Position numbers and translations under genes: made by a program
Part shown: one piece after another, positions 1 through 64,000 of the stretch
Numbering within the stretch: position 1 is the stretch's first letter
How the letters are laid out: the number at the start of each line of letters is the position of its first letter
The notes under the pieces: generated by a model
What the model saw: only the letters and a program-made list of their open reading frames with translations
Told to the model about the DNA's origin: nothing
The model's database searches: none
From: Arthrobacter sp. Marseille-P9274
GTDB lineage: Bacteria; Actinomycetota; Actinomycetes; Actinomycetales; Micrococcaceae
Assembly: GCF_946892675.1 (NCBI RefSeq)
Contig: NZ_CAMPOV010000002.1
Location: 744,001 to 808,000, forward strand
Direction: 5' to 3'
DNA length: 64,000 nucleotides

Positions 1-125
1 ACCCGCACCCGGTCCCTCGGAGCATTCGCCTTGGTGGATACGTGCGCAATGGCGGCTTCCAGGGTGTGATCCATCGTGGAGTGGTCCCAGATCTTGAGCG
101 TCATTGAGTGCGATTCAAAGTTCAT
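1..125 (-). CDS. Possible unidentified protein, 5' part only
   Basis: A reading frame opens with ATG at 125 and runs off the window edge after about 41 codons without a stop, starting MNFESHSMTLKIWDHS. Its ATG overlaps the TGA of a tiny upstream frame in an ATGA arrangement, which is typical of coupled genes. I do not recognise the sequence, and the visible part is too short to assign a family. It lies downstream of dnaB on the same strand. Confidence 0.3.
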   Translation of the reverse strand, partial: MNFESHSMTLKIWDHSTMDHTLEAAIAHVSTKANAPRDRVR

Positions 126-241
126 GCACCGCTGCTTTCTTCGTCGATTTCCGCCACCTCGTCGCTGAGGAAGCGGGTCCACTCTATCCGGCGACGCCTG
201 GTCAGCTCATCGAATGTGACCGAAAGTGACCGTACGCACAA
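122..241 (-). CDS. Possible very small ORF coupled to the partial gene at the edge
   Basis: A 39-codon frame from a TTG at 241 ends in TGA at 122 and overlaps the next ATG. The C-terminal half is charged (RRRRIEWTRF, then an acidic EIDEESSGA tail). The start is uncertain because only a weak GGCAGG precedes the TTG. It lies 50 bp after the dnaB stop. No family is recognised, and it may not be coding. Confidence 0.22.
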   Translation of the reverse strand: MCVRSLSVTFDELTRRRRIEWTRFLSDEVAEIDEESSGA

Positions 242-291
242 GCTTTGACCTGCCGGGCATCCATGGGCAGATCGGCCCGGGAACGCGCCTA

Positions 292-1662
292 CTACCCGCT
301 CTCGACCGCCATGTTGGCGAACCGCGAGTAGTGGCCCTGGAAGCCCACCACGATGGTCTTCGTGGGACCGTTACGGTGCTTCGCCACGATCACGTCCGCC
401 TCGCCGGCGCGGGGAGACTCCTTGTCGTAGATGTCTTCGCGGTGCAGCAGGATGACCATGTCCGCATCCTGCTCGATGCTGCCCGATTCGCGGAGGTCGG
501 AAACCATCGGCTTCTTGTCGGTACGCTGCTCGGAACCACGGTTCAGCTGCGAGAGGGCAATGACGGGCACCTCGAGCTCCTTGGCCAGCAGCTTCAGCGC
601 ACGCGAGAATTCGGACACCTCCTGCTGGCGGGATTCGACGCGCTTGCCGGATGACATCAGCTGAAGATAGTCGAGGACCACCAGCTTCAGGTCGTGCCGC
701 TGCTTGAGCCGGCGGCACTTGGCGCGGATCTCCATCAGCGACATGTTGGGGCTGTCGTCGATGAAGAGCGGCGCGTCGTTCATGCGGCCCATCGTGGTGG
801 CGATCTTGCCCCACTGCTCGTCCTTGATCGTGCCCTTGCGCAGATCCTGCAGGCCGATTGTGGCCTCGGCCGACAGGAGGCGCATCGCAATCTCGTTGCG
901 ACCCATTTCCAGGGAGAAGAACACGGTGGTCATATTGTTCTTGATCGCTGCCGAACGGGCAAAGTCCAGCGCGAACGTGGACTTGCCGACGGCGGGCCTC
1001 GCGGCGATGACGATCATCTGGCCGCCGTGCAGGCCCTGGGTGAGCTCGTCGAGTTCATAGAACCCGGTGGGGACGCCGGTGAGCCCTTCGCCGCGGTGCC
1101 CGGCGGATTCGATCTCGTCCACCGTGGACTCGATGATGTCCTTGAGCGGAACGTAGTCTTCGGCGCTGCGCCGCTCGGCAACGGTGTAGATCTCCGCCTG
1201 GGCCTGGTTGACGATGTCGTCGACCTCGCCGTCCTGGGAGTAGCCGAGCTGGACGATCTTGGTTCCGGCATTGACGAGGCGGCGGAGCACCGCACGCTCG
1301 CGGACGATCTCGGCGTAGAAGCCGGCGTTGGCCGCCGTCGGAACGGACTGGATCAGGGTGTGCAGGTAGGCGGGACCGCCGATGCGGGTGATTTCGCCGC
1401 GCTTGGTCAACAGGTCGGACACGGTGACGGCGTCGGCCGGCTCGCCGCGGCCATAGAGGTCGATGACGGCCTCGTAGATGCTCTCGTGCGCGGGCCGATA
1501 GAAGTCGTTGCCGCGCAGGATCTCGACGACGTCGGCGATGGCATCCTTGGACAACATCATGCCGCCCAGCACCGATTGCTCGGCGACGAGGTCCTGCGGC
1601 GGCGTCCTGGCGAAATCCGGTTCCCGGCTTGTTTGGGCGGAGTCCGATTGAACTGCTGTCAC
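292..1662 (-). CDS. dnaB: Replicative DNA helicase DnaB
   Basis: Hexameric replicative helicase that unwinds DNA ahead of the polymerase. The N-terminal primase-interacting domain (about residues 15-120, motif RTPPQDLVAEQSVLGGMML) is followed by a RecA-like ATPase with Walker A ARPAVGKST, Walker B LVVLDYLQLM, and the SQLNRGSEQR and SDLRESGSIEQDAD motifs. No intein interrupts it. The GTG at 1662 gives 456 residues and matches the usual short N-terminus of actinobacterial DnaB; a GTG at 1710 would add 16 residues but has no spaced ribosome binding site. In related genomes dnaB follows rplI, but here about 8 kb of unrelated genes separate them. The upstream region is packed with DnaA boxes. Confidence 0.97.
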   Translation of the reverse strand: MTAVQSDSAQTSREPDFARTPPQDLVAEQSVLGGMMLSKDAIADVVEILRGNDFYRPAHESIYEAVIDLYGRGEPADAVTVSDLLTKRGEITRIGGPAYLHTLIQSVPTAANAGFYAEIVRERAVLRRLVNAGTKIVQLGYSQDGEVDDIVNQAQAEIYTVAERRSAEDYVPLKDIIESTVDEIESAGHRGEGLTGVPTGFYELDELTQGLHGGQMIVIAARPAVGKSTFALDFARSAAIKNNMTTVFFSLEMGRNEIAMRLLSAEATIGLQDLRKGTIKDEQWGKIATTMGRMNDAPLFIDDSPNMSLMEIRAKCRRLKQRHDLKLVVLDYLQLMSSGKRVESRQQEVSEFSRALKLLAKELEVPVIALSQLNRGSEQRTDKKPMVSDLRESGSIEQDADMVILLHREDIYDKESPRAGEADVIVAKHRNGPTKTIVVGFQGHYSRFANMAVESG

Positions 1663-1763
1663 CGCTGCCTGCTTTCTGTCCTCGATGCTGCTTTCTGCCA
1701 GCCGGCGCACTCCTCACGGAGCGGCCGGCGGATTCCTGTGTATCAACCGCTTCCGACACTTCC

Positions 1764-1777
1764 GCCCGGCGCCGGGC
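1764..1777. repeat. 14-bp perfect palindrome upstream of dnaB
   Basis: GCCCGGCGCCGGGC is perfectly self-complementary and lies 102 bp upstream of the chosen dnaB start, inside the likely dnaB leader or promoter region. It may form a hairpin or be a protein-binding site; nothing further can be assigned. Confidence 0.4.
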
Positions 1778-1859
1778 AGGGCTGTATAGCCCCGGACGAC
1801 GCCGAAACAAGGAGGAATACCCGGTACGTTAGTCCTCTTTGTGCGCCCCGCAAAGCCAG

Positions 1860-2119
1860 TTATCCACCGTGCCTGTGGATACATTGTGGATTGGACGGCG
1901 TGTCTTGTGCACAGACTGTGTGGACAACTGTGGATAACGTTGTTAACTCAGCAGTAACATGCCTTTGACCTGCACAAATACCCTGCACAGCCTGTGGATC
2001 AAAGAAAATCATCCACATCTTTTCCCCAAAGCTGTGGGTTTGACAAGCATGGGAATGGGCCGTAGGGGCTGATTTTCCACATGGTTATCCACAGGCAAGG
2101 CGACTTCTCCCGTGGATAA
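1860..2119. promoter_or_regulatory. DnaA-box cluster between dnaB and the divergent gene
   Basis: Within 260 bp there are two perfect DnaA boxes (TGTGGATAA at 1929-1937 and TTATCCACA at 2085-2093). One-mismatch boxes lie at 1860-1868, 1874-1882, 1919-1927, 1993-2001, 2009-2017, 2073-2081 and 2111-2119, and a two-mismatch box at 1885-1893. Orientation is mixed. The stretch is visibly richer in A and T than its surroundings. Neither dnaA nor dnaN flanks it, so it is not the classical actinobacterial oriC arrangement. It could titrate DnaA, regulate dnaB, or act as an auxiliary replication site. The whole 1711-2257 interval has no gene. Confidence 0.8.
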
Positions 2120-2257
2120 CGCCCTGGCTCTTCGGGGCTGGGCCTGCATCGATGCCTGCTGGGACACGTCCAGCGACCGGCATAGCCCCAAAATCGGGTG
2201 GCAGCCATTCCCGACCCCACCGTAGGGTCCTGCCAGCGGGCCCGTAGGATTAATCAC

Positions 2258-3124
2258 ATGGAGTCCTTCCTGATCCCCCTGCTGATTGTCGTCGTCGTTG
2301 TGGTGCTGGGTCTGCTGGCCATGAAGTATCTGGGCAGCCGTTCCAGGACGGAGAACGACGGCGCGACCCGCGGGCGGTCGTCCCGGGGACCGGCGGCGGT
2401 GGCGTCCCGGGAGGAGTCGGTCAAAGCCAGCGCGCGGCTGAACCAGCAGCAGCACTCGGCCATCTACGCGCTGCTGGCACGCGGCGATGCGCTGAACGCG
2501 ATCATGGAGTACCGGAAGGCGACCGGTGCCAAACTCCGCGAGGCGGCGACCGCCGTCGCGAGCATGTCCACCTATCCGCAGGCCTACGGCGCGCCGCCCG
2601 CGCCCTCCACGGAAGCGACCGAGGACGCGCGCGGATCGGGCCGCCCCGGTGACGTCTCCGCTCCGGACCGGCCCGAAGGTGCTGGCCGTCCCGGCACGGC
2701 CGGGGAAACCGGTTCAGGCCTGCCCGGAGACGCCGCCGGTCGCGGCCAGGCCGGATCTCCGGGCTCCGGCCCGCTCGGCCCGCCGGCGCACCCCGTGATC
2801 CCCGATACTCCCGAATCGCTTGCCGGGCCGGCTCCCGCGCCGCGCCCGGAGGCCGCCGATGCAACCGCGTTCGTTCCGCGGCCGAAGGAGGCGGCAGGGG
2901 GCTACCGTTACCGCGCGATTGTGTCCCAGGGCGACGAGATCCGCGAGATCGCCAGCACCCGGCTCAACGACGATGTCTTCGCCCGAATCAAGGACCAGGC
3001 CCTCGGCGGCGATCGAGAGGCCGCCGTCCGGCTCCTGATGGAGCACTCCGATGCGGACGAGCAGCAGGCAAGGGACTTCGTCCGCCTGATCCAGCCCGAG
3101 CCGCCTGCCAAGCCCGAGGGCTAG
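2258..3124 (+). CDS. Membrane-anchored protein with L7/L12-C-like helical segments, unknown function
   Basis: A 288-residue protein with one N-terminal transmembrane segment (about residues 3-22, rich in V and L) and a cytoplasmic tail. The tail has a helical segment at about 65-100 (IYALLARGDALNAIMEYRKA, then TGAKLREAATAV) that resembles the elongation-factor-binding fold of ribosomal L7/L12 C-terminal domains. A long Gly/Pro/Ala-rich linker follows (about 110-210), then a second folded part near 220-280 with a similar helical pattern (VFARIKDQALGGDREAAVRL). The ATG at 2258 was chosen because the hydrophobic segment follows at once. The gene diverges from dnaB across the DnaA-box cluster. 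I know no function for this family. Confidence 0.8.
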   Translation: MESFLIPLLIVVVVVVLGLLAMKYLGSRSRTENDGATRGRSSRGPAAVASREESVKASARLNQQQHSAIYALLARGDALNAIMEYRKATGAKLREAATAVASMSTYPQAYGAPPAPSTEATEDARGSGRPGDVSAPDRPEGAGRPGTAGETGSGLPGDAAGRGQAGSPGSGPLGPPAHPVIPDTPESLAGPAPAPRPEAADATAFVPRPKEAAGGYRYRAIVSQGDEIREIASTRLNDDVFARIKDQALGGDREAAVRLLMEHSDADEQQARDFVRLIQPEPPAKPEG

Positions 3125-3152
3125 GCGGCGAGGACTCTGGCAGACTGAGGCC

Positions 3153-3590
3153 ATGGCTGAGAACAAGACTGCCCCGACGGACGTTCCGGTAGACGGTTTC
3201 CTGGCGGGCGTCGAGCATCCGGTGCGCCGCGCGGACGGCGAGGCGCTGCTGGACCTGATGCACCAGTGCACGGGCGAGGAACCGCTCATGTGGGGGCCCT
3301 CCATGGTGGGCTTCGGCAGTTACCACTACCGGTACGCGAGCGGACGCGAGGGTGACGCGCTGGCCGTCGGGTTCTCGCCGCGCAAGGGCAACCTGGCGCT
3401 ATACGGTCTCACGTACGCCCCCGGATCGGCCGAGCTGCTGGCGAGGCTGGGCAAACACAAGACCGGAGCCGCATGCCTCTACATCAACAAGCTGGCGGAC
3501 GTGGACCTGGATGTGCTGCGCGAACTAGTCACCCTCTGCTACCGATTCATGACCACCCACGACCACGAATCTCTGCAGAGCCGACACTGA
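3153..3590 (+). CDS. DUF1801 domain protein
   Basis: A 145-residue protein matching the DUF1801 (YdhG-like) pattern: an N-terminal VDGFLAGVEHPVRRADGEAL segment, the central MWGPSMVGFGSYHYRYASGR core, and the RKGNLALYGLTY strand followed by KTGAACLYINKLADVDLDVL. Members are small soluble alpha/beta proteins of unsettled function. The gene starts 28 bp after the preceding gene on the same strand, so the two may be co-transcribed. Confidence 0.9.
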   Translation: MAENKTAPTDVPVDGFLAGVEHPVRRADGEALLDLMHQCTGEEPLMWGPSMVGFGSYHYRYASGREGDALAVGFSPRKGNLALYGLTYAPGSAELLARLGKHKTGAACLYINKLADVDLDVLRELVTLCYRFMTTHDHESLQSRH

Positions 3591-3625
3591 GAGAGCGACA
3601 CTGAGCAGGGGACGAAGGATGTGCG

Positions 3626-4816
3626 TCAACCGCGCTTTCCGGATTCCCGCTTCAGCCGGGAGGCAATCGCCGCCTTGCGGGCGGCGATGAACGGCTTCCA
3701 CTGCGCCCGGGGCAGGCCCTTGCCGCCAGTCGGGTCGGACCCAGTGTCCGCGGGTTGGGCCCAGACTTGGATGATGGCCCAGGTCACCGCAGTCAGCGGC
3801 ACGGCCAGCACGGCCCCGATGATTCCGGCGAGGATGACGCCGGCGGCCAGCGCCAGGAGGATGACCAAGCCGTGCAGGCGCAGCGACCTTCCCATCACAA
3901 TCGGCTGCAGGACATGTCCGTCGAGCTGGTTGATGCCGATGACGATGGCCACGACAATCAGTGCCACGACGGGCCCGTTGGCAACCAGCGCGATCAGGGC
4001 GGCAAGTATCCCGGCCACCGTCGCCCCGACCATCGGGACGAAGGCGCCGAGGAAAACAATGACGGCCAGCGGAAGGGCCAGGGGCACCTGCAGGATGAAC
4101 AGCGCCGTGCCGATGACAACCGCCTCGATCACGGCGATGATCGCCGTGCCCCGCACATACTGGCCCAGCACGACGAGGGTCCTGGCGCCGGAGCTGCGCA
4201 GTCTACGTTGGCGCTCACCGTGGAAGGGCCGAAGGAAGAAGTCCCAGATCCGTCCGCCGTCCTTCAGGAAGTAGAAGAGCACGACGGCGCTCAGCAGGAC
4301 GCCCGTGATGACCTCAGCCGCCGTCGAAACCCCGGCAAGGGCGCCCGCCCCGAACTGGCTGCTGGTGGCAAACCCGGTCACCGCGTCGATGCCCCTGTCA
4401 ATCATCGCCTGGTCGATGGGCAGTGGACCGGAAACGACGAATTTCCGCAGCTCCTCGAACCCGTCGGAGGCGGCGGTGACCAGCTCGTCCCATTCGCTGC
4501 GGACCGCGAAGACAATGCCGGTGACAATGCCCCCGAGGACCACGATGGCGGCCAGGAACGTGATCCAGGTCGCCAGTGCGTCTGGGAGCCCCTTGCGGCG
4601 CAGGAAGGCGACCACCGGGTTGAGCGCCGAGGCCAGGATGAGTGCCACCATGAGCGGGATCACGATGAGCTTGAGCTGTATCAGCCCGTACACGGCAACG
4701 GATACGGCGATCAGGAGCAAAATGAACTGCGCGGCGCGGGTCCCGACCCGGCCGAATCCGTCTGCCCATAGTCCTCGAGCCTTCAGAGCACCCACGGTGG
4801 ACGAGGTTGTTGTCAT
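3626..4816 (-). CDS. AI-2E family transporter (TqsA/PerM-like membrane protein)
   Basis: A 396-residue integral membrane protein with about eight hydrophobic segments and the AI-2E family signatures PLMVALILASALNPVVAFL, VLFYFLKDGGRIWDF and GINQLDGHVLQPIVMGRSLRLHG. Members export small molecules or ions; the name comes from E. coli TqsA, and several homologues are Na+/H+ antiporters, so the substrate cannot be told. The start at 4816 is chosen because AAGGGG lies 9 nt upstream; an ATG at 4825 would overlap that site. It is convergent with the DUF1801 gene, and its upstream 246 bp faces a divergent small gene. Confidence 0.93.
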   Translation of the reverse strand: MTTTSSTVGALKARGLWADGFGRVGTRAAQFILLLIAVSVAVYGLIQLKLIVIPLMVALILASALNPVVAFLRRKGLPDALATWITFLAAIVVLGGIVTGIVFAVRSEWDELVTAASDGFEELRKFVVSGPLPIDQAMIDRGIDAVTGFATSSQFGAGALAGVSTAAEVITGVLLSAVVLFYFLKDGGRIWDFFLRPFHGERQRRLRSSGARTLVVLGQYVRGTAIIAVIEAVVIGTALFILQVPLALPLAVIVFLGAFVPMVGATVAGILAALIALVANGPVVALIVVAIVIGINQLDGHVLQPIVMGRSLRLHGLVILLALAAGVILAGIIGAVLAVPLTAVTWAIIQVWAQPADTGSDPTGGKGLPRAQWKPFIAARKAAIASRLKRESGKRG

Positions 4817-5062
4817 GGAAACCATCCCCTTATCTACTGCTGTTGCTCCCAGAATGCTCCTTCTGGCGTGGCTGTCCAAGGATGCAGCGGTAACAGGGAA
4901 GTCAGTCCTATCCAGCGCCGCCGGGTAACCGGACTGGGCCGGCCCCTGCAGCACGTCTGACGGCCGGGGCAGGGTGCACGCGCGGGCTGGACGGCCGGCT
5001 TGGAGCGATTGCCCCCCGCCTGTCCGGGGGACAATCGTCACCACCGGTGGGAAAATGGGTGC

Positions 5063-5512
5063 ATGAGCATCAACGTGTCTCCTCACGAACCAGCCGCAGA
5101 CAGCTCGCCGGAGTCACCGCTGCGGTTGACCTCAGTGGTGGCGGTTTCGCGGGAACGCTACGCGGCTGATCCTCCGGACAGATATACGGTCTCGGTCGCT
5201 TTTTCCCGGCGGGTCCTTCCCGCGGAAGCGAGGCTAATCCAGGGGCCGGAGACACACGAGCGGCTCAGGGAGCACGGCTACGGGCACGTCAGCTTGGTGA
5301 TCAACGAGGCGCGGCTGGATATCGTCAACACGAGTCTGGAAGAGCTGAAGGCCCGTCTGGCCCCGGCCATCGGCTCCCTGATCCGCAAAATCAGTGACCA
5401 GACTCGGCGCGAACGGGAACTGCGGGACGAAGCGGCCCTGTCAAAGCGCAGGGCCGATGAGGCACTGCGGCAGGAAATCGAGACGTTGGCGCACAGCATT
5501 TCCTTCGACTAG
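5063..5512 (+). CDS. Small protein with C-terminal coiled coil, unknown function
   Basis: A 149-residue protein. Residues 20-110 look globular (RLTSVVAVSRERYAADPPDR onward, with a GYGHVSLVINEARLDIVNTS segment). Residues 110-149 are a charged helix with heptad character (QTRRERELRDEAALSKRRAD). No signal peptide or membrane segment is seen. The gene diverges from the AI-2E transporter. I do not recognise the family. Confidence 0.7.
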   Translation: MSINVSPHEPAADSSPESPLRLTSVVAVSRERYAADPPDRYTVSVAFSRRVLPAEARLIQGPETHERLREHGYGHVSLVINEARLDIVNTSLEELKARLAPAIGSLIRKISDQTRRERELRDEAALSKRRADEALRQEIETLAHSISFD

Positions 5513-5551
5513 ACCTGCCCGTCCCGCCACCGGCTACGGAACCGTTTCTGA

Positions 5552-5579
5552 CTAGTGTCCGGGCGCTAGTGTCCCGGCG
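5552..5579. repeat. 14-bp tandem repeat at a convergent gene junction
   Basis: CTAGTGTCCGGGCG is followed immediately by CTAGTGTCCCGGCG (13 of 14 identical). The second copy contains the stop codon of the minus-strand GYD-domain gene. A slippage duplication is the simplest explanation. Confidence 0.6.
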
Positions 5580-5886
5580 CGCGGTACGACGGCGTCTTGC
5601 CTGCCGCGGCGTCGAGATCTTCAGGCGTCATGAGGGGTGTCAGGCGCAAATCCACGGCCCCGCTTGAATTGATCATCAGGGACAGTGCGGCGGCGCTGGG
5701 CTGGTCGGGTATGTCGAAGACTCCGAGTACATCGGTCTCCCCGAAGGCGTAGTAGATGCATTCCAGCGACCCGCCGACCGATTCCAAGGCCTGGACCACA
5801 GCCTCCCTGCGTTTGGAGCCCCCTTCTTTCATGAGGCCTTTGATCCCCTCGCCCACATACTTACCCTGAAACAAGTACTTGGTCAT
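5566..5886 (-). CDS. GYD domain protein
   Basis: A 106-residue protein with the GYD (ferredoxin-like dimeric alpha/beta) pattern: MTKYLFQGKYVGEGIKGLMK, then SKRREAVVQALESVGGSLEC, a YYAFGETDVLGVFDIPD strand and a PEDLDAA C-terminus. Function of the family is unknown. The ATG at 5886 is supported by AGGAG six bases upstream. It diverges from the ZIP transporter. Confidence 0.88.
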   Translation of the reverse strand: MTKYLFQGKYVGEGIKGLMKEGGSKRREAVVQALESVGGSLECIYYAFGETDVLGVFDIPDQPSAAALSLMINSSGAVDLRLTPLMTPEDLDAAAGKTPSYRAPGH

Positions 5887-6067
5887 GACTGCTCCTGTAC
5901 TGGCTGTTCCAGACCGCGGGCCCCGCCCGGACGCGCCGGACGACCCCTGGGCAGCGGTTCCGGAGATCTTCCCGACTGGGCTGTGGGCCGAGTCTAGGCC
6001 CGCCTCGTGAAGGTTGGCAACAATCCCAACCGTTGTCGTCCTTCCGGCCAGCCCCCATAATGACGGT

Positions 6068-6859
6068 GTGGCAACGTCGCTGCTGTACGGCATCGTGACT
6101 TCCAGCGCCCTGGTGCTCGGCGGGGTTATCGGTGTGTGGTTCCAACTGCCCAAGCGCGTTCTGGCGATCATTCTGTCCTTCGCGGCCGGCGCCCTGGTCA
6201 CCGCGCTGACGTTCGAGCTGTTCGCGGAAGCCTACGAGCGCGGCGGTATCTGGCGCGCAGCCGGCGGCCTGTTGGTCGGCGCGGTGGTATTCACGACCTT
6301 GAGCGCGCTGCTCGACCGCTGGGCACAGGCCGGATCGACATCGGTTCCGGCAGACGAGTACCGGGGCAGCGCCAAGCTGGACACGGACGCCGCCGCCGCT
6401 GGCCACGCGCCTGCGGCTGCATCCACCCGGGGCGCGGCGGGCCTGGCCCTGCTCGCCGCCGCGACGCTCGACGGCGTGCCCGAGAACCTCGCGCTCGGGG
6501 TGGCGCTCGGCGAGGGAAGCGGCGGGCTGGCGCTGCTGGCCGCAATCTTCGTCTCCAACCTGCCCGAGGCCCTGGTCGGCGCGGCATCCATGCGCGCCCA
6601 AGGCATGACGAGGGCGGCCATCATCGGGCTGTGGGGCGCATGCTCCGTGCTGCTCGTCGCCGCCGTGGTGGTCGGCGCCGGGCCGCTGTCCGGCAGCGAC
6701 CCGGAGACGATCTCCCTGCCGCTGGCCTTCGCGTCGGGCGCCGTGATCGCAGCTCTGGCGGACACCCTGATGCCGGAGGCGTTCGAGCACGGCGGTCCGG
6801 CGGTCGCCCTGGGCACAGCGGCCGGCTTCGTGCTCTCGTTCGTGCTGTCCCTCGCGTGA
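6068..6859 (+). CDS. ZIP family metal transporter
   Basis: A 263-residue membrane protein with about eight transmembrane segments. Helix IV carries LDGVPENLALGVALG and helix V carries SNLPEALVGA, the family's metal-site helices (bacterial ZupT/ZIP group). It should import or export divalent metal such as zinc or iron across the inner membrane. A hydrophilic loop of about 50 residues separates the first three helices from the rest. The GTG at 6068 places the first helix right at the N-terminus; a TTG at 6014 would add 18 residues and is less likely. Confidence 0.88.
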   Translation: MATSLLYGIVTSSALVLGGVIGVWFQLPKRVLAIILSFAAGALVTALTFELFAEAYERGGIWRAAGGLLVGAVVFTTLSALLDRWAQAGSTSVPADEYRGSAKLDTDAAAAGHAPAAASTRGAAGLALLAAATLDGVPENLALGVALGEGSGGLALLAAIFVSNLPEALVGAASMRAQGMTRAAIIGLWGACSVLLVAAVVVGAGPLSGSDPETISLPLAFASGAVIAALADTLMPEAFEHGGPAVALGTAAGFVLSFVLSLA

Positions 6860-6882
6860 CCTTTTCGGCAGTCCGGTGCGGG

Positions 6883-7206
6883 TCAGCCGGCCAGGAGCCA
6901 GACCCAAAGCCAGACGGGCGGGACCGCGGCGACAGTTCCGATAACCAGGGCGGCTAAGGCGGTCTTCCGGCGGGACGTCCGCCGGGCCAGGGCGACGGCG
7001 GACAGCATCACCCCGATCAGCGCGAACATGAGGACCGGCAGTGCGACGAACGGAGCAAGCACAAGTCCAGCCCCCTCGGTGCCGAGCCCGTAGGCCAGCA
7101 TCAGCGCGAGCAGCAGCGCCCCGAGGAGGGACGAGGCGAGGGCCCAGATGGCGGAGCGCGGGGAGGTGCGGGAGGCCGGTGCTACGCCGGTTCGTGCCGC
7201 GGCCAC
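6883..7206 (-). CDS. Small membrane protein, three hydrophobic segments
   Basis: A 107-residue protein with three predicted membrane helices (about residues 18-38, 45-70 and 82-105), separated by a basic ARRTSRRK loop. The GTG at 7206 begins two bases after the phzF stop codon, so it is probably translated by coupling to phzF. Unknown function; resembles the small DUF4190-like membrane proteins of actinobacteria but I cannot place it firmly. Confidence 0.65.
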   Translation of the reverse strand: MAAARTGVAPASRTSPRSAIWALASSLLGALLLALMLAYGLGTEGAGLVLAPFVALPVLMFALIGVMLSAVALARRTSRRKTALAALVIGTVAAVPPVWLWVWLLAG

Positions 7207-7207
7207 C

Positions 7208-8047
7208 TTAGAGTTCCACCGTTCCGCGGATGACGGCCTGCACATCGCCGCCGACCCAGATTTCCCCGTCCGAGGCGGAGACGTAGACGCGCCCGTCGCG
7301 GCCCAGCCGGGTTCCCTGCCGGGCCACATAGCTCTCGGGAGCGAGGCCGGCGCCGATCAGCCACTGTCCCAGCGCGGCGTTCAGGCTGCCGGTGACAGGG
7401 TCCTCCGCCGGCATGGCCTCGAAGCCCATCAGCCCGCGCACTTCGAAGTCGACGTCCCCGCCGGGCGGGTAGGCGCCGATGAGTCCGACGCCGAAGGGCG
7501 CCAGGGCGGCATAGTCCGGTTCCACGTCGAGCACCGCCTGGGCATCGGCCAGCTGGAGGGCCTGCCACCGCGGCCCGTTGTGCGCCCACTGGTGGCGCAG
7601 GACGTCTGACCGCTCCAGCCCGAGGGCGGCGCAGATCTTCTGGACGTTCTCCTCCGGCAGTTCCCCCGTCCGCTGCAGGACGGGCGCGGCGAAAGCCAAC
7701 CGTCCGCCGTCGTTCTTGATCTCCACCAGGCCCGCCGCGCACTCCTGCACGATCCGGCCCTCGGCGCGTGGCACGCCGCCGCCGCGCAGCCAGACATCCG
7801 CGGTGCCCAGCGTCGGGTGGCCGGCGAAGGGCAGCTCGCCGCTCGGCGTGAAGATCCGTACGCGATAGTCCGCCTCGGGATCGGCGGGCGGCAGCAGGAA
7901 CGTGGTCTCGGAGAGGTTGGTCCAGTTAGCGAAGGATTGCATCTGCGCGTCGGTCAGGGTTTCGGCACCGCCGACGACGGCGAGCGGGTTGCCTTTGCCG
8001 GGACCGGTAGTGAAGACATCGACCTGGGAAAATTCGTGGGTGCTCAC
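7208..8047 (-). CDS. PhzF family isomerase/epimerase-like protein
   Basis: A 279-residue protein of the diaminopimelate-epimerase fold. Family marks are FSQVDVFTTGPGKGNPLAVV at residues 6-25, the SETTFLLPP strand, RIFTPSGELPFAGHPTLGTA (residues 64-83, containing the catalytic Glu region and the H-P loop) and the second lobe ending EDPVTGSLNAALGQWL. PhzF isomerises trans-2,3-dihydro-3-hydroxyanthranilate in phenazine makers, but most members, as here with no phenazine genes nearby, have unknown substrates. It is followed at once by a small membrane protein gene. Confidence 0.92.
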   Translation of the reverse strand: MSTHEFSQVDVFTTGPGKGNPLAVVGGAETLTDAQMQSFANWTNLSETTFLLPPADPEADYRVRIFTPSGELPFAGHPTLGTADVWLRGGGVPRAEGRIVQECAAGLVEIKNDGGRLAFAAPVLQRTGELPEENVQKICAALGLERSDVLRHQWAHNGPRWQALQLADAQAVLDVEPDYAALAPFGVGLIGAYPPGGDVDFEVRGLMGFEAMPAEDPVTGSLNAALGQWLIGAGLAPESYVARQGTRLGRDGRVYVSASDGEIWVGGDVQAVIRGTVEL

Positions 8048-8119
8048 CGGTTCAGCCTACCGCCGGCGGCGGGGCGGACGGCGTCCGGCCGGGACTCGGC
8101 AGCCCGGCCGGACACTGGG

Positions 8120-9751
8120 TCAGCGCTGGGGCCGGAGCGCCTTGCGCCAGAGCACCGTCTCCGCGGCGTCGCGCAGGCTGACCGTGAAGGTGTCGTCCTC
8201 GTCCAGCTCGACGTGTCCGAAGAACTGCCCTTCCCCGGTCCGCGGGGACTGGTTGGTGTAGCCGGCCTTGCTGAAGACCACCTCGGGACCGAAGGTCAGG
8301 TCCATGTCGTTGGGGCCGAAGCTGCCGGCGTTGATGGGCCCGGCGACGAACTCCCAGAACGGGTCGAAGTCCTTGAACGCGGCGCGCTCCGGCGAGTAGT
8401 GGTGGGCGGCGCAGTAGTGCACGTCCGCGGTCAGCCAGACGACGTTCTTGACCTTGTTGTCCTTGAAGGCCTTCAGCAACCGGGCGAGCTCCAGCTCGCG
8501 TCCGAGCGGCGCCCCGTTGTCCCGGTTCGCGATCGACTCCTGCGCCTTGCCGTCCGGCACGATGATACCCAGCGGCAGGTCGGAGGAGATGACCTTCCAG
8601 ATGGCCTTGGACCGGGTGACCTCGCGGATCAGCCATTGCAGCTGCTCCTCCCCGAGGATGCTGGTGGCGTGCGGCTCCACGCCGGGCGTGTTCTCGCCCT
8701 TGAAGGTGCGCATGTCCAGGGCGAAGACGTCCAGCTGCGGGCCGCGCTCGATCTTGCGGTAGATGCGCGCGGGCTCGAAGCCCGTGCCCTTGCGCAGGGC
8801 GCGGGAATCGGCGATCGGCATGTATTCCTGCCAGGCCTGCCGTCCGCGGGCGGCGAGGGTATCGACGTCGCGCACCGTGTAGCGCGGGTCGTCGAGGGTT
8901 TCGCCGTGCCACCAGTTGTTGGTGGTCTCGTGGTCGTCCCACTGCGCGATGACCGGGACCTCCGCGTACATGGCGCGCAGGTTGGCGTCCATCATGTTGT
9001 AACGGTGCCGCCCACGGAATTCATTGAGCGTCTCGGCCACCTTGGAGACCTCTTCGGTCACCAGGTTCTTCCAGATCCTGCCGTCCGGCTCCACGACTTC
9101 ACCGGTGATCGGGCCGTCGGCGTAGACCGTGTCGCCGGAGTGGATGAAGAAGTCGGGACGGGTGCGGTGCATCGCGCGGTAGCCGAGCATGCCACCGATC
9201 TCCTCGTTGATGCCCCAGCCCTGTCCGGCGGTGTCGCCGGTCCAGACGAAGCTCTGCCCGCGCGCAACCTGGTTCCCGCGCACGCTGCTGCGGCCCGCGG
9301 CGGACGGTCCCGCCGCCGTCGTCAGTGACCCGATGCCGGCCTCGCTGAGCGCCCCGGCCTCGTCTTCGAACTGCAGGGTGAGCTGGAAGCGGCTGCCGGC
9401 GGGCAGGTTCCCGGCGTTGACCTTGGCGGTGAAGTCGGTGTCGGCATGCGCCCAGCCGCCGCGCAGGACGCGCTCGTAGGCACCCTTGCCGCGGAGCACG
9501 CGGCCATCGGCTCCGACCGTGCGGAGCGTGGCGATGAGGCGGCCCGGACCCGAGGCGCGGGACCAGAGCACGGCGGAGTTGCTGGTGACGTCGCCGGTGG
9601 CGATGCCGCTGGGGAGCGTGAGGCGCTTGCGGACCAGGGGCACGGCGGCGGGGCGGGCGGCGGCCGACGCCGGTGCGGCACCGGCCGCGGCGACGGTTCC
9701 GGCGGCGGCCAGGGTGCCGAGGACGAGGGAGCGGCGGGAAATCTCAGTCAT
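8120..9751 (-). CDS. phoD: Secreted alkaline phosphatase D (PhoD-like phosphodiesterase/phosphatase)
   Basis: A 543-residue enzyme with a twin-arginine signal (SRRSLVLGTLAAAG, residues 4-17, cleavage near ASAAA) for folded export. After an Ig-like N-terminal domain comes the metallophosphatase core: FVWTGDTAGQGWG, DFFIHSGDTVYADGP (metal-binding Asp), IAQWDDHETTNNWW (NDHE-type motif) and VVWLTADVHYCAAHHY (metal-binding His). It releases phosphate from phosphodiesters outside the cell. The ATG at 9751 is preferred because it starts close to the RR motif; an ATG at 9763 is possible. It is transcribed toward phzF. Confidence 0.93.
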   Translation of the reverse strand: MTEISRRSLVLGTLAAAGTVAAAGAAPASAAARPAAVPLVRKRLTLPSGIATGDVTSNSAVLWSRASGPGRLIATLRTVGADGRVLRGKGAYERVLRGGWAHADTDFTAKVNAGNLPAGSRFQLTLQFEDEAGALSEAGIGSLTTAAGPSAAGRSSVRGNQVARGQSFVWTGDTAGQGWGINEEIGGMLGYRAMHRTRPDFFIHSGDTVYADGPITGEVVEPDGRIWKNLVTEEVSKVAETLNEFRGRHRYNMMDANLRAMYAEVPVIAQWDDHETTNNWWHGETLDDPRYTVRDVDTLAARGRQAWQEYMPIADSRALRKGTGFEPARIYRKIERGPQLDVFALDMRTFKGENTPGVEPHATSILGEEQLQWLIREVTRSKAIWKVISSDLPLGIIVPDGKAQESIANRDNGAPLGRELELARLLKAFKDNKVKNVVWLTADVHYCAAHHYSPERAAFKDFDPFWEFVAGPINAGSFGPNDMDLTFGPEVVFSKAGYTNQSPRTGEGQFFGHVELDEDDTFTVSLRDAAETVLWRKALRPQR

Positions 9752-9857
9752 GGAACCCACCATGTCCGGCGGAGCTGACGGGTTTCTGTCCCGAAGGTGA
9801 ACGTTTCAGGACGGTTCGGAGAGCAACCGCCCTCCGGCGGCCGGACCGGTTAAAGTC

Positions 9858-9889
9858 CGTTGGGCCCCTGCCGAAGCAGAGGCCCAACG
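9858..9889 (-). terminator. Likely terminator of the rpsF-ssb-rpsR-rplI operon
   Basis: A perfect 9-bp stem, CGTTGGGCC at 9858-9866 and GGCCCAACG at 9881-9889, lies 22 bp after the rplI stop. On the minus strand it is followed by GACTTTAACC, a weak T stretch, as is usual in high-GC genomes. Confidence 0.65.
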
Positions 9890-9911
9890 AATCAGTCCAG
9901 CGAGGGACGAA

Positions 9912-10361
9912 CTAGCCCGCGACGACCTGCAGGTCGATGACGGCGGAGACGTCCTCGTGCAGGCGCACGTTGGCCTGGTAGTTGCCGACCGACTTGATGT
10001 GCTCAGGCAGTTCAACCTTGCGCTTGTCGATGGAACCCAGTCCTGCGGCCTCAACGGCGGCAGCAATGTCGCCCTGCTTGACGGTGCCGAACAGGCGTCC
10101 GGACTCGCCGGCCTTGACGGTCAGCTTGACCGGCTTGGCGGACAAGGTTGCAGCCAGCTGCTGTGCCTCTTCGAGGGAGGCAATTTCGCGGGCAGCACGT
10201 GCAGCCTTGATGGACTCCACCTGCTTCTCGCCGCCCTTGGACCAGGTCAGGGCGAAGCCGCGGGGCAGAAGGTAGTTACGGGCGTAACCGTTCTTCACCT
10301 CAACGACGTCACCTGCGGTACCGAGACCGGTCACTTCGTGGGTCAAAATGAGCTTTGCCAT
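9912..10361 (-). CDS. rplI: 50S ribosomal protein L9
   Basis: A 149-residue ribosomal protein that binds 23S rRNA near the L1 stalk. It opens with [20 protein letters not shown] and has the L9 signature [14 protein letters not shown] (residues 25-38), a long central helix, and a C-terminal domain. Length is normal for the family. It is the last gene of the rpsF-ssb-rpsR-rplI operon, 27 bp after rpsR. Confidence 0.99.
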
Positions 10362-10388
10362 GTTGGTACTCTCTCCTCTTCGCTTCGC

Positions 10389-10628
10389 TTAGCCGCGGCC
10401 AGCGCCGGAGTAGGGCAGCAGTGCAACTTCGCGGGCATTCTTGATTGCCAGGGCGATCTTGCGCTGCTCCTGCACGGTTACACCGGTAACGCGGCGGGCA
10501 CGGATCTTTCCGCGGTCGGAGATGAACTTGCGCAGCAAGGCTACGTCCTTGTAGTCGATGACGGTGACGTCAGCGGCCTTCAAGGGGTTGGACTTTGGTT
10601 TGGGCTTACGGAGTTCAGCCTTAGCCAT
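10389..10628 (-). CDS. rpsR: 30S ribosomal protein S18
   Basis: A 79-residue S18 with the core [20 protein letters not shown] and [20 protein letters not shown]. It pairs with S6 on the 30S platform. The first residues, [15 protein letters not shown], lack the zinc-binding cysteines of the C+ form of S18, so it is the zinc-free form. AAGGAGC lies before the ATG. A strong hairpin sits between ssb and this gene. Confidence 0.99.
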
Positions 10629-10705
10629 CGTGGAGCTCCTTTATCTTGTGGAGCCCGCAGAACGTTTCTGCGGGATGGGGTCGACGGCGGTTGCCGCCTT
10701 GGGGT

Positions 10706-10728
10706 GAGGGACGCCCGGGGCGTCCCTC
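10706..10728 (-). other. Strong hairpin between ssb and rpsR
   Basis: A 10-bp perfect stem (GAGGGACGCC at 10706-10715, GGCGTCCCTC at 10719-10728) with a three-base loop lies just after the ssb stop. It has no T tract, so it is more likely an mRNA-stability or processing element, or a weak attenuator, than a full terminator. A second small stem (GGCGG-TTG-CCGCC, 10686-10698) follows. Confidence 0.6.
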
Positions 10729-10732
10729 GGGT

Positions 10733-11302
10733 TTAGAAGGGAGGTTCGTTGGAATCCGGGCCGTTGCCCCAGGTGTTGGAGCTTCCGCCACCGGTCGAGG
10801 CACCCCAGGGGTCTTCCTGCGGGGAGGACTGCTGTCCGCCGCCCCAACCTTGGTTGGAGTTTCCGCCGAAGCCGCCCTGGCCTCCGCCACCGAAGCCGCC
10901 CTGGCCTCCGCCGAAGCCGCCCTGCCCGCCGCCGGAGCGCTGGGTGCGGGTGACCTTGGCCGAGGCGTAGCGCAGCGAGGGGCCGATTTCGTCGACCTCA
11001 AGCTCGATGACGGTGCGCTTCTCGCCTTCCTTGGTTTCATACGAACGCGACTTCAGCCGGCCCTGGACGATCACACGGGTTCCCTTGGTCAGGGTCTCGG
11101 CGACGTTCTCGGCGGCCTCGCGCCATACCGACGCCCGGAGGAACAGGGTTTCCCCGTCCTTCCATTCGTTGGACTGGCGGTCAAAAGTGCGCGGCGTGGA
11201 GGCAACGGTGAAATTCGCCACTGCCGACCCGGACGGAGTGAACCTCAGTTCGGGGTCGCTGGTCAGATTGCCAACTACGGTGATGACGGTTTCGCCTGCC
11301 AT
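10733..11302 (-). CDS. ssb: Single-stranded DNA-binding protein
   Basis: A 189-residue SSB. The OB fold covers residues 1-115 ([20 protein letters not shown], then [20 protein letters not shown] and [17 protein letters not shown]). It is followed by a Gly-rich linker with repeated GGQGGFGG units and an acidic tip DSNEPPF that recruits partner proteins. The linker repeats are low-complexity at DNA level. It sits between rpsF and rpsR as in most bacteria. Confidence 0.98.
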
Positions 11303-11406
11303 GGTGCCTCCTGATGTCTCGCCCCGTCCGGAAACCGGCGGAGCTGCGTTCGTAAAGAGTGGGCCCGGTTCAGCGGGCCCGAAGATCTATGCCGGAGCTA
11401 CCGAAG

Positions 11407-11712
11407 TTACTCGGCGGAGATCTTCTGCTCCTCCGGGCGGGTGATCTTGGTGCGCAGGATGGTCTCGTTGAGCCCAAGCTGGCGGTCAAGTTCAGCAGCG
11501 GTAGCCGGAGTAGCGGTGAAGTTGACGACCGCGTAGATGCCTTCGGACTTCTTCTTGATGTCGTAGGCCAGGCGGCGGCGACCCCAGATATCGACCTTGT
11601 CGATGGTTCCACCGTCATTGCGGACGACGTTCAGGAACTTATCGAGCTGCGATTCCACGGTACGCTCTTCGACCTCGGGGTCGATGATTACCATCAGTTC
11701 ATAAGCACGCAT
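11407..11712 (-). CDS. rpsF: 30S ribosomal protein S6
   Basis: A 101-residue S6 ([59 protein letters not shown]). It partners S18. AAAGGAGG nine bases upstream is a near-ideal ribosome binding site, but the leader contains its exact complement (see the leader entry). It is the first gene of the four-gene operon. Confidence 0.99.
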
Positions 11713-11765
11713 GTGAACCCACCTCCTTTGGGCTAAGCGGTCACGGTCTTTCCGTAACAGGAGGT
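11713..11765 (-). promoter_or_regulatory. Structured rpsF leader that can hide the ribosome binding site
   Basis: Read on the minus strand, ACCTCCT (11765-11759) is the exact complement of the Shine-Dalgarno AGGAGGT (11727-11721). Between them, GTTACGG (11758-11752) pairs with CCGTGAC (11746-11740), with one G-U, around an AAAGA loop and stacks directly on the outer stem. The unpaired 3' side begins with CCGC. rpsF leaders in many bacteria carry an S6:S18-binding motif with a conserved CCG, so this may be the autoregulatory site. The fold is read by eye. Confidence 0.6.
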
Positions 11766-11930
11766 TCTATTGCGTTGTCCGCGTGCAGAACCGCCGGGCC
11801 GATCAGGTGCTTTGGTTATTCTCACCAAGATTAGCTGCCGGCGGGCGCGGCACAGACCTATCGAGCTTAGCGGATACCCCGCCTGCCGCGTAAATCCGGC
11901 CGCCGCAGTACTCCTCCACAGGGGCGTCGG

Positions 11931-12344
11931 CTACTGGGTCAGCCCCTGCACATCGAGGACCTCGCAGCGCTGCACCCACCATTTCTCGCAGCCGACGGTG
12001 AGCACCGCGATGCCGGGATCACCGAAGCCGGTGTCGACCGCGGCGCTGACCTCGACGACGGACAGCTGCTCAATGCGCTCTGTGCGGACGGAGTCGGTGA
12101 TTTCGAACGTGCCCGGGACCTGATCCTCCAGGTAGGTCGAAGCGCTGAGGGCGGCCTGGTCCGTGGCGGAGTTCAGGTGCGCCAGCTGGGTCATGACTAA
12201 GACCGCCACGACCGCGAAGGCGCCGGCGGCCACCAGCGTGAAGCCCAGCGCGGCCGCCAGGTTCCGGCCCACCGCCTGCCTCTTGCCGGCCGGCGACTCG
12301 GTCTCTTCTTCGTGGACCCGCTGGTCCAGCTCCTCTAAGTTCAC
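11931..12344 (-). CDS. Single-pass membrane protein, unknown function
   Basis: A 137-residue protein: a charged cytoplasmic N-terminus (MNLEELDQRVHEEETESPAG), one transmembrane helix at about 33-54 (FTLVAAGAFAVVAVLVM), and an extracytoplasmic part of about 80 residues with two cysteines (GCEKWWVQRCEV). It lies 74 bp after the response regulator gene on the same strand and may be part of that transcription unit. I do not recognise the family. The 218 bp between it and rpsF hold the rpsF leader and promoter. Confidence 0.7.
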   Translation of the reverse strand: MNLEELDQRVHEEETESPAGKRQAVGRNLAAALGFTLVAAGAFAVVAVLVMTQLAHLNSATDQAALSASTYLEDQVPGTFEITDSVRTERIEQLSVVEVSAAVDTGFGDPGIAVLTVGCEKWWVQRCEVLDVQGLTQ

Positions 12345-12418
12345 AGTGCCCGCGCCTCCCCCTGCTCCAGACAGCCAACTCTAGTCCGAAGCACCTTGGG
12401 AAAGGACTGGGTCGAAGG

Positions 12419-13132
12419 TCAGTAGTCCAGGCCCTGGGTCGGAACCACCAGCCCGGTTTCGTAGGCGTAGACCACGGCCTGCACGCGGTCGCGCAGGTGC
12501 AGCTTGGCCAGGATGCGCCGCACATGGGTCTTCACCGTCGCCTCGGACAGGAAGAAGCGGTGCGCGATCTCCGCGTTGGACAGGCCTTCCGCGATGGCGC
12601 CCAGCACCTCGAGCTCGCGGGGCGTGAGGTCGTCGAGCAGCGGGTCCCGCTGCGGCGGGGCGGCCGGGCCGCCGGCAGGCAGCCCGCGGACGTAAGTTTC
12701 CAGCAGCCGCTGCGTCACGCGCGGCGCCACGACGGCATCCCCGCTGGCGACCAGGCGCACCGCCTGCACGAGTTCCTCCGGCGCCACGTCCTTGAGCAGG
12801 AAGGCGCTGGCCCCGGCCTGCAGCCCGGCGAAGGCATATTCGTCCAGGTCGAAGGTAGTCAGGATGATGATCCGCGCGTTCAGGCCGGCCTCGGTGATCC
12901 GGCGGGTGGCCTCGATGCCGTCCAGCACCGGCATCCGCACGTCCATCAGCACCACCTCCGGCTCGAGCCGGCGCACCAGCTCCAGTGCCTCGGCACCGTG
13001 CGAGGCCTCGCCGGCGATTTCCACGTCGTCCTCGCCCTCGAGGATCAGCCGGAAGCCCATTCGCAGCAGCGGCTGGTCGTCCACCAGCAGGACCCTGATC
13101 GGGTCCGGCGAACCTGTATTTTCCTCACCCAT
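12419..13132 (-). CDS. NarL/LuxR-type response regulator
   Basis: A 237-residue regulator with a receiver domain (IRVLLVDDQPLLRMGFRLIL; phosphorylated Asp in VVLMDVRMPVLDG; conserved Lys in FLLKDVAPEEL) and a C-terminal LuxR helix-turn-helix (LTPRELEVLGAIAEGLSNAE, then VKTHVRRILAKL). The ATG at 13132 overlaps the end of the sensor kinase by 8 bases, so the pair is translationally coupled. It probably controls the ABC exporter encoded upstream in the same operon. Confidence 0.95.
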   Translation of the reverse strand: MGEENTGSPDPIRVLLVDDQPLLRMGFRLILEGEDDVEIAGEASHGAEALELVRRLEPEVVLMDVRMPVLDGIEATRRITEAGLNARIIILTTFDLDEYAFAGLQAGASAFLLKDVAPEELVQAVRLVASGDAVVAPRVTQRLLETYVRGLPAGGPAAPPQRDPLLDDLTPRELEVLGAIAEGLSNAEIAHRFFLSEATVKTHVRRILAKLHLRDRVQAVVYAYETGLVVPTQGLDY

Positions 13133-14387
13133 GTGCAAGCTCCTCCCCCGGCCAATGCAACGTTGCTTCAACTATCCAACCACCCCCGGGCCGGGGCCCG
13201 CAGGCCACCTGCCCGCTGTAGATGGCCGCGCGTTCCCGCATGCCCGCGATCCCCTGCCCGGCACCCAGGGACTTCACGTTCGCCGGGGCACGGCCGTCGT
13301 CGGCCACGCAGATGTACACCTGGCCGTCCGAACGCGCCACCGTCAGCTCGACTTCGCTCATCCCGCGGGCGTAGCGCAGCACGTTGGTCAGCGACTCCTG
13401 GATGATTCGGTAGGCGTTGAGCCTGAAGTTCGGGTCCTCGGGCAGCGGCGGCCCGCTCGTGACCACCTTTAGCGGCAGCCCGGCGGCGCGGAAGCCCTCG
13501 ACCAGGTCCGCCAGCTCGCTGCCGGCCGGTTCCAGCGGCGCCATGGGCTGCTGGCCGCCCTCGCGCAGCACCCCGAGCACCCGGCGCATGTCCGCGAGCG
13601 CGGTCCGTCCGGTGGTGGAAAGCTGTCCCAGCACCTCGCCGGCGCGCTGCGGATCCTTCTTAACGACGACGGCGGCCCCGTCCGAGAGCGCGACCATCAC
13701 CGACAGCGAGTGGGCAACGACGTCGTGCATTTCCCGGGCGATCCGGTTGCGTTCCTTCGCCGAGGCGAGCATCGCGTTGTCCGCCGCCCAGCGGTGCAGC
13801 TCCATGTCGTGCAGCCGGTCCCGCCGGACAGTGACACCGATACCCGCCGCAATCACGTTGAACAGGATCATGATCACGCCGGAGACCAGGCCGACGTACG
13901 GCGGCAGTTCGCCGGAGGCGATGCTCTCGGAGATCTCGGGCGGCAGGTTGATCCCCATGGCGGCCACCAACAGGGCCCCGGCAACGACTGCGCTGGCCAC
14001 CGCGACGGCGGCGCGCACCGTCGTGGCGAGGGTGTAGATGGCAATCCAAATCCCGATGGAGCTGCTGCCCGTGCTGGTGTACAGCACGGTCAGGACGTCG
14101 CTCACCGCGGCCACGGCCAGCACGGGCCATGGGAAGCGCCGCCGGAAGACGAGCGCCGTGCAGACCGCCAGCAGCAGGACCAGGGGCAGCCACTCCCCCT
14201 TGCCGAGGGTGACCACTACGTTCGGCAGGCCGAAGAGCGCGGTGGCGGCAATCAGGACCCAGTCCATCGCGACCGGGTGGGCATGGAAGTAGCGGCGGAT
14301 CGGGCCGCGGCGCTTGGAAGAGATTTCGGCGAAGGAGACGGCGGCCGTTCGCTCCGCTGTCTCCTTCGCCGAAGACTGTGCACTCAT
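13125..14387 (-). CDS. Sensor histidine kinase (HisKA_3/NarX-type)
   Basis: A 420-residue membrane sensor kinase. After a cytoplasmic N-terminus come about six hydrophobic segments (residues 40-185), then the HisKA_3 dimerisation domain with the phosphorylated His in ERNRIAREMHDVVAHSLSVM, and the ATPase domain (N box AYRIIQESLTNVLRYA, G boxes VADDGRAP and GAGQGIAGMRERA). It phosphorylates the response regulator that overlaps it. Multi-pass kinases of this type next to ABC exporters often sense cell-envelope stress or peptide antibiotics; that role is inferred. Confidence 0.95.
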   Translation of the reverse strand: MSAQSSAKETAERTAAVSFAEISSKRRGPIRRYFHAHPVAMDWVLIAATALFGLPNVVVTLGKGEWLPLVLLLAVCTALVFRRRFPWPVLAVAAVSDVLTVLYTSTGSSSIGIWIAIYTLATTVRAAVAVASAVVAGALLVAAMGINLPPEISESIASGELPPYVGLVSGVIMILFNVIAAGIGVTVRRDRLHDMELHRWAADNAMLASAKERNRIAREMHDVVAHSLSVMVALSDGAAVVVKKDPQRAGEVLGQLSTTGRTALADMRRVLGVLREGGQQPMAPLEPAGSELADLVEGFRAAGLPLKVVTSGPPLPEDPNFRLNAYRIIQESLTNVLRYARGMSEVELTVARSDGQVYICVADDGRAPANVKSLGAGQGIAGMRERAAIYSGQVACGPRPGGGWIVEATLHWPGEELAHG

Positions 14388-14411
14388 TCAGATGAGCCTA
14401 TAGGTAAGGGA

Positions 14412-15260
14412 TCAGACATCCCGGGTCTTGGTCGTGAAGGCCGCTGCCACCAGCAGCACCGCTGCCCAGGCGGCCATGACCAGTCCGCCCTGGAGCTGTG
14501 TCAGCGCGTCCTCGGGGATCTGCAGCGCCACCAGCTGGCGGCCTGCGTTGGAGGGCAGGAAGGGCTCGACGCCGTCCTTCACCCAGTCGAACTGCAGCAT
14601 GCTCGCGACGATCGGCAGCACCAGCAGCAGGGCGACCAGCGTGACGATGCCGCCGGCGCTGTTGCGCAGCAGCGAGCCTAGCGCCAGGCCCATCAGCGCC
14701 ACCAGGGCAAGGTAGACGCCGGAGAGCAGGACGGACTGCACCAGGTTCTCCACGTCCAGTCCGTACTCCAGTCCGTACTGGGAAAGCACCGGCTGGCTGA
14801 CGAAGTAGGTGGCGAAGCTGGAGACGACGCCGACGATGGCCGCGACGACGGCGACGACCACGGCCTTGGCGGCGAGGGCGGGAATCCGCCGCGGCACCGC
14901 CGTCATGGTGGAGCGGATCATGCCGGTGGAGTATTCCGAGGCGATCAGCAGGACGCCCAGGGCGCCGATGATGAGCTGGCCGAAGTCGAGGCCGCCGGTC
15001 GCCATCATGGGGATCATCGACGGATCCAGTCCGACCGAGGCCGGGTCCTGGCCGTCCGCGCGGAGCTGCTCGATGCCCGAACCCATGCCCCAGGCACCGA
15101 GCACGCCGATGCCGATGCTGACGGCGACGGTGGTCGCCAGCAGGATCCAGGTGGAGCGCAGGGTCGTGAACTTGATCCATTCCGAATGCAGGACGCGGGC
15201 GAAGCTGACGCCCTTTCCGGAGACCCGCGCGGCGGGGCGGTTCATGGTTGCGGTGCTCAT
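14412..15260 (-). CDS. ABC-2 type exporter permease
   Basis: A 282-residue membrane protein with six predicted helices. The N-terminal FARVLHSEWIKFTTLRSTWI is the typical entry of the ABC-2/YhaP-like permease group, and IASEYSTGMIRSTMTAVPRR is the conserved cytoplasmic coupling loop. It starts 4 bp after the ATPase gene and is followed 24 bp later by the kinase. It pairs with the ATPase to form an exporter. Confidence 0.92.
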   Translation of the reverse strand: MSTATMNRPAARVSGKGVSFARVLHSEWIKFTTLRSTWILLATTVAVSIGIGVLGAWGMGSGIEQLRADGQDPASVGLDPSMIPMMATGGLDFGQLIIGALGVLLIASEYSTGMIRSTMTAVPRRIPALAAKAVVVAVVAAIVGVVSSFATYFVSQPVLSQYGLEYGLDVENLVQSVLLSGVYLALVALMGLALGSLLRNSAGGIVTLVALLLVLPIVASMLQFDWVKDGVEPFLPSNAGRQLVALQIPEDALTQLQGGLVMAAWAAVLLVAAAFTTKTRDV

Positions 15261-15264
15261 GGCC

Positions 15265-16251
15265 TTACTTCCCTTCCCCGGAGGCTGCCCCGGCGCCGGC
15301 CAGGACTTCCTGCGGCCCGGCTGCGGTGCCGGTGTTATGGGTGTCGATGTTCTGCGAGTGGTACTCCACCTCGTCCTTGGTCAGCGCCATGTAGACCTCC
15401 TCGAGCGAAGCCTGCAGCGGCGTGAGTTCGTAGACCAGGACCTGGTGGTCCAGCGCCGCCCGGGCGATGGTCCGGGCGTCGACGCCGGCGATTTCCAGCA
15501 GGGCGGCGTCCCGGGCCTCGATCGTGACGCCCTCCGCGGCCAGCACGCGGCCGAGCACCTCCGGCTGGTCCGTGCGGACGCGGGTGCGGAGCTGGCCGCT
15601 GCGGGCCAGGAAGTCCTGCATCGAGGCGTCTGCGATGATCCGGCCACGGCCGATCACCAGCAGGTGGTCGGCGGTCTGGGCCATCTCGCTCATCAGGTGG
15701 GAGGACAGGAAGATCGTGCGGCCCTCGGCGGCGAGGGCGCGGACCAGATTGCGGACCCAGAGCACGCCTTCGGGGTCGAGGCCGTTGACCGGCTCGTCCA
15801 GGATGACGGTCTGCGGGTCCCCGAGCAGGGCGGCGGCGATGCCCAGCCGCTGTCCCATGCCGAGCGAGAATCCGCCGACCCGCTTCTTCGCCACGGCGCC
15901 CAGGCCGGTCAGGTCGATCACCTCGTGGACGCGCTTCTTGGCGATGCCGTGCGTTGCCGCCATGGCCCGCAGGTGGTTGTAGGCGCTCCGCGAGGAATGC
16001 ACCGCCTTGGCATCAAGCAGGGCACCGACTTCGCGCAGCGGCGCCCGGTGCTCCGCATAATGCCGGCCGTTGACCGTGACGTCGCCGCCGGTCGGACGGT
16101 CCAGCCCCATGATCATGCGCATCGTGGTGGACTTACCCGCACCGTTCGGACCGAGGAAGCCGGTCACTTTGCCGGGCTGCACCGTGAAGGAAATCCCTTG
16201 CACCGCAGGTTTCTTGCCGTACATCTTGACCAGGCCGCGTGCCTCGATCAT
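15265..16251 (-). CDS. ABC transporter ATP-binding protein (drug/bacitracin exporter type)
   Basis: A 328-residue ATPase with Walker A GPNGAGKST, the Q-loop region, a modified signature SLGMGQRLGIAAALLGD, Walker B TVILDEPVNGLDPEG and switch His SSHLMSEM. The C-terminal 100 residues form the extra domain found in DrrA/BcrA-type exporters. It is the first gene of a four-gene operon (ATPase, permease, sensor kinase, regulator). The ATG at 16251 starts directly at MIEARGLVKMYG. Confidence 0.95.
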   Translation of the reverse strand: MIEARGLVKMYGKKPAVQGISFTVQPGKVTGFLGPNGAGKSTTMRMIMGLDRPTGGDVTVNGRHYAEHRAPLREVGALLDAKAVHSSRSAYNHLRAMAATHGIAKKRVHEVIDLTGLGAVAKKRVGGFSLGMGQRLGIAAALLGDPQTVILDEPVNGLDPEGVLWVRNLVRALAAEGRTIFLSSHLMSEMAQTADHLLVIGRGRIIADASMQDFLARSGQLRTRVRTDQPEVLGRVLAAEGVTIEARDAALLEIAGVDARTIARAALDHQVLVYELTPLQASLEEVYMALTKDEVEYHSQNIDTHNTGTAAGPQEVLAGAGAASGEGK

Positions 16252-16300
16252 GTTTGCCGTCCTTAGTTTCGGGTTGGGGGCCAAGAGATTTCCCCGCACT

Positions 16301-16390
16301 GACTACGCTACGGATCGGACGGCGCGCGGTAACCGCACCACGGGATGATCTTGCCAACCGCCGTCGTACTCCTCAGGGACTACGCTATGG
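16301..16390. repeat. Two 13-bp direct repeats upstream of the ABC operon
   Basis: GACTACGCTACGG (16301-16313) and GACTACGCTATGG (16378-16390) differ at one base and lie 50 and 127 bp upstream of the ATPase start. They could be binding sites for the cognate response regulator, or repeated -10-like elements; no function is shown. Confidence 0.45.
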
Positions 16391-16452
16391 CGCGGGGCGG
16401 ACGCGCCGCTGCCGGGTGATCCCCTGAACGCACCCTGAAGGCGACCCTGAGG

Positions 16453-17676
16453 TCAGCCCCGGACGGGCTGCTGTTCCCGGGCCGCCGGCGCGGTGAGCAG
16501 GGACGCGACCATGAGCACCGCCACGGCCAGCAGCGCATTGCGGATGCCGACGTGTTCGCCGAGGAAGCCCAGGAACGGCGGACCGGCGAGGAAGGCCACG
16601 TAGCCCAGCGTGGACACCACGGAGACGCGCTCGGCGGCGAGGGCCCGGTCATCCGCGGCGGCGGACATGCCCATCGGGAAGCCCAGCGCCGCGCCGGCAC
16701 CCCACAGCACCGCGCCGGCAACGGCCAGCGGGACGGAGGGGGCGAACACAAAGACCAGCAGTCCGGCGAGGGCGACGGCCATGCTGGTGCGCAGCACGGC
16801 CACGCGCCCCCAGCGGTCGATGAACCGGCCGCCGACCAGCCGCAGCAGGGTCATCGCGGCGACGAAGATGCCGAACATCACCGCGCCCGTCGCCTCGGTG
16901 GCGTCGAGGCCCGCCACCGTGGCCTGGGCGATCCAGTCGTTGGCGGCGCCTTCGGTGAGGGCGGCGCCAAGAACGACGACGCCGATCAGCACCGTGCGCG
17001 GCTCGCGCCAGGGGGCGAACCGGCTGCGCCGGGACTCGCCGTCGTTAAGCCGCTCCGGGGCGTGCGGCAGGAAGTACTTCGGCACCACCAGCAGAACCAC
17101 CGTGACGATCACCGCCAAACAGAGCAGGTGGACGGCGAGCTGCACGTTGAGCACCGAGAGCCAGGCGCCGATCATCGCCCCGGCGAACGCGCCGAGGCTG
17201 AAGGCGGCATGGAACTGGGGCATGATGGTGCGCAGCAGCCGCCGCTCCACGTCCGCACCCTCGATATTCTGCGCCACGTCCCACCACGCCACCCCGATGC
17301 CGTAGCAAAAGAGCGCCGCGGCGGCTCCGGGTGCGGAACCGGCGAAGAGGGCCAGCGCCAGGCCGGAAGCGGCAATGGCCGCGACGACGCCGCCGGCCCG
17401 CACCGTATTGGCGGTACCGATCCTGGCGGCGATGGGGCCGGCCAGCGGCAGGGACAGGACGGAACCGAGTCCGAGCGCCAGCAGGAGCAGCCCGATCTCC
17501 CCGGCGGTGATGTCCAGCGCGGTGGCCGCGGCCGGAATCCGGGCGGCCCAGCTGGCGAAGACGAGCCCGTTCAGGCCGAAGACGGCGAAGGTGGCGGCGG
17601 CCGCGGTCCGGGCGGTCCGATCCGCGCTCACGGGCGACGCTTCCAGGGGTCTCGATGCACCGTTCCAGTCTGCCAT
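16453..17676 (-). CDS. MFS transporter (YbjJ-like)
   Basis: A 407-residue, 12-helix major facilitator protein. Its first helix reads FAVFGLNGLVFASWAARIPA, the pattern of the YbjJ-like group, and a VGGRFIDRWGRVAVLR loop follows the mid-protein. Substrate unknown; relatives are thought to be exporters or sugar carriers. The ATG at 17676 gives a 25-residue cytoplasmic lead; upstream in-frame starts would add residues unlike the family. Confidence 0.88.
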   Translation of the reverse strand: MADWNGASRPLEASPVSADRTARTAAAATFAVFGLNGLVFASWAARIPAAATALDITAGEIGLLLLALGLGSVLSLPLAGPIAARIGTANTVRAGGVVAAIAASGLALALFAGSAPGAAAALFCYGIGVAWWDVAQNIEGADVERRLLRTIMPQFHAAFSLGAFAGAMIGAWLSVLNVQLAVHLLCLAVIVTVVLLVVPKYFLPHAPERLNDGESRRSRFAPWREPRTVLIGVVVLGAALTEGAANDWIAQATVAGLDATEATGAVMFGIFVAAMTLLRLVGGRFIDRWGRVAVLRTSMAVALAGLLVFVFAPSVPLAVAGAVLWGAGAALGFPMGMSAAADDRALAAERVSVVSTLGYVAFLAGPPFLGFLGEHVGIRNALLAVAVLMVASLLTAPAAREQQPVRG

Positions 17677-17778
17677 CGGCGTCCGGCGGGTCCAGCCCGC
17701 AACACGAACCCGCCCCGCGGGCGGAGAGTGCCGGCTTGCGGGCTCCGTGGGCAGGGGCATCGTTTTGGCCCCGGACGC

Positions 17779-17835
17779 GCGAAATGGCCTGAAGTCAGGC
17801 CTCCCCAGTAGCCAACTCACTTCAAGCCATTTCGC
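17779..17835. repeat. 17-bp inverted repeat in a gene-free stretch
   Basis: GCGAAATGGCCTGAAGT (17779-17795) and ACTTCAAGCCATTTCGC (17819-17835) are complementary except for one base, with a 23-bp spacer. No T tract follows on either strand. The whole 17677-18056 interval (380 bp) holds no gene that I can support. The element is long for an operator and could be a dispersed intergenic repeat. Confidence 0.65.
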
Positions 17836-18056
17836 AAAAGCAGCCGCGAATCTCAGATGTTGCCACCTCAGCCGGTCACCCGGCCGCCCCCAAGCGGATT
17901 ATGCTGCTGCCGGTTGCGGGCCGGTTTCCCTTTCCGCTTCCAACACAATTAGTGTGGCCGATCCATGGAGCGTTTGACCATAGCCTGCCACCCTAGTTCA
18001 CAAACGCTGGGGTAGCCTTGGGATCCACGTTCCCAGGAAGCGCGCCGGTCGAGGTC

Positions 18057-19073
18057 CTAGGGCGCGCACCAGTCGAGCAGCTTCGGCAGAGGCCAGGTGT
18101 TGATGATCCGCTCCGCCGGGACGCCGTTGCGGGCGGCGCGCTCGGCCCCGTACTGCAGGAAGTCCAGCTGGCCGGGCGCGTGGGCGTCACTGTCGATGCT
18201 GAAGAGGCAGCCCGCGTCGAGGGCCAGCCGGATCAGGTCGTCCGGAGGGTCCTGGCGTTCCGGACGGGAATTGATTTCGACGGCGACGCGGTGCTCGGCG
18301 CAGGCGGCGAACACTCGCTCGGCATCGAACTCGGACTGGGGGCGGGTGCCGCGGGAGCCTTTGACGAGCCGCCCGGTGCAGTGGCCGAGCACGTTGGTGT
18401 GCGGGTCCTTGATGCCCTTGAGCATCCGCCGCGTCATCGGGCCCCTCTCGGCGCGCAGCTTGGAGTGCACGCTGGCCACGACCACGTCCAGCCGGTCCAG
18501 GAGTTCGGGCGCCTGGTCCAGCTCGCCGGACTCCAGGATGTCCACCTCGATCCCGGCTAGCAGGCGGAAGCCGTCCCCGCCGCCGTCGTTAATGCCCGCC
18601 ACAACGTCCAGTTGCTGCTCCAGCCGCTCGGGGCTCAGCCCGTTGGCGATCTTGAGGTTGGGCGAATGGTCCGTCAGCGCCAGGTACTCCCGGCCCAGCC
18701 AGCGGGCGGCGGCGACCATCTCCTCGATCGGAGAGCCGCCGTCCGACCAGCTGCTGTGGCTGTGCAGGTCCCCGCGCAGTGCCGCGCGCAGCTCGGCGCC
18801 GCCCTCGGCGAGCGGCGCCGCCGAGCGTTCGCGCAGCTTGGCCAGATAGTCCGGCACCTCGCCGTCGACCGCCTGGCGGATCACCTCGAAGGTCCGCGCG
18901 CCGATCCCCTTCATGTTCTTGAGCCGGCCGTCCCTGGCCCTGGCCGCCAGGTCCTCCTCATCCAACCCACCGATGGTTCCCGCGGCGCGGCGGAAGGCCT
19001 GCACCTTGAAGCTCGGGGCCAACTCGCGCTCGAGCCAAAACGCGATCTCATTGAGGGCGTCGACAGCATCCAT
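18057..19073 (-). CDS. PHP-domain phosphoesterase with PolX-like N-terminus
   Basis: A 338-residue protein. The N-terminal 90 residues are helical with a helix-hairpin-helix NMKGIGARTFEVIRQAVDG, as in family-X DNA polymerases. The rest is a PHP metallo-phosphoesterase with GDLHSHSSWSDGG, LALTDHSPNL, and a C-terminal SIDSDAHAPGQLDFLQYG. The polymerase palm is absent, so it is a stand-alone PHP nuclease or phosphatase, possibly in DNA repair. GGAAG lies about nine bases before the ATG at 19073. Confidence 0.9.
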   Translation of the reverse strand: MDAVDALNEIAFWLERELAPSFKVQAFRRAAGTIGGLDEEDLAARARDGRLKNMKGIGARTFEVIRQAVDGEVPDYLAKLRERSAAPLAEGGAELRAALRGDLHSHSSWSDGGSPIEEMVAAARWLGREYLALTDHSPNLKIANGLSPERLEQQLDVVAGINDGGGDGFRLLAGIEVDILESGELDQAPELLDRLDVVVASVHSKLRAERGPMTRRMLKGIKDPHTNVLGHCTGRLVKGSRGTRPQSEFDAERVFAACAEHRVAVEINSRPERQDPPDDLIRLALDAGCLFSIDSDAHAPGQLDFLQYGAERAARNGVPAERIINTWPLPKLLDWCAP

Positions 19074-19126
19074 GGCACCATCTTCCACCACATGCCGCCG
19101 CCCGGGGCGGGGAACGTCGCTTCGGG

Positions 19127-19969
19127 TCAGGCGTCGTCCCGGGCGAGGTTGCTGGAGAGTCCGCGGTGGGCGTCTGCCTGCTCCTGGAGTTCCTTGGCCC
19201 GGGTCTCAAACACCTGGACGGCGTCCGCCCCGGCAGCGAACCGCAGCGGCGGTTCATCGAGTTCGGTTAGCTGGATGAGGGCGCCGGCGAGCTTGACCGG
19301 GTCCCCACCCTGCTTCCCGTCCATGCCTTGCCAGGCCGCGACGGTCTGCCGGGTGCGCTCGGCGTAGTCCTCAATGGTCGAATCCGCGTAGCTGGTGGAT
19401 TCCGGGGTCAGCAGCTCTGTGCGGAAGAATCCCGGTTCCACGATCATGCTGCGAATGCCGAACGGGGCGACCTCAGGCGCCAGCGACTCCGCCCAGCCCT
19501 CCACCCCGAACTTCGATGCGGCATAGGCCGTGAGGAACTCCCCACCTGTGATGCCGGCGGTCGAGGAGATGGTCATGATCAGCCCGGAGCGCTGCGCACG
19601 CATGACCGGCAGCGCCGCCCGGGTAACGTTAATTGGCCCGAACATGGTGGTTTCGATCTGTTTGCGGAAGTCCTCCGGGCTGATTTCCTCGAAGAACCCG
19701 GCATAGAAATTGCCCGCGTTGTTCACGAGCACATCGATTCGGCCGAACCGGTCGACGGCGGCCCGGACTGCCCGTTCCGCCGCGGCCGGGTCTGTGACAT
19801 CGAGCTTCACCGCCAGGAGGTTCTCATCTTCTCCCACCGCCCCGGCCACCTTGTCCTGGTCGCGGCCCGTGGCAACGACCAAGTGGCCGGCGGCCAGCGC
19901 CGCCTTCGCAATGTCCGTTCCCATCCCGCGGCCCGCGCCGGTGATGAACCAGACCTTCTTCTCAGTCAT
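19127..19969 (-). CDS. Short-chain dehydrogenase/reductase
   Basis: A 280-residue classical SDR: NAD(P)-binding TGAGRGMGTDIAKAAL, NNAG motif VLVNNAGNFYAG, catalytic Ser in TISSTAGITG and YAASK. The C-terminus is of the kind that closes over a hydrophobic substrate; the substrate is not known. The ATG at 19969 is preferred because AGAAGGA precedes it; the regulator upstream stops 13 bp earlier. The two genes form a unit. Confidence 0.93.
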   Translation of the reverse strand: MTEKKVWFITGAGRGMGTDIAKAALAAGHLVVATGRDQDKVAGAVGEDENLLAVKLDVTDPAAAERAVRAAVDRFGRIDVLVNNAGNFYAGFFEEISPEDFRKQIETTMFGPINVTRAALPVMRAQRSGLIMTISSTAGITGGEFLTAYAASKFGVEGWAESLAPEVAPFGIRSMIVEPGFFRTELLTPESTSYADSTIEDYAERTRQTVAAWQGMDGKQGGDPVKLAGALIQLTELDEPPLRFAAGADAVQVFETRAKELQEQADAHRGLSSNLARDDA

Positions 19970-19982
19970 GGTGTCCTTCTGC

Positions 19983-20966
19983 TCAGTCATTTGATGGCTT
20001 GGCCTTTCCTGGGTTGGCTTTTCTTGGCGGCGCCTGTAGGCGCGCCTCAAGGTCGGTGGAGCCGCCTGCAGGATCGCCGGCGGCAGTAGTTTCGGGCGGC
20101 GGGGCCGCCCAACTGGCTAGGAATGCCAGCGCGTTTTCCGATGCGGAGCCCGGCTCCGCAGTGAAGGTGAATAGGGTTTGGCCCTCGTCGCCCGGAAGGT
20201 CCAATGTCTCGTACTGCAGGGACAACTCCCCGGCGACCGGGTGGCGGAAGCGCTTGGTCCCCGTGGTGTGGATCCGCACGTCGTGCCCGGCCCACAGCGC
20301 CGCAAACAGCCCGCTGCGCGTGGTCAGCTCCCCTACGAGCTCGTTCAGCGCCCGGTCCTGGGGGTTACGGCCCGATTCCAACCGCAGCATCGCCACAGTG
20401 GCGGCCGCGATCGCGCGCCAATCGGGATAAAAGTCGCCTGCCCCAGGATCGAGGAAGAGATACCGTGCCTGGTTGGGCAGCCGGCCCGGAGCATCCGTCC
20501 CTGACGGTTCCGTGAAGTCGAAGACCGGCGCGTAGAGGGCACGGCCCAGCAGGTTTGCCGCGAGCACGTCCGAACGACCGTTCTGCACCATGGCGGCGAC
20601 ACCGGTCATGCTCCCCAGCAGGCGCACCACGCCGGCGCGGACCCGTTGCTGCGGCGGCCGGCGCCTTGCCCGCCGCGACGGAACGTTGGCACCCCGCGCC
20701 AGGTCCATCAGGTGCGCCCGCTCGGCTTCGTCCAGCTGAAGAGCGCCGGCCACGGCCTCGAGGACAGAGTCCGAGACGCCGCGGATGCTGCCGCGTTCCA
20801 GCCGCGTGTAGTAATCCGTGCTCACCCCGGCGAGCTGCGCCACCTCCTCCCGGCGCAGCCCCGGTACACGACGCAGCTCCCCGTAAGTCGGAATGCCGGC
20901 GAGCCCAGGGGTGACCTTCGCACGGCGCGACATCAGGAACTCGCGAATTTCTTCTTTTCTACCCAC
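19983..20966 (-). CDS. MmyB-like XRE-family transcriptional regulator
   Basis: A 327-residue regulator: an N-terminal helix-turn-helix (GRKEEIREFLMSRRAKVTPG, then VPGLRREEVAQLAGVSTDYY and TRLERGSIRGVS) and a C-terminal MmyB ligand-binding domain of PAS-like fold, which in related proteins binds fatty acids. The GTG at 20966 gives the usual family start. A perfect 15-bp palindrome 36 bp upstream is a likely operator. It probably controls the SDR gene that follows and itself. Confidence 0.92.
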   Translation of the reverse strand: MGRKEEIREFLMSRRAKVTPGLAGIPTYGELRRVPGLRREEVAQLAGVSTDYYTRLERGSIRGVSDSVLEAVAGALQLDEAERAHLMDLARGANVPSRRARRRPPQQRVRAGVVRLLGSMTGVAAMVQNGRSDVLAANLLGRALYAPVFDFTEPSGTDAPGRLPNQARYLFLDPGAGDFYPDWRAIAAATVAMLRLESGRNPQDRALNELVGELTTRSGLFAALWAGHDVRIHTTGTKRFRHPVAGELSLQYETLDLPGDEGQTLFTFTAEPGSASENALAFLASWAAPPPETTAAGDPAGGSTDLEARLQAPPRKANPGKAKPSND

Positions 20967-21002
20967 AATCACCACGCTACGCAGGCCGCACTGTGGATGG
21001 CA

Positions 21003-21017
21003 GTGTCTGTCAGACAC
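21003..21017. promoter_or_regulatory. 15-bp palindrome, candidate MmyB-regulator operator
   Basis: GTGTCTG-T-CAGACAC is a perfect inverted repeat between the divergent regulator and phosphotransferase genes. A related half site, GTGTCAGAC, occurs at about 21115-21123, in front of the chosen phosphotransferase start. Regulator binding is inferred from position. Confidence 0.6.
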
Positions 21018-21141
21018 CCCCACATCTGCCGAAATCAGCAGGGCCGTACCGGCGATTTCCTTCATCAGCAACCCGCCAGGTACCCCGCTGCCATGATGGA
21101 AATCTGAGACCCACGTGTCAGACGAAGCTGCGGAGGATGCT

Positions 21142-21951
21142 GTGGACAAGAACGACGAACATATTCTCGGCGACCAGGTGACGCACGTGGTCCGGATCGG
21201 CAACACGGTGCGCCGCCCGGTACGGGAGTTCACGGCGACCATCCAGGCCTATCTGGGACACCTGCGGGATCGCGGTTTCCAGGACGCGCCGGTTCCGCTG
21301 GGCTATGACGACGCCGGACGGGAGGTTTTGTCCTTTGTCCGCGGCGAGGTGCCGCTAGAGCCCCTGCCCGAGGCCGCCACGGGAGTGGACGTGCTGCGGT
21401 CGCTGGCCCGGCTGATCCGGCGGCTGCACGACGCCGCCGAGGGCTGGGTTCCGCCGCCGGATGCGGTGTTCGGCGGCATTCCCGGCGGCCGTCCCGATGG
21501 ATTGGAGCCGCTCTTCGCAGCACCGGAGCTGGTGTCGCACCAGGACTACTGCCCCGGGAACGTGGTGTTCCGCGCCAGCCTTCCTGCGGCGCTGATCGAC
21601 TTCGACCTTGCCAGGCCCACCACCCGGGTCGCCGATCTGGCCAACGCCCTCTACTGGTGGGCGCCTCTGCTGCATCCGGCGGACCGCGCGCCGTCGCTGC
21701 GCGATGCGGACATCCCGGCGCGGGTGCGCGCCTTCGCGGACGCCTACGGCCTGGACCGGGAGCGGCGTCGGGCCCTCACCGACGTGGCCCTGGTCCGCAG
21801 CCGGAACGCCCTGCTGACCATGGCTGCGGCCGCCGGGGCGGACCCGGTGTTTGCGCGCTGGTGGGAAGAAGGCCTGAAGGACAAACTGCCGCGGGCCGAG
21901 GCCTGGCTGCGCTCGGCTGCCCGGCCGATCAATGACGCCCTGCTGGACTGA
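21142..21951 (+). CDS. Aminoglycoside phosphotransferase-like (APH/choline kinase fold) protein
   Basis: A 269-residue kinase-fold protein with the APH catalytic loop SHQDYCPGNVVF (usually H-x-D-x-x-x-x-N) and the metal-binding LIDFDLARPTTRVADLAN. Such proteins phosphorylate small molecules; a drug substrate cannot be assumed. The GTG at 21142 is chosen because GGAGGAT lies five bases before it; a GTG at 21115 has no such site. It diverges from the MmyB-type regulator. Confidence 0.88.
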   Translation: MDKNDEHILGDQVTHVVRIGNTVRRPVREFTATIQAYLGHLRDRGFQDAPVPLGYDDAGREVLSFVRGEVPLEPLPEAATGVDVLRSLARLIRRLHDAAEGWVPPPDAVFGGIPGGRPDGLEPLFAAPELVSHQDYCPGNVVFRASLPAALIDFDLARPTTRVADLANALYWWAPLLHPADRAPSLRDADIPARVRAFADAYGLDRERRRALTDVALVRSRNALLTMAAAAGADPVFARWWEEGLKDKLPRAEAWLRSAARPINDALLD

Positions 21952-22009
21952 CGGCTTAGTTGTACTGGGACATGACGTTCGTCGGGGAACGTTGTGCGAC
22001 GCTGGATGC

Positions 22010-22432
22010 ATGGATCTTGAGGTGTCGCATGCGCTCACGATTCCCGCGGCGGAACTCAGGTGGCGGTTCTCGCGTTCGTCGGGGCCGGGCGGCCAACACG
22101 TCAACACCTCGGACAGCCGTGTCGAGCTCTCATGGAATATCGACGACTCGACGGCGCTTTCGGAGGGCCAGCGGCTGGTCCTGGCCGCGCGCCTTAAACA
22201 ACGCCTCATCGCCGGAGCGATCACCGTGACCGCCTCCGAGCAGCGTTCCCAGCTGCGCAATCGCGAGATCGCCCTGGCCAAGCTCCGCGACCTCGTCGAA
22301 GAAGGTCTTGCTCCCGAAGGTCCCCGCCGCCGCGCAACCAAACCCACCCGGGGCTCGAACCGCCGGCGCCTCGCGGCCAAGGCGCAGCGGGCGGCGACGA
22401 AACAGCAACGAAGGCGGCCCCCTGCCGAGTAG
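22010..22432 (+). CDS. arfB: ArfB-type peptidyl-tRNA hydrolase (ribosome rescue)
   Basis: A 140-residue class-I release-factor-like protein with the GGQ motif in SRSSGPGGQHVNTSDSRVEL and a basic C-terminal tail (RRRATKPTRGSNRRRLAAKA) that enters the empty mRNA channel of stalled ribosomes. It hydrolyses peptidyl-tRNA on non-stop complexes. It lacks the codon-reading domains of RF1/RF2, as expected. It converges with the large LuxR gene. Confidence 0.93.
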   Translation: MDLEVSHALTIPAAELRWRFSRSSGPGGQHVNTSDSRVELSWNIDDSTALSEGQRLVLAARLKQRLIAGAITVTASEQRSQLRNREIALAKLRDLVEEGLAPEGPRRRATKPTRGSNRRRLAAKAQRAATKQQRRRPPAE

Positions 22433-22498
22433 CACCCGGTCGGCACTCACCCGAGGGGCAGCCGGGGCACCTGGCCCACAGGCACCGGGGGCTGACGG

Positions 22499-25333
22499 CT
22501 AGTCCCGCGCGTCCATCGCCGAGGCGAGCTGCTTCCGGGAGGAGATCTCCAGCTTCGGGTAGGACCGCGAGAGGTGCCACTCCACGGCCTTGATGGTGAT
22601 GAAGAGTTCGGCGGCGATCTGCCGATTGGTCATGCCCTTGGCTGCCAGCGAGCAGACCCGGAACTCCGCCGCGGTAAGCCGGTCAGCCTTGTTTTCCGCG
22701 AGCAGCGGCAGCTGCGCTTCCTGCCCCGCCAGGAGGGTGCCCAGCCGGCGCGCCACCGCGGCGGCACCGATCCGGTTGCCGAGCACAAGCCCCTTGCGGG
22801 CCGCGGCGAGCCCTTCCTGCCGGTGGGCCGCGAGGAAGGCGCGGTCCTCCCCCAGCAGGCAGATCTCGGCCAGGTCCGCGAGGGCGAGGGCTTGGGCATA
22901 CCGCCCCTCGTGTGCCTCGAGCAGTCCGATGGCCTCGTGCAGCATGGACACCGCCGTTTCCGGCGGCTGGGCCAGAGCCGCCACACGCAGCGTGACGCCG
23001 GTGAGCCGGGGAGCGCCGAAGCCGCGCACCCGTTCCAGGGCCTCGTCAGCCAGTGCCGCGGCATACTCCGCCTGGCCAAGACGGGCGGCGGATTCGATGG
23101 CGCTCCGGGTCCAGGCATTCAGCGTCGGGCCCAGGCCCGGCGCCAGGTCCATCGCCGCCGTGAAGTGCTCCAGGGCTGCGGCGTGGTCCCCATGCGCGGC
23201 CCTGACCGTCCCGTGCAGCTGCAGGGCCATGGCCTGCACCAGCGGAACCCGGTCCTGGTCCAGCGGAACCCGGCCCAGCAGCGCATCCGCGGCCGGCACG
23301 TCATCCCGGGCGATGTACACGCTGGCCAGCAGGAAGGCGGCGACCTCGAGGTAGGTGCGCCAGCCGCTCTCCGCCGCCCGCAGGCTCGCCTCCAAGTCCA
23401 CCTGGGCCAGGCGCAGCCGGCCGCGGTTCAGGTGGACCGAGCCGCGGCAGTACGCCAGCGTGGCGTGCGCCATGACCGAGGAATTGGCCCGGGCCTCGGC
23501 GATCGCCGCGTCCAGCAGTTCGAGTGCCTCCGCGTCCCGCTCCCCGGCGTTGAGCGAGCCCGTGACGTAGTTGATGATGTTGGATTCGGCGCCGTTTTCC
23601 GCCAGCAACCGGCCCTTGCCGAAGGCCCGCACCCCCAGCTCCCCGCTGAGCCTGGCGTTCTCCCCCATGATGGCCAGCCGCAGCGCCTCCTGGGCGAGTA
23701 GCAGGCGGTCCCCCGGGCCGTCCTCCGAGGGGTCCTGGGCGAGGATCCCGGCAAGCTCCGCGGAGTACCGCTCGGCGACTTCCATCTGCTGGAAGCCCGC
23801 CCCGCTGGCCAGGGCGACCACCCGCCGTCGCAAATCCGGATCGGGGTCCGGGTCCCGTTCCACTTCCTCCAGCGCCTGCGCGAAGTACTTCGACGCACGC
23901 TCCAGCTGGTTGACGTTGTAGAGGGTGACGGCACCTTCCAGCAGCAATTCCACGCGGTCTTCGGTGCCGTCGGTCAGCTCGAGCGCCGTTACGCCGTACT
24001 TCTCCGCGTCTTCAAGCCGGCCGCTGCCGGCATTGGAGTGCGCCGCCTCGATGAGCAGTTCGCGACGCAGCTCCCGCGGCAGGTCGGACTCCGCCATGGC
24101 CCTTTCGCAGTACTGTGCGGCGAGCGCATGGGCCCCCTGCCGGCGGGCCTGTCCGGCGGCGGCCAGCAGCGTCCGGACGCCTTCCTCGTTCCCGTCCGGC
24201 TCGGCCTTGAGCAGATAGCCGGCGACCAGCGCCGGGTCCGCCCCCTCCGCCATCAGCACCCCGGCGGCCCGGCGGTACAGCGGCGGAACCGCATCCCCGA
24301 GATCGGCGAGCAGCGCCTCGCCCACCAGCGCGTGCTGGATGGCGGGCCTTGGCTTGGCGCCCGCGAGGAAGCGTGCGGCACGGAGGCGGTCCAGGATGGC
24401 GCCCAGGCTGCCCGCGTACGGCTTCGCCAACGCCTTCAGCCGCGGCATCGTGGCGTCTTTGCCCAGTACGACGACGGCGCTAAGCACCACACGCTCTTCT
24501 TCCGTGAGCCGGCGCAGGCGTTCGGTAAGGACGCTCTCCTCGCTTCCGGCCGCCTCCGGCCGGGCCGCTGCCACGTCCCGTTCCAGCAGCTCCTCGACGA
24601 AGAACGGCACGCCGCCGCTGGCCGCCTGTATCCGCTCGGCATCGATCCGGGCGGCGTCCGCCTGGCGTTCCACGATCCAGGCCTGGATCGCGGCGGAGGT
24701 CAGCGGCTTCAGCTGCCAGTGCAGCGGGACGCCCGACGCGCTGTCCCTGTTTACGCGGGAGCCGTTAGCGCGCAGCAGGCCCGCGGTGTCGAGCCCCTCC
24801 GGATGCTCCGAACCCGGCCCCGTCCGCACCCCGCGCAGGAGCAGCACCGGTACGTCGATCAGGAGGCTGCCGATGTCCAGCAGGGCCGCAAGCGAGAGCT
24901 CGTCCAGCCACTGTGCGTCATCCACGGCCGCCACGATGGGCCGGGTCTGACTCCGCGAACGCAGCACCCAGGCCGCCGAGTAGCTGAGGGCATCGCGCTC
25001 CGCGGGGACACCGGTGGAGGCGACGAACTTGTGCAGCATGGCGCCCTGCCCGTCGAAGGGCGGAGAACCGGCGGGAATCCGCTGGACCAGCGGCGCGAAC
25101 CATTGCCAGAGCATGGCACCGGGCAGCTGCCGCCGGGCGTCGCCGGTGGCCCGCATGACTTTCCAGCCGCGCGCGGCGGCGTCCGCACAGATGGCGTCCA
25201 GCAGGGAGGTCTTGCCGATTCCGGAGGGCCCGCTGATGGTCAGCTCCGCGTCCCGGCCGCCGGCCACCGAAGCGGCCAGTGCGCGCCAGTGCGAGAGCTC
25301 CTCATCCCTCCCGAAAAGCCGTGGCTGTCCCAT
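22499..25333 (-). CDS. Large LuxR-family regulator with AAA ATPase domain (LAL type)
   Basis: A 944-residue regulator. Residues 1-300 are a STAND/AAA ATPase (LFGRDEELSHWRALAAS, Walker A ISGPSGIGKTSLLDAI, Walker B VAAVDDAQWLDELSL). The middle is a long helical repeat region of TPR type, and the C-terminus is a LuxR helix-turn-helix (LTAAEFRVCSLAAKGMTNRQ, then IKAVEWHLSRSYPKL). LAL regulators often activate catabolic or secondary-metabolite genes; the target is not evident. The ATG at 25333 is used; a GTG at 25381 would add 16 residues. Confidence 0.93.
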   Translation of the reverse strand: MGQPRLFGRDEELSHWRALAASVAGGRDAELTISGPSGIGKTSLLDAICADAAARGWKVMRATGDARRQLPGAMLWQWFAPLVQRIPAGSPPFDGQGAMLHKFVASTGVPAERDALSYSAAWVLRSRSQTRPIVAAVDDAQWLDELSLAALLDIGSLLIDVPVLLLRGVRTGPGSEHPEGLDTAGLLRANGSRVNRDSASGVPLHWQLKPLTSAAIQAWIVERQADAARIDAERIQAASGGVPFFVEELLERDVAAARPEAAGSEESVLTERLRRLTEEERVVLSAVVVLGKDATMPRLKALAKPYAGSLGAILDRLRAARFLAGAKPRPAIQHALVGEALLADLGDAVPPLYRRAAGVLMAEGADPALVAGYLLKAEPDGNEEGVRTLLAAAGQARRQGAHALAAQYCERAMAESDLPRELRRELLIEAAHSNAGSGRLEDAEKYGVTALELTDGTEDRVELLLEGAVTLYNVNQLERASKYFAQALEEVERDPDPDPDLRRRVVALASGAGFQQMEVAERYSAELAGILAQDPSEDGPGDRLLLAQEALRLAIMGENARLSGELGVRAFGKGRLLAENGAESNIINYVTGSLNAGERDAEALELLDAAIAEARANSSVMAHATLAYCRGSVHLNRGRLRLAQVDLEASLRAAESGWRTYLEVAAFLLASVYIARDDVPAADALLGRVPLDQDRVPLVQAMALQLHGTVRAAHGDHAAALEHFTAAMDLAPGLGPTLNAWTRSAIESAARLGQAEYAAALADEALERVRGFGAPRLTGVTLRVAALAQPPETAVSMLHEAIGLLEAHEGRYAQALALADLAEICLLGEDRAFLAAHRQEGLAAARKGLVLGNRIGAAAVARRLGTLLAGQEAQLPLLAENKADRLTAAEFRVCSLAAKGMTNRQIAAELFITIKAVEWHLSRSYPKLEISSRKQLASAMDARD

Positions 25334-25426
25334 AGACCCGATCGTATGGCCGGCTCCGACAAATTGTGATTGATGCGTCACTTTGACGCGCCGGGAGTCT
25401 TTCTCCGGTTCACATTTCCGTCAGGC

Positions 25427-26245
25427 TCAGTCCTCCGGCACGCAGCGGTTGCGCAGTTCACCGATCCCCTCGACGCGCGTGACCAGTTCGGCCCCGGCCG
25501 GAATCCATTCCCGCGGCTTGCGCGCCAGGCCGACGCCGGCCGGCGTTCCGGTGGCGATCAGGTCACCCGGCTCCAGGGTCATGAACTGGCTGATGTAGGA
25601 GACCAGCGTGGCGCAGGAGAAGATCAGGTCCGCCGTGGTGCCCGACTGCTTCTGCACGCCGTCGAGCTCGCATTCGACCGCCAGTCCCTTCTCCGGGTCC
25701 AGTTCGTCCGCGGTGACGACGACGGGGCCCACCGGCGTCATCCGGTCCCAGTTCTTGCCCTGGAACCACTCGGACGTCCGGCCCTGCCAGTCGCGGACGG
25801 AGACGTCGTTCATTACGGTGTAGCCGGCGATGGCGTCCTTCGCCGCGGCCTCGTCCGCCTTGCGCACGGTTTGCCCGATGACGACGGCCAGCTCGGCTTC
25901 CCAGTCGATCTTGCTGCTGGCCTGCGGCATGACGACGTCGTCCGCCGGGCCCACCAGCGAGTTGTGGAACTTGGTGAAGATGGTCGGGTACTTCGGCACG
26001 TCCTGCCCGACCTCTTCGGCATGCGCATAGTAGTTCAGCCCGGCGCAGAGGATCTTGCCCGGCCGCAGGATGGGCGTTGCCAGCTCTTCGGCGTCGGGCT
26101 CCGGTCCCGGCTCCCCCGCCAGCGTCCGCCAGTCGCCGCGGGCCAGCAGCTCGCCCACGTCCTTGACGGGGAGATAGGCAGTGCCGGCCTCGTCCTGCCG
26201 GAAAGCCTGCGTGCTCCCGTCCCGCCGCACCGTACCCAGACGCAT
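25427..26245 (-). CDS. Fumarylacetoacetate hydrolase family protein
   Basis: A 272-residue FAH-family enzyme: ILCAGLNYYAHAEEVG, metal-binding acids in KIDWEAELAVVIG, GYTVMNDVSVRDWQ, and ATGTPAGVGLARKP. Members hydrolyse or decarboxylate beta-diketo acids in aromatic degradation, or are oxaloacetate decarboxylases/acylpyruvases. The exact substrate is not clear from context. AGGAGG five bases before the ATG fixes the start. Confidence 0.92.
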   Translation of the reverse strand: MRLGTVRRDGSTQAFRQDEAGTAYLPVKDVGELLARGDWRTLAGEPGPEPDAEELATPILRPGKILCAGLNYYAHAEEVGQDVPKYPTIFTKFHNSLVGPADDVVMPQASSKIDWEAELAVVIGQTVRKADEAAAKDAIAGYTVMNDVSVRDWQGRTSEWFQGKNWDRMTPVGPVVVTADELDPEKGLAVECELDGVQKQSGTTADLIFSCATLVSYISQFMTLEPGDLIATGTPAGVGLARKPREWIPAGAELVTRVEGIGELRNRCVPED

Positions 26246-26452
26246 CCGGTCCTCCTGTCCGCGGCCCAGGCGCCGCCGTCGTTGTTTGTCCGTTGTCGCT
26301 GATGGCGGGGATAACCCGCCCCTGTGGCAGACTACCCGCTCGCCTGGTGCGTGCCGGGCCAAAAGTCACGGTGAGGTGTTGACCTGCGGACATTCCGGCG
26401 CGCTTCATTGATACAACCGCAAAAACGGTCTGGACCATCCTGGGAGCGCGTT

Positions 26453-27187
26453 ATGCATCCTGCTGTCATAGACCCCAACTCGACCGACATCGCGCCGGTG
26501 GCCTTCCACCCGGTGCTGTGGGTGGCGGCGGCCTGCGTATTCGCCGTCATCATCCTGCAATCGGTGATCTACCTCAGTGCCATCCGCAAGGCCGGCGCGG
26601 CGGCCCACCTGACCGATCAGCAGGTGGGCCGCGCCGTCCGTGCGGGCGCCGTGGCGGCCATCGGCCCCTCGCTGGCCGTCGCGCTGGTGGCGGTCTCCCT
26701 CCTGCCGCTGTTCGGCACGCCGGCCGTCCTGACCCGCATCGGCCTGGTGGGATCGGCCGCCTTCGATGTCGCGGCCGCGGGCCTCGCGGCGGGAACCCAG
26801 GGCGCCGAGCTCGGCGGTCCGACCTACACGCAGAAGGTCTTCGCCATCGGGTTCGCCGCGATGACGCTCGGCGGGCTCATGTGGATGGTCGCGGCGCTCG
26901 TCCTCACCCCGATCCTGTCCAGGGGCGACAAGGCGCTGCGCAAGGTCAATCCGGCGGTCATGACCGTCGTGCCCGCCGCGGCCCTGCTCGCGGCGTTCTT
27001 CACGCTCGCCTTCGCCGAGACGGTCAAGTCGCCCGTCCATCTGGTGACCCTGCTCGTCTCGGCGGCCGTGATGGGCCTCTGCCTGCTCGGGGCCAGATAC
27101 CTCAAGAAGTCATGGCTGCACGAGTGGGGGCTCGGGATCGCGATCGTCGTGGCCCTGGCCGTCGCCTATTTCATGACCGCCAAGTAG
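26453..27187 (+). CDS. DUF5058 family multi-pass membrane protein
   Basis: A 244-residue protein with about six membrane helices. The N-terminus HPVLWVAAACVFAVIILQSV and the motif FDVAAAGLAAGTQGAELGGP fit DUF5058. It is followed 16 bp later by a second membrane protein. The two are likely subunits of one transporter; no substrate is known. GGGAG precedes the ATG. It diverges from the fumarylacetoacetase-family gene. Confidence 0.82.
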   Translation: MHPAVIDPNSTDIAPVAFHPVLWVAAACVFAVIILQSVIYLSAIRKAGAAAHLTDQQVGRAVRAGAVAAIGPSLAVALVAVSLLPLFGTPAVLTRIGLVGSAAFDVAAAGLAAGTQGAELGGPTYTQKVFAIGFAAMTLGGLMWMVAALVLTPILSRGDKALRKVNPAVMTVVPAAALLAAFFTLAFAETVKSPVHLVTLLVSAAVMGLCLLGARYLKKSWLHEWGLGIAIVVALAVAYFMTAK

Positions 27188-27203
27188 GAGGCCAGGAGAC
27201 CAC

Positions 27204-27935
27204 ATGTCCTCGCAGACCGGCAACGCACAGCTCACAGGGCTGGCCCAGTTCGACCGCACCACGTCCATCTGGGGCCCCATCACCCTGGCACTCGGCTTCC
27301 TCGTCTCGCTCGCCGCCGCCCTCTTTGTCGCCTTCGGGACCGGGCTGGGAATCACCGGCGCGGAGTTGTGGAAAGCCGTCGGCCTCGTCATCGTCACCTT
27401 CGGTGTCATCGCGGTCGTCGAGCCGATTGCCTACTATCCGATCCTCGGGCGCTCGGCGATGTACCAGGCGTTCATGATCGGCAATATCGCGAACAAGCTG
27501 CTCCCGGCGGCCCTCATCGCCCAGACCGACCTGGGCGAGAAACCCGGAACGCGCCGCGCCGAGCTCATCTCGGGCGCCGCGATCATCGGCGCGGCGTTCA
27601 TCCACCTCATCACGCTCGTGGTCCTCGTTGGCGTCCTCGGCACGTTGCTCCTTGGAGCGCTCCCGCCGGACCTCGTCGCCGTCGCGCGGCTCTACATCCT
27701 GCCGGCGGTGTTCGGTGCCGTCACGGTCCAGGCCGTCGTCACGATGAAGAACGCGCGCATCACGATCATTGCCGCCGTCATCGCGGCGGCCCTCGTGTTC
27801 GTCGTCGTCCCGCTGGTCCCGGCCCTTGCGAACGCGGCCACCGCCATGGCCGTCGTCGTCTCGATCATCGCCGCGTGGTTCCTCCGCAAGCGCACGGATG
27901 GTCCGCCCGCGGCACCGCAGTCCATCGGCCACTGA
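27204..27935 (+). CDS. Multi-pass membrane protein, partner of the DUF5058 protein
   Basis: A 243-residue protein with about six helices. FDRTTSIWGPITLALGFLVS and EPIAYYPILGRSAMYQAFMI are the distinctive parts, and the latter looks like a re-entrant or substrate loop. It starts 16 bp after the DUF5058 gene and probably forms a hetero-oligomeric carrier with it. Reading continues in frame after its TGA for 27 more sense codons (see next entry). Confidence 0.78.
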   Translation: MSSQTGNAQLTGLAQFDRTTSIWGPITLALGFLVSLAAALFVAFGTGLGITGAELWKAVGLVIVTFGVIAVVEPIAYYPILGRSAMYQAFMIGNIANKLLPAALIAQTDLGEKPGTRRAELISGAAIIGAAFIHLITLVVLVGVLGTLLLGALPPDLVAVARLYILPAVFGAVTVQAVVTMKNARITIIAAVIAAALVFVVVPLVPALANAATAMAVVVSIIAAWFLRKRTDGPPAAPQSIGH

Positions 27936-27941
27936 CCTTCC

Positions 27942-28019
27942 AAGTACGTGCCGCTCACCGACGCCGAGGCGAACATGCGCGACGGCACACTCACCGCGCC
28001 GCAGCCGGTGGCGGGTTGA
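27942..28019 (+). pseudogene. In-frame C-terminal remnant after the membrane protein stop
   Basis: Directly after the TGA at 27933-27935, the same frame reads PSKYVPLTDAEANMRDGTL and on to TAPQPVAG before a TGA at 28017-28019. The composition is protein-like and has no start codon or ribosome binding site of its own. It is probably the tail of a third operon gene lost by deletion; stop read-through of the preceding gene is the alternative. Confidence 0.5.
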
Positions 28020-28041
28020 CCGCGTCGGCTGGTGGAAGGCG

Positions 28042-29487
28042 CTACGGCTTCAGCGACGGCATCGGGAGGCCGAAGACGTCCTTCAGCGCCAGCCGGGCGG
28101 CGTGGTAGCCGGCCATGCCGTGCACTCCCGGGCCCGGCGGAGTGGCGGCGGAGCAGAGGTAGACGCCGCCGAGCGGGGTCTTCCACGGCTTGGTCCCGGG
28201 GACGGGACGCGCCAGCAGCTGGCGGATGTTGACGGCGCCGGTGCCGAAGTCGCCGCCCACGTAGTTGGGGTTGTAGGCCTGGTAGTCCATGGCGCTCATC
28301 CCGCGGGAGGCAATTACGACGTCGGAGAAGCCGGGGGCTGCTTCCTCCAGTTGCGCGGTGATCACCCCGGTCATGTCCAGCGTGGAACCCTGCGGGACGT
28401 GGCAGTAGGCCCACAGGATGTGCCGTCCGGCCGGGGCGCGGGTGGAATCGAAGACGCTGGGCTGGGAGACGAGCACGAAGGGCTTGGCGGCATGCCGGCC
28501 GCGGGCGATCTCGTGCTCCGAGGCCGCCACCTCGTAGCGCGTGCCGCCTAGGTGCACCGTGCCGGCGCGGGCGAGGTCGGGCTCGGCCCACGGCACCGGT
28601 TCCGACAGGATGAAGTCCACCTTCGCGGCCCCGGGCCCGTACCGGTAGGCACCCAGGGCTGCGGCGTAGCTCCGGGGCAGGCGGCCGCCGGCCAGCCGGA
28701 GCAATTCCTGCGGTGCGGTGTCCAGCAGGATGGCGTCCGCGTCGGTCAGGTCGGCCAGCGAGTCCACCCGGTGCCCGGTGACGATGCGGCCGCCGTGCGC
28801 GGCAACGTCCTGCACCATCGCGTCGATGATCGCCTGCGAACCGCCGACCGGGAGCGGGTAGCCGACGGCGTGGGCAAGGGACCCGAGCATCAGTCCGGCG
28901 CCTGCCGCGACCGGACGCTGCACACCGCCCGGAGTGTGGGCGGCCACCCCGGACAGCAGGGCCGGAGCGAAGTATTCCTTGAAACGCATATCCCACCACG
29001 GGCTGCCCTGTTCCAAGGTGCCCAGTCCGTAGCGCAGGGCCGAGAGGGGATGATGCGGCACGCGCAGCAGCTGGTTCATGGTCAGGTCCAGCAGTTCGGC
29101 GGAATGGCGGGCCAGCGGTTCCATCAGCGCCCGGTAGGCGGGGCCGTCAATGCCGAGCCGCCCGGCCGTCCGTTCCACGTCTTGGTATGCGAATGCGACA
29201 TGGTCCGGTCGGACGACGTGGGCATAGGCGATCTCGGGGTGGATCATGTCGACCCGGTCCGCCAGTCCGAAGTCGCGGAAGAAGGGCGCCGCCACCGCCA
29301 TTGGATGCACGGCGGAGCATACGTCATGCCGGTGCCCCGGCTCGATGAGTTCCAAGGTCCGGGCGCCGCCGCCGGCAGTGGAGGCAGCCTCGTAGACGCT
29401 GACATCCAACCCGGCTCTGGCCATGATTACCGCAGCGGCCAAACCGTTGGGGCCGGCCCCAACCACTGCTACCTGTCCGCGTGCCAT
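28042..29487 (-). CDS. FAD-dependent phytoene-desaturase-like oxidoreductase
   Basis: A 481-residue flavoprotein. The FAD dinucleotide-binding motif AVVGAGPNGLAAAVIMARAG is at residues 8-27, followed by VYEAASTAGGGART. The C-terminal NPNYVGGDFGTGAVNIRQLL and LCSAATPPGPGVHGMAGY match the CrtI/PYROXD2-like group. The substrate is unknown and no carotenoid genes are near. Its ATG overlaps the stop of the upstream mannosyltransferase-like gene (TGATG), so the two are coupled. Confidence 0.92.
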   Translation of the reverse strand: MARGQVAVVGAGPNGLAAAVIMARAGLDVSVYEAASTAGGGARTLELIEPGHRHDVCSAVHPMAVAAPFFRDFGLADRVDMIHPEIAYAHVVRPDHVAFAYQDVERTAGRLGIDGPAYRALMEPLARHSAELLDLTMNQLLRVPHHPLSALRYGLGTLEQGSPWWDMRFKEYFAPALLSGVAAHTPGGVQRPVAAGAGLMLGSLAHAVGYPLPVGGSQAIIDAMVQDVAAHGGRIVTGHRVDSLADLTDADAILLDTAPQELLRLAGGRLPRSYAAALGAYRYGPGAAKVDFILSEPVPWAEPDLARAGTVHLGGTRYEVAASEHEIARGRHAAKPFVLVSQPSVFDSTRAPAGRHILWAYCHVPQGSTLDMTGVITAQLEEAAPGFSDVVIASRGMSAMDYQAYNPNYVGGDFGTGAVNIRQLLARPVPGTKPWKTPLGGVYLCSAATPPGPGVHGMAGYHAARLALKDVFGLPMPSLKP

Positions 29488-30950
29488 CAGTCCCGCCTTC
29501 CCTCCGCCGCGCTGGCTATCGGCTGTGCGCGATAGCGCCAGTCCAACACAAACCTGTCCGGAGCGTTGTCGAACGGCCCGCCCTGGGGGTCATCAACGTC
29601 CAGCCTCCGCACCACGTCATGCTCCGGATGGAGCATGGAGCGCACCACCCGGAACATCAGATATGCCGTGGCAGCAATATGTCCCAGGACGGCAAGGACG
29701 TAGTAGGGAGTGTCGATGTTGTGCTGCGGCTCCCCGCCACTGGTGATCCGGCCAAGGTACATCCAGATGGCCCACCAGTGCAGCACTTCGAAGAACTGCC
29801 AGAGAAGGAAGTCGCGCCAGCGCGGATGCGCCAGCGCGGCGAGGGGAACCAGCCAGACCACGAACTGCGGCGAATAGACCTTGTTGGTCAGCACGAACGC
29901 GGCCACGACCAAGAAGATAATGCCGGCCAGCCGGGGCCGCCGCGGGGCGGACAGGACCAGCACCGCGATGGCCAGGCAGGCCGCCAGGAACAGCAGGAGC
30001 GAGAGCGTGTTGGCCGGACCCGGCCCCAGTTGAGGCAGCCCGCCGCCCTCGGCCGTGACGTTGTAGGCGTACCAGAGAGAGGAATAACCGGCCTCGCGGT
30101 CCCGGGTGTAGCCGAGGAAGTGCGCCCAGGACTCGAAGCCGGAGACCATGAAGGGGACGTTGACCAGCAGCCAGACTGCCGCGGCCGAACCTCCTGTCAC
30201 CAGCAGCGGCCGGAACCGGCCCGTGCGTATCGCCAGGAGGAGGATGGCGCCAAGCATCAGCACCGGGTAGACCTTGAGGGCGGCTCCGAGTCCGATCAGT
30301 ACGCCGGCAGCCACCAGCCGCCCGCGCGCGAAAGAGAGCATGGCCAGAGCCAGCACCATTGCCGGCCAGAGGTCCCAGTTGACGGTGCCTGCCAGCACGA
30401 TGCCCGGGGCCACCGCGACCATGGCCGCATCCCAAGGCCGCCGATGGCACATCCGCGCCGTGGCTATAACCGTGATGATCCAGACCACCGCCGCCAGGGT
30501 GGCATTGACGTCGAAGTAGGCCAGGGTGCGCTCCGGCGACGCCCCGGCGCCCGGCACCAGCAAAGCCGTCGCCCCGGCCAGCAGGCCCATCAGTACCGGG
30601 TATTCGAAGGAACTCCCCGGGGTGAGGAACGGCAGCACGCCGTCGGCCAGGCCACGGGATTCGAACAGGACCGGCCAGTCCGAATAGCAGCCCATGTAGA
30701 AATAGTCGGGCAGCGCCCAGCCGGCCACCCGGCACGGCGTCTTGGCCAGCACCGACAGCAGCGCGGCCAGCGTCGTCAGCAGGATCAGCACTCGCTCCAC
30801 GGTGAAGAAGCCGGGCCGGACGATCCCGGGTGCGGTGCGGCGCCCCAGCGGGCCGCCGACGAATTCCGTGAACCGCCTCAGCAGCGGGTCATTGCGGCTG
30901 GGCACCACGATGCGCAGCGGGAGTCGACGGCGGGAGGAGGGCCCGGGCAT
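29487..30950 (-). CDS. GT87-type polyprenol-phosphate-dependent glycosyltransferase
   Basis: A 487-residue membrane protein with 10-12 helices and the GT-C pattern: an extracytoplasmic acidic loop YFYMGCYSDWPVLFESRGLA after helix 1, SFEYPVLMGLLAGATAL, and NWDLWPAMVLALAML. GT87 enzymes add mannose from polyprenyl phosphate to lipid-linked glycans outside the membrane. It is divergent from the nonulosonic-acid operon and coupled to the FAD oxidoreductase. Confidence 0.87.
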   Translation of the reverse strand: MPGPSSRRRLPLRIVVPSRNDPLLRRFTEFVGGPLGRRTAPGIVRPGFFTVERVLILLTTLAALLSVLAKTPCRVAGWALPDYFYMGCYSDWPVLFESRGLADGVLPFLTPGSSFEYPVLMGLLAGATALLVPGAGASPERTLAYFDVNATLAAVVWIITVIATARMCHRRPWDAAMVAVAPGIVLAGTVNWDLWPAMVLALAMLSFARGRLVAAGVLIGLGAALKVYPVLMLGAILLLAIRTGRFRPLLVTGGSAAAVWLLVNVPFMVSGFESWAHFLGYTRDREAGYSSLWYAYNVTAEGGGLPQLGPGPANTLSLLLFLAACLAIAVLVLSAPRRPRLAGIIFLVVAAFVLTNKVYSPQFVVWLVPLAALAHPRWRDFLLWQFFEVLHWWAIWMYLGRITSGGEPQHNIDTPYYVLAVLGHIAATAYLMFRVVRSMLHPEHDVVRRLDVDDPQGGPFDNAPDRFVLDWRYRAQPIASAAEGRRD

Positions 30951-31001
30951 GGCACCAACACTACTGGCGGCGCGTGGTTATCGCCGCAGGTTAACAAAAC
31001 G

Positions 31002-31033
31002 TTGACTGGCGGCCACCTTCCCGTAACCGCCAG
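31002..31033 (+). promoter_or_regulatory. Candidate promoter/operator of the nonulosonic-acid operon
   Basis: TTGACT (31002-31007) and TAACCG (31024-31029), 16 bp apart, are a plausible -35/-10 pair. Overlapping them is an inverted repeat CTGGCGG (31006-31012)/CCGCCAG (31027-31033), and a third CTGGCGG lies at 30964-30970. The site is 40 bp before the first gene. Regulator unknown. Confidence 0.4.
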
Positions 31034-31072
31034 CACACCGTCCGGCCATTGAAGCTCCCTACGGTTGACCCA

Positions 31073-32263
31073 ATGAGCAATACCCACCCCCACCAAGTAC
31101 TGGTGGTGATCCCCGCCCGCGGCGGTTCGAAGGGGATCCCCTTCAAGAACCTCAAACCCGTTGCAGGACGCTCCCTGGTAGCCCGCGCCGTCGAGGCCGC
31201 ACGGAACGCCGCCCGGGTGACGGACGTCGTCGTCAGCACCGATTCGCCGGATATCCGGTTCGAGGCCGAGCGCTTCGGCGCCCGCGTCATCGAACGCCCC
31301 GCGGAACTCTCGGGCGACACCGCCACCAGCGAGTCGGCCGTGCTGCATGCCCTGGCGAACACCGGCACGCGGCCTGAGGTCACGGTACTCATGCAGTGCA
31401 CCTCGCCGTTCATCGATTCTGCGGATCTGGACGCGGCTATCGCCTCCGTGCTCGGCGGTGCGGACGTTGCGTTCTCCGTCGCAGAGAACCACAACTTCCT
31501 CTGGGCCAGGGACGCCGGCGGCACCGTCACCGCAGTCGGCCACAGCGCCGATTTCCGCCCCCGCCGCCAGGACCGCGAGCCGCAATACCGCGAGACCGGG
31601 GCCTTCTACGCGATGCGCACCGAGGGCTTCCTGGCCCGCGGGCACCGCTTCTTCGGCCGCCTCGAGTTCCAGATCGTGCCGGCGGAGCACGCCATCGAGA
31701 TCGATTCGATCGAGGACCTGGAGATCGTCCGGGCGATGGATTCGCGTCCGGAGTCCACCGGAATCGACGTGGATGCGCTCGTCATGGACTTCGACGGGGT
31801 GCACACCGATGACCATGCCTTGGTCAACTTCCAAGGCGAAGAATTCGTCCGGGTCAGCCGCTCGGACGGAATGGGGGTGGCCCGGCTGCGCCGCGCCGGA
31901 ATCCCCCAGCTGATCCTCTCCACCGAAACCAATCCGGTGGTGACCGCCCGGGCGAACAAGCTCGGCGTCGACGTCGTCCAGGACGTCTCGGACAAGGCCG
32001 CCGCGGTGACCGAATGGATCACCGCGAACGGGCTTGATCCAGAACGCGTTGCCTTCGTGGGCAATGACGTGAATGACCTGCCTGCCATGGGCCGGGTCGG
32101 TTGGCCAGTGGCCGTGGCGGATGCCCGGCCTGAGGTCAAGGCTGCAGCGCGCATTGTGCTGCAGCACAACGGCGGCGAAGGCGCAGTGCGCGAAATCTGC
32201 GAACGCGTCCTGGCCGCACAACCGGCAGCCCAACCGGCAGCCACAGCAATTCAATCCCGATGA
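31073..32263 (+). CDS. neuA: CMP-nonulosonate cytidylyltransferase fused to a KdsC-like HAD phosphatase
   Basis: A 396-residue two-domain enzyme. Residues 9-228 are a CMP-sugar synthetase (VVIPARGGSKGIPFKNLKPV with the P-loop-like RGGSKGIPFKN; STDSPDI; QCTSPF; TGAFYAM). Residues 233-396 are a HAD phosphatase of the KDO-8-phosphate type, with D239 and D241 in DFDGV, S283/T284, K308 and D332/D335 in GNDVND, all present. It should activate a nonulosonic acid with CTP and can also remove a 9-phosphate. Mammalian CMAS has the same fusion. It heads a six-gene operon; the next gene overlaps or nearly abuts its stop. Confidence 0.92.
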   Translation: MSNTHPHQVLVVIPARGGSKGIPFKNLKPVAGRSLVARAVEAARNAARVTDVVVSTDSPDIRFEAERFGARVIERPAELSGDTATSESAVLHALANTGTRPEVTVLMQCTSPFIDSADLDAAIASVLGGADVAFSVAENHNFLWARDAGGTVTAVGHSADFRPRRQDREPQYRETGAFYAMRTEGFLARGHRFFGRLEFQIVPAEHAIEIDSIEDLEIVRAMDSRPESTGIDVDALVMDFDGVHTDDHALVNFQGEEFVRVSRSDGMGVARLRRAGIPQLILSTETNPVVTARANKLGVDVVQDVSDKAAAVTEWITANGLDPERVAFVGNDVNDLPAMGRVGWPVAVADARPEVKAAARIVLQHNGGEGAVREICERVLAAQPAAQPAATAIQSR

Positions 32264-32280
32264 CAGAAAGAGCTTCGCTG

Positions 32281-33186
32281 ATGACCACCGAAACCACCGC
32301 CCCCGCCGGAGCCCCGGCCCCCGTAGCCATCGGCGACGTCCAGGTCGGCGCCGGCCAGCCCGTCTACGTGATTGGCGAGATCGGCATTAACCACAACGGC
32401 GACATCGAAATCGCCAAGCAGCTGATCGACGTTGCTGCCGCCGCCGGCGCCAACGCCGTGAAGTTCCAGAAGCGCACCCCGGAAATCTCCACCCCGGTCG
32501 ACATGCGCGACAAGATGCGCTCCACCCCCTGGGGCGACATGACCTACCTGGACTACCGCTACCGCGTCGAGTTCGACATGCCGATCTACCAGAAGCTGAT
32601 CCAGCACGCGGCCGACAAGGGCCTGCACTGCTTCGCTTCGCCGTGGGACGTGCCCTCGGTCGCCTTCATGGAGGAAGCCGGCGCGCTGACCCACAAGGTC
32701 GCCTCCGCCTCCGTCACCGACATCGAGCTGCTGACCGCCCTGCGCGAGACCGGCAAGCCGATCATCCTCTCCACCGGCATGTCCACCATCGAGCAGATCG
32801 ATAAGGCCGTCGAGACCCTGGGCACCGACAACCTGATCCTGATGCACGCCACCTCCACCTACCCGCTGCCCCCGGAGGAGGCCAACCTGCGCATGATCAC
32901 CACGCTGCAGGAGCGTTACCAGGTTCCGGTCGGCTACTCGGGCCACGAGCGCGGCCTGCAGATCTCCCTGGCCGCCGTCGCACTCGGCGCCGTGACCGTG
33001 GAGCGCCACATCACTCTGGACCGCACCATGTGGGGCTCGGACCAGGCCTCCTCGCTCGAGCCCAAGGGCTTCGAGTCCCTGATCCGCGACATCCGCATCC
33101 TCGAAGACGCCATGGGCGACGGCGTCAAGAAGGTCTTCCCGGGCGAGCTGGCGCCGCTGTCCCGCCTGCGCCGGGTGGACGGCTAA
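32281..33186 (+). CDS. neuB: NeuB-type nonulosonic acid synthase without SAF domain
   Basis: A 301-residue TIM-barrel enzyme that condenses phosphoenolpyruvate with a hexosamine or mannose derivative. Signature parts are YVIGEIGINHNGDIEIAKQL, GANAVKFQKRTPE, FASPWDVPSVAFMEEAG, ILSTGMSTIEQID and VPVGYSGHERGLQISLAAVA. Typical NeuB proteins are about 340-350 residues with a C-terminal SAF (antifreeze-like) domain; here the chain ends right after the barrel (SRLRRVDG). ATG at 32281 is preferred over 32260, with GAAAGAG upstream. With no NeuC in the operon, mannose-6-phosphate is a likely substrate. Confidence 0.9.
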   Translation: MTTETTAPAGAPAPVAIGDVQVGAGQPVYVIGEIGINHNGDIEIAKQLIDVAAAAGANAVKFQKRTPEISTPVDMRDKMRSTPWGDMTYLDYRYRVEFDMPIYQKLIQHAADKGLHCFASPWDVPSVAFMEEAGALTHKVASASVTDIELLTALRETGKPIILSTGMSTIEQIDKAVETLGTDNLILMHATSTYPLPPEEANLRMITTLQERYQVPVGYSGHERGLQISLAAVALGAVTVERHITLDRTMWGSDQASSLEPKGFESLIRDIRILEDAMGDGVKKVFPGELAPLSRLRRVDG

Positions 33187-33195
33187 GTTAGCCCT

Positions 33196-34170
33196 ATGAA
33201 CCAGCCATTACTGAGCGTCATCGTTCCAGCGAAAGACCAGGCACCTTTCATCCGTGACTCGATGACCAGCCTGACGCGCCAGTTCGATGATCCCTCCGTA
33301 ATGGAAGTCATCGTCATCGACGATGGTTCAACCGACGGAACCGGGGAGCTGGCTGCCGCATTCGCCAGCCGGCTCCCCGGCCTGAAGATCCTCCGCAACG
33401 AGGCCGCGACCGGCGTCGCCTCCGCCCGTAACCGCGGGCTGGACGTCGCGGCCGGGCGCTTCATCACCTTCCTCGACCCTGATGACTGGTACGCCCCCGG
33501 GCACCTGTCCCGGATCACGGACGAGATCGCCGCGCTGGGCGTGGACTTCCTGCGGGTCGACCACGTGCGGCACACCGGCGGCGTGCGCACTGTCCACAAG
33601 GCGCCCCAGGCGCGCCGCGGGGTCAAGCTGGATCCGCGCAACGACATCGCGCCGCACAACCAGTCCACCATGGTGGACTACTGCTTCCCGCCGTTCGGAA
33701 TTTTCGACGGCGGACTCAAGGACGCGGGCATGCTCCACTTCCTGGACGGCCGGCACACCGCGGAGGACCGCCCGTGGGTCTGGCGGCTCCACCTCAAAGC
33801 CGCCTCCTACGCCGTCAGCAACCAGCTCGGCGCGTTCTACCGGCGCGGCGTCGCGAGCTCCCTGACCCAGGTCTTCGACCGCCGCCAGCTGGACTTCCTG
33901 CCCTGCTTCGCCGAGGTGTTCCGCCTCGTCGCGGAGGACCCCGAAGCCGCCCGCTTCTGGCCCAAGGCCGTCCGCCAGTTCCTTGCCATCGCCTGCCACC
34001 AGCTGGACCGCTCCGGCGACATGGACAAGCAGGTCGTGGCGGAACTCCACGCGGGCATCCGCGCCGCCCTCGCGGGCCTGCCGGACGAGGTGCGCGAGCA
34101 GGGCCTGGCCGGCCTGGACAACAAGCGACGCAAGTTGCTCAAACCTGTGCTCCGGAGAGCTGCCGCATGA
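33196..34170 (+). CDS. Family 2 glycosyltransferase
   Basis: A 324-residue GT2 enzyme: LSVIVPAKDQAPFIRDSMTS, VIVIDDGSTDGTGELAAAF, and the metal-binding DxD FLDPDDWYAP. The C-terminal 130 residues are helical and unlike standard GT2 acceptor domains. It likely adds a sugar in the Kdn-type polymer. It begins 9 bp after neuB and its stop overlaps the next ATG (ATGA). Confidence 0.92.
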   Translation: MNQPLLSVIVPAKDQAPFIRDSMTSLTRQFDDPSVMEVIVIDDGSTDGTGELAAAFASRLPGLKILRNEAATGVASARNRGLDVAAGRFITFLDPDDWYAPGHLSRITDEIAALGVDFLRVDHVRHTGGVRTVHKAPQARRGVKLDPRNDIAPHNQSTMVDYCFPPFGIFDGGLKDAGMLHFLDGRHTAEDRPWVWRLHLKAASYAVSNQLGAFYRRGVASSLTQVFDRRQLDFLPCFAEVFRLVAEDPEAARFWPKAVRQFLAIACHQLDRSGDMDKQVVAELHAGIRAALAGLPDEVREQGLAGLDNKRRKLLKPVLRRAAA

Positions 34171-35612
34171 AAGAACTCTTTGTCGTTTCCACGCTGTACC
34201 AGTGCATCTCGCTGGCATCCGCCATCGACGCCGGCCGGATCCCGGACCGGGGCGCCGAGCGCATCCTGGTCCTGACCAACAGCGCCCTGATCCCCGAGAT
34301 CACCGTGCCGTTCCACGAGGCTCCCGGCTTCGCGGAGGCGGCGGCCCGCTTCGACCGCACCGTGGACCTGAGCGAGCTGCTCTGGCCGCGCCGGCCCGGG
34401 CAGTTCAACCCGCGGGCCGAGGAGCTGGACCTCTGGGAGCGCCTGCTCCGGGCCGAATGGAACCTCGGCGACGCCGCCGTGAGCCTGTTCGTCGAGTCCA
34501 TCCAGGTCAACCCGGCGGTCGCGCTGTGCCGCATCTTCGCCGACGCCGGCATCAGCGTGCACTCGGACGGCCTGATGAGCTACGGCCCCACCCGCAACCC
34601 GCTGCCGCGCGAACTGGCGCAGCGGCTCGAGACGCTGGTGTACGTGGACCTGGTGCCCGGTCTGGTGCCCCGGCTGCTGCGCGAACACAACCCGGCCCTG
34701 GTGCCCGTGGACCGCGCCGACCTGCGCCGCGGCATGGAAGCGCTGGCGCGGACCCTGCCCGAGGACGATGCGGTGGCCGCCGCCATCAGCGGGACCCCCG
34801 CGGCGGAGCTGGAAAAGCACAGCGCCGACCACGGCGCCTCCGGCAGCGCGCTGATCCTCGGCCAGTACCTCTCCGAGCTCGGCATCCTCTCCGCCGAGGA
34901 AGAGGTCGAGCTGCATCGGAACATGCTGCAGAAGGCCCTGGACCGGGGCATCCGCCACTGCGTCTTCAAGCCGCACCCCAGCGCCGGCCCCGGTGCCGTC
35001 ACCTCCATCCAGGCCGCCGCCGCCGAACTCGGCCTGGAGCTCGAAGTGCTGACCTCGAGCAGCCCGGCGGAGGTCGTCATGCAGCGGCTGAAGCCGGACC
35101 TGGTGGTCAGCTGCTTCTCCACCGCCCTGATGACGGCGAAGCACCTCTTCGGCATTGACGCCGCTGCCGTTGGCACCGAAATCCTGCTCGAGCGGCTCAC
35201 GCCGTACCAGAACAGCAATCGCATCCCGGTCACCATCATCGACGCCTTGCTGGAACGCGGCTACGCCGCCCCCGCCGAGGCGGCGGCGGAAGAGGCGGCG
35301 GAAGCGGCCGGATTCGAAGCCACCCGGACGCTGGACGCTTCGCCCGAGCGGTCGGCCCCGCTGCAGCAGCTGGTCGAGGCCGTGTCCTACTGCATGCAGC
35401 CGCAGACGCTTGAGCTGGCACGGCCCGCCGCCGAGGCCTTCCTGGCCGACGCCCAGCACACCGGGGACCTGCGCTACTTCAAGCGCCGCCGGCTGACCAA
35501 GCTGGAGCTGCCCGGCTCCCTGCCGGCCGCCAAGGTGCTCCATCCGCTGGGCCGCGCCCGCCGCGCCGGCGCCCGCCAGGTCAAGCGCGTCCTGACAGCG
35601 CTGGCGAAATGA
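34167..35612 (+). CDS. Polysialyltransferase family protein
   Basis: A 481-residue GT-B protein that resembles the alpha-2,8-polysialyltransferase family (PF07388): ELFVVSTLYQCISLASAIDA at the N-terminus, HSDGLMSYGPTRNP, the CMP-binding motif VFKPHPSAGPGAV and SCFSTALMTAKHLFG. It may transfer or polymerise the nonulosonic acid. The last 90 residues are extra and basic. ATG at 34167 overlaps the GT2 stop by four bases. Confidence 0.82.
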   Translation: MKELFVVSTLYQCISLASAIDAGRIPDRGAERILVLTNSALIPEITVPFHEAPGFAEAAARFDRTVDLSELLWPRRPGQFNPRAEELDLWERLLRAEWNLGDAAVSLFVESIQVNPAVALCRIFADAGISVHSDGLMSYGPTRNPLPRELAQRLETLVYVDLVPGLVPRLLREHNPALVPVDRADLRRGMEALARTLPEDDAVAAAISGTPAAELEKHSADHGASGSALILGQYLSELGILSAEEEVELHRNMLQKALDRGIRHCVFKPHPSAGPGAVTSIQAAAAELGLELEVLTSSSPAEVVMQRLKPDLVVSCFSTALMTAKHLFGIDAAAVGTEILLERLTPYQNSNRIPVTIIDALLERGYAAPAEAAAEEAAEAAGFEATRTLDASPERSAPLQQLVEAVSYCMQPQTLELARPAAEAFLADAQHTGDLRYFKRRRLTKLELPGSLPAAKVLHPLGRARRAGARQVKRVLTALAK

Positions 35613-36640
35613 TGCAGGAAATCCTGCCCTCGATGCTGGTGGCCCGGCCGCGCTTCGGCCGTGCCACGGTCTGGGCCGAGTCCCCGCTGCAGCTGCTCAG
35701 CGCCGTGGAAGCCCACGGCGCCGGGCTGCTGGGCAACGAAACCGTCATCCACTCGCGCAGCGACGCTGTCGGCATGGACGCCACCCTGGCCGAGCTGCTG
35801 AGCCAGGTCCCGGAGGGCATCAGCTTCGCCGACCCCGGGTCCTCAGTGCCGCCGCTGCGCGTTCCGGGCCTGGACCGCTGGGTCATCGGGGACGCCTACT
35901 CCGGCATGGCGCAGGCGGAACTGCTGCGCGGAGTGGCGGACAAAGAGATTGTGATTGTCGACGACGGACTGGCCACGCTCAAGCTGCTGGCCACGCTGGC
36001 GAAGGACTCGCCGGCCCCGCTGGTGCGCCCGCGGGCAGCCGCCTCCTCCGTCCGCAAGGCGCTCGGCCTCGCGGTCTGGTTCCTGCTGCGCCGGCTCACC
36101 CGCCAGAGCCGCCTGCTGGTGGTCACGGCGCTGCCGGTGCCGCTGGACCTCGAGCAGCGTTTCCGCGCCGTCGGCGGCCAGCTGGAGCGCCACCGCTTCG
36201 AATGGCTGGGAACGCAGCCGGTGACGGAAGAGATCAACGAGCCCACCGTCGTCGTTGGTTCCGCGATGGCCGCGGACGGCCTCATCCGCGAGGAGCCCTA
36301 CCTGGCGTGGGTCGAATCACTGACGGAGGACGGACCCGTGGGCTATTTCCCGCACCGGCGGGAGACGCCGGCCTCCCTCGCCAAACTGGACCGGCACCCG
36401 CTGATCCGCGTCAACCGGCACACCATTCCCGTGGAGATGCGCCTGCGCGGACTCCGCGCCGGACAGGTCGTCCGGGCGCTGCCGTCCACCGTGCTGGCCT
36501 CGCTCCGCCTGATCCTTGGACCCAACGGGGTTCCGCTGAAGGGCCACGCCGTGCCGGACAACTGGTGGCTGCCGCAGGCCTCGGACTCGCTGCGCCGGCA
36601 CCTGAGCAGTTCCCTCGACGACGGCGGATCACCCGCATGA
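35609..36640 (+). CDS. Sialyltransferase-like protein of unknown specificity
   Basis: A 343-residue protein that starts with TVWAESPLQLLSAVEAHG, a common opening in bacterial sialyl- and polysialyltransferases, then IVIVDDGLATLKLLATLA. The C-terminal half has PVGYFPHRRETPASLAKLDR, which looks like the nucleotide-binding H-R/E motif, and IRVNRHTIPVEMRLRGL. I cannot match it to a named family with certainty, but its position between two glycosyltransferase genes and its overlap (ATGATG) make a role in polymer assembly likely. Confidence 0.7.
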   Translation: MMQEILPSMLVARPRFGRATVWAESPLQLLSAVEAHGAGLLGNETVIHSRSDAVGMDATLAELLSQVPEGISFADPGSSVPPLRVPGLDRWVIGDAYSGMAQAELLRGVADKEIVIVDDGLATLKLLATLAKDSPAPLVRPRAAASSVRKALGLAVWFLLRRLTRQSRLLVVTALPVPLDLEQRFRAVGGQLERHRFEWLGTQPVTEEINEPTVVVGSAMAADGLIREEPYLAWVESLTEDGPVGYFPHRRETPASLAKLDRHPLIRVNRHTIPVEMRLRGLRAGQVVRALPSTVLASLRLILGPNGVPLKGHAVPDNWWLPQASDSLRRHLSSSLDDGGSPA

Positions 36641-37905
36641 GCACCGAAAATTTGAACCCCTTGAAGGCGGCACGGAAGATGCGCATTGTCGCCATCGCTG
36701 ACAGCGACTCCTACCTGAAGTTCGCCTGCGCCACGCTGGACGCCCTCGGCCCGGAATGGGAGCGCGAGGTCCTGCTGGTCCGCTCCCCCATCCAGCCGAC
36801 CTTGGAACAGATGGCCGCGGCCACCGCCGGGACCTTCCTGCACGGCCGCGCCACCGCGGTGATCCCCGCTTCCGGCCTGCGGACCGCCCTGGCGGGCGCC
36901 GACGTCGTACTCGCCGCCGCCACCGGCCCCGTGGTCGAGGAGGTCTATCTGCACGCCGCCGCGCTGACCCCGCGCCCGGCGCTGGTGTCCGGGCTGCCCG
37001 GCGTCGCCTTCCCCGCCACCAAGAAGGCGCTGCGCTACCGGGCGCTCGGAGACGCCTTCATCACGCATAGCCACGCGGAGTGCCGGGCCTTCAGCGAACG
37101 CGCCGAGGGCCTCGAGCTTCCGCAGCGAATCCTGGTCTCCCGGCTGCCGTTCCTCTCCTCCCCCGAGGCGCCGGTACCCGATCCCACCCCGCTGAAGCGC
37201 GTGGTGTTCGCCCCGCAGGCCAAGGTGCCCGTGGAGAAGGACGAGCGGGTCGCCATCCTGCAGGCGCTGGCCGCACTGGCCCGCCGCACCGGCTTCACGG
37301 TGCGGGTGAAGCTGCGGGCCTGGGCCGGCGAGCCGCAGACCCACCTGGAGCAGTATCCGTTCGACACCCTCTGGAACGACCTGGTGAAGGCCCGCGCGGT
37401 GGCCGGCCATGAACTGGAGTTCTGCACCGGCTCGATGGCCGAGCAGCTGGTCCCCGGCACGGCCATGGTCACCGTCAGCTCCACCGCCGCCCTCGAAGCA
37501 CTCGACGCCGGCCTGCAGGTGCTGATCCTGTCCGACTTCGGGGTCAGCGACGAGATGCTCAATAAGGTCTTCGACGGCTCCGGGCTGCTCGGCACCCTCG
37601 ATGACCTGAAGGCCGGCCGCTTCTTCCACCCGGAGCACAGCTGGCTGCGGGACAACTACTTCCACCGGCAGGACGTGCCGCTGGGCCACGTGCTCGCCAT
37701 CTACGCCGAGTGGGCCCGGACCGGCAAGCTCGCGCTGGACCCGGACCGGCTGGCGGCCACGCGAAAGCGGCGGCTGCGGCTGCGCCTGCGCACCCTCCTG
37801 CCGACGCCCGCACTGAAGGCCATCCGCTGGGTCCGCCAGCAGCAGCGGAACCACGACGCCCGCCGGATGGAGGCGGAGCAGGCCGCTCACAGCCTGCCCG
37901 CCTGA
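36637..37905 (+). CDS. DUF6716 putative glycosyltransferase
   Basis: A 422-residue GT-B-like protein, start ATG at 36637 overlapping the previous stop (ATGA). MRIVAIADSDSYLKFACATL opens a Rossmann domain; VVFAPQAKVPVEKDERVAIL and the TVSSTAALEALDAGLQVLIL motif near residue 280 resemble CDP-glycerol/poly-ribitol-phosphate or sialyl-type transferases. Last gene of the operon. Role likely in chain extension or linker addition; this is inferred. Confidence 0.78.
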   Translation: MSTENLNPLKAARKMRIVAIADSDSYLKFACATLDALGPEWEREVLLVRSPIQPTLEQMAAATAGTFLHGRATAVIPASGLRTALAGADVVLAAATGPVVEEVYLHAAALTPRPALVSGLPGVAFPATKKALRYRALGDAFITHSHAECRAFSERAEGLELPQRILVSRLPFLSSPEAPVPDPTPLKRVVFAPQAKVPVEKDERVAILQALAALARRTGFTVRVKLRAWAGEPQTHLEQYPFDTLWNDLVKARAVAGHELEFCTGSMAEQLVPGTAMVTVSSTAALEALDAGLQVLILSDFGVSDEMLNKVFDGSGLLGTLDDLKAGRFFHPEHSWLRDNYFHRQDVPLGHVLAIYAEWARTGKLALDPDRLAATRKRRLRLRLRTLLPTPALKAIRWVRQQQRNHDARRMEAEQAAHSLPA

Positions 37906-37927
37906 CCATCCCGCGGGCGCCCGAACC

Positions 37928-40162
37928 TTAGCGGAGCGTCCCTTGCTCGGCGCCGGCCGGGAACCGCTCCCAGACCCGGTGCTTGGACAGCAGTTCCGCC
38001 ATCCGCTCCAGCACCTGCGGACCGCTGCCCAGTACGACGCCGGCGGCGTCCTCCGGTACGGAGGCTGCGGCCAGTGCCTGGCCGGCGCTGTCCCACCCGC
38101 CGATCGGCTTGCAGTGCCGGTACGCCTCGGCCAGCAGCAGGGTGACCCGCGGGTCGACCCCGGGGTAGCCCGAGGGATCTCCGGCCTTGGCGTCCAGCCC
38201 CGGCGAAGCGTCCGGTGCCGGCTTGGCGGATCCGGCGACCACCACGGCGTCGAACTCCACCGAGCGCGCCGTCAAGTAAGTCCGCTGGACCGGCAGTCCG
38301 CCGGGGAGCTTGCCGCCGTGCGGGGCGATGATCAGCGGAACCATGCCGCCGGCGTGGATGGCCTCGCGCGCCGTCGCCAGCGCATCCTGGTCGCTGTATT
38401 CGTCCGCGATGATGCCCACGGTCCTGCCGGCCAGCGGCCAGCTTCCGCGCAGCTGCGACAGCGCGGCGCTGGGCTCCGGGTCGCCGAGCTCCACGGTCGG
38501 CGCGGGCGCCTCGAGCCCCAACCCGGCGGCGACCTTCGCGCAAAGGTCGGCGTCGATGTTCGCCAGGGCCTGCAGCTGCCGCTTGCGGATGTTCTCCTCG
38601 TAGCACTTGCCCAGTTCGAACGTGTAGGCCTGCGCCACGTGTTCCTGCTCGACCGGCGCCAGCGAAAGGTAGAAGAGCCGCGCCTGGCTGAAGTGGTCGT
38701 CGAAGCTCGCCGGCTTCTCGCGCTTCTTGGCCGAGGCCGGCAGTTCCTGCGGGACCTCGATGTAGGCACTCATGTCCTCGCCCGCGAGGAAGGGACAGCC
38801 GCCGTCGATCGAGTTGGGCCGGTACGGCGCCGCCCCCGCGTGCACCGCCATCTGGTGGAAACCGTCGCGGAACATGTCGTTGACCGGGGCATGCGGCCGG
38901 TTGATCGGGATCTGCGCGAAGTTCGGCCCGCCCAGCCGTGTGAGCTGCGTGTCCAGGTAGGAGAACAGCCGGGCCTGCAGCAGGGCATCGTTGGTCACGT
39001 CGATGCCGGGCACCAGGTGGCCGGGGTGGAACGCCACCTGCTCGGTCTCCGCGAAGAAGTTCGTGGGGTTCGCATTGAGGGTCATGGTGCCGACGACCTG
39101 CACCGGCGCCAGTTCCTCGGGCACGATCTTGGTCGGATCCAGCAGGTCGATCCCCTCGAATGTCTCGTCCGGGGTGTCCGGGAACGTCTGGATGCCCAGC
39201 TCCCACTCGGGGAAGGCGCCGGCCTCGATCGCATCCGCCAGGTCCCGCCGGTGGAAGTCCGGGTCGGTGCCGTTGATCATCAGCGCCTCCTCCCAGACCA
39301 GCGAGTGCACGCCCTGCTTCGGCTTCCAGTGGAACTTCACCAACGTGGTCTCGCCGGCGGCGTTCTGCAGCCGGAAGGTGTGCACGCCGAAGCCCTCCAT
39401 GGTCCGGTACGAGCGCGGGATGCCGCGGTCCGCCATGAACCACATGGTGTGCGCCTGCGCCTCGGTGTGCAACGAGACGAAATCCCAGAACGTGTCGTGC
39501 GCGCTCTGTGCCTGCGGGATCTCCCGGTCCGGATGCGGTTTCGCCGCGTGGATGACGTCCGGGAACTTGATGCCGTCCTGGATGAAGAACACCGGGATGT
39601 TGTTGCCGACCAGGTCGAAGGTGCCCTCGTCCGTGTAGAACTTGGTGGCGAAGCCACGGGTGTCGCGGACCGTGTCGGCGGAGCCGCGGGAACCCACCAC
39701 CGTGGAGAAGCGGACAAAGACGGGGGTCTCGACGCCGGACGCCAGGAAGCCTGCCTTCGTCACCCCGGCGGCCGCGCCGTTGGCCACGAACGTGCCGTGC
39801 GCGCCGGCGCCGCGGGCGTGGACCACGCGCTCCGGGATCCGCTCGTGGTCGAAGTGCATGATCTTCTCGCGCAGGTGGTGGTCCTGCAGCAGGCTCGGCC
39901 CGCGGGCCCCGGCCTTCAGGGAATGGTCCGTCTCGTACAGCCGGGCCCCCTGCGCCGTGGTCAGCCAGGAACCGCTCTGGCTGTGCAGCGATTTTTGCGC
40001 GCCGGTCGGAACACCGGTGGGCGTGACCGTCTCCGGCGCATCCTGGTCCGGCTTGGGCGGCAGCGGCTCGTGTGGCTCGGTCGGCTCGGCGAGCGCGGGC
40101 GGTTCCACCCCCGGCACTCCCGGAATGGGGATTTCGTTGGCCGGCGTGCTGTTCGTTGACAT
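37928..40162 (-). CDS. katE: Large-subunit catalase (KatE/HPII type) with C-terminal DJ-1-like domain
   Basis: A 744-residue monofunctional haem catalase. The core has catalytic His in HFDHERIPERVVHARG, distal Asn/Phe region GNNIPVFFIQDGIKFPDV, and the haem-ligand Tyr in RLFSYLDTQLTRLGGPNF. Residues 590-744 form the DJ-1/PfpI-like domain found in HPII (GIIADEYSDQDALATAREAI). It degrades hydrogen peroxide. It converges with the nonulosonic-acid operon, 22 bp apart, and diverges from the topoisomerase gene. Confidence 0.96.
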   Translation of the reverse strand: MSTNSTPANEIPIPGVPGVEPPALAEPTEPHEPLPPKPDQDAPETVTPTGVPTGAQKSLHSQSGSWLTTAQGARLYETDHSLKAGARGPSLLQDHHLREKIMHFDHERIPERVVHARGAGAHGTFVANGAAAGVTKAGFLASGVETPVFVRFSTVVGSRGSADTVRDTRGFATKFYTDEGTFDLVGNNIPVFFIQDGIKFPDVIHAAKPHPDREIPQAQSAHDTFWDFVSLHTEAQAHTMWFMADRGIPRSYRTMEGFGVHTFRLQNAAGETTLVKFHWKPKQGVHSLVWEEALMINGTDPDFHRRDLADAIEAGAFPEWELGIQTFPDTPDETFEGIDLLDPTKIVPEELAPVQVVGTMTLNANPTNFFAETEQVAFHPGHLVPGIDVTNDALLQARLFSYLDTQLTRLGGPNFAQIPINRPHAPVNDMFRDGFHQMAVHAGAAPYRPNSIDGGCPFLAGEDMSAYIEVPQELPASAKKREKPASFDDHFSQARLFYLSLAPVEQEHVAQAYTFELGKCYEENIRKRQLQALANIDADLCAKVAAGLGLEAPAPTVELGDPEPSAALSQLRGSWPLAGRTVGIIADEYSDQDALATAREAIHAGGMVPLIIAPHGGKLPGGLPVQRTYLTARSVEFDAVVVAGSAKPAPDASPGLDAKAGDPSGYPGVDPRVTLLLAEAYRHCKPIGGWDSAGQALAAASVPEDAAGVVLGSGPQVLERMAELLSKHRVWERFPAGAEQGTLR

Positions 40163-40348
40163 AGCTGTCTCCCTTTCGCAGGACCTGGTTTGGCCGGCGC
40201 CGTCGCGCCCTGCTCAGCACCCTACTAGAGTTAGTAAGCAAGCTGAACAACTTGGGCGGGATCCGCGGAACCGCGGTTTCCGGGCCGCCGCGGACCACCC
40301 GCGACGGCCAGGTCGGGCGCAGCAACCGGCGGCGAGGTGAGGAGAACA

Positions 40349-41359
40349 ATGGCGACACAACAGGAGCGGCCGGCACCGAAAGCAAGGAAGCCGCGCCTGC
40401 GCCGCAGCAACTGCAACATGCCCGGCTTTAGCCGGCGCCGCCGCGGCAAGGGCTTCAGCTACGCCGCCGCGGACGGCAGCCGGATCGAGGACCGGGAGAC
40501 GCTGGAGCGGATCAACCAGCTCGCCATTCCGCCGGCTTGGCGCGACGTCTGGATCAGCCCGGTCCCCAACGGGCACATCCAGGCCACCGGCGTCGACGCT
40601 GCCGGCCGGCGCCAGTACATCTACCACCCGCGCTGGCGGGAACTGAAGGACCGCGAGAAGTTCGACCGCGCCTTGGACTTCGCCGACACCCTGCCGCGGG
40701 CCCGCCCTGCCGTGACCCGGCTGCTGCGCGGGAGCGAGCCGACCGAGGAACGCGCCTACGCCGCCGCCTTCCGGCTGATCGACGAGGGCTCCCTGCGGAT
40801 CGGCAACGAAGAGTACGCCCAGACCAACGGCTCCTTCGGCGTCACCACCATCCGGATCCGCCACATCCGGCTGCGCGAGGACATCGTGGAACTGGACTTC
40901 CCCGCCAAGAGCGGCCAGCAATGGAGCGGGCAGATCAAGGACGAGGACCTGGCCCACGCCCTCGAACCGCTGCTCAAGCGCGGCCCCGAGGAGCCGGCGC
41001 TTGCCTACCGCACGGACGGCGGCGAGTGGTCGCCGATCAGCGCGGCAGGCCTCAATGACTTCATCCGCGAGCAGTGCGGAGGGGACTTCACGGCCAAGGA
41101 CTTCCGGACCTGGCAGGGCACGGTGGAGGCCGCCCTGGCCCTGGCCCGGCACAATCCGGAGCGCACCAGCCCGACGGCGCGCAAGAAGGCCGTCGCCGCG
41201 GCCATGCGGGACGTGTCGGAACAGCTCGGCAACACCCCCTCGATCGCGCGCAAGTCCTATGTGGATCCGCGGGTGCTGGACCGGTTCATGAACGGGGAAG
41301 TGCTCGACGCCGGCAGCTACCGGGCGGCGGAACGTTCCCTCCGGGACCTGGTCACCTAG
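40349..41359 (+). CDS. DNA topoisomerase IB
   Basis: A 336-residue poxvirus-type topoisomerase that relaxes supercoils through a 3'-phosphotyrosine. N-terminal domain GFSYAAADGSRIEDRETLER, IPPAWRDVWISPVPNGHIQA; catalytic domain GVTTIRIRHIRLRED, LDFPAKSGQ, DFRTWQGT with the conserved Arg, and SIARKSYVDP with nucleophile Y304. The residue nine before Y304 is N295 where vaccinia has His265; I recall several bacterial enzymes carrying Asn here. AGGAG precedes the ATG at 40349. Confidence 0.95.
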   Translation: MATQQERPAPKARKPRLRRSNCNMPGFSRRRRGKGFSYAAADGSRIEDRETLERINQLAIPPAWRDVWISPVPNGHIQATGVDAAGRRQYIYHPRWRELKDREKFDRALDFADTLPRARPAVTRLLRGSEPTEERAYAAAFRLIDEGSLRIGNEEYAQTNGSFGVTTIRIRHIRLREDIVELDFPAKSGQQWSGQIKDEDLAHALEPLLKRGPEEPALAYRTDGGEWSPISAAGLNDFIREQCGGDFTAKDFRTWQGTVEAALALARHNPERTSPTARKKAVAAAMRDVSEQLGNTPSIARKSYVDPRVLDRFMNGEVLDAGSYRAAERSLRDLVT

Positions 41360-41459
41360 CGCTCCTCCGGCATCCGCCGCTGGTTCAACCCGGTACCTGC
41401 CTTCCGGAACAGCCGCCGGACAGTACCGTTAGCCGCAGACCCACAGGGAGGCTTAGCGC

Positions 41460-41882
41460 ATGGACCTGCAGCCAAGCCGCACCCGCGCACCCCGGGTGCT
41501 CACCGGCGTCGTTCTTGCCCTGCTCCTGGGCGGGTGCAGCAGCCTGAACCCGGGCACGGCCGAAGCCGCGGACACCGCCTCGCGGTTCCACGCGGACCTG
41601 GCGTCCGGCGATGCCCGAGCCGCCTGCGCGCTGCTGGCCCCCGGCACGGTCGAGAAACTCGAAGACGGGGCCGCGGGAAGCTGCGCCCGGAAGCTCGCGG
41701 ACCTGGGACTGCCCGGGGCCGGCAACGTCCGCAGCAGCCAGGCCTTCGGCAGCAACGCCCAGGTTCGCTTCGAGGCGGACACGGCATTCCTCACGCTCTC
41801 GGGGCAGCACTGGAAGATCACCGCCATCGGCTGCACGCCGCGCGGCGAGAAACCCTACGACTGCGAAGTGGAGGGAAACTGA
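41460..41882 (+). CDS. Lipoprotein, unknown function
   Basis: A 140-residue secreted lipoprotein. The signal ends in lipobox LLLGGC (Cys at about residue 27). The mature part has DTASRFHADLASGDARAACALL, which resembles the conserved helical start of NTF2-like/DUF4878 lipoproteins, and a small sheet with two further cysteines. GGGAGG precedes the ATG. First gene of a three-gene set that ends with a DUF6766 membrane protein. Confidence 0.82.
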   Translation: MDLQPSRTRAPRVLTGVVLALLLGGCSSLNPGTAEAADTASRFHADLASGDARAACALLAPGTVEKLEDGAAGSCARKLADLGLPGAGNVRSSQAFGSNAQVRFEADTAFLTLSGQHWKITAIGCTPRGEKPYDCEVEGN

Positions 41883-41883
41883 C

Positions 41884-41967
41884 ATGCGGTGGGCATTCTG
41901 GATCTGCCTGGGCGTCATCGTCCTCGGCCTGGCCTACATGCTGGCGATCGGGGTGCTGGCCAGATGA
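41884..41967 (+). CDS. 27-residue single-helix membrane peptide
   Basis: MRWAFWICLGVIVLGLAYM followed by LAIGVLAR, then TGA. It is nearly all one hydrophobic helix. GGAGGG eight bases upstream is a good ribosome binding site. It starts one base after the lipoprotein stop, and its stop overlaps the next ATG (ATGA). Good signals on both sides argue that it is real, though no family is known. Confidence 0.6.
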   Translation: MRWAFWICLGVIVLGLAYMLAIGVLAR

Positions 41968-42641
41968 AGCACAATCCGCTGCTGACCAACGGGCTGAGCA
42001 TCGCCTTCAGCCTGCTGTTCGCGTTCTCGCTGATCGGGCAGGCCTTCTCCGGGCTGGCCTACTTCAACGACCAGCAGCAGGCCTCCCAGCTGGAGCCGGT
42101 CGGGTTCTGGCAGTACGTCACGTCCTCGAGCTTCGCGGTGGACGTCGCCGAGAACTGGCAGTCCGAGTTCCTGCAGTTCCTGCTCTACATCTGGCTCACG
42201 GTGTGGCTGGTGCAGAAGGGGTCCCCGGAGTCCAAGGAGATCGAAAAGCGCGGCACGGAGTCGGACAAGGAGGAGCTGGTCGGCCAGTTCGCCACACCGG
42301 ACTCCCCGAAGTGGGCCAAGGCCGGCGGGATGAAGACCCACATCTACTCGAACTCGCTGATCCTGGTTATGGGCGGCATCTTCCTCGGTTCCTGGTTCGC
42401 GCAGTCGGTCGCCGGCTTCAGCGCGTTCGCCGAAGAGCAGCTGGCCAACCTCCAGGACCCGGGAACCTGGGGCGAGTACCTGGTCTCCCCCGAGTTCTGG
42501 AACCGCACGCTGCAGAACTGGCAGTCCGAGTTCCTCGCCGTCTGGTCCATGGTGATCCTGTCGGTCTACCTGCGCCAGCGCGGCTCGCCCGAGTCCAAGC
42601 CGGTGGGCGAACCGCACGATTCCACGGGCGCGACCAACTAG
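41964..42641 (+). CDS. DUF6766 family membrane protein
   Basis: A 225-residue protein with four helices: ATG at 41964 overlapping the small peptide's stop, then LLTNGLSIAFSLLFAFSLIG, FLQFLLYIWLTVWLVQKGSP, a second pair of helices, and NWQSEFLAVWSMVILSVYLR. The paired NWQSEFL motifs in both halves suggest an internal duplication. Family function is unknown. Confidence 0.85.
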   Translation: MKHNPLLTNGLSIAFSLLFAFSLIGQAFSGLAYFNDQQQASQLEPVGFWQYVTSSSFAVDVAENWQSEFLQFLLYIWLTVWLVQKGSPESKEIEKRGTESDKEELVGQFATPDSPKWAKAGGMKTHIYSNSLILVMGGIFLGSWFAQSVAGFSAFAEEQLANLQDPGTWGEYLVSPEFWNRTLQNWQSEFLAVWSMVILSVYLRQRGSPESKPVGEPHDSTGATN

Positions 42642-42751
42642 GCCGGCTCGTACCCACCCCTCGCGGCACCCGGGCGGGGTGCGGACGCAAGCCGCCGGCC
42701 GCCGTCGCAGGTGCAACAATTCCCGGCGGGAATCACGGCCGTATGGTGAAC

Positions 42752-42796
42752 GTTGCGCAACAAAGTAAACTAGAGAGGTTGCCTGCCCTCGGCAGG
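42752..42796. promoter_or_regulatory. ino1 upstream palindrome and leader hairpin
   Basis: GTTGCGCAAC (42752-42761) is a perfect palindrome with a central CG, the style of LacI-family operators. TAAACT (42766-42771) is a possible -10. Just after it, CCTGCC-CTC-GGCAGG (42782-42796) would form a 6-bp hairpin near the mRNA 5' end. LacI-type control of ino1 is known in corynebacteria (IpsA); that it applies here is inferred. Confidence 0.45.
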
Positions 42797-42829
42797 GCGG
42801 CATTCCAGGATTGTTGTTGAAGGAGAACC

Positions 42830-43915
42830 GTGGCAGAGAACCCCATCCGGGTCGCGATCGTCGGCGTTGGCAACTGTGCGGCTTCGCTGGTGCAGGGCGT
42901 CCAGTACTACCGGGACGCCGATCCGGAGTCGACCATCCCCGGGCTGATGCATGTGCAGTTCGGCAAGTACCACGTCAATGATGTGCAGTTCGTTGCCGCG
43001 TTCGATGTGGACAGCAAGAAGGTGGGGCTGGACCTGGCCGACGCGATCGGCGCCAGCGAGAACAACACCATCAAGATTGCCGACGTCCCGGAAACCGGTG
43101 TGGAGGTCCAGCGCGGCCACACCCTGGACGGCCTGGGCAAGTACTACCGCGAAACCATCGTCGAGGCCGACGAGGACCCGGTGGACATCGTCGCAGCGCT
43201 GCGCGAGGCCAAGGCCGATGTCATGGTCTGCTACCTGCCGGTCGGCTCGGAACAGGCCGCGAAGTTCTACGCCCAGTGCGCGATCGACGCCGGCGTGGCC
43301 TTCGTGAACGCGCTGCCCGTCTTCATCGCCGGCACCAAGGAGTGGGCTGACAAGTTCACCGCCGCGGGCGTGCCGATCGTGGGCGACGACATCAAGAGCC
43401 AGATCGGCGCCACCATCACCCACCGCGTGATGGCCAAGCTGTTCGAGGACCGCGGCGTCACGCTGGACCGCACGTACCAGCTCAACGTCGGCGGCAACAT
43501 GGACTTCAAGAACATGCTCGAGCGGGACCGCCTCGAGTCCAAGAAGATCTCCAAGACCCAGGCCGTCACCTCCAACACCTCGGCCGAACTGGCCGCCGAC
43601 GACGTGCACATCGGCCCCTCCGACTACGTCGCCTGGCTGGATGACCGCAAGTGGGCGTTCGTCCGCCTCGAGGGCCGCAACTTCGGCGACGCCCCGGTCT
43701 CGCTGGAGTACAAGCTGGAGGTCTGGGACTCCCCCAACTCCGCCGGCGTGATCATCGACGCCGTGCGCGCCGCCAAGATCGCCCTGGACCGCGGCATCGG
43801 CGGACCGATCCTCTCGGCTTCCAGCTACTTCATGAAGTCGCCGCCGGAGCAGTACAACGACGACGTCGCCCGCGAGAAGGTCGAGGCCTTCATCCGCGGC
43901 GACATCGAGCGCTAG
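42830..43915 (+). CDS. ino1: Inositol-3-phosphate synthase
   Basis: A 361-residue actinobacterial-type enzyme that converts glucose-6-phosphate to myo-inositol-3-phosphate using bound NAD. Motifs: [60 protein letters not shown]. It supplies inositol for phosphatidylinositol and mycothiol. GTG start with AAGGAGA upstream. Confidence 0.97.
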
Positions 43916-43977
43916 CGCTTTGCGGCCTCCCACTGCTCGCAAGTTCGCAGCGGGGCCCTCGGCCGCTCGCTTATTGG

Positions 43978-44009
43978 GCCCCCGCGCCTGCCTTGGCCGA
44001 CGCGGGGGC
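43978..44009 (+). terminator. Likely ino1 terminator
   Basis: A 9-bp stem, GCCCCCGCG (43978-43986) and CGCGGGGGC (44001-44009), with a 14-base loop, lies 63 bp after the ino1 stop and is followed by TCTTCC. It ends 11 bp before the next gene's ATG. Confidence 0.55.
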
Positions 44010-44020
44010 TCTTCCGCGCC

Positions 44021-45103
44021 ATGACCCGGAACGCCCAAGCCATCCCCGCGACCAAGGTCGGACGGAACTACGCGCTGGACATCCTCCGGATCGTCAGCAT
44101 CCTCGGCGTCGTCGCCATCCACGCCTACGGGGAAATCGTCGGGGACGCCGATCTCCGCGGACAGCCGCGCTGGCTGGCCGCCGCCATCATCGACATCGCG
44201 TTCATCTGGGTGGTCCCGGTCTTCGTCATCATCTCCGGCACCCTGACGCTGGCCCCCCGCGCGCACCGCGACGGCGCCCTCGCGTTCTACCGGAAGCGGG
44301 CGTTACGCCTGCTGCCCGCGCTGGTGTTCTGGCACCTCGTCTACATCTTCGTCGGCCGCGGCCTGCTGATGGGCCAGGAGCTCGAGCCCGCTGCCATCGC
44401 CGCCGCCGCGTTCAACACAAAAATCGCGCCGCATCTGTACTTCCTCTGGCTGATCCTCGGCCTCTACCTCGTCGCCCCGCCGCTCGCCCGCTTCCTGCAG
44501 CGCGTGAGCCTCCGGACCGCGGGAGTAACGACGGCGGCAATGCTGCTTCTGTGCCTGGCCATCTTCAGCGCGCAGGCAGTCAGCATCCAGTACGATTTGG
44601 GCTGGCGCTACCCGTGGAACGCGCTGACTCAGTGGTTCCCGTACGTCGGTTACTTCATGGCCGGCTGGGTCCTCGCCCAAATCCATGTGCGCAAAAGGTA
44701 CGCCGCCCTCCTCGGAGGCGCCGCCGTCGTACTTTGCGCCTTCAACGTCTGGCACTGGATCCACCGCGACACCACGCCGCTGCTGAACGTTCTCACGCCG
44801 TCCAGCTATGTCGGCCTCGGCGTCATGGCCGCCGCCCTCGCCATCTTCACGTCGGTCTACCACCTGCTCCGCGGCTGGCACCCCCCGGCGCGCGCAGCCA
44901 AGACCATCACGGCGCTCTCCAACGCCTCCTTCGGCGTCTACCTGATGCACTACCTGATCCTGCTCTGGCTCACCTTCGTCGTCTTCGACGGCGCCGACCC
45001 CACCCTCGCCCTCGTCACCCTCAAATTCGCCATCGCCGCCCTCGGCTCCTTCGCCCTCTCCCTCGCCGCCCTCCGCATCCCCCTGGCCCGCTCCCTCGTG
45101 TAG
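44021..45103 (+). CDS. Acyltransferase 3 family membrane protein
   Basis: A 360-residue multi-pass protein: NYALDILRIVSILGVVAIHA contains the conserved His of helix 1, and FYRKRALRLLPALVFWHLVY the conserved Arg loop. Ten or so helices follow. Such enzymes O-acetylate or otherwise acylate wall or surface glycans from outside. No clear Shine-Dalgarno; the start is supported by the N-terminal match. Substrate unknown. Confidence 0.92.
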   Translation: MTRNAQAIPATKVGRNYALDILRIVSILGVVAIHAYGEIVGDADLRGQPRWLAAAIIDIAFIWVVPVFVIISGTLTLAPRAHRDGALAFYRKRALRLLPALVFWHLVYIFVGRGLLMGQELEPAAIAAAAFNTKIAPHLYFLWLILGLYLVAPPLARFLQRVSLRTAGVTTAAMLLLCLAIFSAQAVSIQYDLGWRYPWNALTQWFPYVGYFMAGWVLAQIHVRKRYAALLGGAAVVLCAFNVWHWIHRDTTPLLNVLTPSSYVGLGVMAAALAIFTSVYHLLRGWHPPARAAKTITALSNASFGVYLMHYLILLWLTFVVFDGADPTLALVTLKFAIAALGSFALSLAALRIPLARSLV

Positions 45104-45153
45104 CGCGAACCGCTTTCAGGGCAGCCTGGAGGGACGCTCGCTAAAATAGTCCA

Positions 45154-46371
45154 ATGGGGACTGGAGAGACTGTGCAAGTGGCGGCGGGTGGAACGCCTGC
45201 CGGACTGGCCGGACAGTCTGCCGGACTGGCCGGACAGTCTGTATATCTGGACTACAACGCCACCACGCCCGTGGATCCGCGTGTCCTGGAGATTATGCTC
45301 CCGTATCTGGACACGCACTTCGGCAATCCATCCAGCGCCCACTCCTTTGGGCTCAAGCCCCACGCCGCCCTGGCGCGGGCCCGTGCACAGGTGGCGGCTT
45401 TGATTGGTGCCGCGCCGGCGGAGATCCTGTTCACCGGCAGCGGTTCCGAGGCCGATGCGACCGCGATTCGCGGAGTGGCCACCGCGGCCATCCGCAGCGG
45501 GGTGGGGCGGCCCCACGTTATCGCCCAGGCCACCGAACACCCTGCCGTTCTGGCAGCCTGCGACTATGTCCGGGACCATCACGGGGCGGAGGTGACCGTG
45601 CTGGGCGTAGACGCCCGGGGGCTGGTCGATCCCCGGGATCTGGCGGCGGCCCTTCGCCCGGAGACCGTGCTGGTGTCGATCATGCTCGCCAATAATGAGA
45701 CGGGTGTTCTCCAGCCGATAGCAGAACTGGCAGGCATCACCCGCGGCCACGGTGCCTTGTTCCACACGGACGCTGCCCAGGCCGTCGGCAAGATCCCAGT
45801 GAACGTCACCGAGCTCGGGGTGGATCTGCTGACCCTTGTGGGCCACAAGTTCTATGCTCCCAAGGGCGTCGGTGCCCTCTACGTCCGCGAGGGAGTGGCG
45901 CTGGAGGCACTCATCGGCGGGGGCGGCCAGGAGCAGGGGCGGCGGGCCGGAACCGAGAATGTCCCGTACGCCGTCGCCCTCGGAGCAGCCGCGGAACTGG
46001 CAGCGGCCGATCTGGCAGCCGGCTCCGCTGACAGACTGGCGGAGTTGCGGGACCGGCTGCAGCGGGAACTCCAGATGCGGCTGCCCGGGCGGGCTCACGC
46101 CAACGGCTCGGGCGCCCCGCGGCTGCCCCAGACCCTGAACATCAGCATCGATGGAACGCTCGGCCATGCAGTGCTGTCCGCGTGCCCGAATCTTGCGGCG
46201 TCGACCGGCTCGGCCTGCCACGCCGGCACGCACCGTCCCTCCCCGGTGCTCGCCGCTATGGGGGTGGATGAGGAGCGGGGGCTGGCGGCCGTGCGCCTGA
46301 CCCTGGGCCCGTGGAGCACCGAGGCCGATGTCCTCACCGCGGCCAAAGCAATCATCGAGGCTGCCGGGTAA
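45154..46371 (+). CDS. Cysteine desulfurase (NifS/IscS-like)
   Basis: A 405-residue PLP enzyme: VYLDYNATTPVDPRVLEIML, AQATEHPAVLAACDYV, FHTDAAQAVGKI, the PLP Lys in LVGHKFYAPKGVGALYV, and the catalytic Cys in STGSACHAGTHRPSPVL. It takes sulfur (or selenium) from cysteine as a persulfide. No isc, suf or sel genes are near. The N-terminal 29 residues include a tandem AGLAGQS repeat. Its 3' end overlaps the convergent MFS gene by 20 bp. Confidence 0.93.
   Translation: MGTGETVQVAAGGTPAGLAGQSAGLAGQSVYLDYNATTPVDPRVLEIMLPYLDTHFGNPSSAHSFGLKPHAALARARAQVAALIGAAPAEILFTGSGSEADATAIRGVATAAIRSGVGRPHVIAQATEHPAVLAACDYVRDHHGAEVTVLGVDARGLVDPRDLAAALRPETVLVSIMLANNETGVLQPIAELAGITRGHGALFHTDAAQAVGKIPVNVTELGVDLLTLVGHKFYAPKGVGALYVREGVALEALIGGGGQEQGRRAGTENVPYAVALGAAAELAAADLAAGSADRLAELRDRLQRELQMRLPGRAHANGSGAPRLPQTLNISIDGTLGHAVLSACPNLAASTGSACHAGTHRPSPVLAAMGVDEERGLAAVRLTLGPWSTEADVLTAAKAIIEAAG
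45198..45239 (+). repeat. 21-bp tandem duplication inside the cysteine desulfurase gene
   Basis: TGCCGGACTGGCCGGACAGT plus C occurs twice in a row with no mismatch. It adds seven residues (AGLAGQS) in the N-terminal lead before the conserved fold, so it should not harm the enzyme. Perfect identity implies a recent event. Confidence 0.85.
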
Positions 46372-47734
46372 GTCCCTGCCTGGCGTCGCGTACGGCCTTG
46401 TCTTCTTCTTCGAAGGACTTCCTGGAGGTTTCCGGCATGAGGAAGGTTGCGATGAGCGCAACGGCCGCGATGACGGTGAGATAGATGGCGGGTGCCAGTT
46501 TGTTGTTGGTGAGGGAGATCAGGAAGGTTGCCACGAATGGTGCTGTGCCACCGAAGATTGCGTAGCTGACGTTGTAGGTGACCGCGGATGAGGTGTATCG
46601 CACGGCGGTCGGGAAGGCCTCGCTGAGCAGCACGGCAGTGACGACGTTGGCGGTGACGGCTCCGACGGCGAGCAGCAGCTGGCCGCCCAAGGCGTTGGCG
46701 AAGCTTCCGCCGCCGGCCAGCAGGTATGCAGGTATTGCCAATCCGCCGAGCAGCACTGAGGAAGCGAACATGGTGCGGCGGCGCCCTACCTTGTCGCAGA
46801 TGCGGCCGATGAACGGGGCGATGACGGCTGCGAATGTCAGTGCCAGGACGTTGCTCATCAGCACCAGTTCCGAGGGAAGTCCGACGACTTCGCCGAGGAA
46901 GGTGGTCATGTAGGTGGAGAACGTGTAGAAGGACAATGCGGTGAGGCTGATGTAGCCGGTGAGGATGGCCATCGGCTTCCACTGCTTCCGCAGTGTGGTG
47001 CTCAGCGGAGTATGCGTGGCGGCGGAGCTTTCGGATACCTCTTTGAACAGCGGGCTTTCGTCGAGTTTGCGTCGGATATAGAAGGCGATGAGTCCCATCG
47101 GGGCTGCGACGAGGAACGGAATGCGCCAACCCCAGCTGTCCATCGCCGCTGCCGGGAGGTTGGCGGTGAGCAGGTAGCAGAGCAGTGCCGCTCCTGCGAA
47201 GGAGGCAAAGGTTGATGCCGGCATCCAGCTGCTGTGGCGGGAGCGTTCATTCTGCGGTGAGTGTTCGATGACGTAGGTCACGGCACCCGCGTATTCGCCG
47301 CCAGCCGACAGGCCCTGCAGGCTGCGCGCCAAGGTCAGCAGGACCGCGGCCCAGATCCCGATTGTTTCGTAGGCGGGGAGCAGGCCGATGCTCATCGTGG
47401 CTCCGGACATGAGCAGTACGGTCAGGGCCAGGACTCGTTTGCGACCGATCCGGTCGCCGAGCATGCCGAAGAATGCACCCCCGATGGGCCGCAGGGCGAA
47501 GGCGACGGCGAAGACTGCGAATGTTTGCAGGAGCGCGACCACGGTGTCGCCCTCCGGGAAGAATGTCCTGGCGATGATGGGGGCCAGGAAGCCGTAGACG
47601 GCAAAGTCGAACCATTCGACGACAGTGCCGGCGGAGGCAGCGAAGGTCACTTTCCGCAGCGTGGCACGGGAGACGTTGGCCGTCCCTGCTGCGGAGGCCG
47701 AATAGGAAGTTGACGGGTTGTGGTCCAGTTGCAT
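46352..47734 (-). CDS. MFS metabolite:proton symporter (ProP/ShiA-like)
   Basis: A 460-residue, 12-helix carrier of the metabolite:H+ symporter group: AGTVVEWFDFAVYGFLAPII, FGMLGDRIGRKRVLALTVLL, GEYAGAVTYVIEHSP, and GRICDKVGRRRTMFASSVLL. These carriers import polar compounds such as shikimate, betaine or hydantoins. A TTGCT-N5-AGCAA operator lies upstream, shared with the iclR gene, so import of N-methylhydantoin or creatinine is plausible. GGGAG precedes the ATG at 47734. Confidence 0.92.
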   Translation of the reverse strand: MQLDHNPSTSYSASAAGTANVSRATLRKVTFAASAGTVVEWFDFAVYGFLAPIIARTFFPEGDTVVALLQTFAVFAVAFALRPIGGAFFGMLGDRIGRKRVLALTVLLMSGATMSIGLLPAYETIGIWAAVLLTLARSLQGLSAGGEYAGAVTYVIEHSPQNERSRHSSWMPASTFASFAGAALLCYLLTANLPAAAMDSWGWRIPFLVAAPMGLIAFYIRRKLDESPLFKEVSESSAATHTPLSTTLRKQWKPMAILTGYISLTALSFYTFSTYMTTFLGEVVGLPSELVLMSNVLALTFAAVIAPFIGRICDKVGRRRTMFASSVLLGGLAIPAYLLAGGGSFANALGGQLLLAVGAVTANVVTAVLLSEAFPTAVRYTSSAVTYNVSYAIFGGTAPFVATFLISLTNNKLAPAIYLTVIAAVALIATFLMPETSRKSFEEEDKAVRDARQGLTRQPR

Positions 47735-47895
47735 AGCTGCTCCCGATAGGAGGTGCCTTGCCGGCACCCGGCTTTGTAGACAGGACAAATCTGCGGACAA
47801 TGGGCGTCGGCTGTAACTTTGGCTGTGCCCGATTGAGAGTGGCATTTCGCCTGAGGCTGTACACCCACTCTCTGGTTGCTTTTGCATCAATTTAG

Positions 47896-47910
47896 TTGCT
47901 TGAACAGCAA
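47896..47910. promoter_or_regulatory. IclR-type operator copy 1
   Basis: TTGCTTGAACAGCAA fits TTGCT-N5-AGCAA. It lies between the divergent MFS and iclR genes. The same palindrome with other centres occurs at 50915-50929 and 51756-51770, in front of the amidase and hydantoinase genes. Confidence 0.75.
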
Positions 47911-48107
47911 CAGACAACAGTTTTTCTTCGTTTTTTCGGTATTCAGTTCGTGGCGGGGTGTAGGTGCTGCACACCGGCTCGGGCACCGCTCTGAGGTGGC
48001 ACCCGCTTGGCGACTGCCGGTTGCGGGATCTTCCGCATCAGCACCCGGGCTGAAGCATATGATGGCCAGAAGAGTGGCGGGAGGTCACGCCAGGCGAAAG
48101 GATGCAG

Positions 48108-48905
48108 ATGGCAGGCAGGCCGAGGCAGGACAACGGGCAGGTGCAGGGAGCTGCGGCTTCGCTGCTGAACGGGCTTGCTGTGTTGGAAGCCTTTTCCGTC
48201 CAAAAGCCGGTCCTGGGTGTGACCGAGGTCGCTCAGCGCGTGGGCCTCCACAAGAGCACGGTGTCTCGCATTCTCGGTGGCCTAACCGACGCCGGCTATG
48301 TCCAGCGGGATGAGGAGACAGGCCGGTACCGGCTCGGACTGGGCCTCATTGCGCTGTCCGGCCCTTTGCTGGCGGATCTGGATGTCCGCCGTGCTGCGGT
48401 TCCGTATCTGGAGGACTTGACCGAAAGCACCGAGGAGACCAGCGCAATCTCGGTCTGGAATGGCCATGAGGCCATCGTCGTGGAGCAGGTTGCCAGCCCG
48501 TACCAGGTCAAACACACTGCCGCGATCGGAACCCGGTACAACAAGTTCGAGAGTTCCTCGGTGCGGGTCTTCCTGGCGGAGCTGGCCCCGGCCCTCGCGA
48601 CCGAACTGATCGAGTCCGGACGGATTGTACGCACCGCAGGAGACGGCCTGCCGTTGGATCACACGACCCACCTGCAGGAAGTCGCCCGCCAGGCCTACGC
48701 CGTCAATGACGGTTCGACTACCGAGGAGGAGTTCGGGGTCTCCGCTCCGGTGCGCGATTACCGGGGCAAGGTGGTTGGCTGCATTACGATATCCGCGCCC
48801 CGGTCCCGCGTGCACAAGAACGGCACCGGGGACGCTCTGGTCCAAGCCGTGCAACATGCTGCCTCGGAGGTGTCCATCCGCCTGGGCTGGTCGGCCGCTA
48901 GCTGA
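48108..48905 (+). CDS. IclR family transcriptional regulator
   Basis: A 265-residue regulator: winged helix (LLNGLAVLEAFSVQKPVLGV, then HKSTVSRILGGLTDAGYVQR) and a C-terminal ligand-binding domain ending VRDYRGKVVGCITISAPRSR. AAAGGA six bases upstream supports ATG at 48108. It is about two-thirds identical by eye to the second iclR gene that converges with it. It probably binds the TTGCT-N5-AGCAA palindromes. Confidence 0.94.
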   Translation: MAGRPRQDNGQVQGAAASLLNGLAVLEAFSVQKPVLGVTEVAQRVGLHKSTVSRILGGLTDAGYVQRDEETGRYRLGLGLIALSGPLLADLDVRRAAVPYLEDLTESTEETSAISVWNGHEAIVVEQVASPYQVKHTAAIGTRYNKFESSSVRVFLAELAPALATELIESGRIVRTAGDGLPLDHTTHLQEVARQAYAVNDGSTTEEEFGVSAPVRDYRGKVVGCITISAPRSRVHKNGTGDALVQAVQHAASEVSIRLGWSAAS

Positions 48906-48999
48906 GGCGCGGAAAGCGGCCGCGCCTGACCTCCCATCCTCGCGGTTGATCCGGCCGGCAAAGGGGAAGGACCTCCTGCCCGGGCCTCCTTCGCGGACT

Positions 49000-49875
49000 T
49001 CACCGCCCACTGGTTGCGGGAAGCAGTGGCGCGGCACGCTTCGCCCGAGGATCCGTCATAACGGGCGGCGCACCGGATGTGTTTTCCGCCGGCCAACTGC
49101 CCAGCCGGGCGGACACACGGTCGGCGGCCCGAAGCACCGCATCGCGCAGAATCGACTGGCTCTGCTGGTATTGCACTCGGGATCGGGGCGCGCTGACCGT
49201 GATGCAACCTACGACCGCCCGGTAGTCCCGCACGGGTGCGGAGACGCCGTATTCCTCGAACGTGGTCTCGCCGTCGTTGACAGCGAACCCGTGATTCCGC
49301 ACAGCGGCAAGCTGCTCATGGACCAGGTCCTCGAGACCTCGATAGCCGTCCCGCACCACCGTCCGGCCGGCCAGCAGCCGGTCCGTCTCCTCGGTCGGCA
49401 GCTCGGCGAGGAACACGCGCACCGAGGAGCTGGCGAACTTGTTGTAGCGCGTGCCGATCGCCGCACTGTGCTTGACCTGGTGCGGACTGGCCGTCTGTTC
49501 CACGACGATCGCGTTGGTGCCGTTCCAGATGGCGATCGCGGCCGTCTCCCCCGTGGCTTCTGTTAGTTCTTCGAGGTGCGGCAGCGCCGCCCGCCGGACG
49601 TCGAGCTCGGCCAGCAGCGGTCCGGCCAGGCCGATCATCCCGAGCCCGAGCCGGTACCGTCCCGTCTCGTCGTCGCGCTGGACGTATCCGGCTTCGGTTA
49701 GGCCGGTGAGCATCCGGGAGACGGTGCTCTTGTGCAGGCCGACAAGCTCGGAAATCTCCGTGACGCCCAGGAGCGATCGCTTGGCGACGGAGAAGGCCTC
49801 GAGGACCGCAAGACCGTTGAGCAGCGATGCTGCCGCCCCCTGCGGTTTGTCAGTAGTGGTTTGTGGGTCCAGCAT
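49000..49875 (-). CDS. IclR family transcriptional regulator, second copy
   Basis: A 291-residue paralogue (AAASLLNGLAVLEAFSVAKR, HKSTVSRMLTGLTEAGYVQR, VRDYRAVVGCITVSAPRSRV). ATG at 49875 has GGGAGGGAG upstream. The last 28 residues (after RLGSWPAE) extend past the normal family end and look like read-through of former non-coding sequence. Directly upstream is a relic of an N-carbamoylsarcosine amidase gene, showing that an amidase-iclR pair once stood here. Confidence 0.92.
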   Translation of the reverse strand: MLDPQTTTDKPQGAAASLLNGLAVLEAFSVAKRSLLGVTEISELVGLHKSTVSRMLTGLTEAGYVQRDDETGRYRLGLGMIGLAGPLLAELDVRRAALPHLEELTEATGETAAIAIWNGTNAIVVEQTASPHQVKHSAAIGTRYNKFASSSVRVFLAELPTEETDRLLAGRTVVRDGYRGLEDLVHEQLAAVRNHGFAVNDGETTFEEYGVSAPVRDYRAVVGCITVSAPRSRVQYQQSQSILRDAVLRAADRVSARLGSWPAENTSGAPPVMTDPRAKRAAPLLPATSGR

Positions 49876-49980
49876 GGGTTCTCCCTCCCAGGTGCCAAGT
49901 GCAGCCACCGACAGCAGCCGTCGTACGGTGCGCCCGCCCCGTCCCAGGAAGCCGGGACCGCCGCCCTCCGCGGGCAGAGC

Positions 49981-50046
49981 CACGACGTCACCGAACTTGG
50001 AGTCCATGTCGAACAGGTTCCAGGACACCACGCCCGGCACCCGCTG
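49981..50046 (-). pseudogene. Relic of a second N-carbamoylsarcosine amidase gene (C-terminal part)
   Basis: The minus strand reads QRVPGVVSWNLFDMDSKFGDV, matching DRVPGVVQWNLYDIDNKFGDV of the intact amidase (17 of 21). Nothing upstream or downstream of these 22 codons matches. The 5' edge coincides with a 10-bp inverted repeat. Confidence 0.85.
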
Positions 50047-50058
50047 AGGGGTGCCGGG
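50033..50058. repeat. 10-bp inverted repeat at the amidase relic boundary
   Basis: CCCGGCACCC (50033-50042) and GGGTGCCGGG (50049-50058), loop GCTGAG. The half inside the relic encodes its first codons (VPG). It may serve as the terminator of the intact amidase gene 59 bp away, though no T tract follows. Confidence 0.7.
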
Positions 50059-50116
50059 CTGTCGCCGGGTCGGCCTGGGAATGCCGGCCCGCGGGACTGC
50101 GACAGTACGGTGTGGC

Positions 50117-50887
50117 TCAGGCCGGATCCGCGGGGGCCTGGACCTCGGGCTGGGGATCCGAGAGGGTCTTCGGGACCGTGTCCTCGAACTGGGGGAGGCC
50201 GTTCAGGTACTCCACCACCGCATCCGTGGACTCCACGTCACCGAACTTGTTGTCGATGTCGTAGAGGTTCCACTGCACGACGCCCGGGACACGGTCGCCG
50301 ATGGTCTCCCTGGGGATGATCGGGCGGAAGCCCTTCGCGATCGCGTCCTCGACGGTGTGGCGCACGCACCCGGCCGCGGTCGCACCGGTCACGATCAGGG
50401 TGTCGATGCGGTTGGAGGTCAGGAAGAGCTCGAGGTTCGTCCCCGGGAACGCCGAGGCGCGGTTCTTCTCGATCACGACCTCTCCGTCTGCGGGCGCGAT
50501 GCGGTCATCGATCTGCGCCCAGTAGGAATCCGCCGGAAGGGTCTCCGTGGGGATCTTCGAGTACCACAGGCCCATGTCGTTCGTGCCGGATGTGGCGTCG
50601 CGGTTGCGGTACACGTTCGTGGTGTAGAACACCGGGACGCCCTTGGCGCGGGCAGCCTCGTTGATCCGCTGGACGTTGGGGATGATCTCCTCCATGCCCG
50701 GGCAGCTGAACGGGTGGCCCGGACGGGTCCAGGCGTTCGCGAGGTCGATGTGAATGACGGCGGGGCGGTTGCCATAGCCGATCCGGCGCTTGAAGCCGCG
50801 CTCGTTGTAGATGCCCGTGCCGGCTTCGAACGCCTCCTCCAGCACTGCTGCAAGACGGGCTTCGATGTCGTTGGTCGTAACTGTCAT
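50117..50887 (-). CDS. N-carbamoylsarcosine amidase (isochorismatase superfamily)
   Basis: A 256-residue cysteine hydrolase that converts N-carbamoylsarcosine to sarcosine, CO2 and ammonia. The catalytic triad is visible: D48 in IHIDLANAW, K141 in IEKNRASAF and C174 in TGATAAGCVRHT. These sit three positions earlier than D51/K144/C177 of the Arthrobacter enzyme (crystal structure known), and the whole sequence is, from memory, nearly the same. GGAGAGA precedes the ATG at 50887. A TTGCT-N5-AGCAA site lies 28 bp upstream. With the hydantoinase downstream it forms the N-methylhydantoin branch of creatinine breakdown. Confidence 0.93.
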   Translation of the reverse strand: MTVTTNDIEARLAAVLEEAFEAGTGIYNERGFKRRIGYGNRPAVIHIDLANAWTRPGHPFSCPGMEEIIPNVQRINEAARAKGVPVFYTTNVYRNRDATSGTNDMGLWYSKIPTETLPADSYWAQIDDRIAPADGEVVIEKNRASAFPGTNLELFLTSNRIDTLIVTGATAAGCVRHTVEDAIAKGFRPIIPRETIGDRVPGVVQWNLYDIDNKFGDVESTDAVVEYLNGLPQFEDTVPKTLSDPQPEVQAPADPA

Positions 50888-50914
50888 GACTCTCTCCACT
50901 CTCACGGTAAAACG

Positions 50915-50929
50915 TTGCTAAGCGAGCAA
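50915..50929. promoter_or_regulatory. IclR-type operator copy 2
   Basis: TTGCTAAGCGAGCAA fits TTGCT-N5-AGCAA; one more flanking base pair (G/C) extends the arms. It is centred 35 bp before the amidase ATG, where it would block or assist RNA polymerase. An extra TTGCT half site follows at about 50935. Confidence 0.75.
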
Positions 50930-51118
50930 CTTGGTTGCTGTGTTGACTACAGTAGCGCACGGCCCGGCGCAGCACCAGAGCTTCGCCGAATCTGTTTGTC
51001 CCGGACCAACGGCTCGGGTCGGGGCGGGCATCGGCAAGTGCGTCAGGTTCCGACTCGTCGGTCAGGCTGGCAACAGTCCTGGGCGGCGGGCTGTACGCGG
51101 TCGCCGGCCTGTCCGCCA

Positions 51119-51363
51119 ACCGCCCCGGTAGTCCCGCACGGGCGCCGAGACGCCGCACTCCTGGCCGTCGTTGACGGCAAACCCTTGATCCCTCACGTCG
51201 GCGAGCTGTTGGTGGGTCGGGTCCTCGAGGCCCCGATAACCGTCTCGCACGACGTCCGGCCGGCTAGCAGCGGTCCGGCCAGACCGATCATCCCGAGCCC
51301 GAGCCGGTATCGCCTCGTCCCTTCATCGCGTTGGACGTATCCGGCTTCGGTCAGCCCGGTGCG
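51119..51363 (-). pseudogene. Decayed third iclR copy
   Basis: The minus strand reads GLTEAGYVQRDEGTRRYRLG, GMIGLAGPLLAGRT, then after a 1-base loss continues in another frame as VVRDGYRGLED and GVSAPVRDYRG. Compared with the intact second iclR it lacks the N-terminal half, an internal 240 bp, and a few codons. The internal loss lies between two CTGCTGGCCG copies (49608-49617 and 49368-49377 in the intact gene). Confidence 0.88.
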
Positions 51364-51400
51364 TCGCCGGCTGCAGCGATCAGACCACGGGGCCCTTGGC

Positions 51401-51532
51401 AACAACGCCCGGGAGGCGGTCGCCCACGGCTTCCTTGACGATGATCGGCCGACTGGGGGCGATGCGGTCGTCAATCTTCACGGCGTCCGAGTTGTGTTCC
51501 GGAGTCTCGACCGAGGTTTTCTGGGACCACGG
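51401..51532 (-). pseudogene. Decayed third N-carbamoylsarcosine amidase copy
   Basis: The minus strand reads ...DAVKIDDRIAPSRPIIVKEA then VGDRLPGVV, matching QIDDRIAP and RPIIPRETIGDRVPGVV of the intact amidase with the part between (including the catalytic Lys and Cys) deleted. A weaker match extends upstream through a W-x-x-K...ET stretch of equal length. It is followed by the iclR relic, so order is as in a functional pair. The 51533-51949 interval holds only the operator and a long leader. Confidence 0.82.
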
Positions 51533-51755
51533 GTTCTGACGGATCGCCAACCGTCCCGGATCGCCGGGACAAACACCTCGGCTCGCCGTACGGTGCTCGA
51601 TCCGACCTGCCCAACCGAACGCGCGGGCAAGACGGAATCCGCGAGAACGTGGGCGACCGGCTCCCCAATCGGACACGGAGCCCGGCCTGCCCACTGGAGC
51701 GGGCCGCAAAAAAGACACGTAATAACCATTGCGTGTTGTTGCTAGGGGAACTAAA

Positions 51756-51770
51756 TTGCTTACTAAGCAA
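51756..51770. promoter_or_regulatory. IclR-type operator copy 3
   Basis: TTGCTTACTAAGCAA is a perfect 7+1+7 palindrome and fits TTGCT-N5-AGCAA. It lies 180 bp before the hydantoinase ATG, which implies a long 5' leader. The leader also holds three CTTCAAC-like repeats near 51892-51920. Confidence 0.78.
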
Positions 51771-51949
51771 CCAAAAGTGAGCTAGAGCACAACAAGTTGC
51801 GGGATTAGATTCCGGCCCGGGGGATTCGGGCTCCAATCCGGGGCAGAGCGGACCGGCCGACCCCGGCCTACCCTTCAACCCCAGTCCCTCCCTTCAACCA
51901 AGACTTTCCGTTCAACGCAGTCCTGAGCCCAACTTCCGAAAGGACCATC

Positions 51950-54900
51950 ATGAAGCGCATCGGAGTAGACGTCGGCGGCACCTTCACCGACCTGTATTTC
52001 TCGGACGACGACCAGCGCATCGCCGTTGTGGAAAAGGTCCCATCCACTCCACACGACCCCTCTGAGGCCGTGGTCAACGGCATTAAGAAGCTCTGTGCAA
52101 AGGCCGGAGTGTCGCTCTCGGAGATCGACCAGCTGGTGCATGGGACCACGGTGGCAACGAACACCGCGCTGACGCACACCGGTGCGGAGGTCGGGATGAT
52201 CACCACCGAAGGTTTCCGGGACATCCTGCACATCGCCCGCCACAAGAAGCCGCACAACTTCTCCCTGCAGCAGGACATGCCGTGGCAGACCAAGCCCCTG
52301 ATCAAGCGCCGTCACCGGCTCACGGTCAAGGAGCGCATCACTGCCCCGAACGGCGACGTCCTGGTTCCCCTGGACGAGGATGAGGTCCGTGAGCGTGTGC
52401 GCGAGCTCAAGGCTGCCGGCGTCGAGGCCATCGCCGTCTGCCTGCTGCACTCTTACCTGAATGCCGCCCACGAGCAGCGGATCGGGGAGATCGTCGCGGA
52501 GGAGTTCCCCGAGGCCTACCTCTCCCTATCCAGTGACATCGTGCCCCTGTACCGGGAGTATGAGCGGTTCTCCACCACCGCCTTGAACGCCTATGTGGGG
52601 CCCAGGGTCTCGCGTTACCTTTACCGCCTGCAGGAGCAGGCCGAAACCCTGGGCTACCAGCGCGAGATCCTGCTCATGCAGTCCTCGGGCGGGATGGTCC
52701 CGATCAAGGAGGCCGCCAAGCGGCCCGTCACGCTCATGATGTCCGGACCGGTCGGCGGCCTGATCGGCGGCATGTGGGCCGGCCGACAGTCCGGATTCGA
52801 GAACGTCGTCACCCTGGACATCGGCGGCACCTCGGCGGACATCGGTGTGGCCTACCAGGGCGAGCTGCGCATGCGCCACCTGCTGGACACCAAGATCGGC
52901 GACCACCAGGCCATGGTCCCCATGGTGGACATCGACACCATCGGCGCCGGAGGCGGCTCCATCGCCTACGTCGACGCCGGCGGCGTCTTCCGGGTCGGAC
53001 CGCAGTCGGCGGGCGCCGATCCGGGCCCGGTCTGTTACGGCCGCGGCGGGACGGAGCCGACGTCGACCGACGCCCAGGTGCTGCTCGGCCGCATGCGCCC
53101 CGACCGGGTCCTGGCCGGCTCAGGCATGGATCTGGATCTCGACGGCGCCCGAAAGGCCATGGAAGGTCTCGCCGGAAAGCTGAACATGTCGGTGGACCAG
53201 GCCGCCCTCGGCGCCCTGCAGATCCAGAAGTTCGGCATGACCCAGGCAATCGAGCAGAACTCCGTACGCCGCGGCTACGACCCGCGCGACTTCACCCTCG
53301 TCGCCGCCGGCGGCGCCGGCGCCCTGTTCGCCTGCGAAATCGCCGCGGAACTCGAGGTCCCGAAGGTGCTCATCCCGGCCCACCCCGGCATCATCGCCGC
53401 GACCGGCCTGCTGGCCACCGACGAAAAGTACGAGTTCGTCGCCACCCGGCGGTTCACCTTCGCCAACGCCGACCCCGCCGCCATCCAGGCCTCCTACGAA
53501 CAACTCGAGCGCGAAGCCAACGCCCAACTGGATGCCGAGGACGTGCCGGCCGAACGCCGCAGGCTCGACTGGCTCGCCGACGCGCGCTACGAGGGCCAGG
53601 GATACGAAATCCGCTTCGATGCCCCCGAAGGACCGGTCAACCAGGCCTGGCTGGAAAAAGCCGAGGCAGCCTTCCATGCCGCCCACTTCGAAGAGTATGG
53701 CCACCAATTCAAGAACGGCACCGTGGAGGTCATCAACATCCGCGTCGAGGCCAGCGCCCTGATGGACGAACTGCCCACGCCGGCCGCGACGAAGTCCGGT
53801 TCCCTCGACGAAGCCCTGGTGGAAACCCGCCCGGTGACCTTCGAACAGGACGGCAAGCCGGTCACCCTCGACACCGGATTCTACGACCGCGAGAAGATGG
53901 GCGTCGGCACCGCCTTCGCTGGCCCCGCCATCATCGAGCAGTACGACTCCACCGTCGTCATCCCGCCGGGATTCTCCGGCACAGTCGACCCGGCCGGCAA
54001 CCTCGTCGTCGACTGCCCCGCCGCCGCCCAGACGGCCGAGAAACTGGCCACCCCGATCCTGATGCGCGTGATCGGCGGCGCCCTGAACTCGGCGGCCAAG
54101 GAAATGGCCTCGGTACTGTTCCGCATGGCCTACTCCTCGATCATCCGCGAGTCCGAAGACCTCGGCGCCGGCCTGTTCGACAAGGACGGCAACGTGCTGG
54201 CCGAGTCCGACTCCACGCCGATGTTCATGGGCTCCATGCCCAAGATCGTCAAGGGCGTGATCTCGGTCCTCGGCGACGACATCCACGAGGGTGACGTCAT
54301 CCTGCACAACGACCCGTACCTGGGGGCGACCCACTCCCCCGACGTGGCGATCATCGAACCGATCTTCCATGACGGGGAACTCGTCGGCTTCGCCGGCGCC
54401 TCCGGCCAGCTGATCGACAACGGCGGAGCGTTCTCCGGGCTGATGGTGGACATCCAGGACATCCAGTCCGAAGGCACTATCTTCCGGGCTGTGAAGATCT
54501 ATGAGAAGGGCGTCCGCCAGGAATCGCTCATCCGGCACATCCTCAACAACACCCGGACACCAACCTCCAACGAGGGCGACTTCCAGGCCATGATCGCCGC
54601 CTGCGAGCTGGCCAAATCCCGCTACCTGGCCCTCATCGAGCGCTACGGCTTCGGCGCGGTGCGCGATGCCGGCCAGAGCTGGATCGACTACTCGGAGCGG
54701 ATGCTGCGCCAGGAGATCGCCAAGATCCCGGACGGCGTCTACGAGACCGAGGTCGGCTACCTGGACGATGACGGCCGCAACTACGGCAAGAAGCTGCCAA
54801 TCGTCGTGAAGGTGATTGTCGAGGGCGATGAGATCACCTATGACCTCACCGGGTCCTCGGAACAGGTGCCCACCGCCTATAACTGCGCCTTCGAGGGCAC

Positions 54901-55816
54901 GACCGTATCGGCGTTCACGTTCATCACCCGCATGATGTTCCTGGACGAGGTCGCCTTCCCGGTGTTCGTGCCGCAGAACGAGGGCATGCTCAAACCGCTG
55001 AAGGTGATCGCCCCGGAGGGCACCATCTTCAACCCGAAGTACCCGGCCGCGACCTTCTCACGGTTCTCCCAGGTGCAGCGTGCCGTCGATCTGGCCCTGC
55101 GGGCCCTCGCCCCCGTCATCCCCGACAGGGTCACCGCCGGCAACTCCGCCCACATCCACTTCATCTCCTACTCCGGGTGGGACGAGAAGCAGGGCGAGTA
55201 CTGGGTCTACCTCGAGGTCAACGAGGGCTCCTACGGCGCCCGCGCCACGAGCGACGGGCCGGACTCCGTGGACAACCTCATCGCCAACACCCGCAACAAC
55301 CCGATCGAGGAGCTCGAGTGGCGGTTCCCGATGCGCACCGACCGTTACGAACTGCGCTCCGAACCGGCGGCCGCCGGCGAGTTCCGCGGCGGCATAGGTA
55401 TCGTCCGGGAGAACACCTTCCTGACCGACACCGCGATCACCTGCGAGGGTGAACGCCACGAGTCGGACGTGCCGTGGGGCGCCTTCGGCGGCCATGAGGG
55501 CCTCAACGGCTCGCTCGTGAAGAACCCGGGCCGGGACGGCGAGGAATCGTGGCCGTCCAAGGTCACCGGTCGCCAGCTGCTGGCCGGCGATTCCCTCCAG
55601 ATCACCGTGCCCAGCGGTGGCGGCTTCGGCGACCCGCACCTGCGGGACCCGCTGAAGGTCCTTGAGGACGTGCTGGACGGCTTCACGACCGCCGAGGCGG
55701 CCGCCCGGGACTACGGAGTGATTCTCAGGGAGGTCGACGGCCAGCTCACGGTCGACCTGAAGTCCACCGCCGAACGTCGCGGGATGGTGGTCGCCGAGCT
55801 GAGTTCCACCAGCTAA
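51950..55816 (+). CDS. Fused HyuA-HyuB ATP-dependent hydantoinase (probable N-methylhydantoinase)
   Basis: A 1288-residue enzyme. Residues 1-690 are HyuA (ASKHA ATPase fold: MKRIGVDVGGTFTDLYFSD, LVHGTTVATNTALTHTGAEV, VTLDIGGTSADIGV, GGGSIAYVDAGG, GAGALFACEIAAEL). Residues 705-1270 are HyuB (VIGGALNSAAKEMASVLFRM, HNDPYLGATHSPDVAIIEPI, GGFGDPHLRDPLKVLEDV). Fused forms include 5-oxoprolinase; the neighbouring amidase points to N-methylhydantoin as the substrate, giving N-carbamoylsarcosine. Known N-methylhydantoinase has two separate subunits, so the fusion is notable. AAAGGA precedes the ATG. Confidence 0.92.
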   Translation: MKRIGVDVGGTFTDLYFSDDDQRIAVVEKVPSTPHDPSEAVVNGIKKLCAKAGVSLSEIDQLVHGTTVATNTALTHTGAEVGMITTEGFRDILHIARHKKPHNFSLQQDMPWQTKPLIKRRHRLTVKERITAPNGDVLVPLDEDEVRERVRELKAAGVEAIAVCLLHSYLNAAHEQRIGEIVAEEFPEAYLSLSSDIVPLYREYERFSTTALNAYVGPRVSRYLYRLQEQAETLGYQREILLMQSSGGMVPIKEAAKRPVTLMMSGPVGGLIGGMWAGRQSGFENVVTLDIGGTSADIGVAYQGELRMRHLLDTKIGDHQAMVPMVDIDTIGAGGGSIAYVDAGGVFRVGPQSAGADPGPVCYGRGGTEPTSTDAQVLLGRMRPDRVLAGSGMDLDLDGARKAMEGLAGKLNMSVDQAALGALQIQKFGMTQAIEQNSVRRGYDPRDFTLVAAGGAGALFACEIAAELEVPKVLIPAHPGIIAATGLLATDEKYEFVATRRFTFANADPAAIQASYEQLEREANAQLDAEDVPAERRRLDWLADARYEGQGYEIRFDAPEGPVNQAWLEKAEAAFHAAHFEEYGHQFKNGTVEVINIRVEASALMDELPTPAATKSGSLDEALVETRPVTFEQDGKPVTLDTGFYDREKMGVGTAFAGPAIIEQYDSTVVIPPGFSGTVDPAGNLVVDCPAAAQTAEKLATPILMRVIGGALNSAAKEMASVLFRMAYSSIIRESEDLGAGLFDKDGNVLAESDSTPMFMGSMPKIVKGVISVLGDDIHEGDVILHNDPYLGATHSPDVAIIEPIFHDGELVGFAGASGQLIDNGGAFSGLMVDIQDIQSEGTIFRAVKIYEKGVRQESLIRHILNNTRTPTSNEGDFQAMIAACELAKSRYLALIERYGFGAVRDAGQSWIDYSERMLRQEIAKIPDGVYETEVGYLDDDGRNYGKKLPIVVKVIVEGDEITYDLTGSSEQVPTAYNCAFEGTTVSAFTFITRMMFLDEVAFPVFVPQNEGMLKPLKVIAPEGTIFNPKYPAATFSRFSQVQRAVDLALRALAPVIPDRVTAGNSAHIHFISYSGWDEKQGEYWVYLEVNEGSYGARATSDGPDSVDNLIANTRNNPIEELEWRFPMRTDRYELRSEPAAAGEFRGGIGIVRENTFLTDTAITCEGERHESDVPWGAFGGHEGLNGSLVKNPGRDGEESWPSKVTGRQLLAGDSLQITVPSGGGFGDPHLRDPLKVLEDVLDGFTTAEAAARDYGVILREVDGQLTVDLKSTAERRGMVVAELSSTS

Positions 55817-55836
55817 ACCAGCAGCTGCAGCAGTAA

Positions 55837-55888
55837 GGGGCGGCCTGGAGGCCAGCTAGCAACGCTGGCCACCAGGCCGCCCCCTTTT
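55837..55888 (+). terminator. Strong nested hairpin terminator after the hydantoinase gene
   Basis: Outer stem GGGGCGGCCTGG (55837-55848) with CCAGGCCGCCCC (55872-55883), inner stem GGCCAGC/GCTGGCC, then C and TTTT (55885-55888). It is unusually long and perfect, and it separates the hydantoinase from the next MFS gene on the same strand, which may therefore be expressed at a lower level. Confidence 0.85.
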
Positions 55889-55940
55889 CGTTCCGGAATC
55901 ATCACATCGCTATCCCTATCCCAGTGAATTAGGAACCGTC

Positions 55941-57305
55941 ATGTCCACTGCCCCAACCTCCCGCTTCGTCGAGTCTGATGTCAGGCCAAAGGACGTCCGG
56001 CTGGCCACCTGGATCTGCTTCTTCGCCTGGACCTTCGCCGTCTATGACTTCGTCCTCTTCGGCAACCTCCTGCCAAAGCTGGCCTCGGACCTCGGCTGGA
56101 GCCCGGCCCAGTCCACCGAGATCAACACCTGGGTGACCGCCGGCACCGCGCTCGTGGCCTTCGCGATCGGCCCGATCGTGGACCGGATCGGCCGCCGCAA
56201 AGGCATCCTGATCGCCGTCGCCGGTGCCGCAGTCGCCTCACTGCTGACCGCCGCTGTCGGCTGGGTCGTCGGCATCGCTGCCGGCCTCGGACTCGTCTTC
56301 CTGGTCCTTGTGCGTTCACTCGCCGGCCTCGGCTACGCCGAACAGGCCATCAATGCGGCCTACCTCAACGAGATGTTCGCGCACAACAGCGATCCTGCCA
56401 AGGCCCGGCGCCGCGGTCTCATCTACTCGCTCGTCCAGTCCGGCTGGCCGGTCGGCTCCGTACTGGCCGCCGGCTCCGTCTACCTACTGTTCCCCATCGG
56501 CGGGTGGGCGCTCTGCTTCGTCGTGGCCGCCATCCCTGCCGTCTTCATCATCATCGCCGGACGCTGGCTCAAGGAAAGCCCCCAGTTCACCCACCGACAC
56601 CAGATCGACAAGATGATCAAGGACGGCAGGGTGGAAGAAGCGCAGCAACTCGGAAAGAAATACGGAATCGACGTCGCGGAGAAGGCCGCCCCGCTCGTCT
56701 CCGTCTTCCGCGGGGAATCGCTGCGATCCACTCTGACGATCGGCGGCGCCTTCCTCCTGAACTGGCTCGGTGTCCTGGCATTCGCGATCCTCGGCACCTC
56801 ACTGCTTACAGCCACGGACGGCAAGAATATCGAGTTCGACAACGCGCTGCTGATCCTCATCATCTCCAATGCCACCGCCTTCGCCGGCTACCTGTTCCAC
56901 GGCTGGCTGGGAGACCGGATCGGACGCCGCAACGCGATCGGAATCGGCTGGATCCTGTGTGCCGTCTCGTTCTTCACCATGCTCCAGGCCCCGAACGGGA
57001 ACTTCCCGCTCATCATCGGGCTCTACAGCGCCGGACTGTTCTTCCTCATCGGCCCCTTCTCCGCCCTGCTGTTCTTCACCGGCGAAAGCTTCCCCGTCCA
57101 CACCCGGGCAACGGGAAGTTCCATCATCAACTCCTCCGGCCAAGTCGGGGCGATCATCGGCGGCCTGCTGATCACCGCCACCCTCGCCGCCGGCGGCGGC
57201 TGGATCAACGCGACATTATGGTGGGGCGTCCTCCCCATCCTGGGCTCCGGCCTGCTGATCTTCGCCGCCCGGAACGTCGACCCGAGCAAGGTCCGCACAG
57301 ACTGA
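55941..57305 (+). CDS. MFS transporter, second carrier of the hydantoin cluster
   Basis: A 454-residue, 12-helix carrier: WICFFAWTFAVYDFVLFGNL, FAIGPIVDRIGRRKGILIAV, LVRSLAGLGYAEQAINAAYL, and GWLGDRIGRRNAIGIGWILC. Resembles aromatic-acid/sugar symporters of the MFS. Placed after the hydantoinase and strong terminator; it probably imports the same family of substrates. AGGAACC lies upstream of the ATG. Confidence 0.9.
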   Translation: MSTAPTSRFVESDVRPKDVRLATWICFFAWTFAVYDFVLFGNLLPKLASDLGWSPAQSTEINTWVTAGTALVAFAIGPIVDRIGRRKGILIAVAGAAVASLLTAAVGWVVGIAAGLGLVFLVLVRSLAGLGYAEQAINAAYLNEMFAHNSDPAKARRRGLIYSLVQSGWPVGSVLAAGSVYLLFPIGGWALCFVVAAIPAVFIIIAGRWLKESPQFTHRHQIDKMIKDGRVEEAQQLGKKYGIDVAEKAAPLVSVFRGESLRSTLTIGGAFLLNWLGVLAFAILGTSLLTATDGKNIEFDNALLILIISNATAFAGYLFHGWLGDRIGRRNAIGIGWILCAVSFFTMLQAPNGNFPLIIGLYSAGLFFLIGPFSALLFFTGESFPVHTRATGSSIINSSGQVGAIIGGLLITATLAAGGGWINATLWWGVLPILGSGLLIFAARNVDPSKVRTD

Positions 57306-57330
57306 CAGACCCGGACTCCCAGCACAAACG

Positions 57331-57383
57331 CATCCGCCCGGCGACAACTCCTGGCCCCCCAGAGAGTTCCCGCCGGGCGGATG
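57331..57383 (+). terminator. Terminator of the hydantoin cluster
   Basis: A 13-bp perfect stem, CATCCGCCCGGCG (57331-57343) with CGCCGGGCGGATG (57371-57383), with an inner AACTC/GAGTT stem, followed by GCTTTAAT. It lies 26 bp after the MFS stop. Confidence 0.8.
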
Positions 57384-57539
57384 GCTTTAATCCGCTGGGC
57401 CACAGCAGCCCGTTCCCCTCGGGTGCGGACACCAGGGGCCAGCGCCTGTGCGGATTGTCACACCCTACGCCGGGGAATAGCCGCGCGGCCGAGGACGTTG
57501 TACAGCATTCATCCACCTCGAGAAAAGAGATCAAACCAA

Positions 57540-57842
57540 GTGGCAACCGATTACGATGAGGTCCGAGCCGACGTCAAGGAGTCCCAGGACAAGTCCCTGC
57601 AGGCAGTACGGTCCGCAAATGCGCCGGGCGCCCGCAGCGTTGTCCTGGAGCTGGATGAGGCCGACGGCCTCGACGGAGCCGGCGTCCCCGGCGGCGAGTT
57701 CATCGCCGAGGAACTCAACGTTCAGGTCATCCCGCAGGCCGAGGACGAATTCACCTGCTACTCATGCTTCCTCGTCCGGCACCGCTCCCAGCTCGCCCGG
57801 CAACAAGGCTCCCACGCCTACTGCAGCGACTGCGAGGGCTAA
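57540..57842 (+). CDS. DUF4193 protein (small zinc-ribbon, actinobacterial)
   Basis: A 100-residue acidic protein with a C-terminal zinc ribbon, CYSCFLVRHRSQLARQ...YCSDCEG. MATDYDEVRADVKESQDKSL is the usual start, here from GTG at 57540. The family occurs throughout actinobacteria, is short and soluble, and its function is unknown. It is preceded by 230 bp that hold the terminator of the hydantoin cluster. Confidence 0.92.
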   Translation: MATDYDEVRADVKESQDKSLQAVRSANAPGARSVVLELDEADGLDGAGVPGGEFIAEELNVQVIPQAEDEFTCYSCFLVRHRSQLARQQGSHAYCSDCEG

Positions 57843-57896
57843 ATCCCGCCAGACGAAACGCCGCGTACATAACTCCGGCACGCCCGTCCGGGTGAA

Positions 57897-58274
57897 CTAC
57901 TCCCCTGCCCGTCCACTCGGCTTCGCAGGCACCCGCTCCTCCTTCCCCTGCCACGGCCACCTGCCTGTGATTTCGAGCTCCAGCGACCAGCTCAGGAATG
58001 TACGGATCAGCACGATCACGGCCAGCGCCGCTACGCTTTCCAACGTCGGACTGATGGCCACGGTGCGGATGATGTCGGCCGCCACGAGTAGTTCAAGCCC
58101 CAAGAGGATCGAACGTCCAAGGAACCGGCGGAATTCCTCGTATACCCCGGCCTGCCTGCCGAGGAGCTTTGGCACAGCGAACATTGCAGCCAGGACGGCA
58201 CCGATCACCATGGCAGCGACACCAGCTGCATCAATAATGCGGCCAGCCGTCTCGATCAGTTCTCTGAAATCCAT
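57897..58274 (-). CDS. DUF1622 family membrane protein
   Basis: A 125-residue protein with three hydrophobic segments; the conserved FRRFLGRSILLGLELLVAAD and IRTVAISPTLESVAALAVIV, IRTFLSWSLELEITGRWPW define the family. Function unknown. It converges with the DUF4193 gene, 54 bp apart. Confidence 0.9.
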   Translation of the reverse strand: MDFRELIETAGRIIDAAGVAAMVIGAVLAAMFAVPKLLGRQAGVYEEFRRFLGRSILLGLELLVAADIIRTVAISPTLESVAALAVIVLIRTFLSWSLELEITGRWPWQGKEERVPAKPSGRAGE

Positions 58275-58569
58275 GCGCCCACGCTACAACTGAGTTACGC
58301 CCGCGCAACCCCTAGCGCCGTCGCGCCTGCCACTGCGCCGAGATCCACCAGTACGGCGCGCCGGGCCTGGACAGGACGGTCAAGAAGTAGTCCTTCCGGA
58401 CCTTGGGACCAACGACGGCGGGCCTCCGGCTTCTGGGCACACTGATCGAACGGTTTCCGCCGACGAACCGCGGTCGGCATCCCTGAAGGAAGCCGACGAC
58501 AAGGTCATCGACGAGGGCTCGCGACGCTCGCGAAAACCTGGCTTTGAGGGCAGGCGACGGGCGGCTGAT
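58275..58569 (-). other. Gene-free stretch with a possible decayed frame
   Basis: No gene with a start codon is supported. On the minus strand one open frame without start reads ...VVGPKVRKDYFLTVLSRPGA then PYWWISAQWQARRR and stops at 58312; it looks protein-like but I recognise nothing in it. It may be the 3' part of a lost gene of the same operon. Confidence 0.3.
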
Positions 58570-59439
58570 TCAGCTCCAGTCGTAGAAACCCTTGCCGGTC
58601 TTGCGGCCCAGCTCGCCGGAGGCGACCTTGTCCCGCAGGATCTGCGGCGGCGCGAACCGGTCACCCAGGGTCTTGTGCAGGTACTGCGCGATGCCAAGCC
58701 GGACGTCGAGGCCCACGATGTCCGTGGTCTTCAACGGACCGGTCGGGTGCTTGTAGCCGAGCACCATCGCGTTGTCGATGTCCTCGGCCGACGCGACACC
58801 CTCCTCGACCATGCGCATGGCTTCGAGCGCGATCGCGACGCCCAGCCTTGAGCTGGCGAATCCCGGTGCATCGTTGACGACGACGGCGGTCTTGCCCAGC
58901 GCCTGGACCCAGCCGCGCGAGGTCTCGACGAGTTCGGGCCGGGTCTGCCGGCCTATAACGACCTCGATCAGCGTCGAGGCGGGAACCGGATTGAAGAAGT
59001 GCAGCCCGAGGAAGTCCCGGGGCCGGGCCAGCTGTTCTGCCAGGTCGGACACGGACAGGGAGGACGTGTTCGAGGCCAGCACGGCGCCGGGCGCGAGCCG
59101 CTCCTCGACCGCACGCAACGATGCGACTTTCAGGTCCCAGTCCTCCGGCACAGCCTCGACCACCAACTCGCGGTCCCCGAAGTCCGCGTAGTCCACCGAG
59201 ACGGTCAGTCGGGAGGCCATTTCGTCGAGGTTGCCGTCTTCCACGCCGCGCTCGATCGATTTCGCCGCGGACGATTCGACGCGTTCGCGGGCCGCCTGCG
59301 CCGCGGCTTCGTCGCGCTCAACCACTACGACGTCCGCCCCTTTGATGAGGAACGCGTGGGCGATGCCCGCACCCATGCGGCCTCCGCCGAGCACGCCGAC
59401 CTTGGTGGGAAGCCCTGCGGGATGTTTGGAGTTGCTCAT
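58570..59439 (-). CDS. 3-hydroxyacyl-CoA dehydrogenase
   Basis: A 289-residue NAD-dependent dehydrogenase: VGVLGGGRMGAGIAHAFLIK, ELVVEAVPEDWDLKVASLRA, ASNTSSLSVSDLAEQLARPR, GLHFFNPVP and the C-terminal KHPTGPLKTTDIVGLDV. It oxidises 3-hydroxyacyl-CoA; the paaH/hbd group acts in phenylacetate or butyrate catabolism. It starts 2 bp after the stop of the enoyl-CoA hydratase frame. Intact, unlike its two upstream neighbours. Confidence 0.95.
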   Translation of the reverse strand: MSNSKHPAGLPTKVGVLGGGRMGAGIAHAFLIKGADVVVVERDEAAAQAARERVESSAAKSIERGVEDGNLDEMASRLTVSVDYADFGDRELVVEAVPEDWDLKVASLRAVEERLAPGAVLASNTSSLSVSDLAEQLARPRDFLGLHFFNPVPASTLIEVVIGRQTRPELVETSRGWVQALGKTAVVVNDAPGFASSRLGVAIALEAMRMVEEGVASAEDIDNAMVLGYKHPTGPLKTTDIVGLDVRLGIAQYLHKTLGDRFAPPQILRDKVASGELGRKTGKGFYDWS

Positions 59440-59441
59440 GG

Positions 59442-60249
59442 CTACTTCTTCTTCCTGTCGAGGAACGCCTGCATACGTTCGAATTTGGCCGGGGACTCGA
59501 AGAGCATGCCCTGGGCTAGCGTATCGACCAGAGGGTGGACTTCGCGCGGGGTGTGGAAGACCGCCTTGGAAATCCGGACCGCCAACGGGTCCTGCGCAGC
59601 GATAGCGTCCGCCAGCGCGTTGCCCCGCGTCCAACAGTACATCCGGCTCCACGAGCTCCGTGATCAGCCCGACGGCTAGGCATTCCTCCCCCGTCAGGAT
59701 CTTGCCCGCCAGCAGGATGTGCTTGGCCATCGGCTCGCCGACGAGTTCCTTCAGGCGCCAGGTGGCACCGGCCGCCGCCAGGATGCCCAGATTGGTTTCC
59801 GGGTTGCCCATCCGCAGCGCGGGCGTCCCGATGCGGAAGTCGGCCGCATAGGCCAGTTCCGCACCGCCGCCGAGCGCATAGCCGTCCAGGGCGGCAATGA
59901 CGGGCATGGGCAGCTTCGCCATCCGGTCGATAATTCCGGAGTTGATCCCGGCCAGCGCGTCGTCGCGGCGCCGTTCGCGCAGCTGCGCGATGTCGGCACC
60001 GGAGGCGAAAATCCCCTTAGCCCCGGTCTCCGGGTCCCCCGGTGTACCCGAAAGGATCAGGATCCTTGGGGTGCGCTCAAGGTACGAGCACACCGTGTGC
60101 AGATCGTCGACCATCGCCTGGCCGATCGCGTTCCGGACCTCGGGACGGTGCAGCCGGACGGCCAGCCGGTCCTCGCGCTCCTCGCCCAGGAGGGCCTCGA
60201 AACCGCCGGTACCCAGCCGCGCACTTGAGTCATTGAGGACCTCCGTCAT
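59442..60249 (-). pseudogene. Enoyl-CoA hydratase, frameshifted
   Basis: From ATG 60249 the frame encodes a normal crotonase start and core (NAIGQAMVDDLHTVCSYLE, GIFASGADIAQLRERRRD, ALDGYALGGGAELAYAADFR, GLITELVEPDVLLDAG), then goes astray. The proper end, NALADAIAAQDPLAVRISKA to FLDRKKK, continues one base later and stops at 59442. The shift falls in a CCCC run (59623-59626); removing one base restores DAGNALADAIAAQ. Without repair, translation would run into the downstream dehydrogenase as one 575-residue fusion. Either a real mutation or a homopolymer sequencing error. Confidence 0.88.
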
Positions 60250-61181
60250 CACACGCCCTCCAGCAGCAGGGCCGTTCCCTGGCCGACGCCGACGCACATG
60301 GTGGCGAGGCCGAGCTTGCGGTCCTGACCGGCTGCCGCTTCCCGCTCGAGGCGGCCGAGCAGGGTGATGACGAGGCGCGACCCGGAGGAGCCCAGCGGAT
60401 GGCCCAAGGCGATCGCGCCGCCGTCGTTGTTCACAATGTCCTCATCCAGCTTCAGCTCGCGAATGCAGGCCAGGGACTGCGACGCGAAGGCTTCATTAAG
60501 TTCGACGGCGGCGAGGTCGGCCACCGCGTAGCCGCTGCGGTCCAGGACCTTCCGGGTGGCCGGAACCGGGCCGATCCCCATGATCTCCTGGGCGACCCCG
60601 GCGGAGGCACCGTCCAGGATGCGCGCCCGGGGCGACAGGCCGTACTTTGCGACGGCAGCCTCCGAAGCCACGATGATCGCCGAGGCGCCGTCGTTGAGCG
60701 AAGACTCGGTGCCCGCGGTGACGACGCTGCCGCCCTTGACCACCGGCCGCAGGCCGGAGAGCACGTCCATGGAGGTTCCCGGGCGGGGGCCCTCGTCGGT
60801 GTCGACCACGGTCTCGGCGCCCTTGCGTCCCTTGACCGCCACAGGAACGATCTCGTCGGCGAACCGGCCGGCCTCGATCGCCGCGAGTGCCCGCTCGTGG
60901 GAGCGCACCGCGAAGGCATCGCAGTCCTCGCGGGAGGTCCCCAAGACACGGGCGACTTCCTCGGCGGTCTCCGGCATGGAGTAGGTGGCCTTGCCGTCCC
61001 GGGAGTACTCGCCGGAAAGGAACGCCGGGTTGGGGAAGCGCCAGCCGATCGAGGTATCGAACACGGCGCCGGGCTCGGCGAAGGCCTTGTCCGGCTTCTC
61101 CATCACCCACGGCGCGCGGGACATGAACTCGACGCCGCCCAGCAGCGGCATGAGTACGACGGCGGACATCACCACGTGCAC
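60249..61181 (-). pseudogene. Acetyl-CoA acyltransferase (thiolase), N-terminally truncated
   Basis: A 310-residue frame corresponding to the last three quarters of a PaaJ/PcaF-type thiolase: [56 protein letters not shown], catalytic His in [17 protein letters not shown], and Cys in MCVGVGQGTALLL. Full enzymes are about 400 residues; the first 90, including the nucleophile Cys, are missing, and the upstream 61182-61397 does not encode them in any frame. So the protein cannot be an active thiolase. It is coupled to the hydratase gene (TGATG). Confidence 0.87.
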
Positions 61182-61397
61182 GAATGCGTTCCACGTCGTC
61201 GTGTAGGAGGCCGTAACTGGAACGCCGGGTCAACAACACTTTATGGACGGGTAGGAGGCGCAGCTCCGCAGTCAGCGCAAGGCAGAGTCGGAATGCCCTG
61301 TCGACATAGGGCACGGGCGCCGATTCTTGATTCAGGAAGGACACTGCTGCCTGTTCGGCCTGCCGGTCTCCTCCGAAACAATACGAGAGGAAGTCAG

Positions 61398-61637
61398 ATG
61401 GACGTGCGGATCGTGGAGAGCGTGGCAATGTTCGGCATCGGCGACGGGTTACTCACCGTGCTCTTCCCCGACGAGCACTGTTCCCGCTGGGCAACGGGCC
61501 CGTTCCAGCCGATTATGGGGTGGTGCCGCCAGCACCCTGGACTAACGCGGACTCTTGGTGCGGTGCAGCTCGTCGCCTGTACGGCCCTCGCCGCGAGCCT
61601 GTCGAAGGAACCCGGCCCGGCAAGGCTGCGTTCCTAA
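61398..61637 (+). CDS. Small hypothetical membrane-associated protein
   Basis: A 79-residue protein, MDVRIVESVAMFGIGDGLLT onward, with weakly hydrophobic segments near residues 8-22 and 55-70. GAGGAA lies seven bases before the ATG. I recall similar small proteins in Arthrobacter-type genomes but no function. Confidence 0.6.
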   Translation: MDVRIVESVAMFGIGDGLLTVLFPDEHCSRWATGPFQPIMGWCRQHPGLTRTLGAVQLVACTALAASLSKEPGPARLRS

Positions 61638-61700
61638 GTAAGCGGAGCAGGACCTCCCGCATCTTGAATGCCGGTAACCGATTCCCCTCCGCAGGGTGCG

Positions 61701-63389
61701 CTAGAAGAGGCCGGTGATCTCACCGTCGTCGTTCACGTCCATGCGCATGGCGGCAGGTTCCTTGGGCAGGCCGGGCATGGTCATCACGGCGCCGGTGAGC
61801 GCGACGATGAAGCCTGCGCCGGTCCTGGGGATCAGCTCGCGCACCGTGATGGTGAAGCCGGACGGCGCGCCGAGGCGGGTGGCGTCGTCCGTGAACGAGT
61901 ACTGGGTTTTGGCCATGCAGACCGGCAGCTTGCCCCACCCGTTGGCGTCGATCTCGGCCAGCCGGTTCTTGGCGAGGGTGGAGAACTCGACGTGGTCGGC
62001 GCCGTAGATCTGCTGGGCGATGGTCTCGATCTTCTTGTCCACCGACAGGTCCAAGTCGTACAGCGGCGCGAAGTGCTGCTCCGCGCCGATGGCCTGCGCG
62101 ACCTTGGCGGCCAGCTCGTCACCGCCGTCGCCGCCACCGCCATGGCCCCAGACATCCGCCGAGGCGGCCTCGACGCCCTTCTGCCGGCACCACTCAAGCA
62201 CCCATTCGACCTCCTCGTCCGTGTCCGATGTGAAGCGGTTGATGGCCACGACCGGCGTGATGCCGAACTTCACGGCGTTGTCGAGGTGCCGCTCGAGGTT
62301 CGCGGTCCCCTCCTGCAGCGCGGCAAGGTTCGGGGCCGACAGCTCCCCCTTGGGCACGCCGCCGTGCATCTTCAGCGCGCGGATGGTAGCGACGATGACG
62401 ATCGCTGAGGGGGCGAATCCGGCGGAGCGCGCCTTGATATCCATGAACTTCTCGGCGCCCAGGTCCGAGCCGAAGCCGGCCTCGGTCACGACGACGTCGG
62501 CCAGCCTGCGGGCGGTCTGGGTGGCGATGACGGAGTTGCAGCCGTGCGCGATGTTGGCGAACGGGCCGCCGTGGACAAGGGCCGGCGTGCCCGCGATGGT
62601 CTGGACCAGGTTCGGCTTGATGGCGTCCTTGAGCATCATGGTCATGGCGCCCTCGGCCCCGAGCTGGGCGACGGTCACGGGCTTCTTGTCATAGGTGTAG
62701 CCGAAGGTGATCCGCGACAGCCGCCGCTTGAGGTCCTTCAGGTCCGTGGCGAGGCAGAAGACGGCCATCACCTCGGAGGCGACCGTGATGTCGAAGCCGG
62801 CCTCGCGCGGGACGCCCTGGCCAGGCCCGCCGAGGCCGATCACGATTTGCCGCAGTGCCCTGTCGTTCATGTCCAGCACGCGCCGGAAGGACAGCCGCCG
62901 CGGATCGATGTTGAGCGCATTGCCCTGGTAGATGTGGTTGTCCACCAGCGCCATCAGCGCGTTATTGGCGCTCGTGATGGCGTGGAAGTCGCCGGTGAAA
63001 TGCAGGTTGATCTGGTCCATCGGCAGCACCTGGGAATAGCCGCCGCCGGTGGCGCCGCCCTTCATGCCCAGGATCGGTCCGAGCGAGGGCTCGCGCAGCG
63101 CAATCATGGTCCGGTGGCCGGCCTTGGCCAGGGCGTCCCCCAGGCCCACGGTCACGGTGGACTTGCCTTCTCCAGCCGGCGTCGGAGACATGGCGCTGAC
63201 CAGCACCACCTTGCCGCGGGGCTGGGCTTGGTCCGGGCCGAGCCTGGCCGGGTCGATCTTGGCCTTGTAGTTGCCGTAAAGCTCGACGGCGTCGCCCGGA
63301 ATCCCGGCGGCCAGGGCCACCTCGGCGATCGGCTTCAGCGTGGCGCGACGGGCAATTTCAAGATCGGAAAGCGGAGCCGGGTCAGACAT
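61701..63389 (-). CDS. fhs: Formate-tetrahydrofolate ligase
   Basis: A 562-residue ATP-dependent enzyme that makes 10-formyl-tetrahydrofolate: [20 protein letters not shown] contains the ATP-binding loop, AIREPSLGP-like segment [20 protein letters not shown] follows, and [40 protein letters not shown] are family marks. GGAGG precedes the ATGs at 63392 and 63389; spacing favours 63389. Confidence 0.97.
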
Positions 63390-63491
63390 CATTGTCCTCC
63401 AAACTGGTGCGTCAGCGAGCGACGGCCGGGGCCGTCACAGCCAACGTACCAGCCGATCAAGCCGCCGTCACGGGCGAGGGAACCCGGTGGT

Positions 63492-63854
63492 TCAGCGGAT
63501 GAGCTGCCGGTACGCCAGCAGTTCGTCGCGGGCCTCGTCCAGCCTTTGCTCGTCGATGCTTGTGCCCTGTATCCGCTTCCAGAACGAGTAACTCTGGCGA
63601 AGTTTGCGGATCACGATATTCACCTCTTCCCGTTCCAGGTAGTTCGGCATGGCCGAGCCGGGGCTGGTGGAGCCGTCCACGCCGCTCAGGGAGCCGGCGG
63701 TAACCAGCTCACCGTGGGGTTCCGGGCCGCGGCCGCGGGAGTCCTGGCTGGCCCGTTGGGCCGGTTGCGCCGGCTTCATCGAGTTCATCGAGCGGACGTC
63801 GGGGCGGATGGACTGTTCGGGGGCCGGACGGACAGCGCTGTCCAACGGTTTCAT
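63492..63854 (-). CDS. Hypothetical protein with C-terminal helical domain
   Basis: A 120-residue protein: the first 75 residues look disordered (Pro, Gln, Ser rich), then YLEREEVNIVIRKLRQSYSF and SIDEQRLDEARDELLAYRQL form two helices. GAGGAA seven bases before the ATG supports this start. Unknown family. The 146 bp after it to the window edge hold no gene I can support. Confidence 0.65.
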   Translation of the reverse strand: MKPLDSAVRPAPEQSIRPDVRSMNSMKPAQPAQRASQDSRGRGPEPHGELVTAGSLSGVDGSTSPGSAMPNYLEREEVNIVIRKLRQSYSFWKRIQGTSIDEQRLDEARDELLAYRQLIR

Positions 63855-64000
63855 GAGTGGTTCCTCTTTCGGGCAGGACTCCGAAGGCAGACCCCAATGC
63901 GGGAATGGTCGGCCGACGGATATATGCGAGTGCGGCAAGCAGAGGCGTGGCCAAGGGCTTGCACAGAAGGCGCCGGCAAACGTAGGGCCCTCGAGGGGAT

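Follow-up and report, generated by a model that had tools for sequence, protein, structure and literature searches.

A predicted Kdn operon in Arthrobacter with the gene set of Streptomyces teichulosonic acid loci

The window, a 64,000-nucleotide stretch of DNA from Arthrobacter sp. Marseille-P9274, carries six open reading frames on the plus strand at positions 31073 to 37905, predicted to encode a CMP-nonulosonate synthetase fused to a phosphatase, a NeuB-family synthase and four glycosyltransferase-like proteins (Table 1). Their number, strand and place agree with a first-pass annotation of this DNA, and the Pfam and NCBIfam matches (CTP_transf_3 and KdsC-type HAD, NeuB, Glycos_transf_2, A-2_8-polyST and DUF6716) are in accord with its reading of the genes. 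It describes short gaps followed by three 4-base overlaps. The gt2/polyST, polyST/p5 and p5/p6 junctions each overlap by 4 bases and 9 bases separate neuB from gt2; the junction between the fused gene and neuB is a 4-base overlap if the first ATG of NeuB is used (32260) and a 17-base gap if the second Met is used (32281).

Table 1. Features of the predicted Kdn operon and its upstream side, in window coordinates
Feature	Position	Strand	Evidence
CMP-nonulosonate (predicted CMP-Kdn) synthetase, about residues 1-225, fused to HAD C0 phosphatase (predicted Kdn-9-P type), about residues 229-381	31073..32263	+	PF02348 1.4e-21; KdsC-type HAD models; 3mmz_A 166 bits; E56/R64/K67
NeuB-family synthase, predicted Kdn-9-P synthase, without C-terminal SAF domain	32260..33186	+	PF03102 4.1e-77
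GT2 glycosyltransferase (gt2), predicted to transfer the repeat's neutral sugar	33196..34170	+	PF00535 1e-29
Polysialyltransferase-like protein (polyST, p4), predicted Kdn transferase or polymerase	34167..35612	+	PF07388 (A-2_8-polyST) 3e-30; 4-base overlap with gt2
p5, second sialyltransferase-like GT-B protein	35609..36640	+	No Pfam family; motifs; model closest to 5wcn
p6, DUF6716 putative glycosyltransferase, GT-B-like	36637..37905	+	PF20471 1.8e-124; low-confidence model
GT87 gene, GT-C mannosyltransferase-like, divergent from operon	29487..30950	-	PF09594 2.9e-10; linkage
PHO-box-like 11-nt repeats, position before neuA	31011..31032	+	Degenerate in window (9/14); clear in four relatives

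Of 18 related loci, 15 contain the full complement of seven domains, as do 75 of 80 Streptomyces loci, the other 5 Streptomyces loci being truncated by a contig end; on the basis of this joint occurrence, the six-gene set is not a product of chance. Synthetase and phosphatase lie in one open frame in every related locus compared (16/16) and in every Streptomyces locus (80/80). The divergent GT87 gene, possibly encoding a polymer-decorating enzyme, stands beside the operon in 12 of the 18 related loci.

The phosphatase domain carries residues that bear on its substrate. Alignment with BT1713, which we take to be the Kdn-9-P phosphatase of Bacteroides thetaiotaomicron, places Glu56, Arg64 and Lys67 of that enzyme in the window, in 16/16 related loci and in 80/80 Streptomyces loci. 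Glu56 and Lys67 are presumably the sugar-binding residues that separate nonulosonate-9-phosphatases from KdsC; the PDB chains 4hgq and 4hgr of BT1713 carry E56A and E56A plus K67A, respectively. Four KdsC-type chains (3ij5, 2p9j, 7t35 and 3mn1) have Arg at position 56 and Thr, Glu, Thr and Ser at position 67, and share Arg64. A reading of the operon as a Kdo pathway was rejected, as the synthase belongs to the NeuB family and these four chains carry Arg and Thr, Ser or Glu at the positions occupied by Glu and Lys in the phosphatase. Scored against NCBIfam models, the phosphatase gives 92.7 bits with the Kdn-9-P phosphatase model NF058599, short of its cut-off of 180, and slightly more, 106.9 and 97.7 bits, with two KdsC models, both below their own cut-offs. 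Because the NF058599 cut-off is missed, we do not claim formal membership of that family and propose only a Kdn-9-P-phosphatase-like function. Glu56 and Lys67 may not, in addition, separate Kdn-9-P from Neu5Ac-9-P phosphatases.

A NeuB synthase, a 9-phosphatase and a CMP synthetase fit either the Kdn route or a phosphorylated, animal-type Neu5Ac route, in which ManNAc-6-P would be converted to Neu5Ac-9-P and the product would be a polysialic acid-like polymer. PF07388 is named after alpha-2,8-polysialyltransferase, and the best curated NCBIfam model for NeuB is N-acetylneuraminate synthase, although the score of 247.9 bits lies well below the cut-off of 399.65. The search for an amino-sugar source argues against this route. 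The first-pass annotation had reported no NeuC gene in the operon, and this is borne out genome-wide: a hydrolysing NeuC was looked for and was absent, the single Epimerase_2 match in the genome being WecB-type (257.5 bits, cut-off 210.15). NanE does not exceed its cut-off in any of the 10 genomes examined from the genus, each of them p6-bearing and six with weak matches below the cut-off; among 19 p6-bearing genomes it exceeds the cut-off in four, one of these only if neighbouring in-frame pieces are summed. With no NeuC and no NanE over cut-off, a source of ManNAc-6-P is therefore not evident. The SAF domain of other NeuB enzymes touches the N-acetyl group, and the NeuB of the window has no Pfam match to this domain. 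No C-terminal extension of SAF size occurs in NeuB of the 16 related and 80 Streptomyces loci, the Streptomyces proteins having 16-17 additional C-terminal residues. In Streptomyces, moreover, the locus carrying this gene set is linked to a Kdn polymer, and on these grounds we regard synthesis of Neu5Ac as very improbable. For pseudaminic acid, the best PseB match (187.2 bits) is far from the cut-off of 407.75, leaving that route without a PseB over cut-off; after the NeuC, NanE and PseB searches, the Neu5Ac and pseudaminic acid routes were both judged less likely.

The genome search yielded one NeuB, an epimerase of WecB type with none of NeuC type, and no NanE above its cut-off, so that the synthase probably uses mannose-6-phosphate. 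Together with Glu56 and Lys67 and the Streptomyces gene set, these results uphold the three-step Kdn route proposed at first pass as the best reading of the operon. The Kdn pathway of B. thetaiotaomicron, whose synthase is BT1714 (PMC6200933, available portion), resembles the predicted one in being a phosphorylated route and in the three sugar-binding residues of its phosphatase, which are kept here. It differs from the window, where phosphatase and CMP synthetase form one protein and polymer-building glycosyltransferases lie in the operon. In the alga Prymnesium parvum, as in the route predicted here, a Kdn-9-P synthase is followed by a CMP-Kdn synthetase; the synthase accepted Man-6-P but not any of six alternative sugars, no clear homologue of a Kdn-9-P phosphatase was found, and the available portion of the source describes no polymer genes (PMC6200933).

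Two of the four glycosyltransferase-like proteins had been called sialyltransferase-like, a description that fits polyST by its PF07388 match and p5 by its predicted structure. No Pfam or NCBIfam model matches p5. Its motifs ESPxQLL, VDDGxAT, HRRE and PST are invariant in comparison with 18 Streptomyces homologues, HRRE presumably standing at the place of the HP motif of the known polysialyltransferase family. The p5 model is of middling confidence (mean pLDDT 65.4) and has low TM-scores to its Foldseek matches; the nearest solved structures are those of a bacterial polysialyltransferase (5wcn, Z 14.4; 5wc6, Z 14.2; next entry, 11.7), and because of this proximity we count p5 as sialyltransferase-like. 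Unlike p4, which falls in the PF07388 polysialyltransferase family, p5 has no PF07388 match, and its identity to the 5wcn/5wc6 enzyme is 12-13%. Modelling of p6 gave a poor prediction (mean pLDDT 56.6), whose Foldseek matches do no more than suggest a GT-B fold. We found no mention of DUF6716 or PF20471 in the literature searched, and a plasmid search with p6 returned one record, from Nonomuraea gerenzanensis (11.85 Mb, no features listed in the stretch), which added nothing. A second GT2-polyST pair lies elsewhere, beside a UDP-sugar dehydrogenase gene.

Streptomyces loci share with the window the fused synthetase-phosphatase, the SAF-less NeuB and the GT2-PF07388 pair. Their gene order fits SCO4877-SCO4882 within SCO4873-SCO4882, a match made by gene order and published product names. 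SCO4873-SCO4882 is described as the PhoP-controlled teichulosonic acid gene cluster of Streptomyces coelicolor (PMC13011467, available portion), and teichulosonic acid as a cell-wall polymer, the Streptomyces Kdn polymer being composed of galactose and Kdn (PMC11481543, available portion). The arrangements differ: in three mapped Streptomyces loci (L081, L084 and L134) the GT2-polyST pair is divergent, p6 precedes the synthetase gene and p5 follows neuB, whereas all six genes of the window are collinear, and Streptomyces p5 and p6 share only about 27-31% identity with their counterparts here. The first-pass annotation had considered the assembly genes of such polymers poorly defined, but they have already been mapped in S. 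coelicolor, in a region published in 2014, reportedly by Ostash et al. Since the Streptomyces set is already tied to a Kdn polymer, the operon is a well-supported further case of a known system, that of teichulosonic acid, and not a new one. As to the claim that relatives of Arthrobacter have Kdn-containing wall polymers, the nearest example found is Promicromonospora citrea, of the same order (Micrococcales), with a Glc-Glc-Kdn polymer (PMC6801904, available portion) that, like the Streptomyces one, pairs Kdn with hexose; such polymers in Arthrobacter itself were not confirmed in the literature searched.

We infer the substrate, product, glycosyltransferase division of labour, wall attachment and regulation of the operon from what the sequences show: which genes are present, the fusion, the marker residues, and a conserved set that recurs in Streptomyces. 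It is highly probable that the operon makes CMP-Kdn and builds a Kdn-containing cell-wall glycopolymer, a teichulosonic acid. The NeuB-type synthase would form Kdn-9-P from mannose-6-phosphate and phosphoenolpyruvate, and within the fused protein the C-terminal HAD domain would convert Kdn-9-P to Kdn and the N-terminal domain Kdn to CMP-Kdn. The adjoining GT2 and PF07388 proteins would add neutral hexose and Kdn in alternation, p5 and the DUF6716 protein would contribute the initial residue, side residues or additional sugars of the repeat, and export and peptidoglycan attachment would depend on genes elsewhere. The six genes include no exporter or wall ligase, which, like the second GT2-polyST pair beside a UDP-sugar dehydrogenase gene, would suit a different fate for Kdn, as part of a secreted or capsule-like polysaccharide or a decoration of another wall polymer instead of a wall-anchored teichulosonic acid. 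However, homologues of the six genes occur together in Streptomyces, where teichulosonic acid is reported to be a polymer of the cell wall (PMC11481543, available portion), and we consider such a fate unlikely.

New details are the SAF-less NeuB in the relatives examined, a GT87 gene linked to the operon and divergent from it, and another GT2-polyST pair. Outside Streptomyces, the teichulosonic acid genes of that genus have counterparts here in a compact operon of six collinear genes, fused enzyme and SAF-less synthase included. Such an operon is a simple unit in which the role of each glycosyltransferase could be tested, and its sequence marks could be used to predict which soil bacteria have Kdn in their walls, where it may be a recognition target for phages, toxins and sialidases. 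Far more tentatively, a SAF-less NeuB beside the fusion might mark a dedicated, strictly Man-6-P-using clade of Kdn-9-P synthases across Actinobacteria, and the organism might make two Kdn polymers, from the operon and from the detached GT2-polyST pair, with CMP-Kdn shared between them; we hold this combined proposal to be possible though doubtful.

Upstream sequences bear on phosphate control. The best PHO-box-type site in the window (GTTAAC-type, 30990) is equalled or beaten by 0.114 of shuffles, and the region upstream of the PhoD phosphatase gene of the window, intended as a positive control, gives 0.106, which is not significant. The 11-nt repeats are clear in 4 of 12 upstream sequences, the other 8, window included, not falling below 0.05 in the shuffle test; among regions upstream of Streptomyces p6, only 2 of 13 fall below 0.05 and 11 are not significant. 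Taken jointly, five chosen upstream sequences score above all 1000 shuffle sets. Phosphate control of the operon is at most plausible, with expression possibly raised under phosphate starvation.

The operon in the window (G000:C2:744001-808000, within a genome of 4.78 Mb in 16 contigs) adds a compact, collinear example to the teichulosonic acid loci of Streptomyces type that are already known. Six forward-strand open reading frames were found at precisely the coordinates of the first-pass annotation, whose reading as an operon for the sialic-acid relative Kdn is supported by phosphatase residues, by searches for NeuC, NanE and PseB, and by the Streptomyces gene set. Three Streptomyces loci mapped in detail (L081, L084 and L134) carry the polyST and GT2 genes on one strand, then p6, synthetase–phosphatase, NeuB and p5 on the other. 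In excerpts of PMC2267785 and PMC8269224, the S. coelicolor products are named as hypothetical (SCO4877, SCO4879 and SCO4882), glycosyltransferase of the GT2 type (SCO4878), transferase or sialic acid synthase (SCO4880) and polysaccharide biosynthesis related (SCO4881); gene order and these names together suggest a gene-by-gene match to the operon. PMC13011467 refers to SCO4873-SCO4882 as the teichulosonic acid gene cluster, which is under PhoP control.

Features of the operon and its surroundings in the window
Feature	Position	Strand	Basis
CTP_transf_3 + KdsC-type HAD phosphatase (neuA fusion)	31073-32263	+	domain search
NeuB	32260-33186	+	domain search
Glycos_transf_2 (GT2)	33196-34170	+	domain search
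A-2_8-polyST (p4, PF07388, 3e-30)	34167-35612	+	domain search
p5, without any family match	35609-36640	+	domain search
DUF6716 (p6)	36637-37905	+	domain search
Divergent GT87 gene	29487-30950	-	linked in related loci
PhoD-like phosphatase gene	8123-9763	-	
DUF5058 protein, function-unknown family	26408-27184	+	

Counting the fused gene as two, the full set of seven domains is present in 15 of the 18 related loci, those of the p6-bearing genomes other than the window's own, and in 75 of 80 Streptomyces loci (the best 80 of 535 matches, drawn with the phosphatase of PDB chain 3mmz). A contig end cuts the incomplete related loci L022 and L023; L031 has synthetase–phosphatase, NeuB and p6 with no GT2, polyST or p5 detected, and in L030 p5 and p6 sit on the opposite strand. 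Contig ends likewise truncate the Streptomyces loci without GT2, polyST and p6 (L102, L124, L137) or without p5 (L064, L069). The p6 protein is present in 10/10 genomes of the genus, own genome counted, and in 19 of the 59 genomes searched; DUF6716 matches at E 0.001 occur in 84 of 394 genomes drawn from the class, 81 over the cut-off. Four relatives (G001, G013, G019, G025) have one in-frame stop in their p6 matches, and matches are split in G018, G019 and G025; these may be termini of the gene, artefacts of assembly or genuine disruptions.

The enzymes and the substrate supply point to mannose-6-phosphate (Man-6-P) as sugar source and Kdn as product, as with the algal enzyme described as Man-6-P-specific in excerpts of PMC6200933, because a 9-phosphatase is present and no ManNAc source is evident. 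The genome holds one NeuB. Its sole Epimerase_2 hit passes the curated threshold for WecB; a hydrolysing NeuC, which together with Neu5Ac in the wall had been named beforehand as a contrary sign, was therefore not found in the genome. NanE passed its cut-off in none of 10 genomes of the genus (six show weak sub-threshold hits), in 13 of 59 overall and in 4 of the 19 with p6, clearly in G013, G025 and G031 and in G056 only with neighbouring frame pieces summed. The PseB match fell under its cut-off. Synthetase and phosphatase form one open frame in 16/16 related loci and 80/80 Streptomyces loci (best 80 of 535 matches). When the phosphatase domain is compared with Kdn-9-P phosphatase from Bacteroides (chain 3e81_A), Glu56, Arg64 and Lys67, which we take to set specificity, are conserved in the window and in all of these loci (again the best 80 of 535 for Streptomyces); the structures of two mutants, 4hgq (E56A) and 4hgr (E56A, K67A), are consistent with this role. 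Only residues 56 and 67 discriminate, because Arg64 is common to the four KdsC-type chains compared: 3ij5 and 7t35, named KdsC phosphatases, and 2p9j and 3mn1, named only hypothetical or YrbI-like. Position 56 is Arg in all four, and position 67 is Thr, Thr, Glu and Ser, respectively. Against the Kdn reading, the domain scored 92.7 bits in the NCBIfam Kdn-9-P phosphatase model, whose cut-off is 180, and two KdsC models scored slightly higher, also under their own cut-offs. The marker residues, too, may be unable to separate Kdn-9-P from Neu5Ac-9-P. The window's NeuB, 308 residues long, has no SAF domain according to Pfam. Its counterparts end within -3 to +8 residues of it in 16 related loci and 16-17 residues later in 80 Streptomyces loci (best 80 of 535), differences too small for a SAF domain. 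A short NeuB alone is no proof of Kdn, because the closest solved structure by sequence, 6ncs_A (290 residues), is named a sialic acid synthetase.

The two sialyltransferase-like proteins proposed for the operon were recovered as p4, through PF07388, and p5, whose predicted model (mean pLDDT 65.4) most resembles a polysialyltransferase of bacterial origin, 5wcn/5wc6 (Z 14.4 and 14.2, against 11.7 for the following entry), and has a Neisseria LOS sialyltransferase as top Foldseek match. Alignment of p5 with 18 Streptomyces homologues revealed invariant ESPxQLL, VDDGxAT, HRRE and PST motifs; the p6 model is weak and GT-B-like. The GT2 and PF07388 proteins would pair as hexosyltransferase and Kdn transferase, a fit to known Kdn wall polymers, which, as described in PMC11481543 and PMC6801904, combine Kdn with hexoses. 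A second GT2–polyST pair (L014:7831-10229; G000:C1, ~138.8-141.2 kb) is found on a different contig of this genome, beside a UDP-glucose/GDP-mannose dehydrogenase gene, with no match to the operon's other proteins in the surrounding 19 kb. Its two proteins share 69% and 72% identity with those of the operon and, drawing on the same CMP-Kdn, might build a further Kdn polymer.

Among the 18 related loci, a GT87 homologue adjoins the operon in 12 (L022 and L023 stop short of its place, and L030 is cut before it) and the downstream catalase in 6; in the 80 Streptomyces stretches (best 80 of 535 matches) no GT87 relative was found. Phosphate control of the operon is plausible. Candidate PHO boxes, defined as in PMC7244524 by 11-nt direct repeats, were sought upstream of neuA, and 4 of 12 upstream regions carry such repeats (13/14 matches in L024 and L033, 12 in L027, 11 in L029), each score reached by at most 1.2% of shuffles. 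In the other eight, the window's among them, the fraction of shuffles doing so was not below 0.05, and the window has only 9/14 matches at the shared position. Five sequences picked after the results gave a joint score of 55, inflated because they are related, reached by 0 of 1,000 shuffle sets (maximum 37) and, among 420 consensus permutations, attained by the consensus alone. PHO-box scores were not significant in 11 of 13 Streptomyces upstream regions or upstream of the intended positive control, the PhoD-like phosphatase gene, a typical phosphate-starvation gene. Directly before the PHO-box-like repeats lies the block GGTTAACAAAACGTTG (window 30989-31004), identical in six of eight aligned genus sequences, the window's counted, and differing by one change in a seventh.
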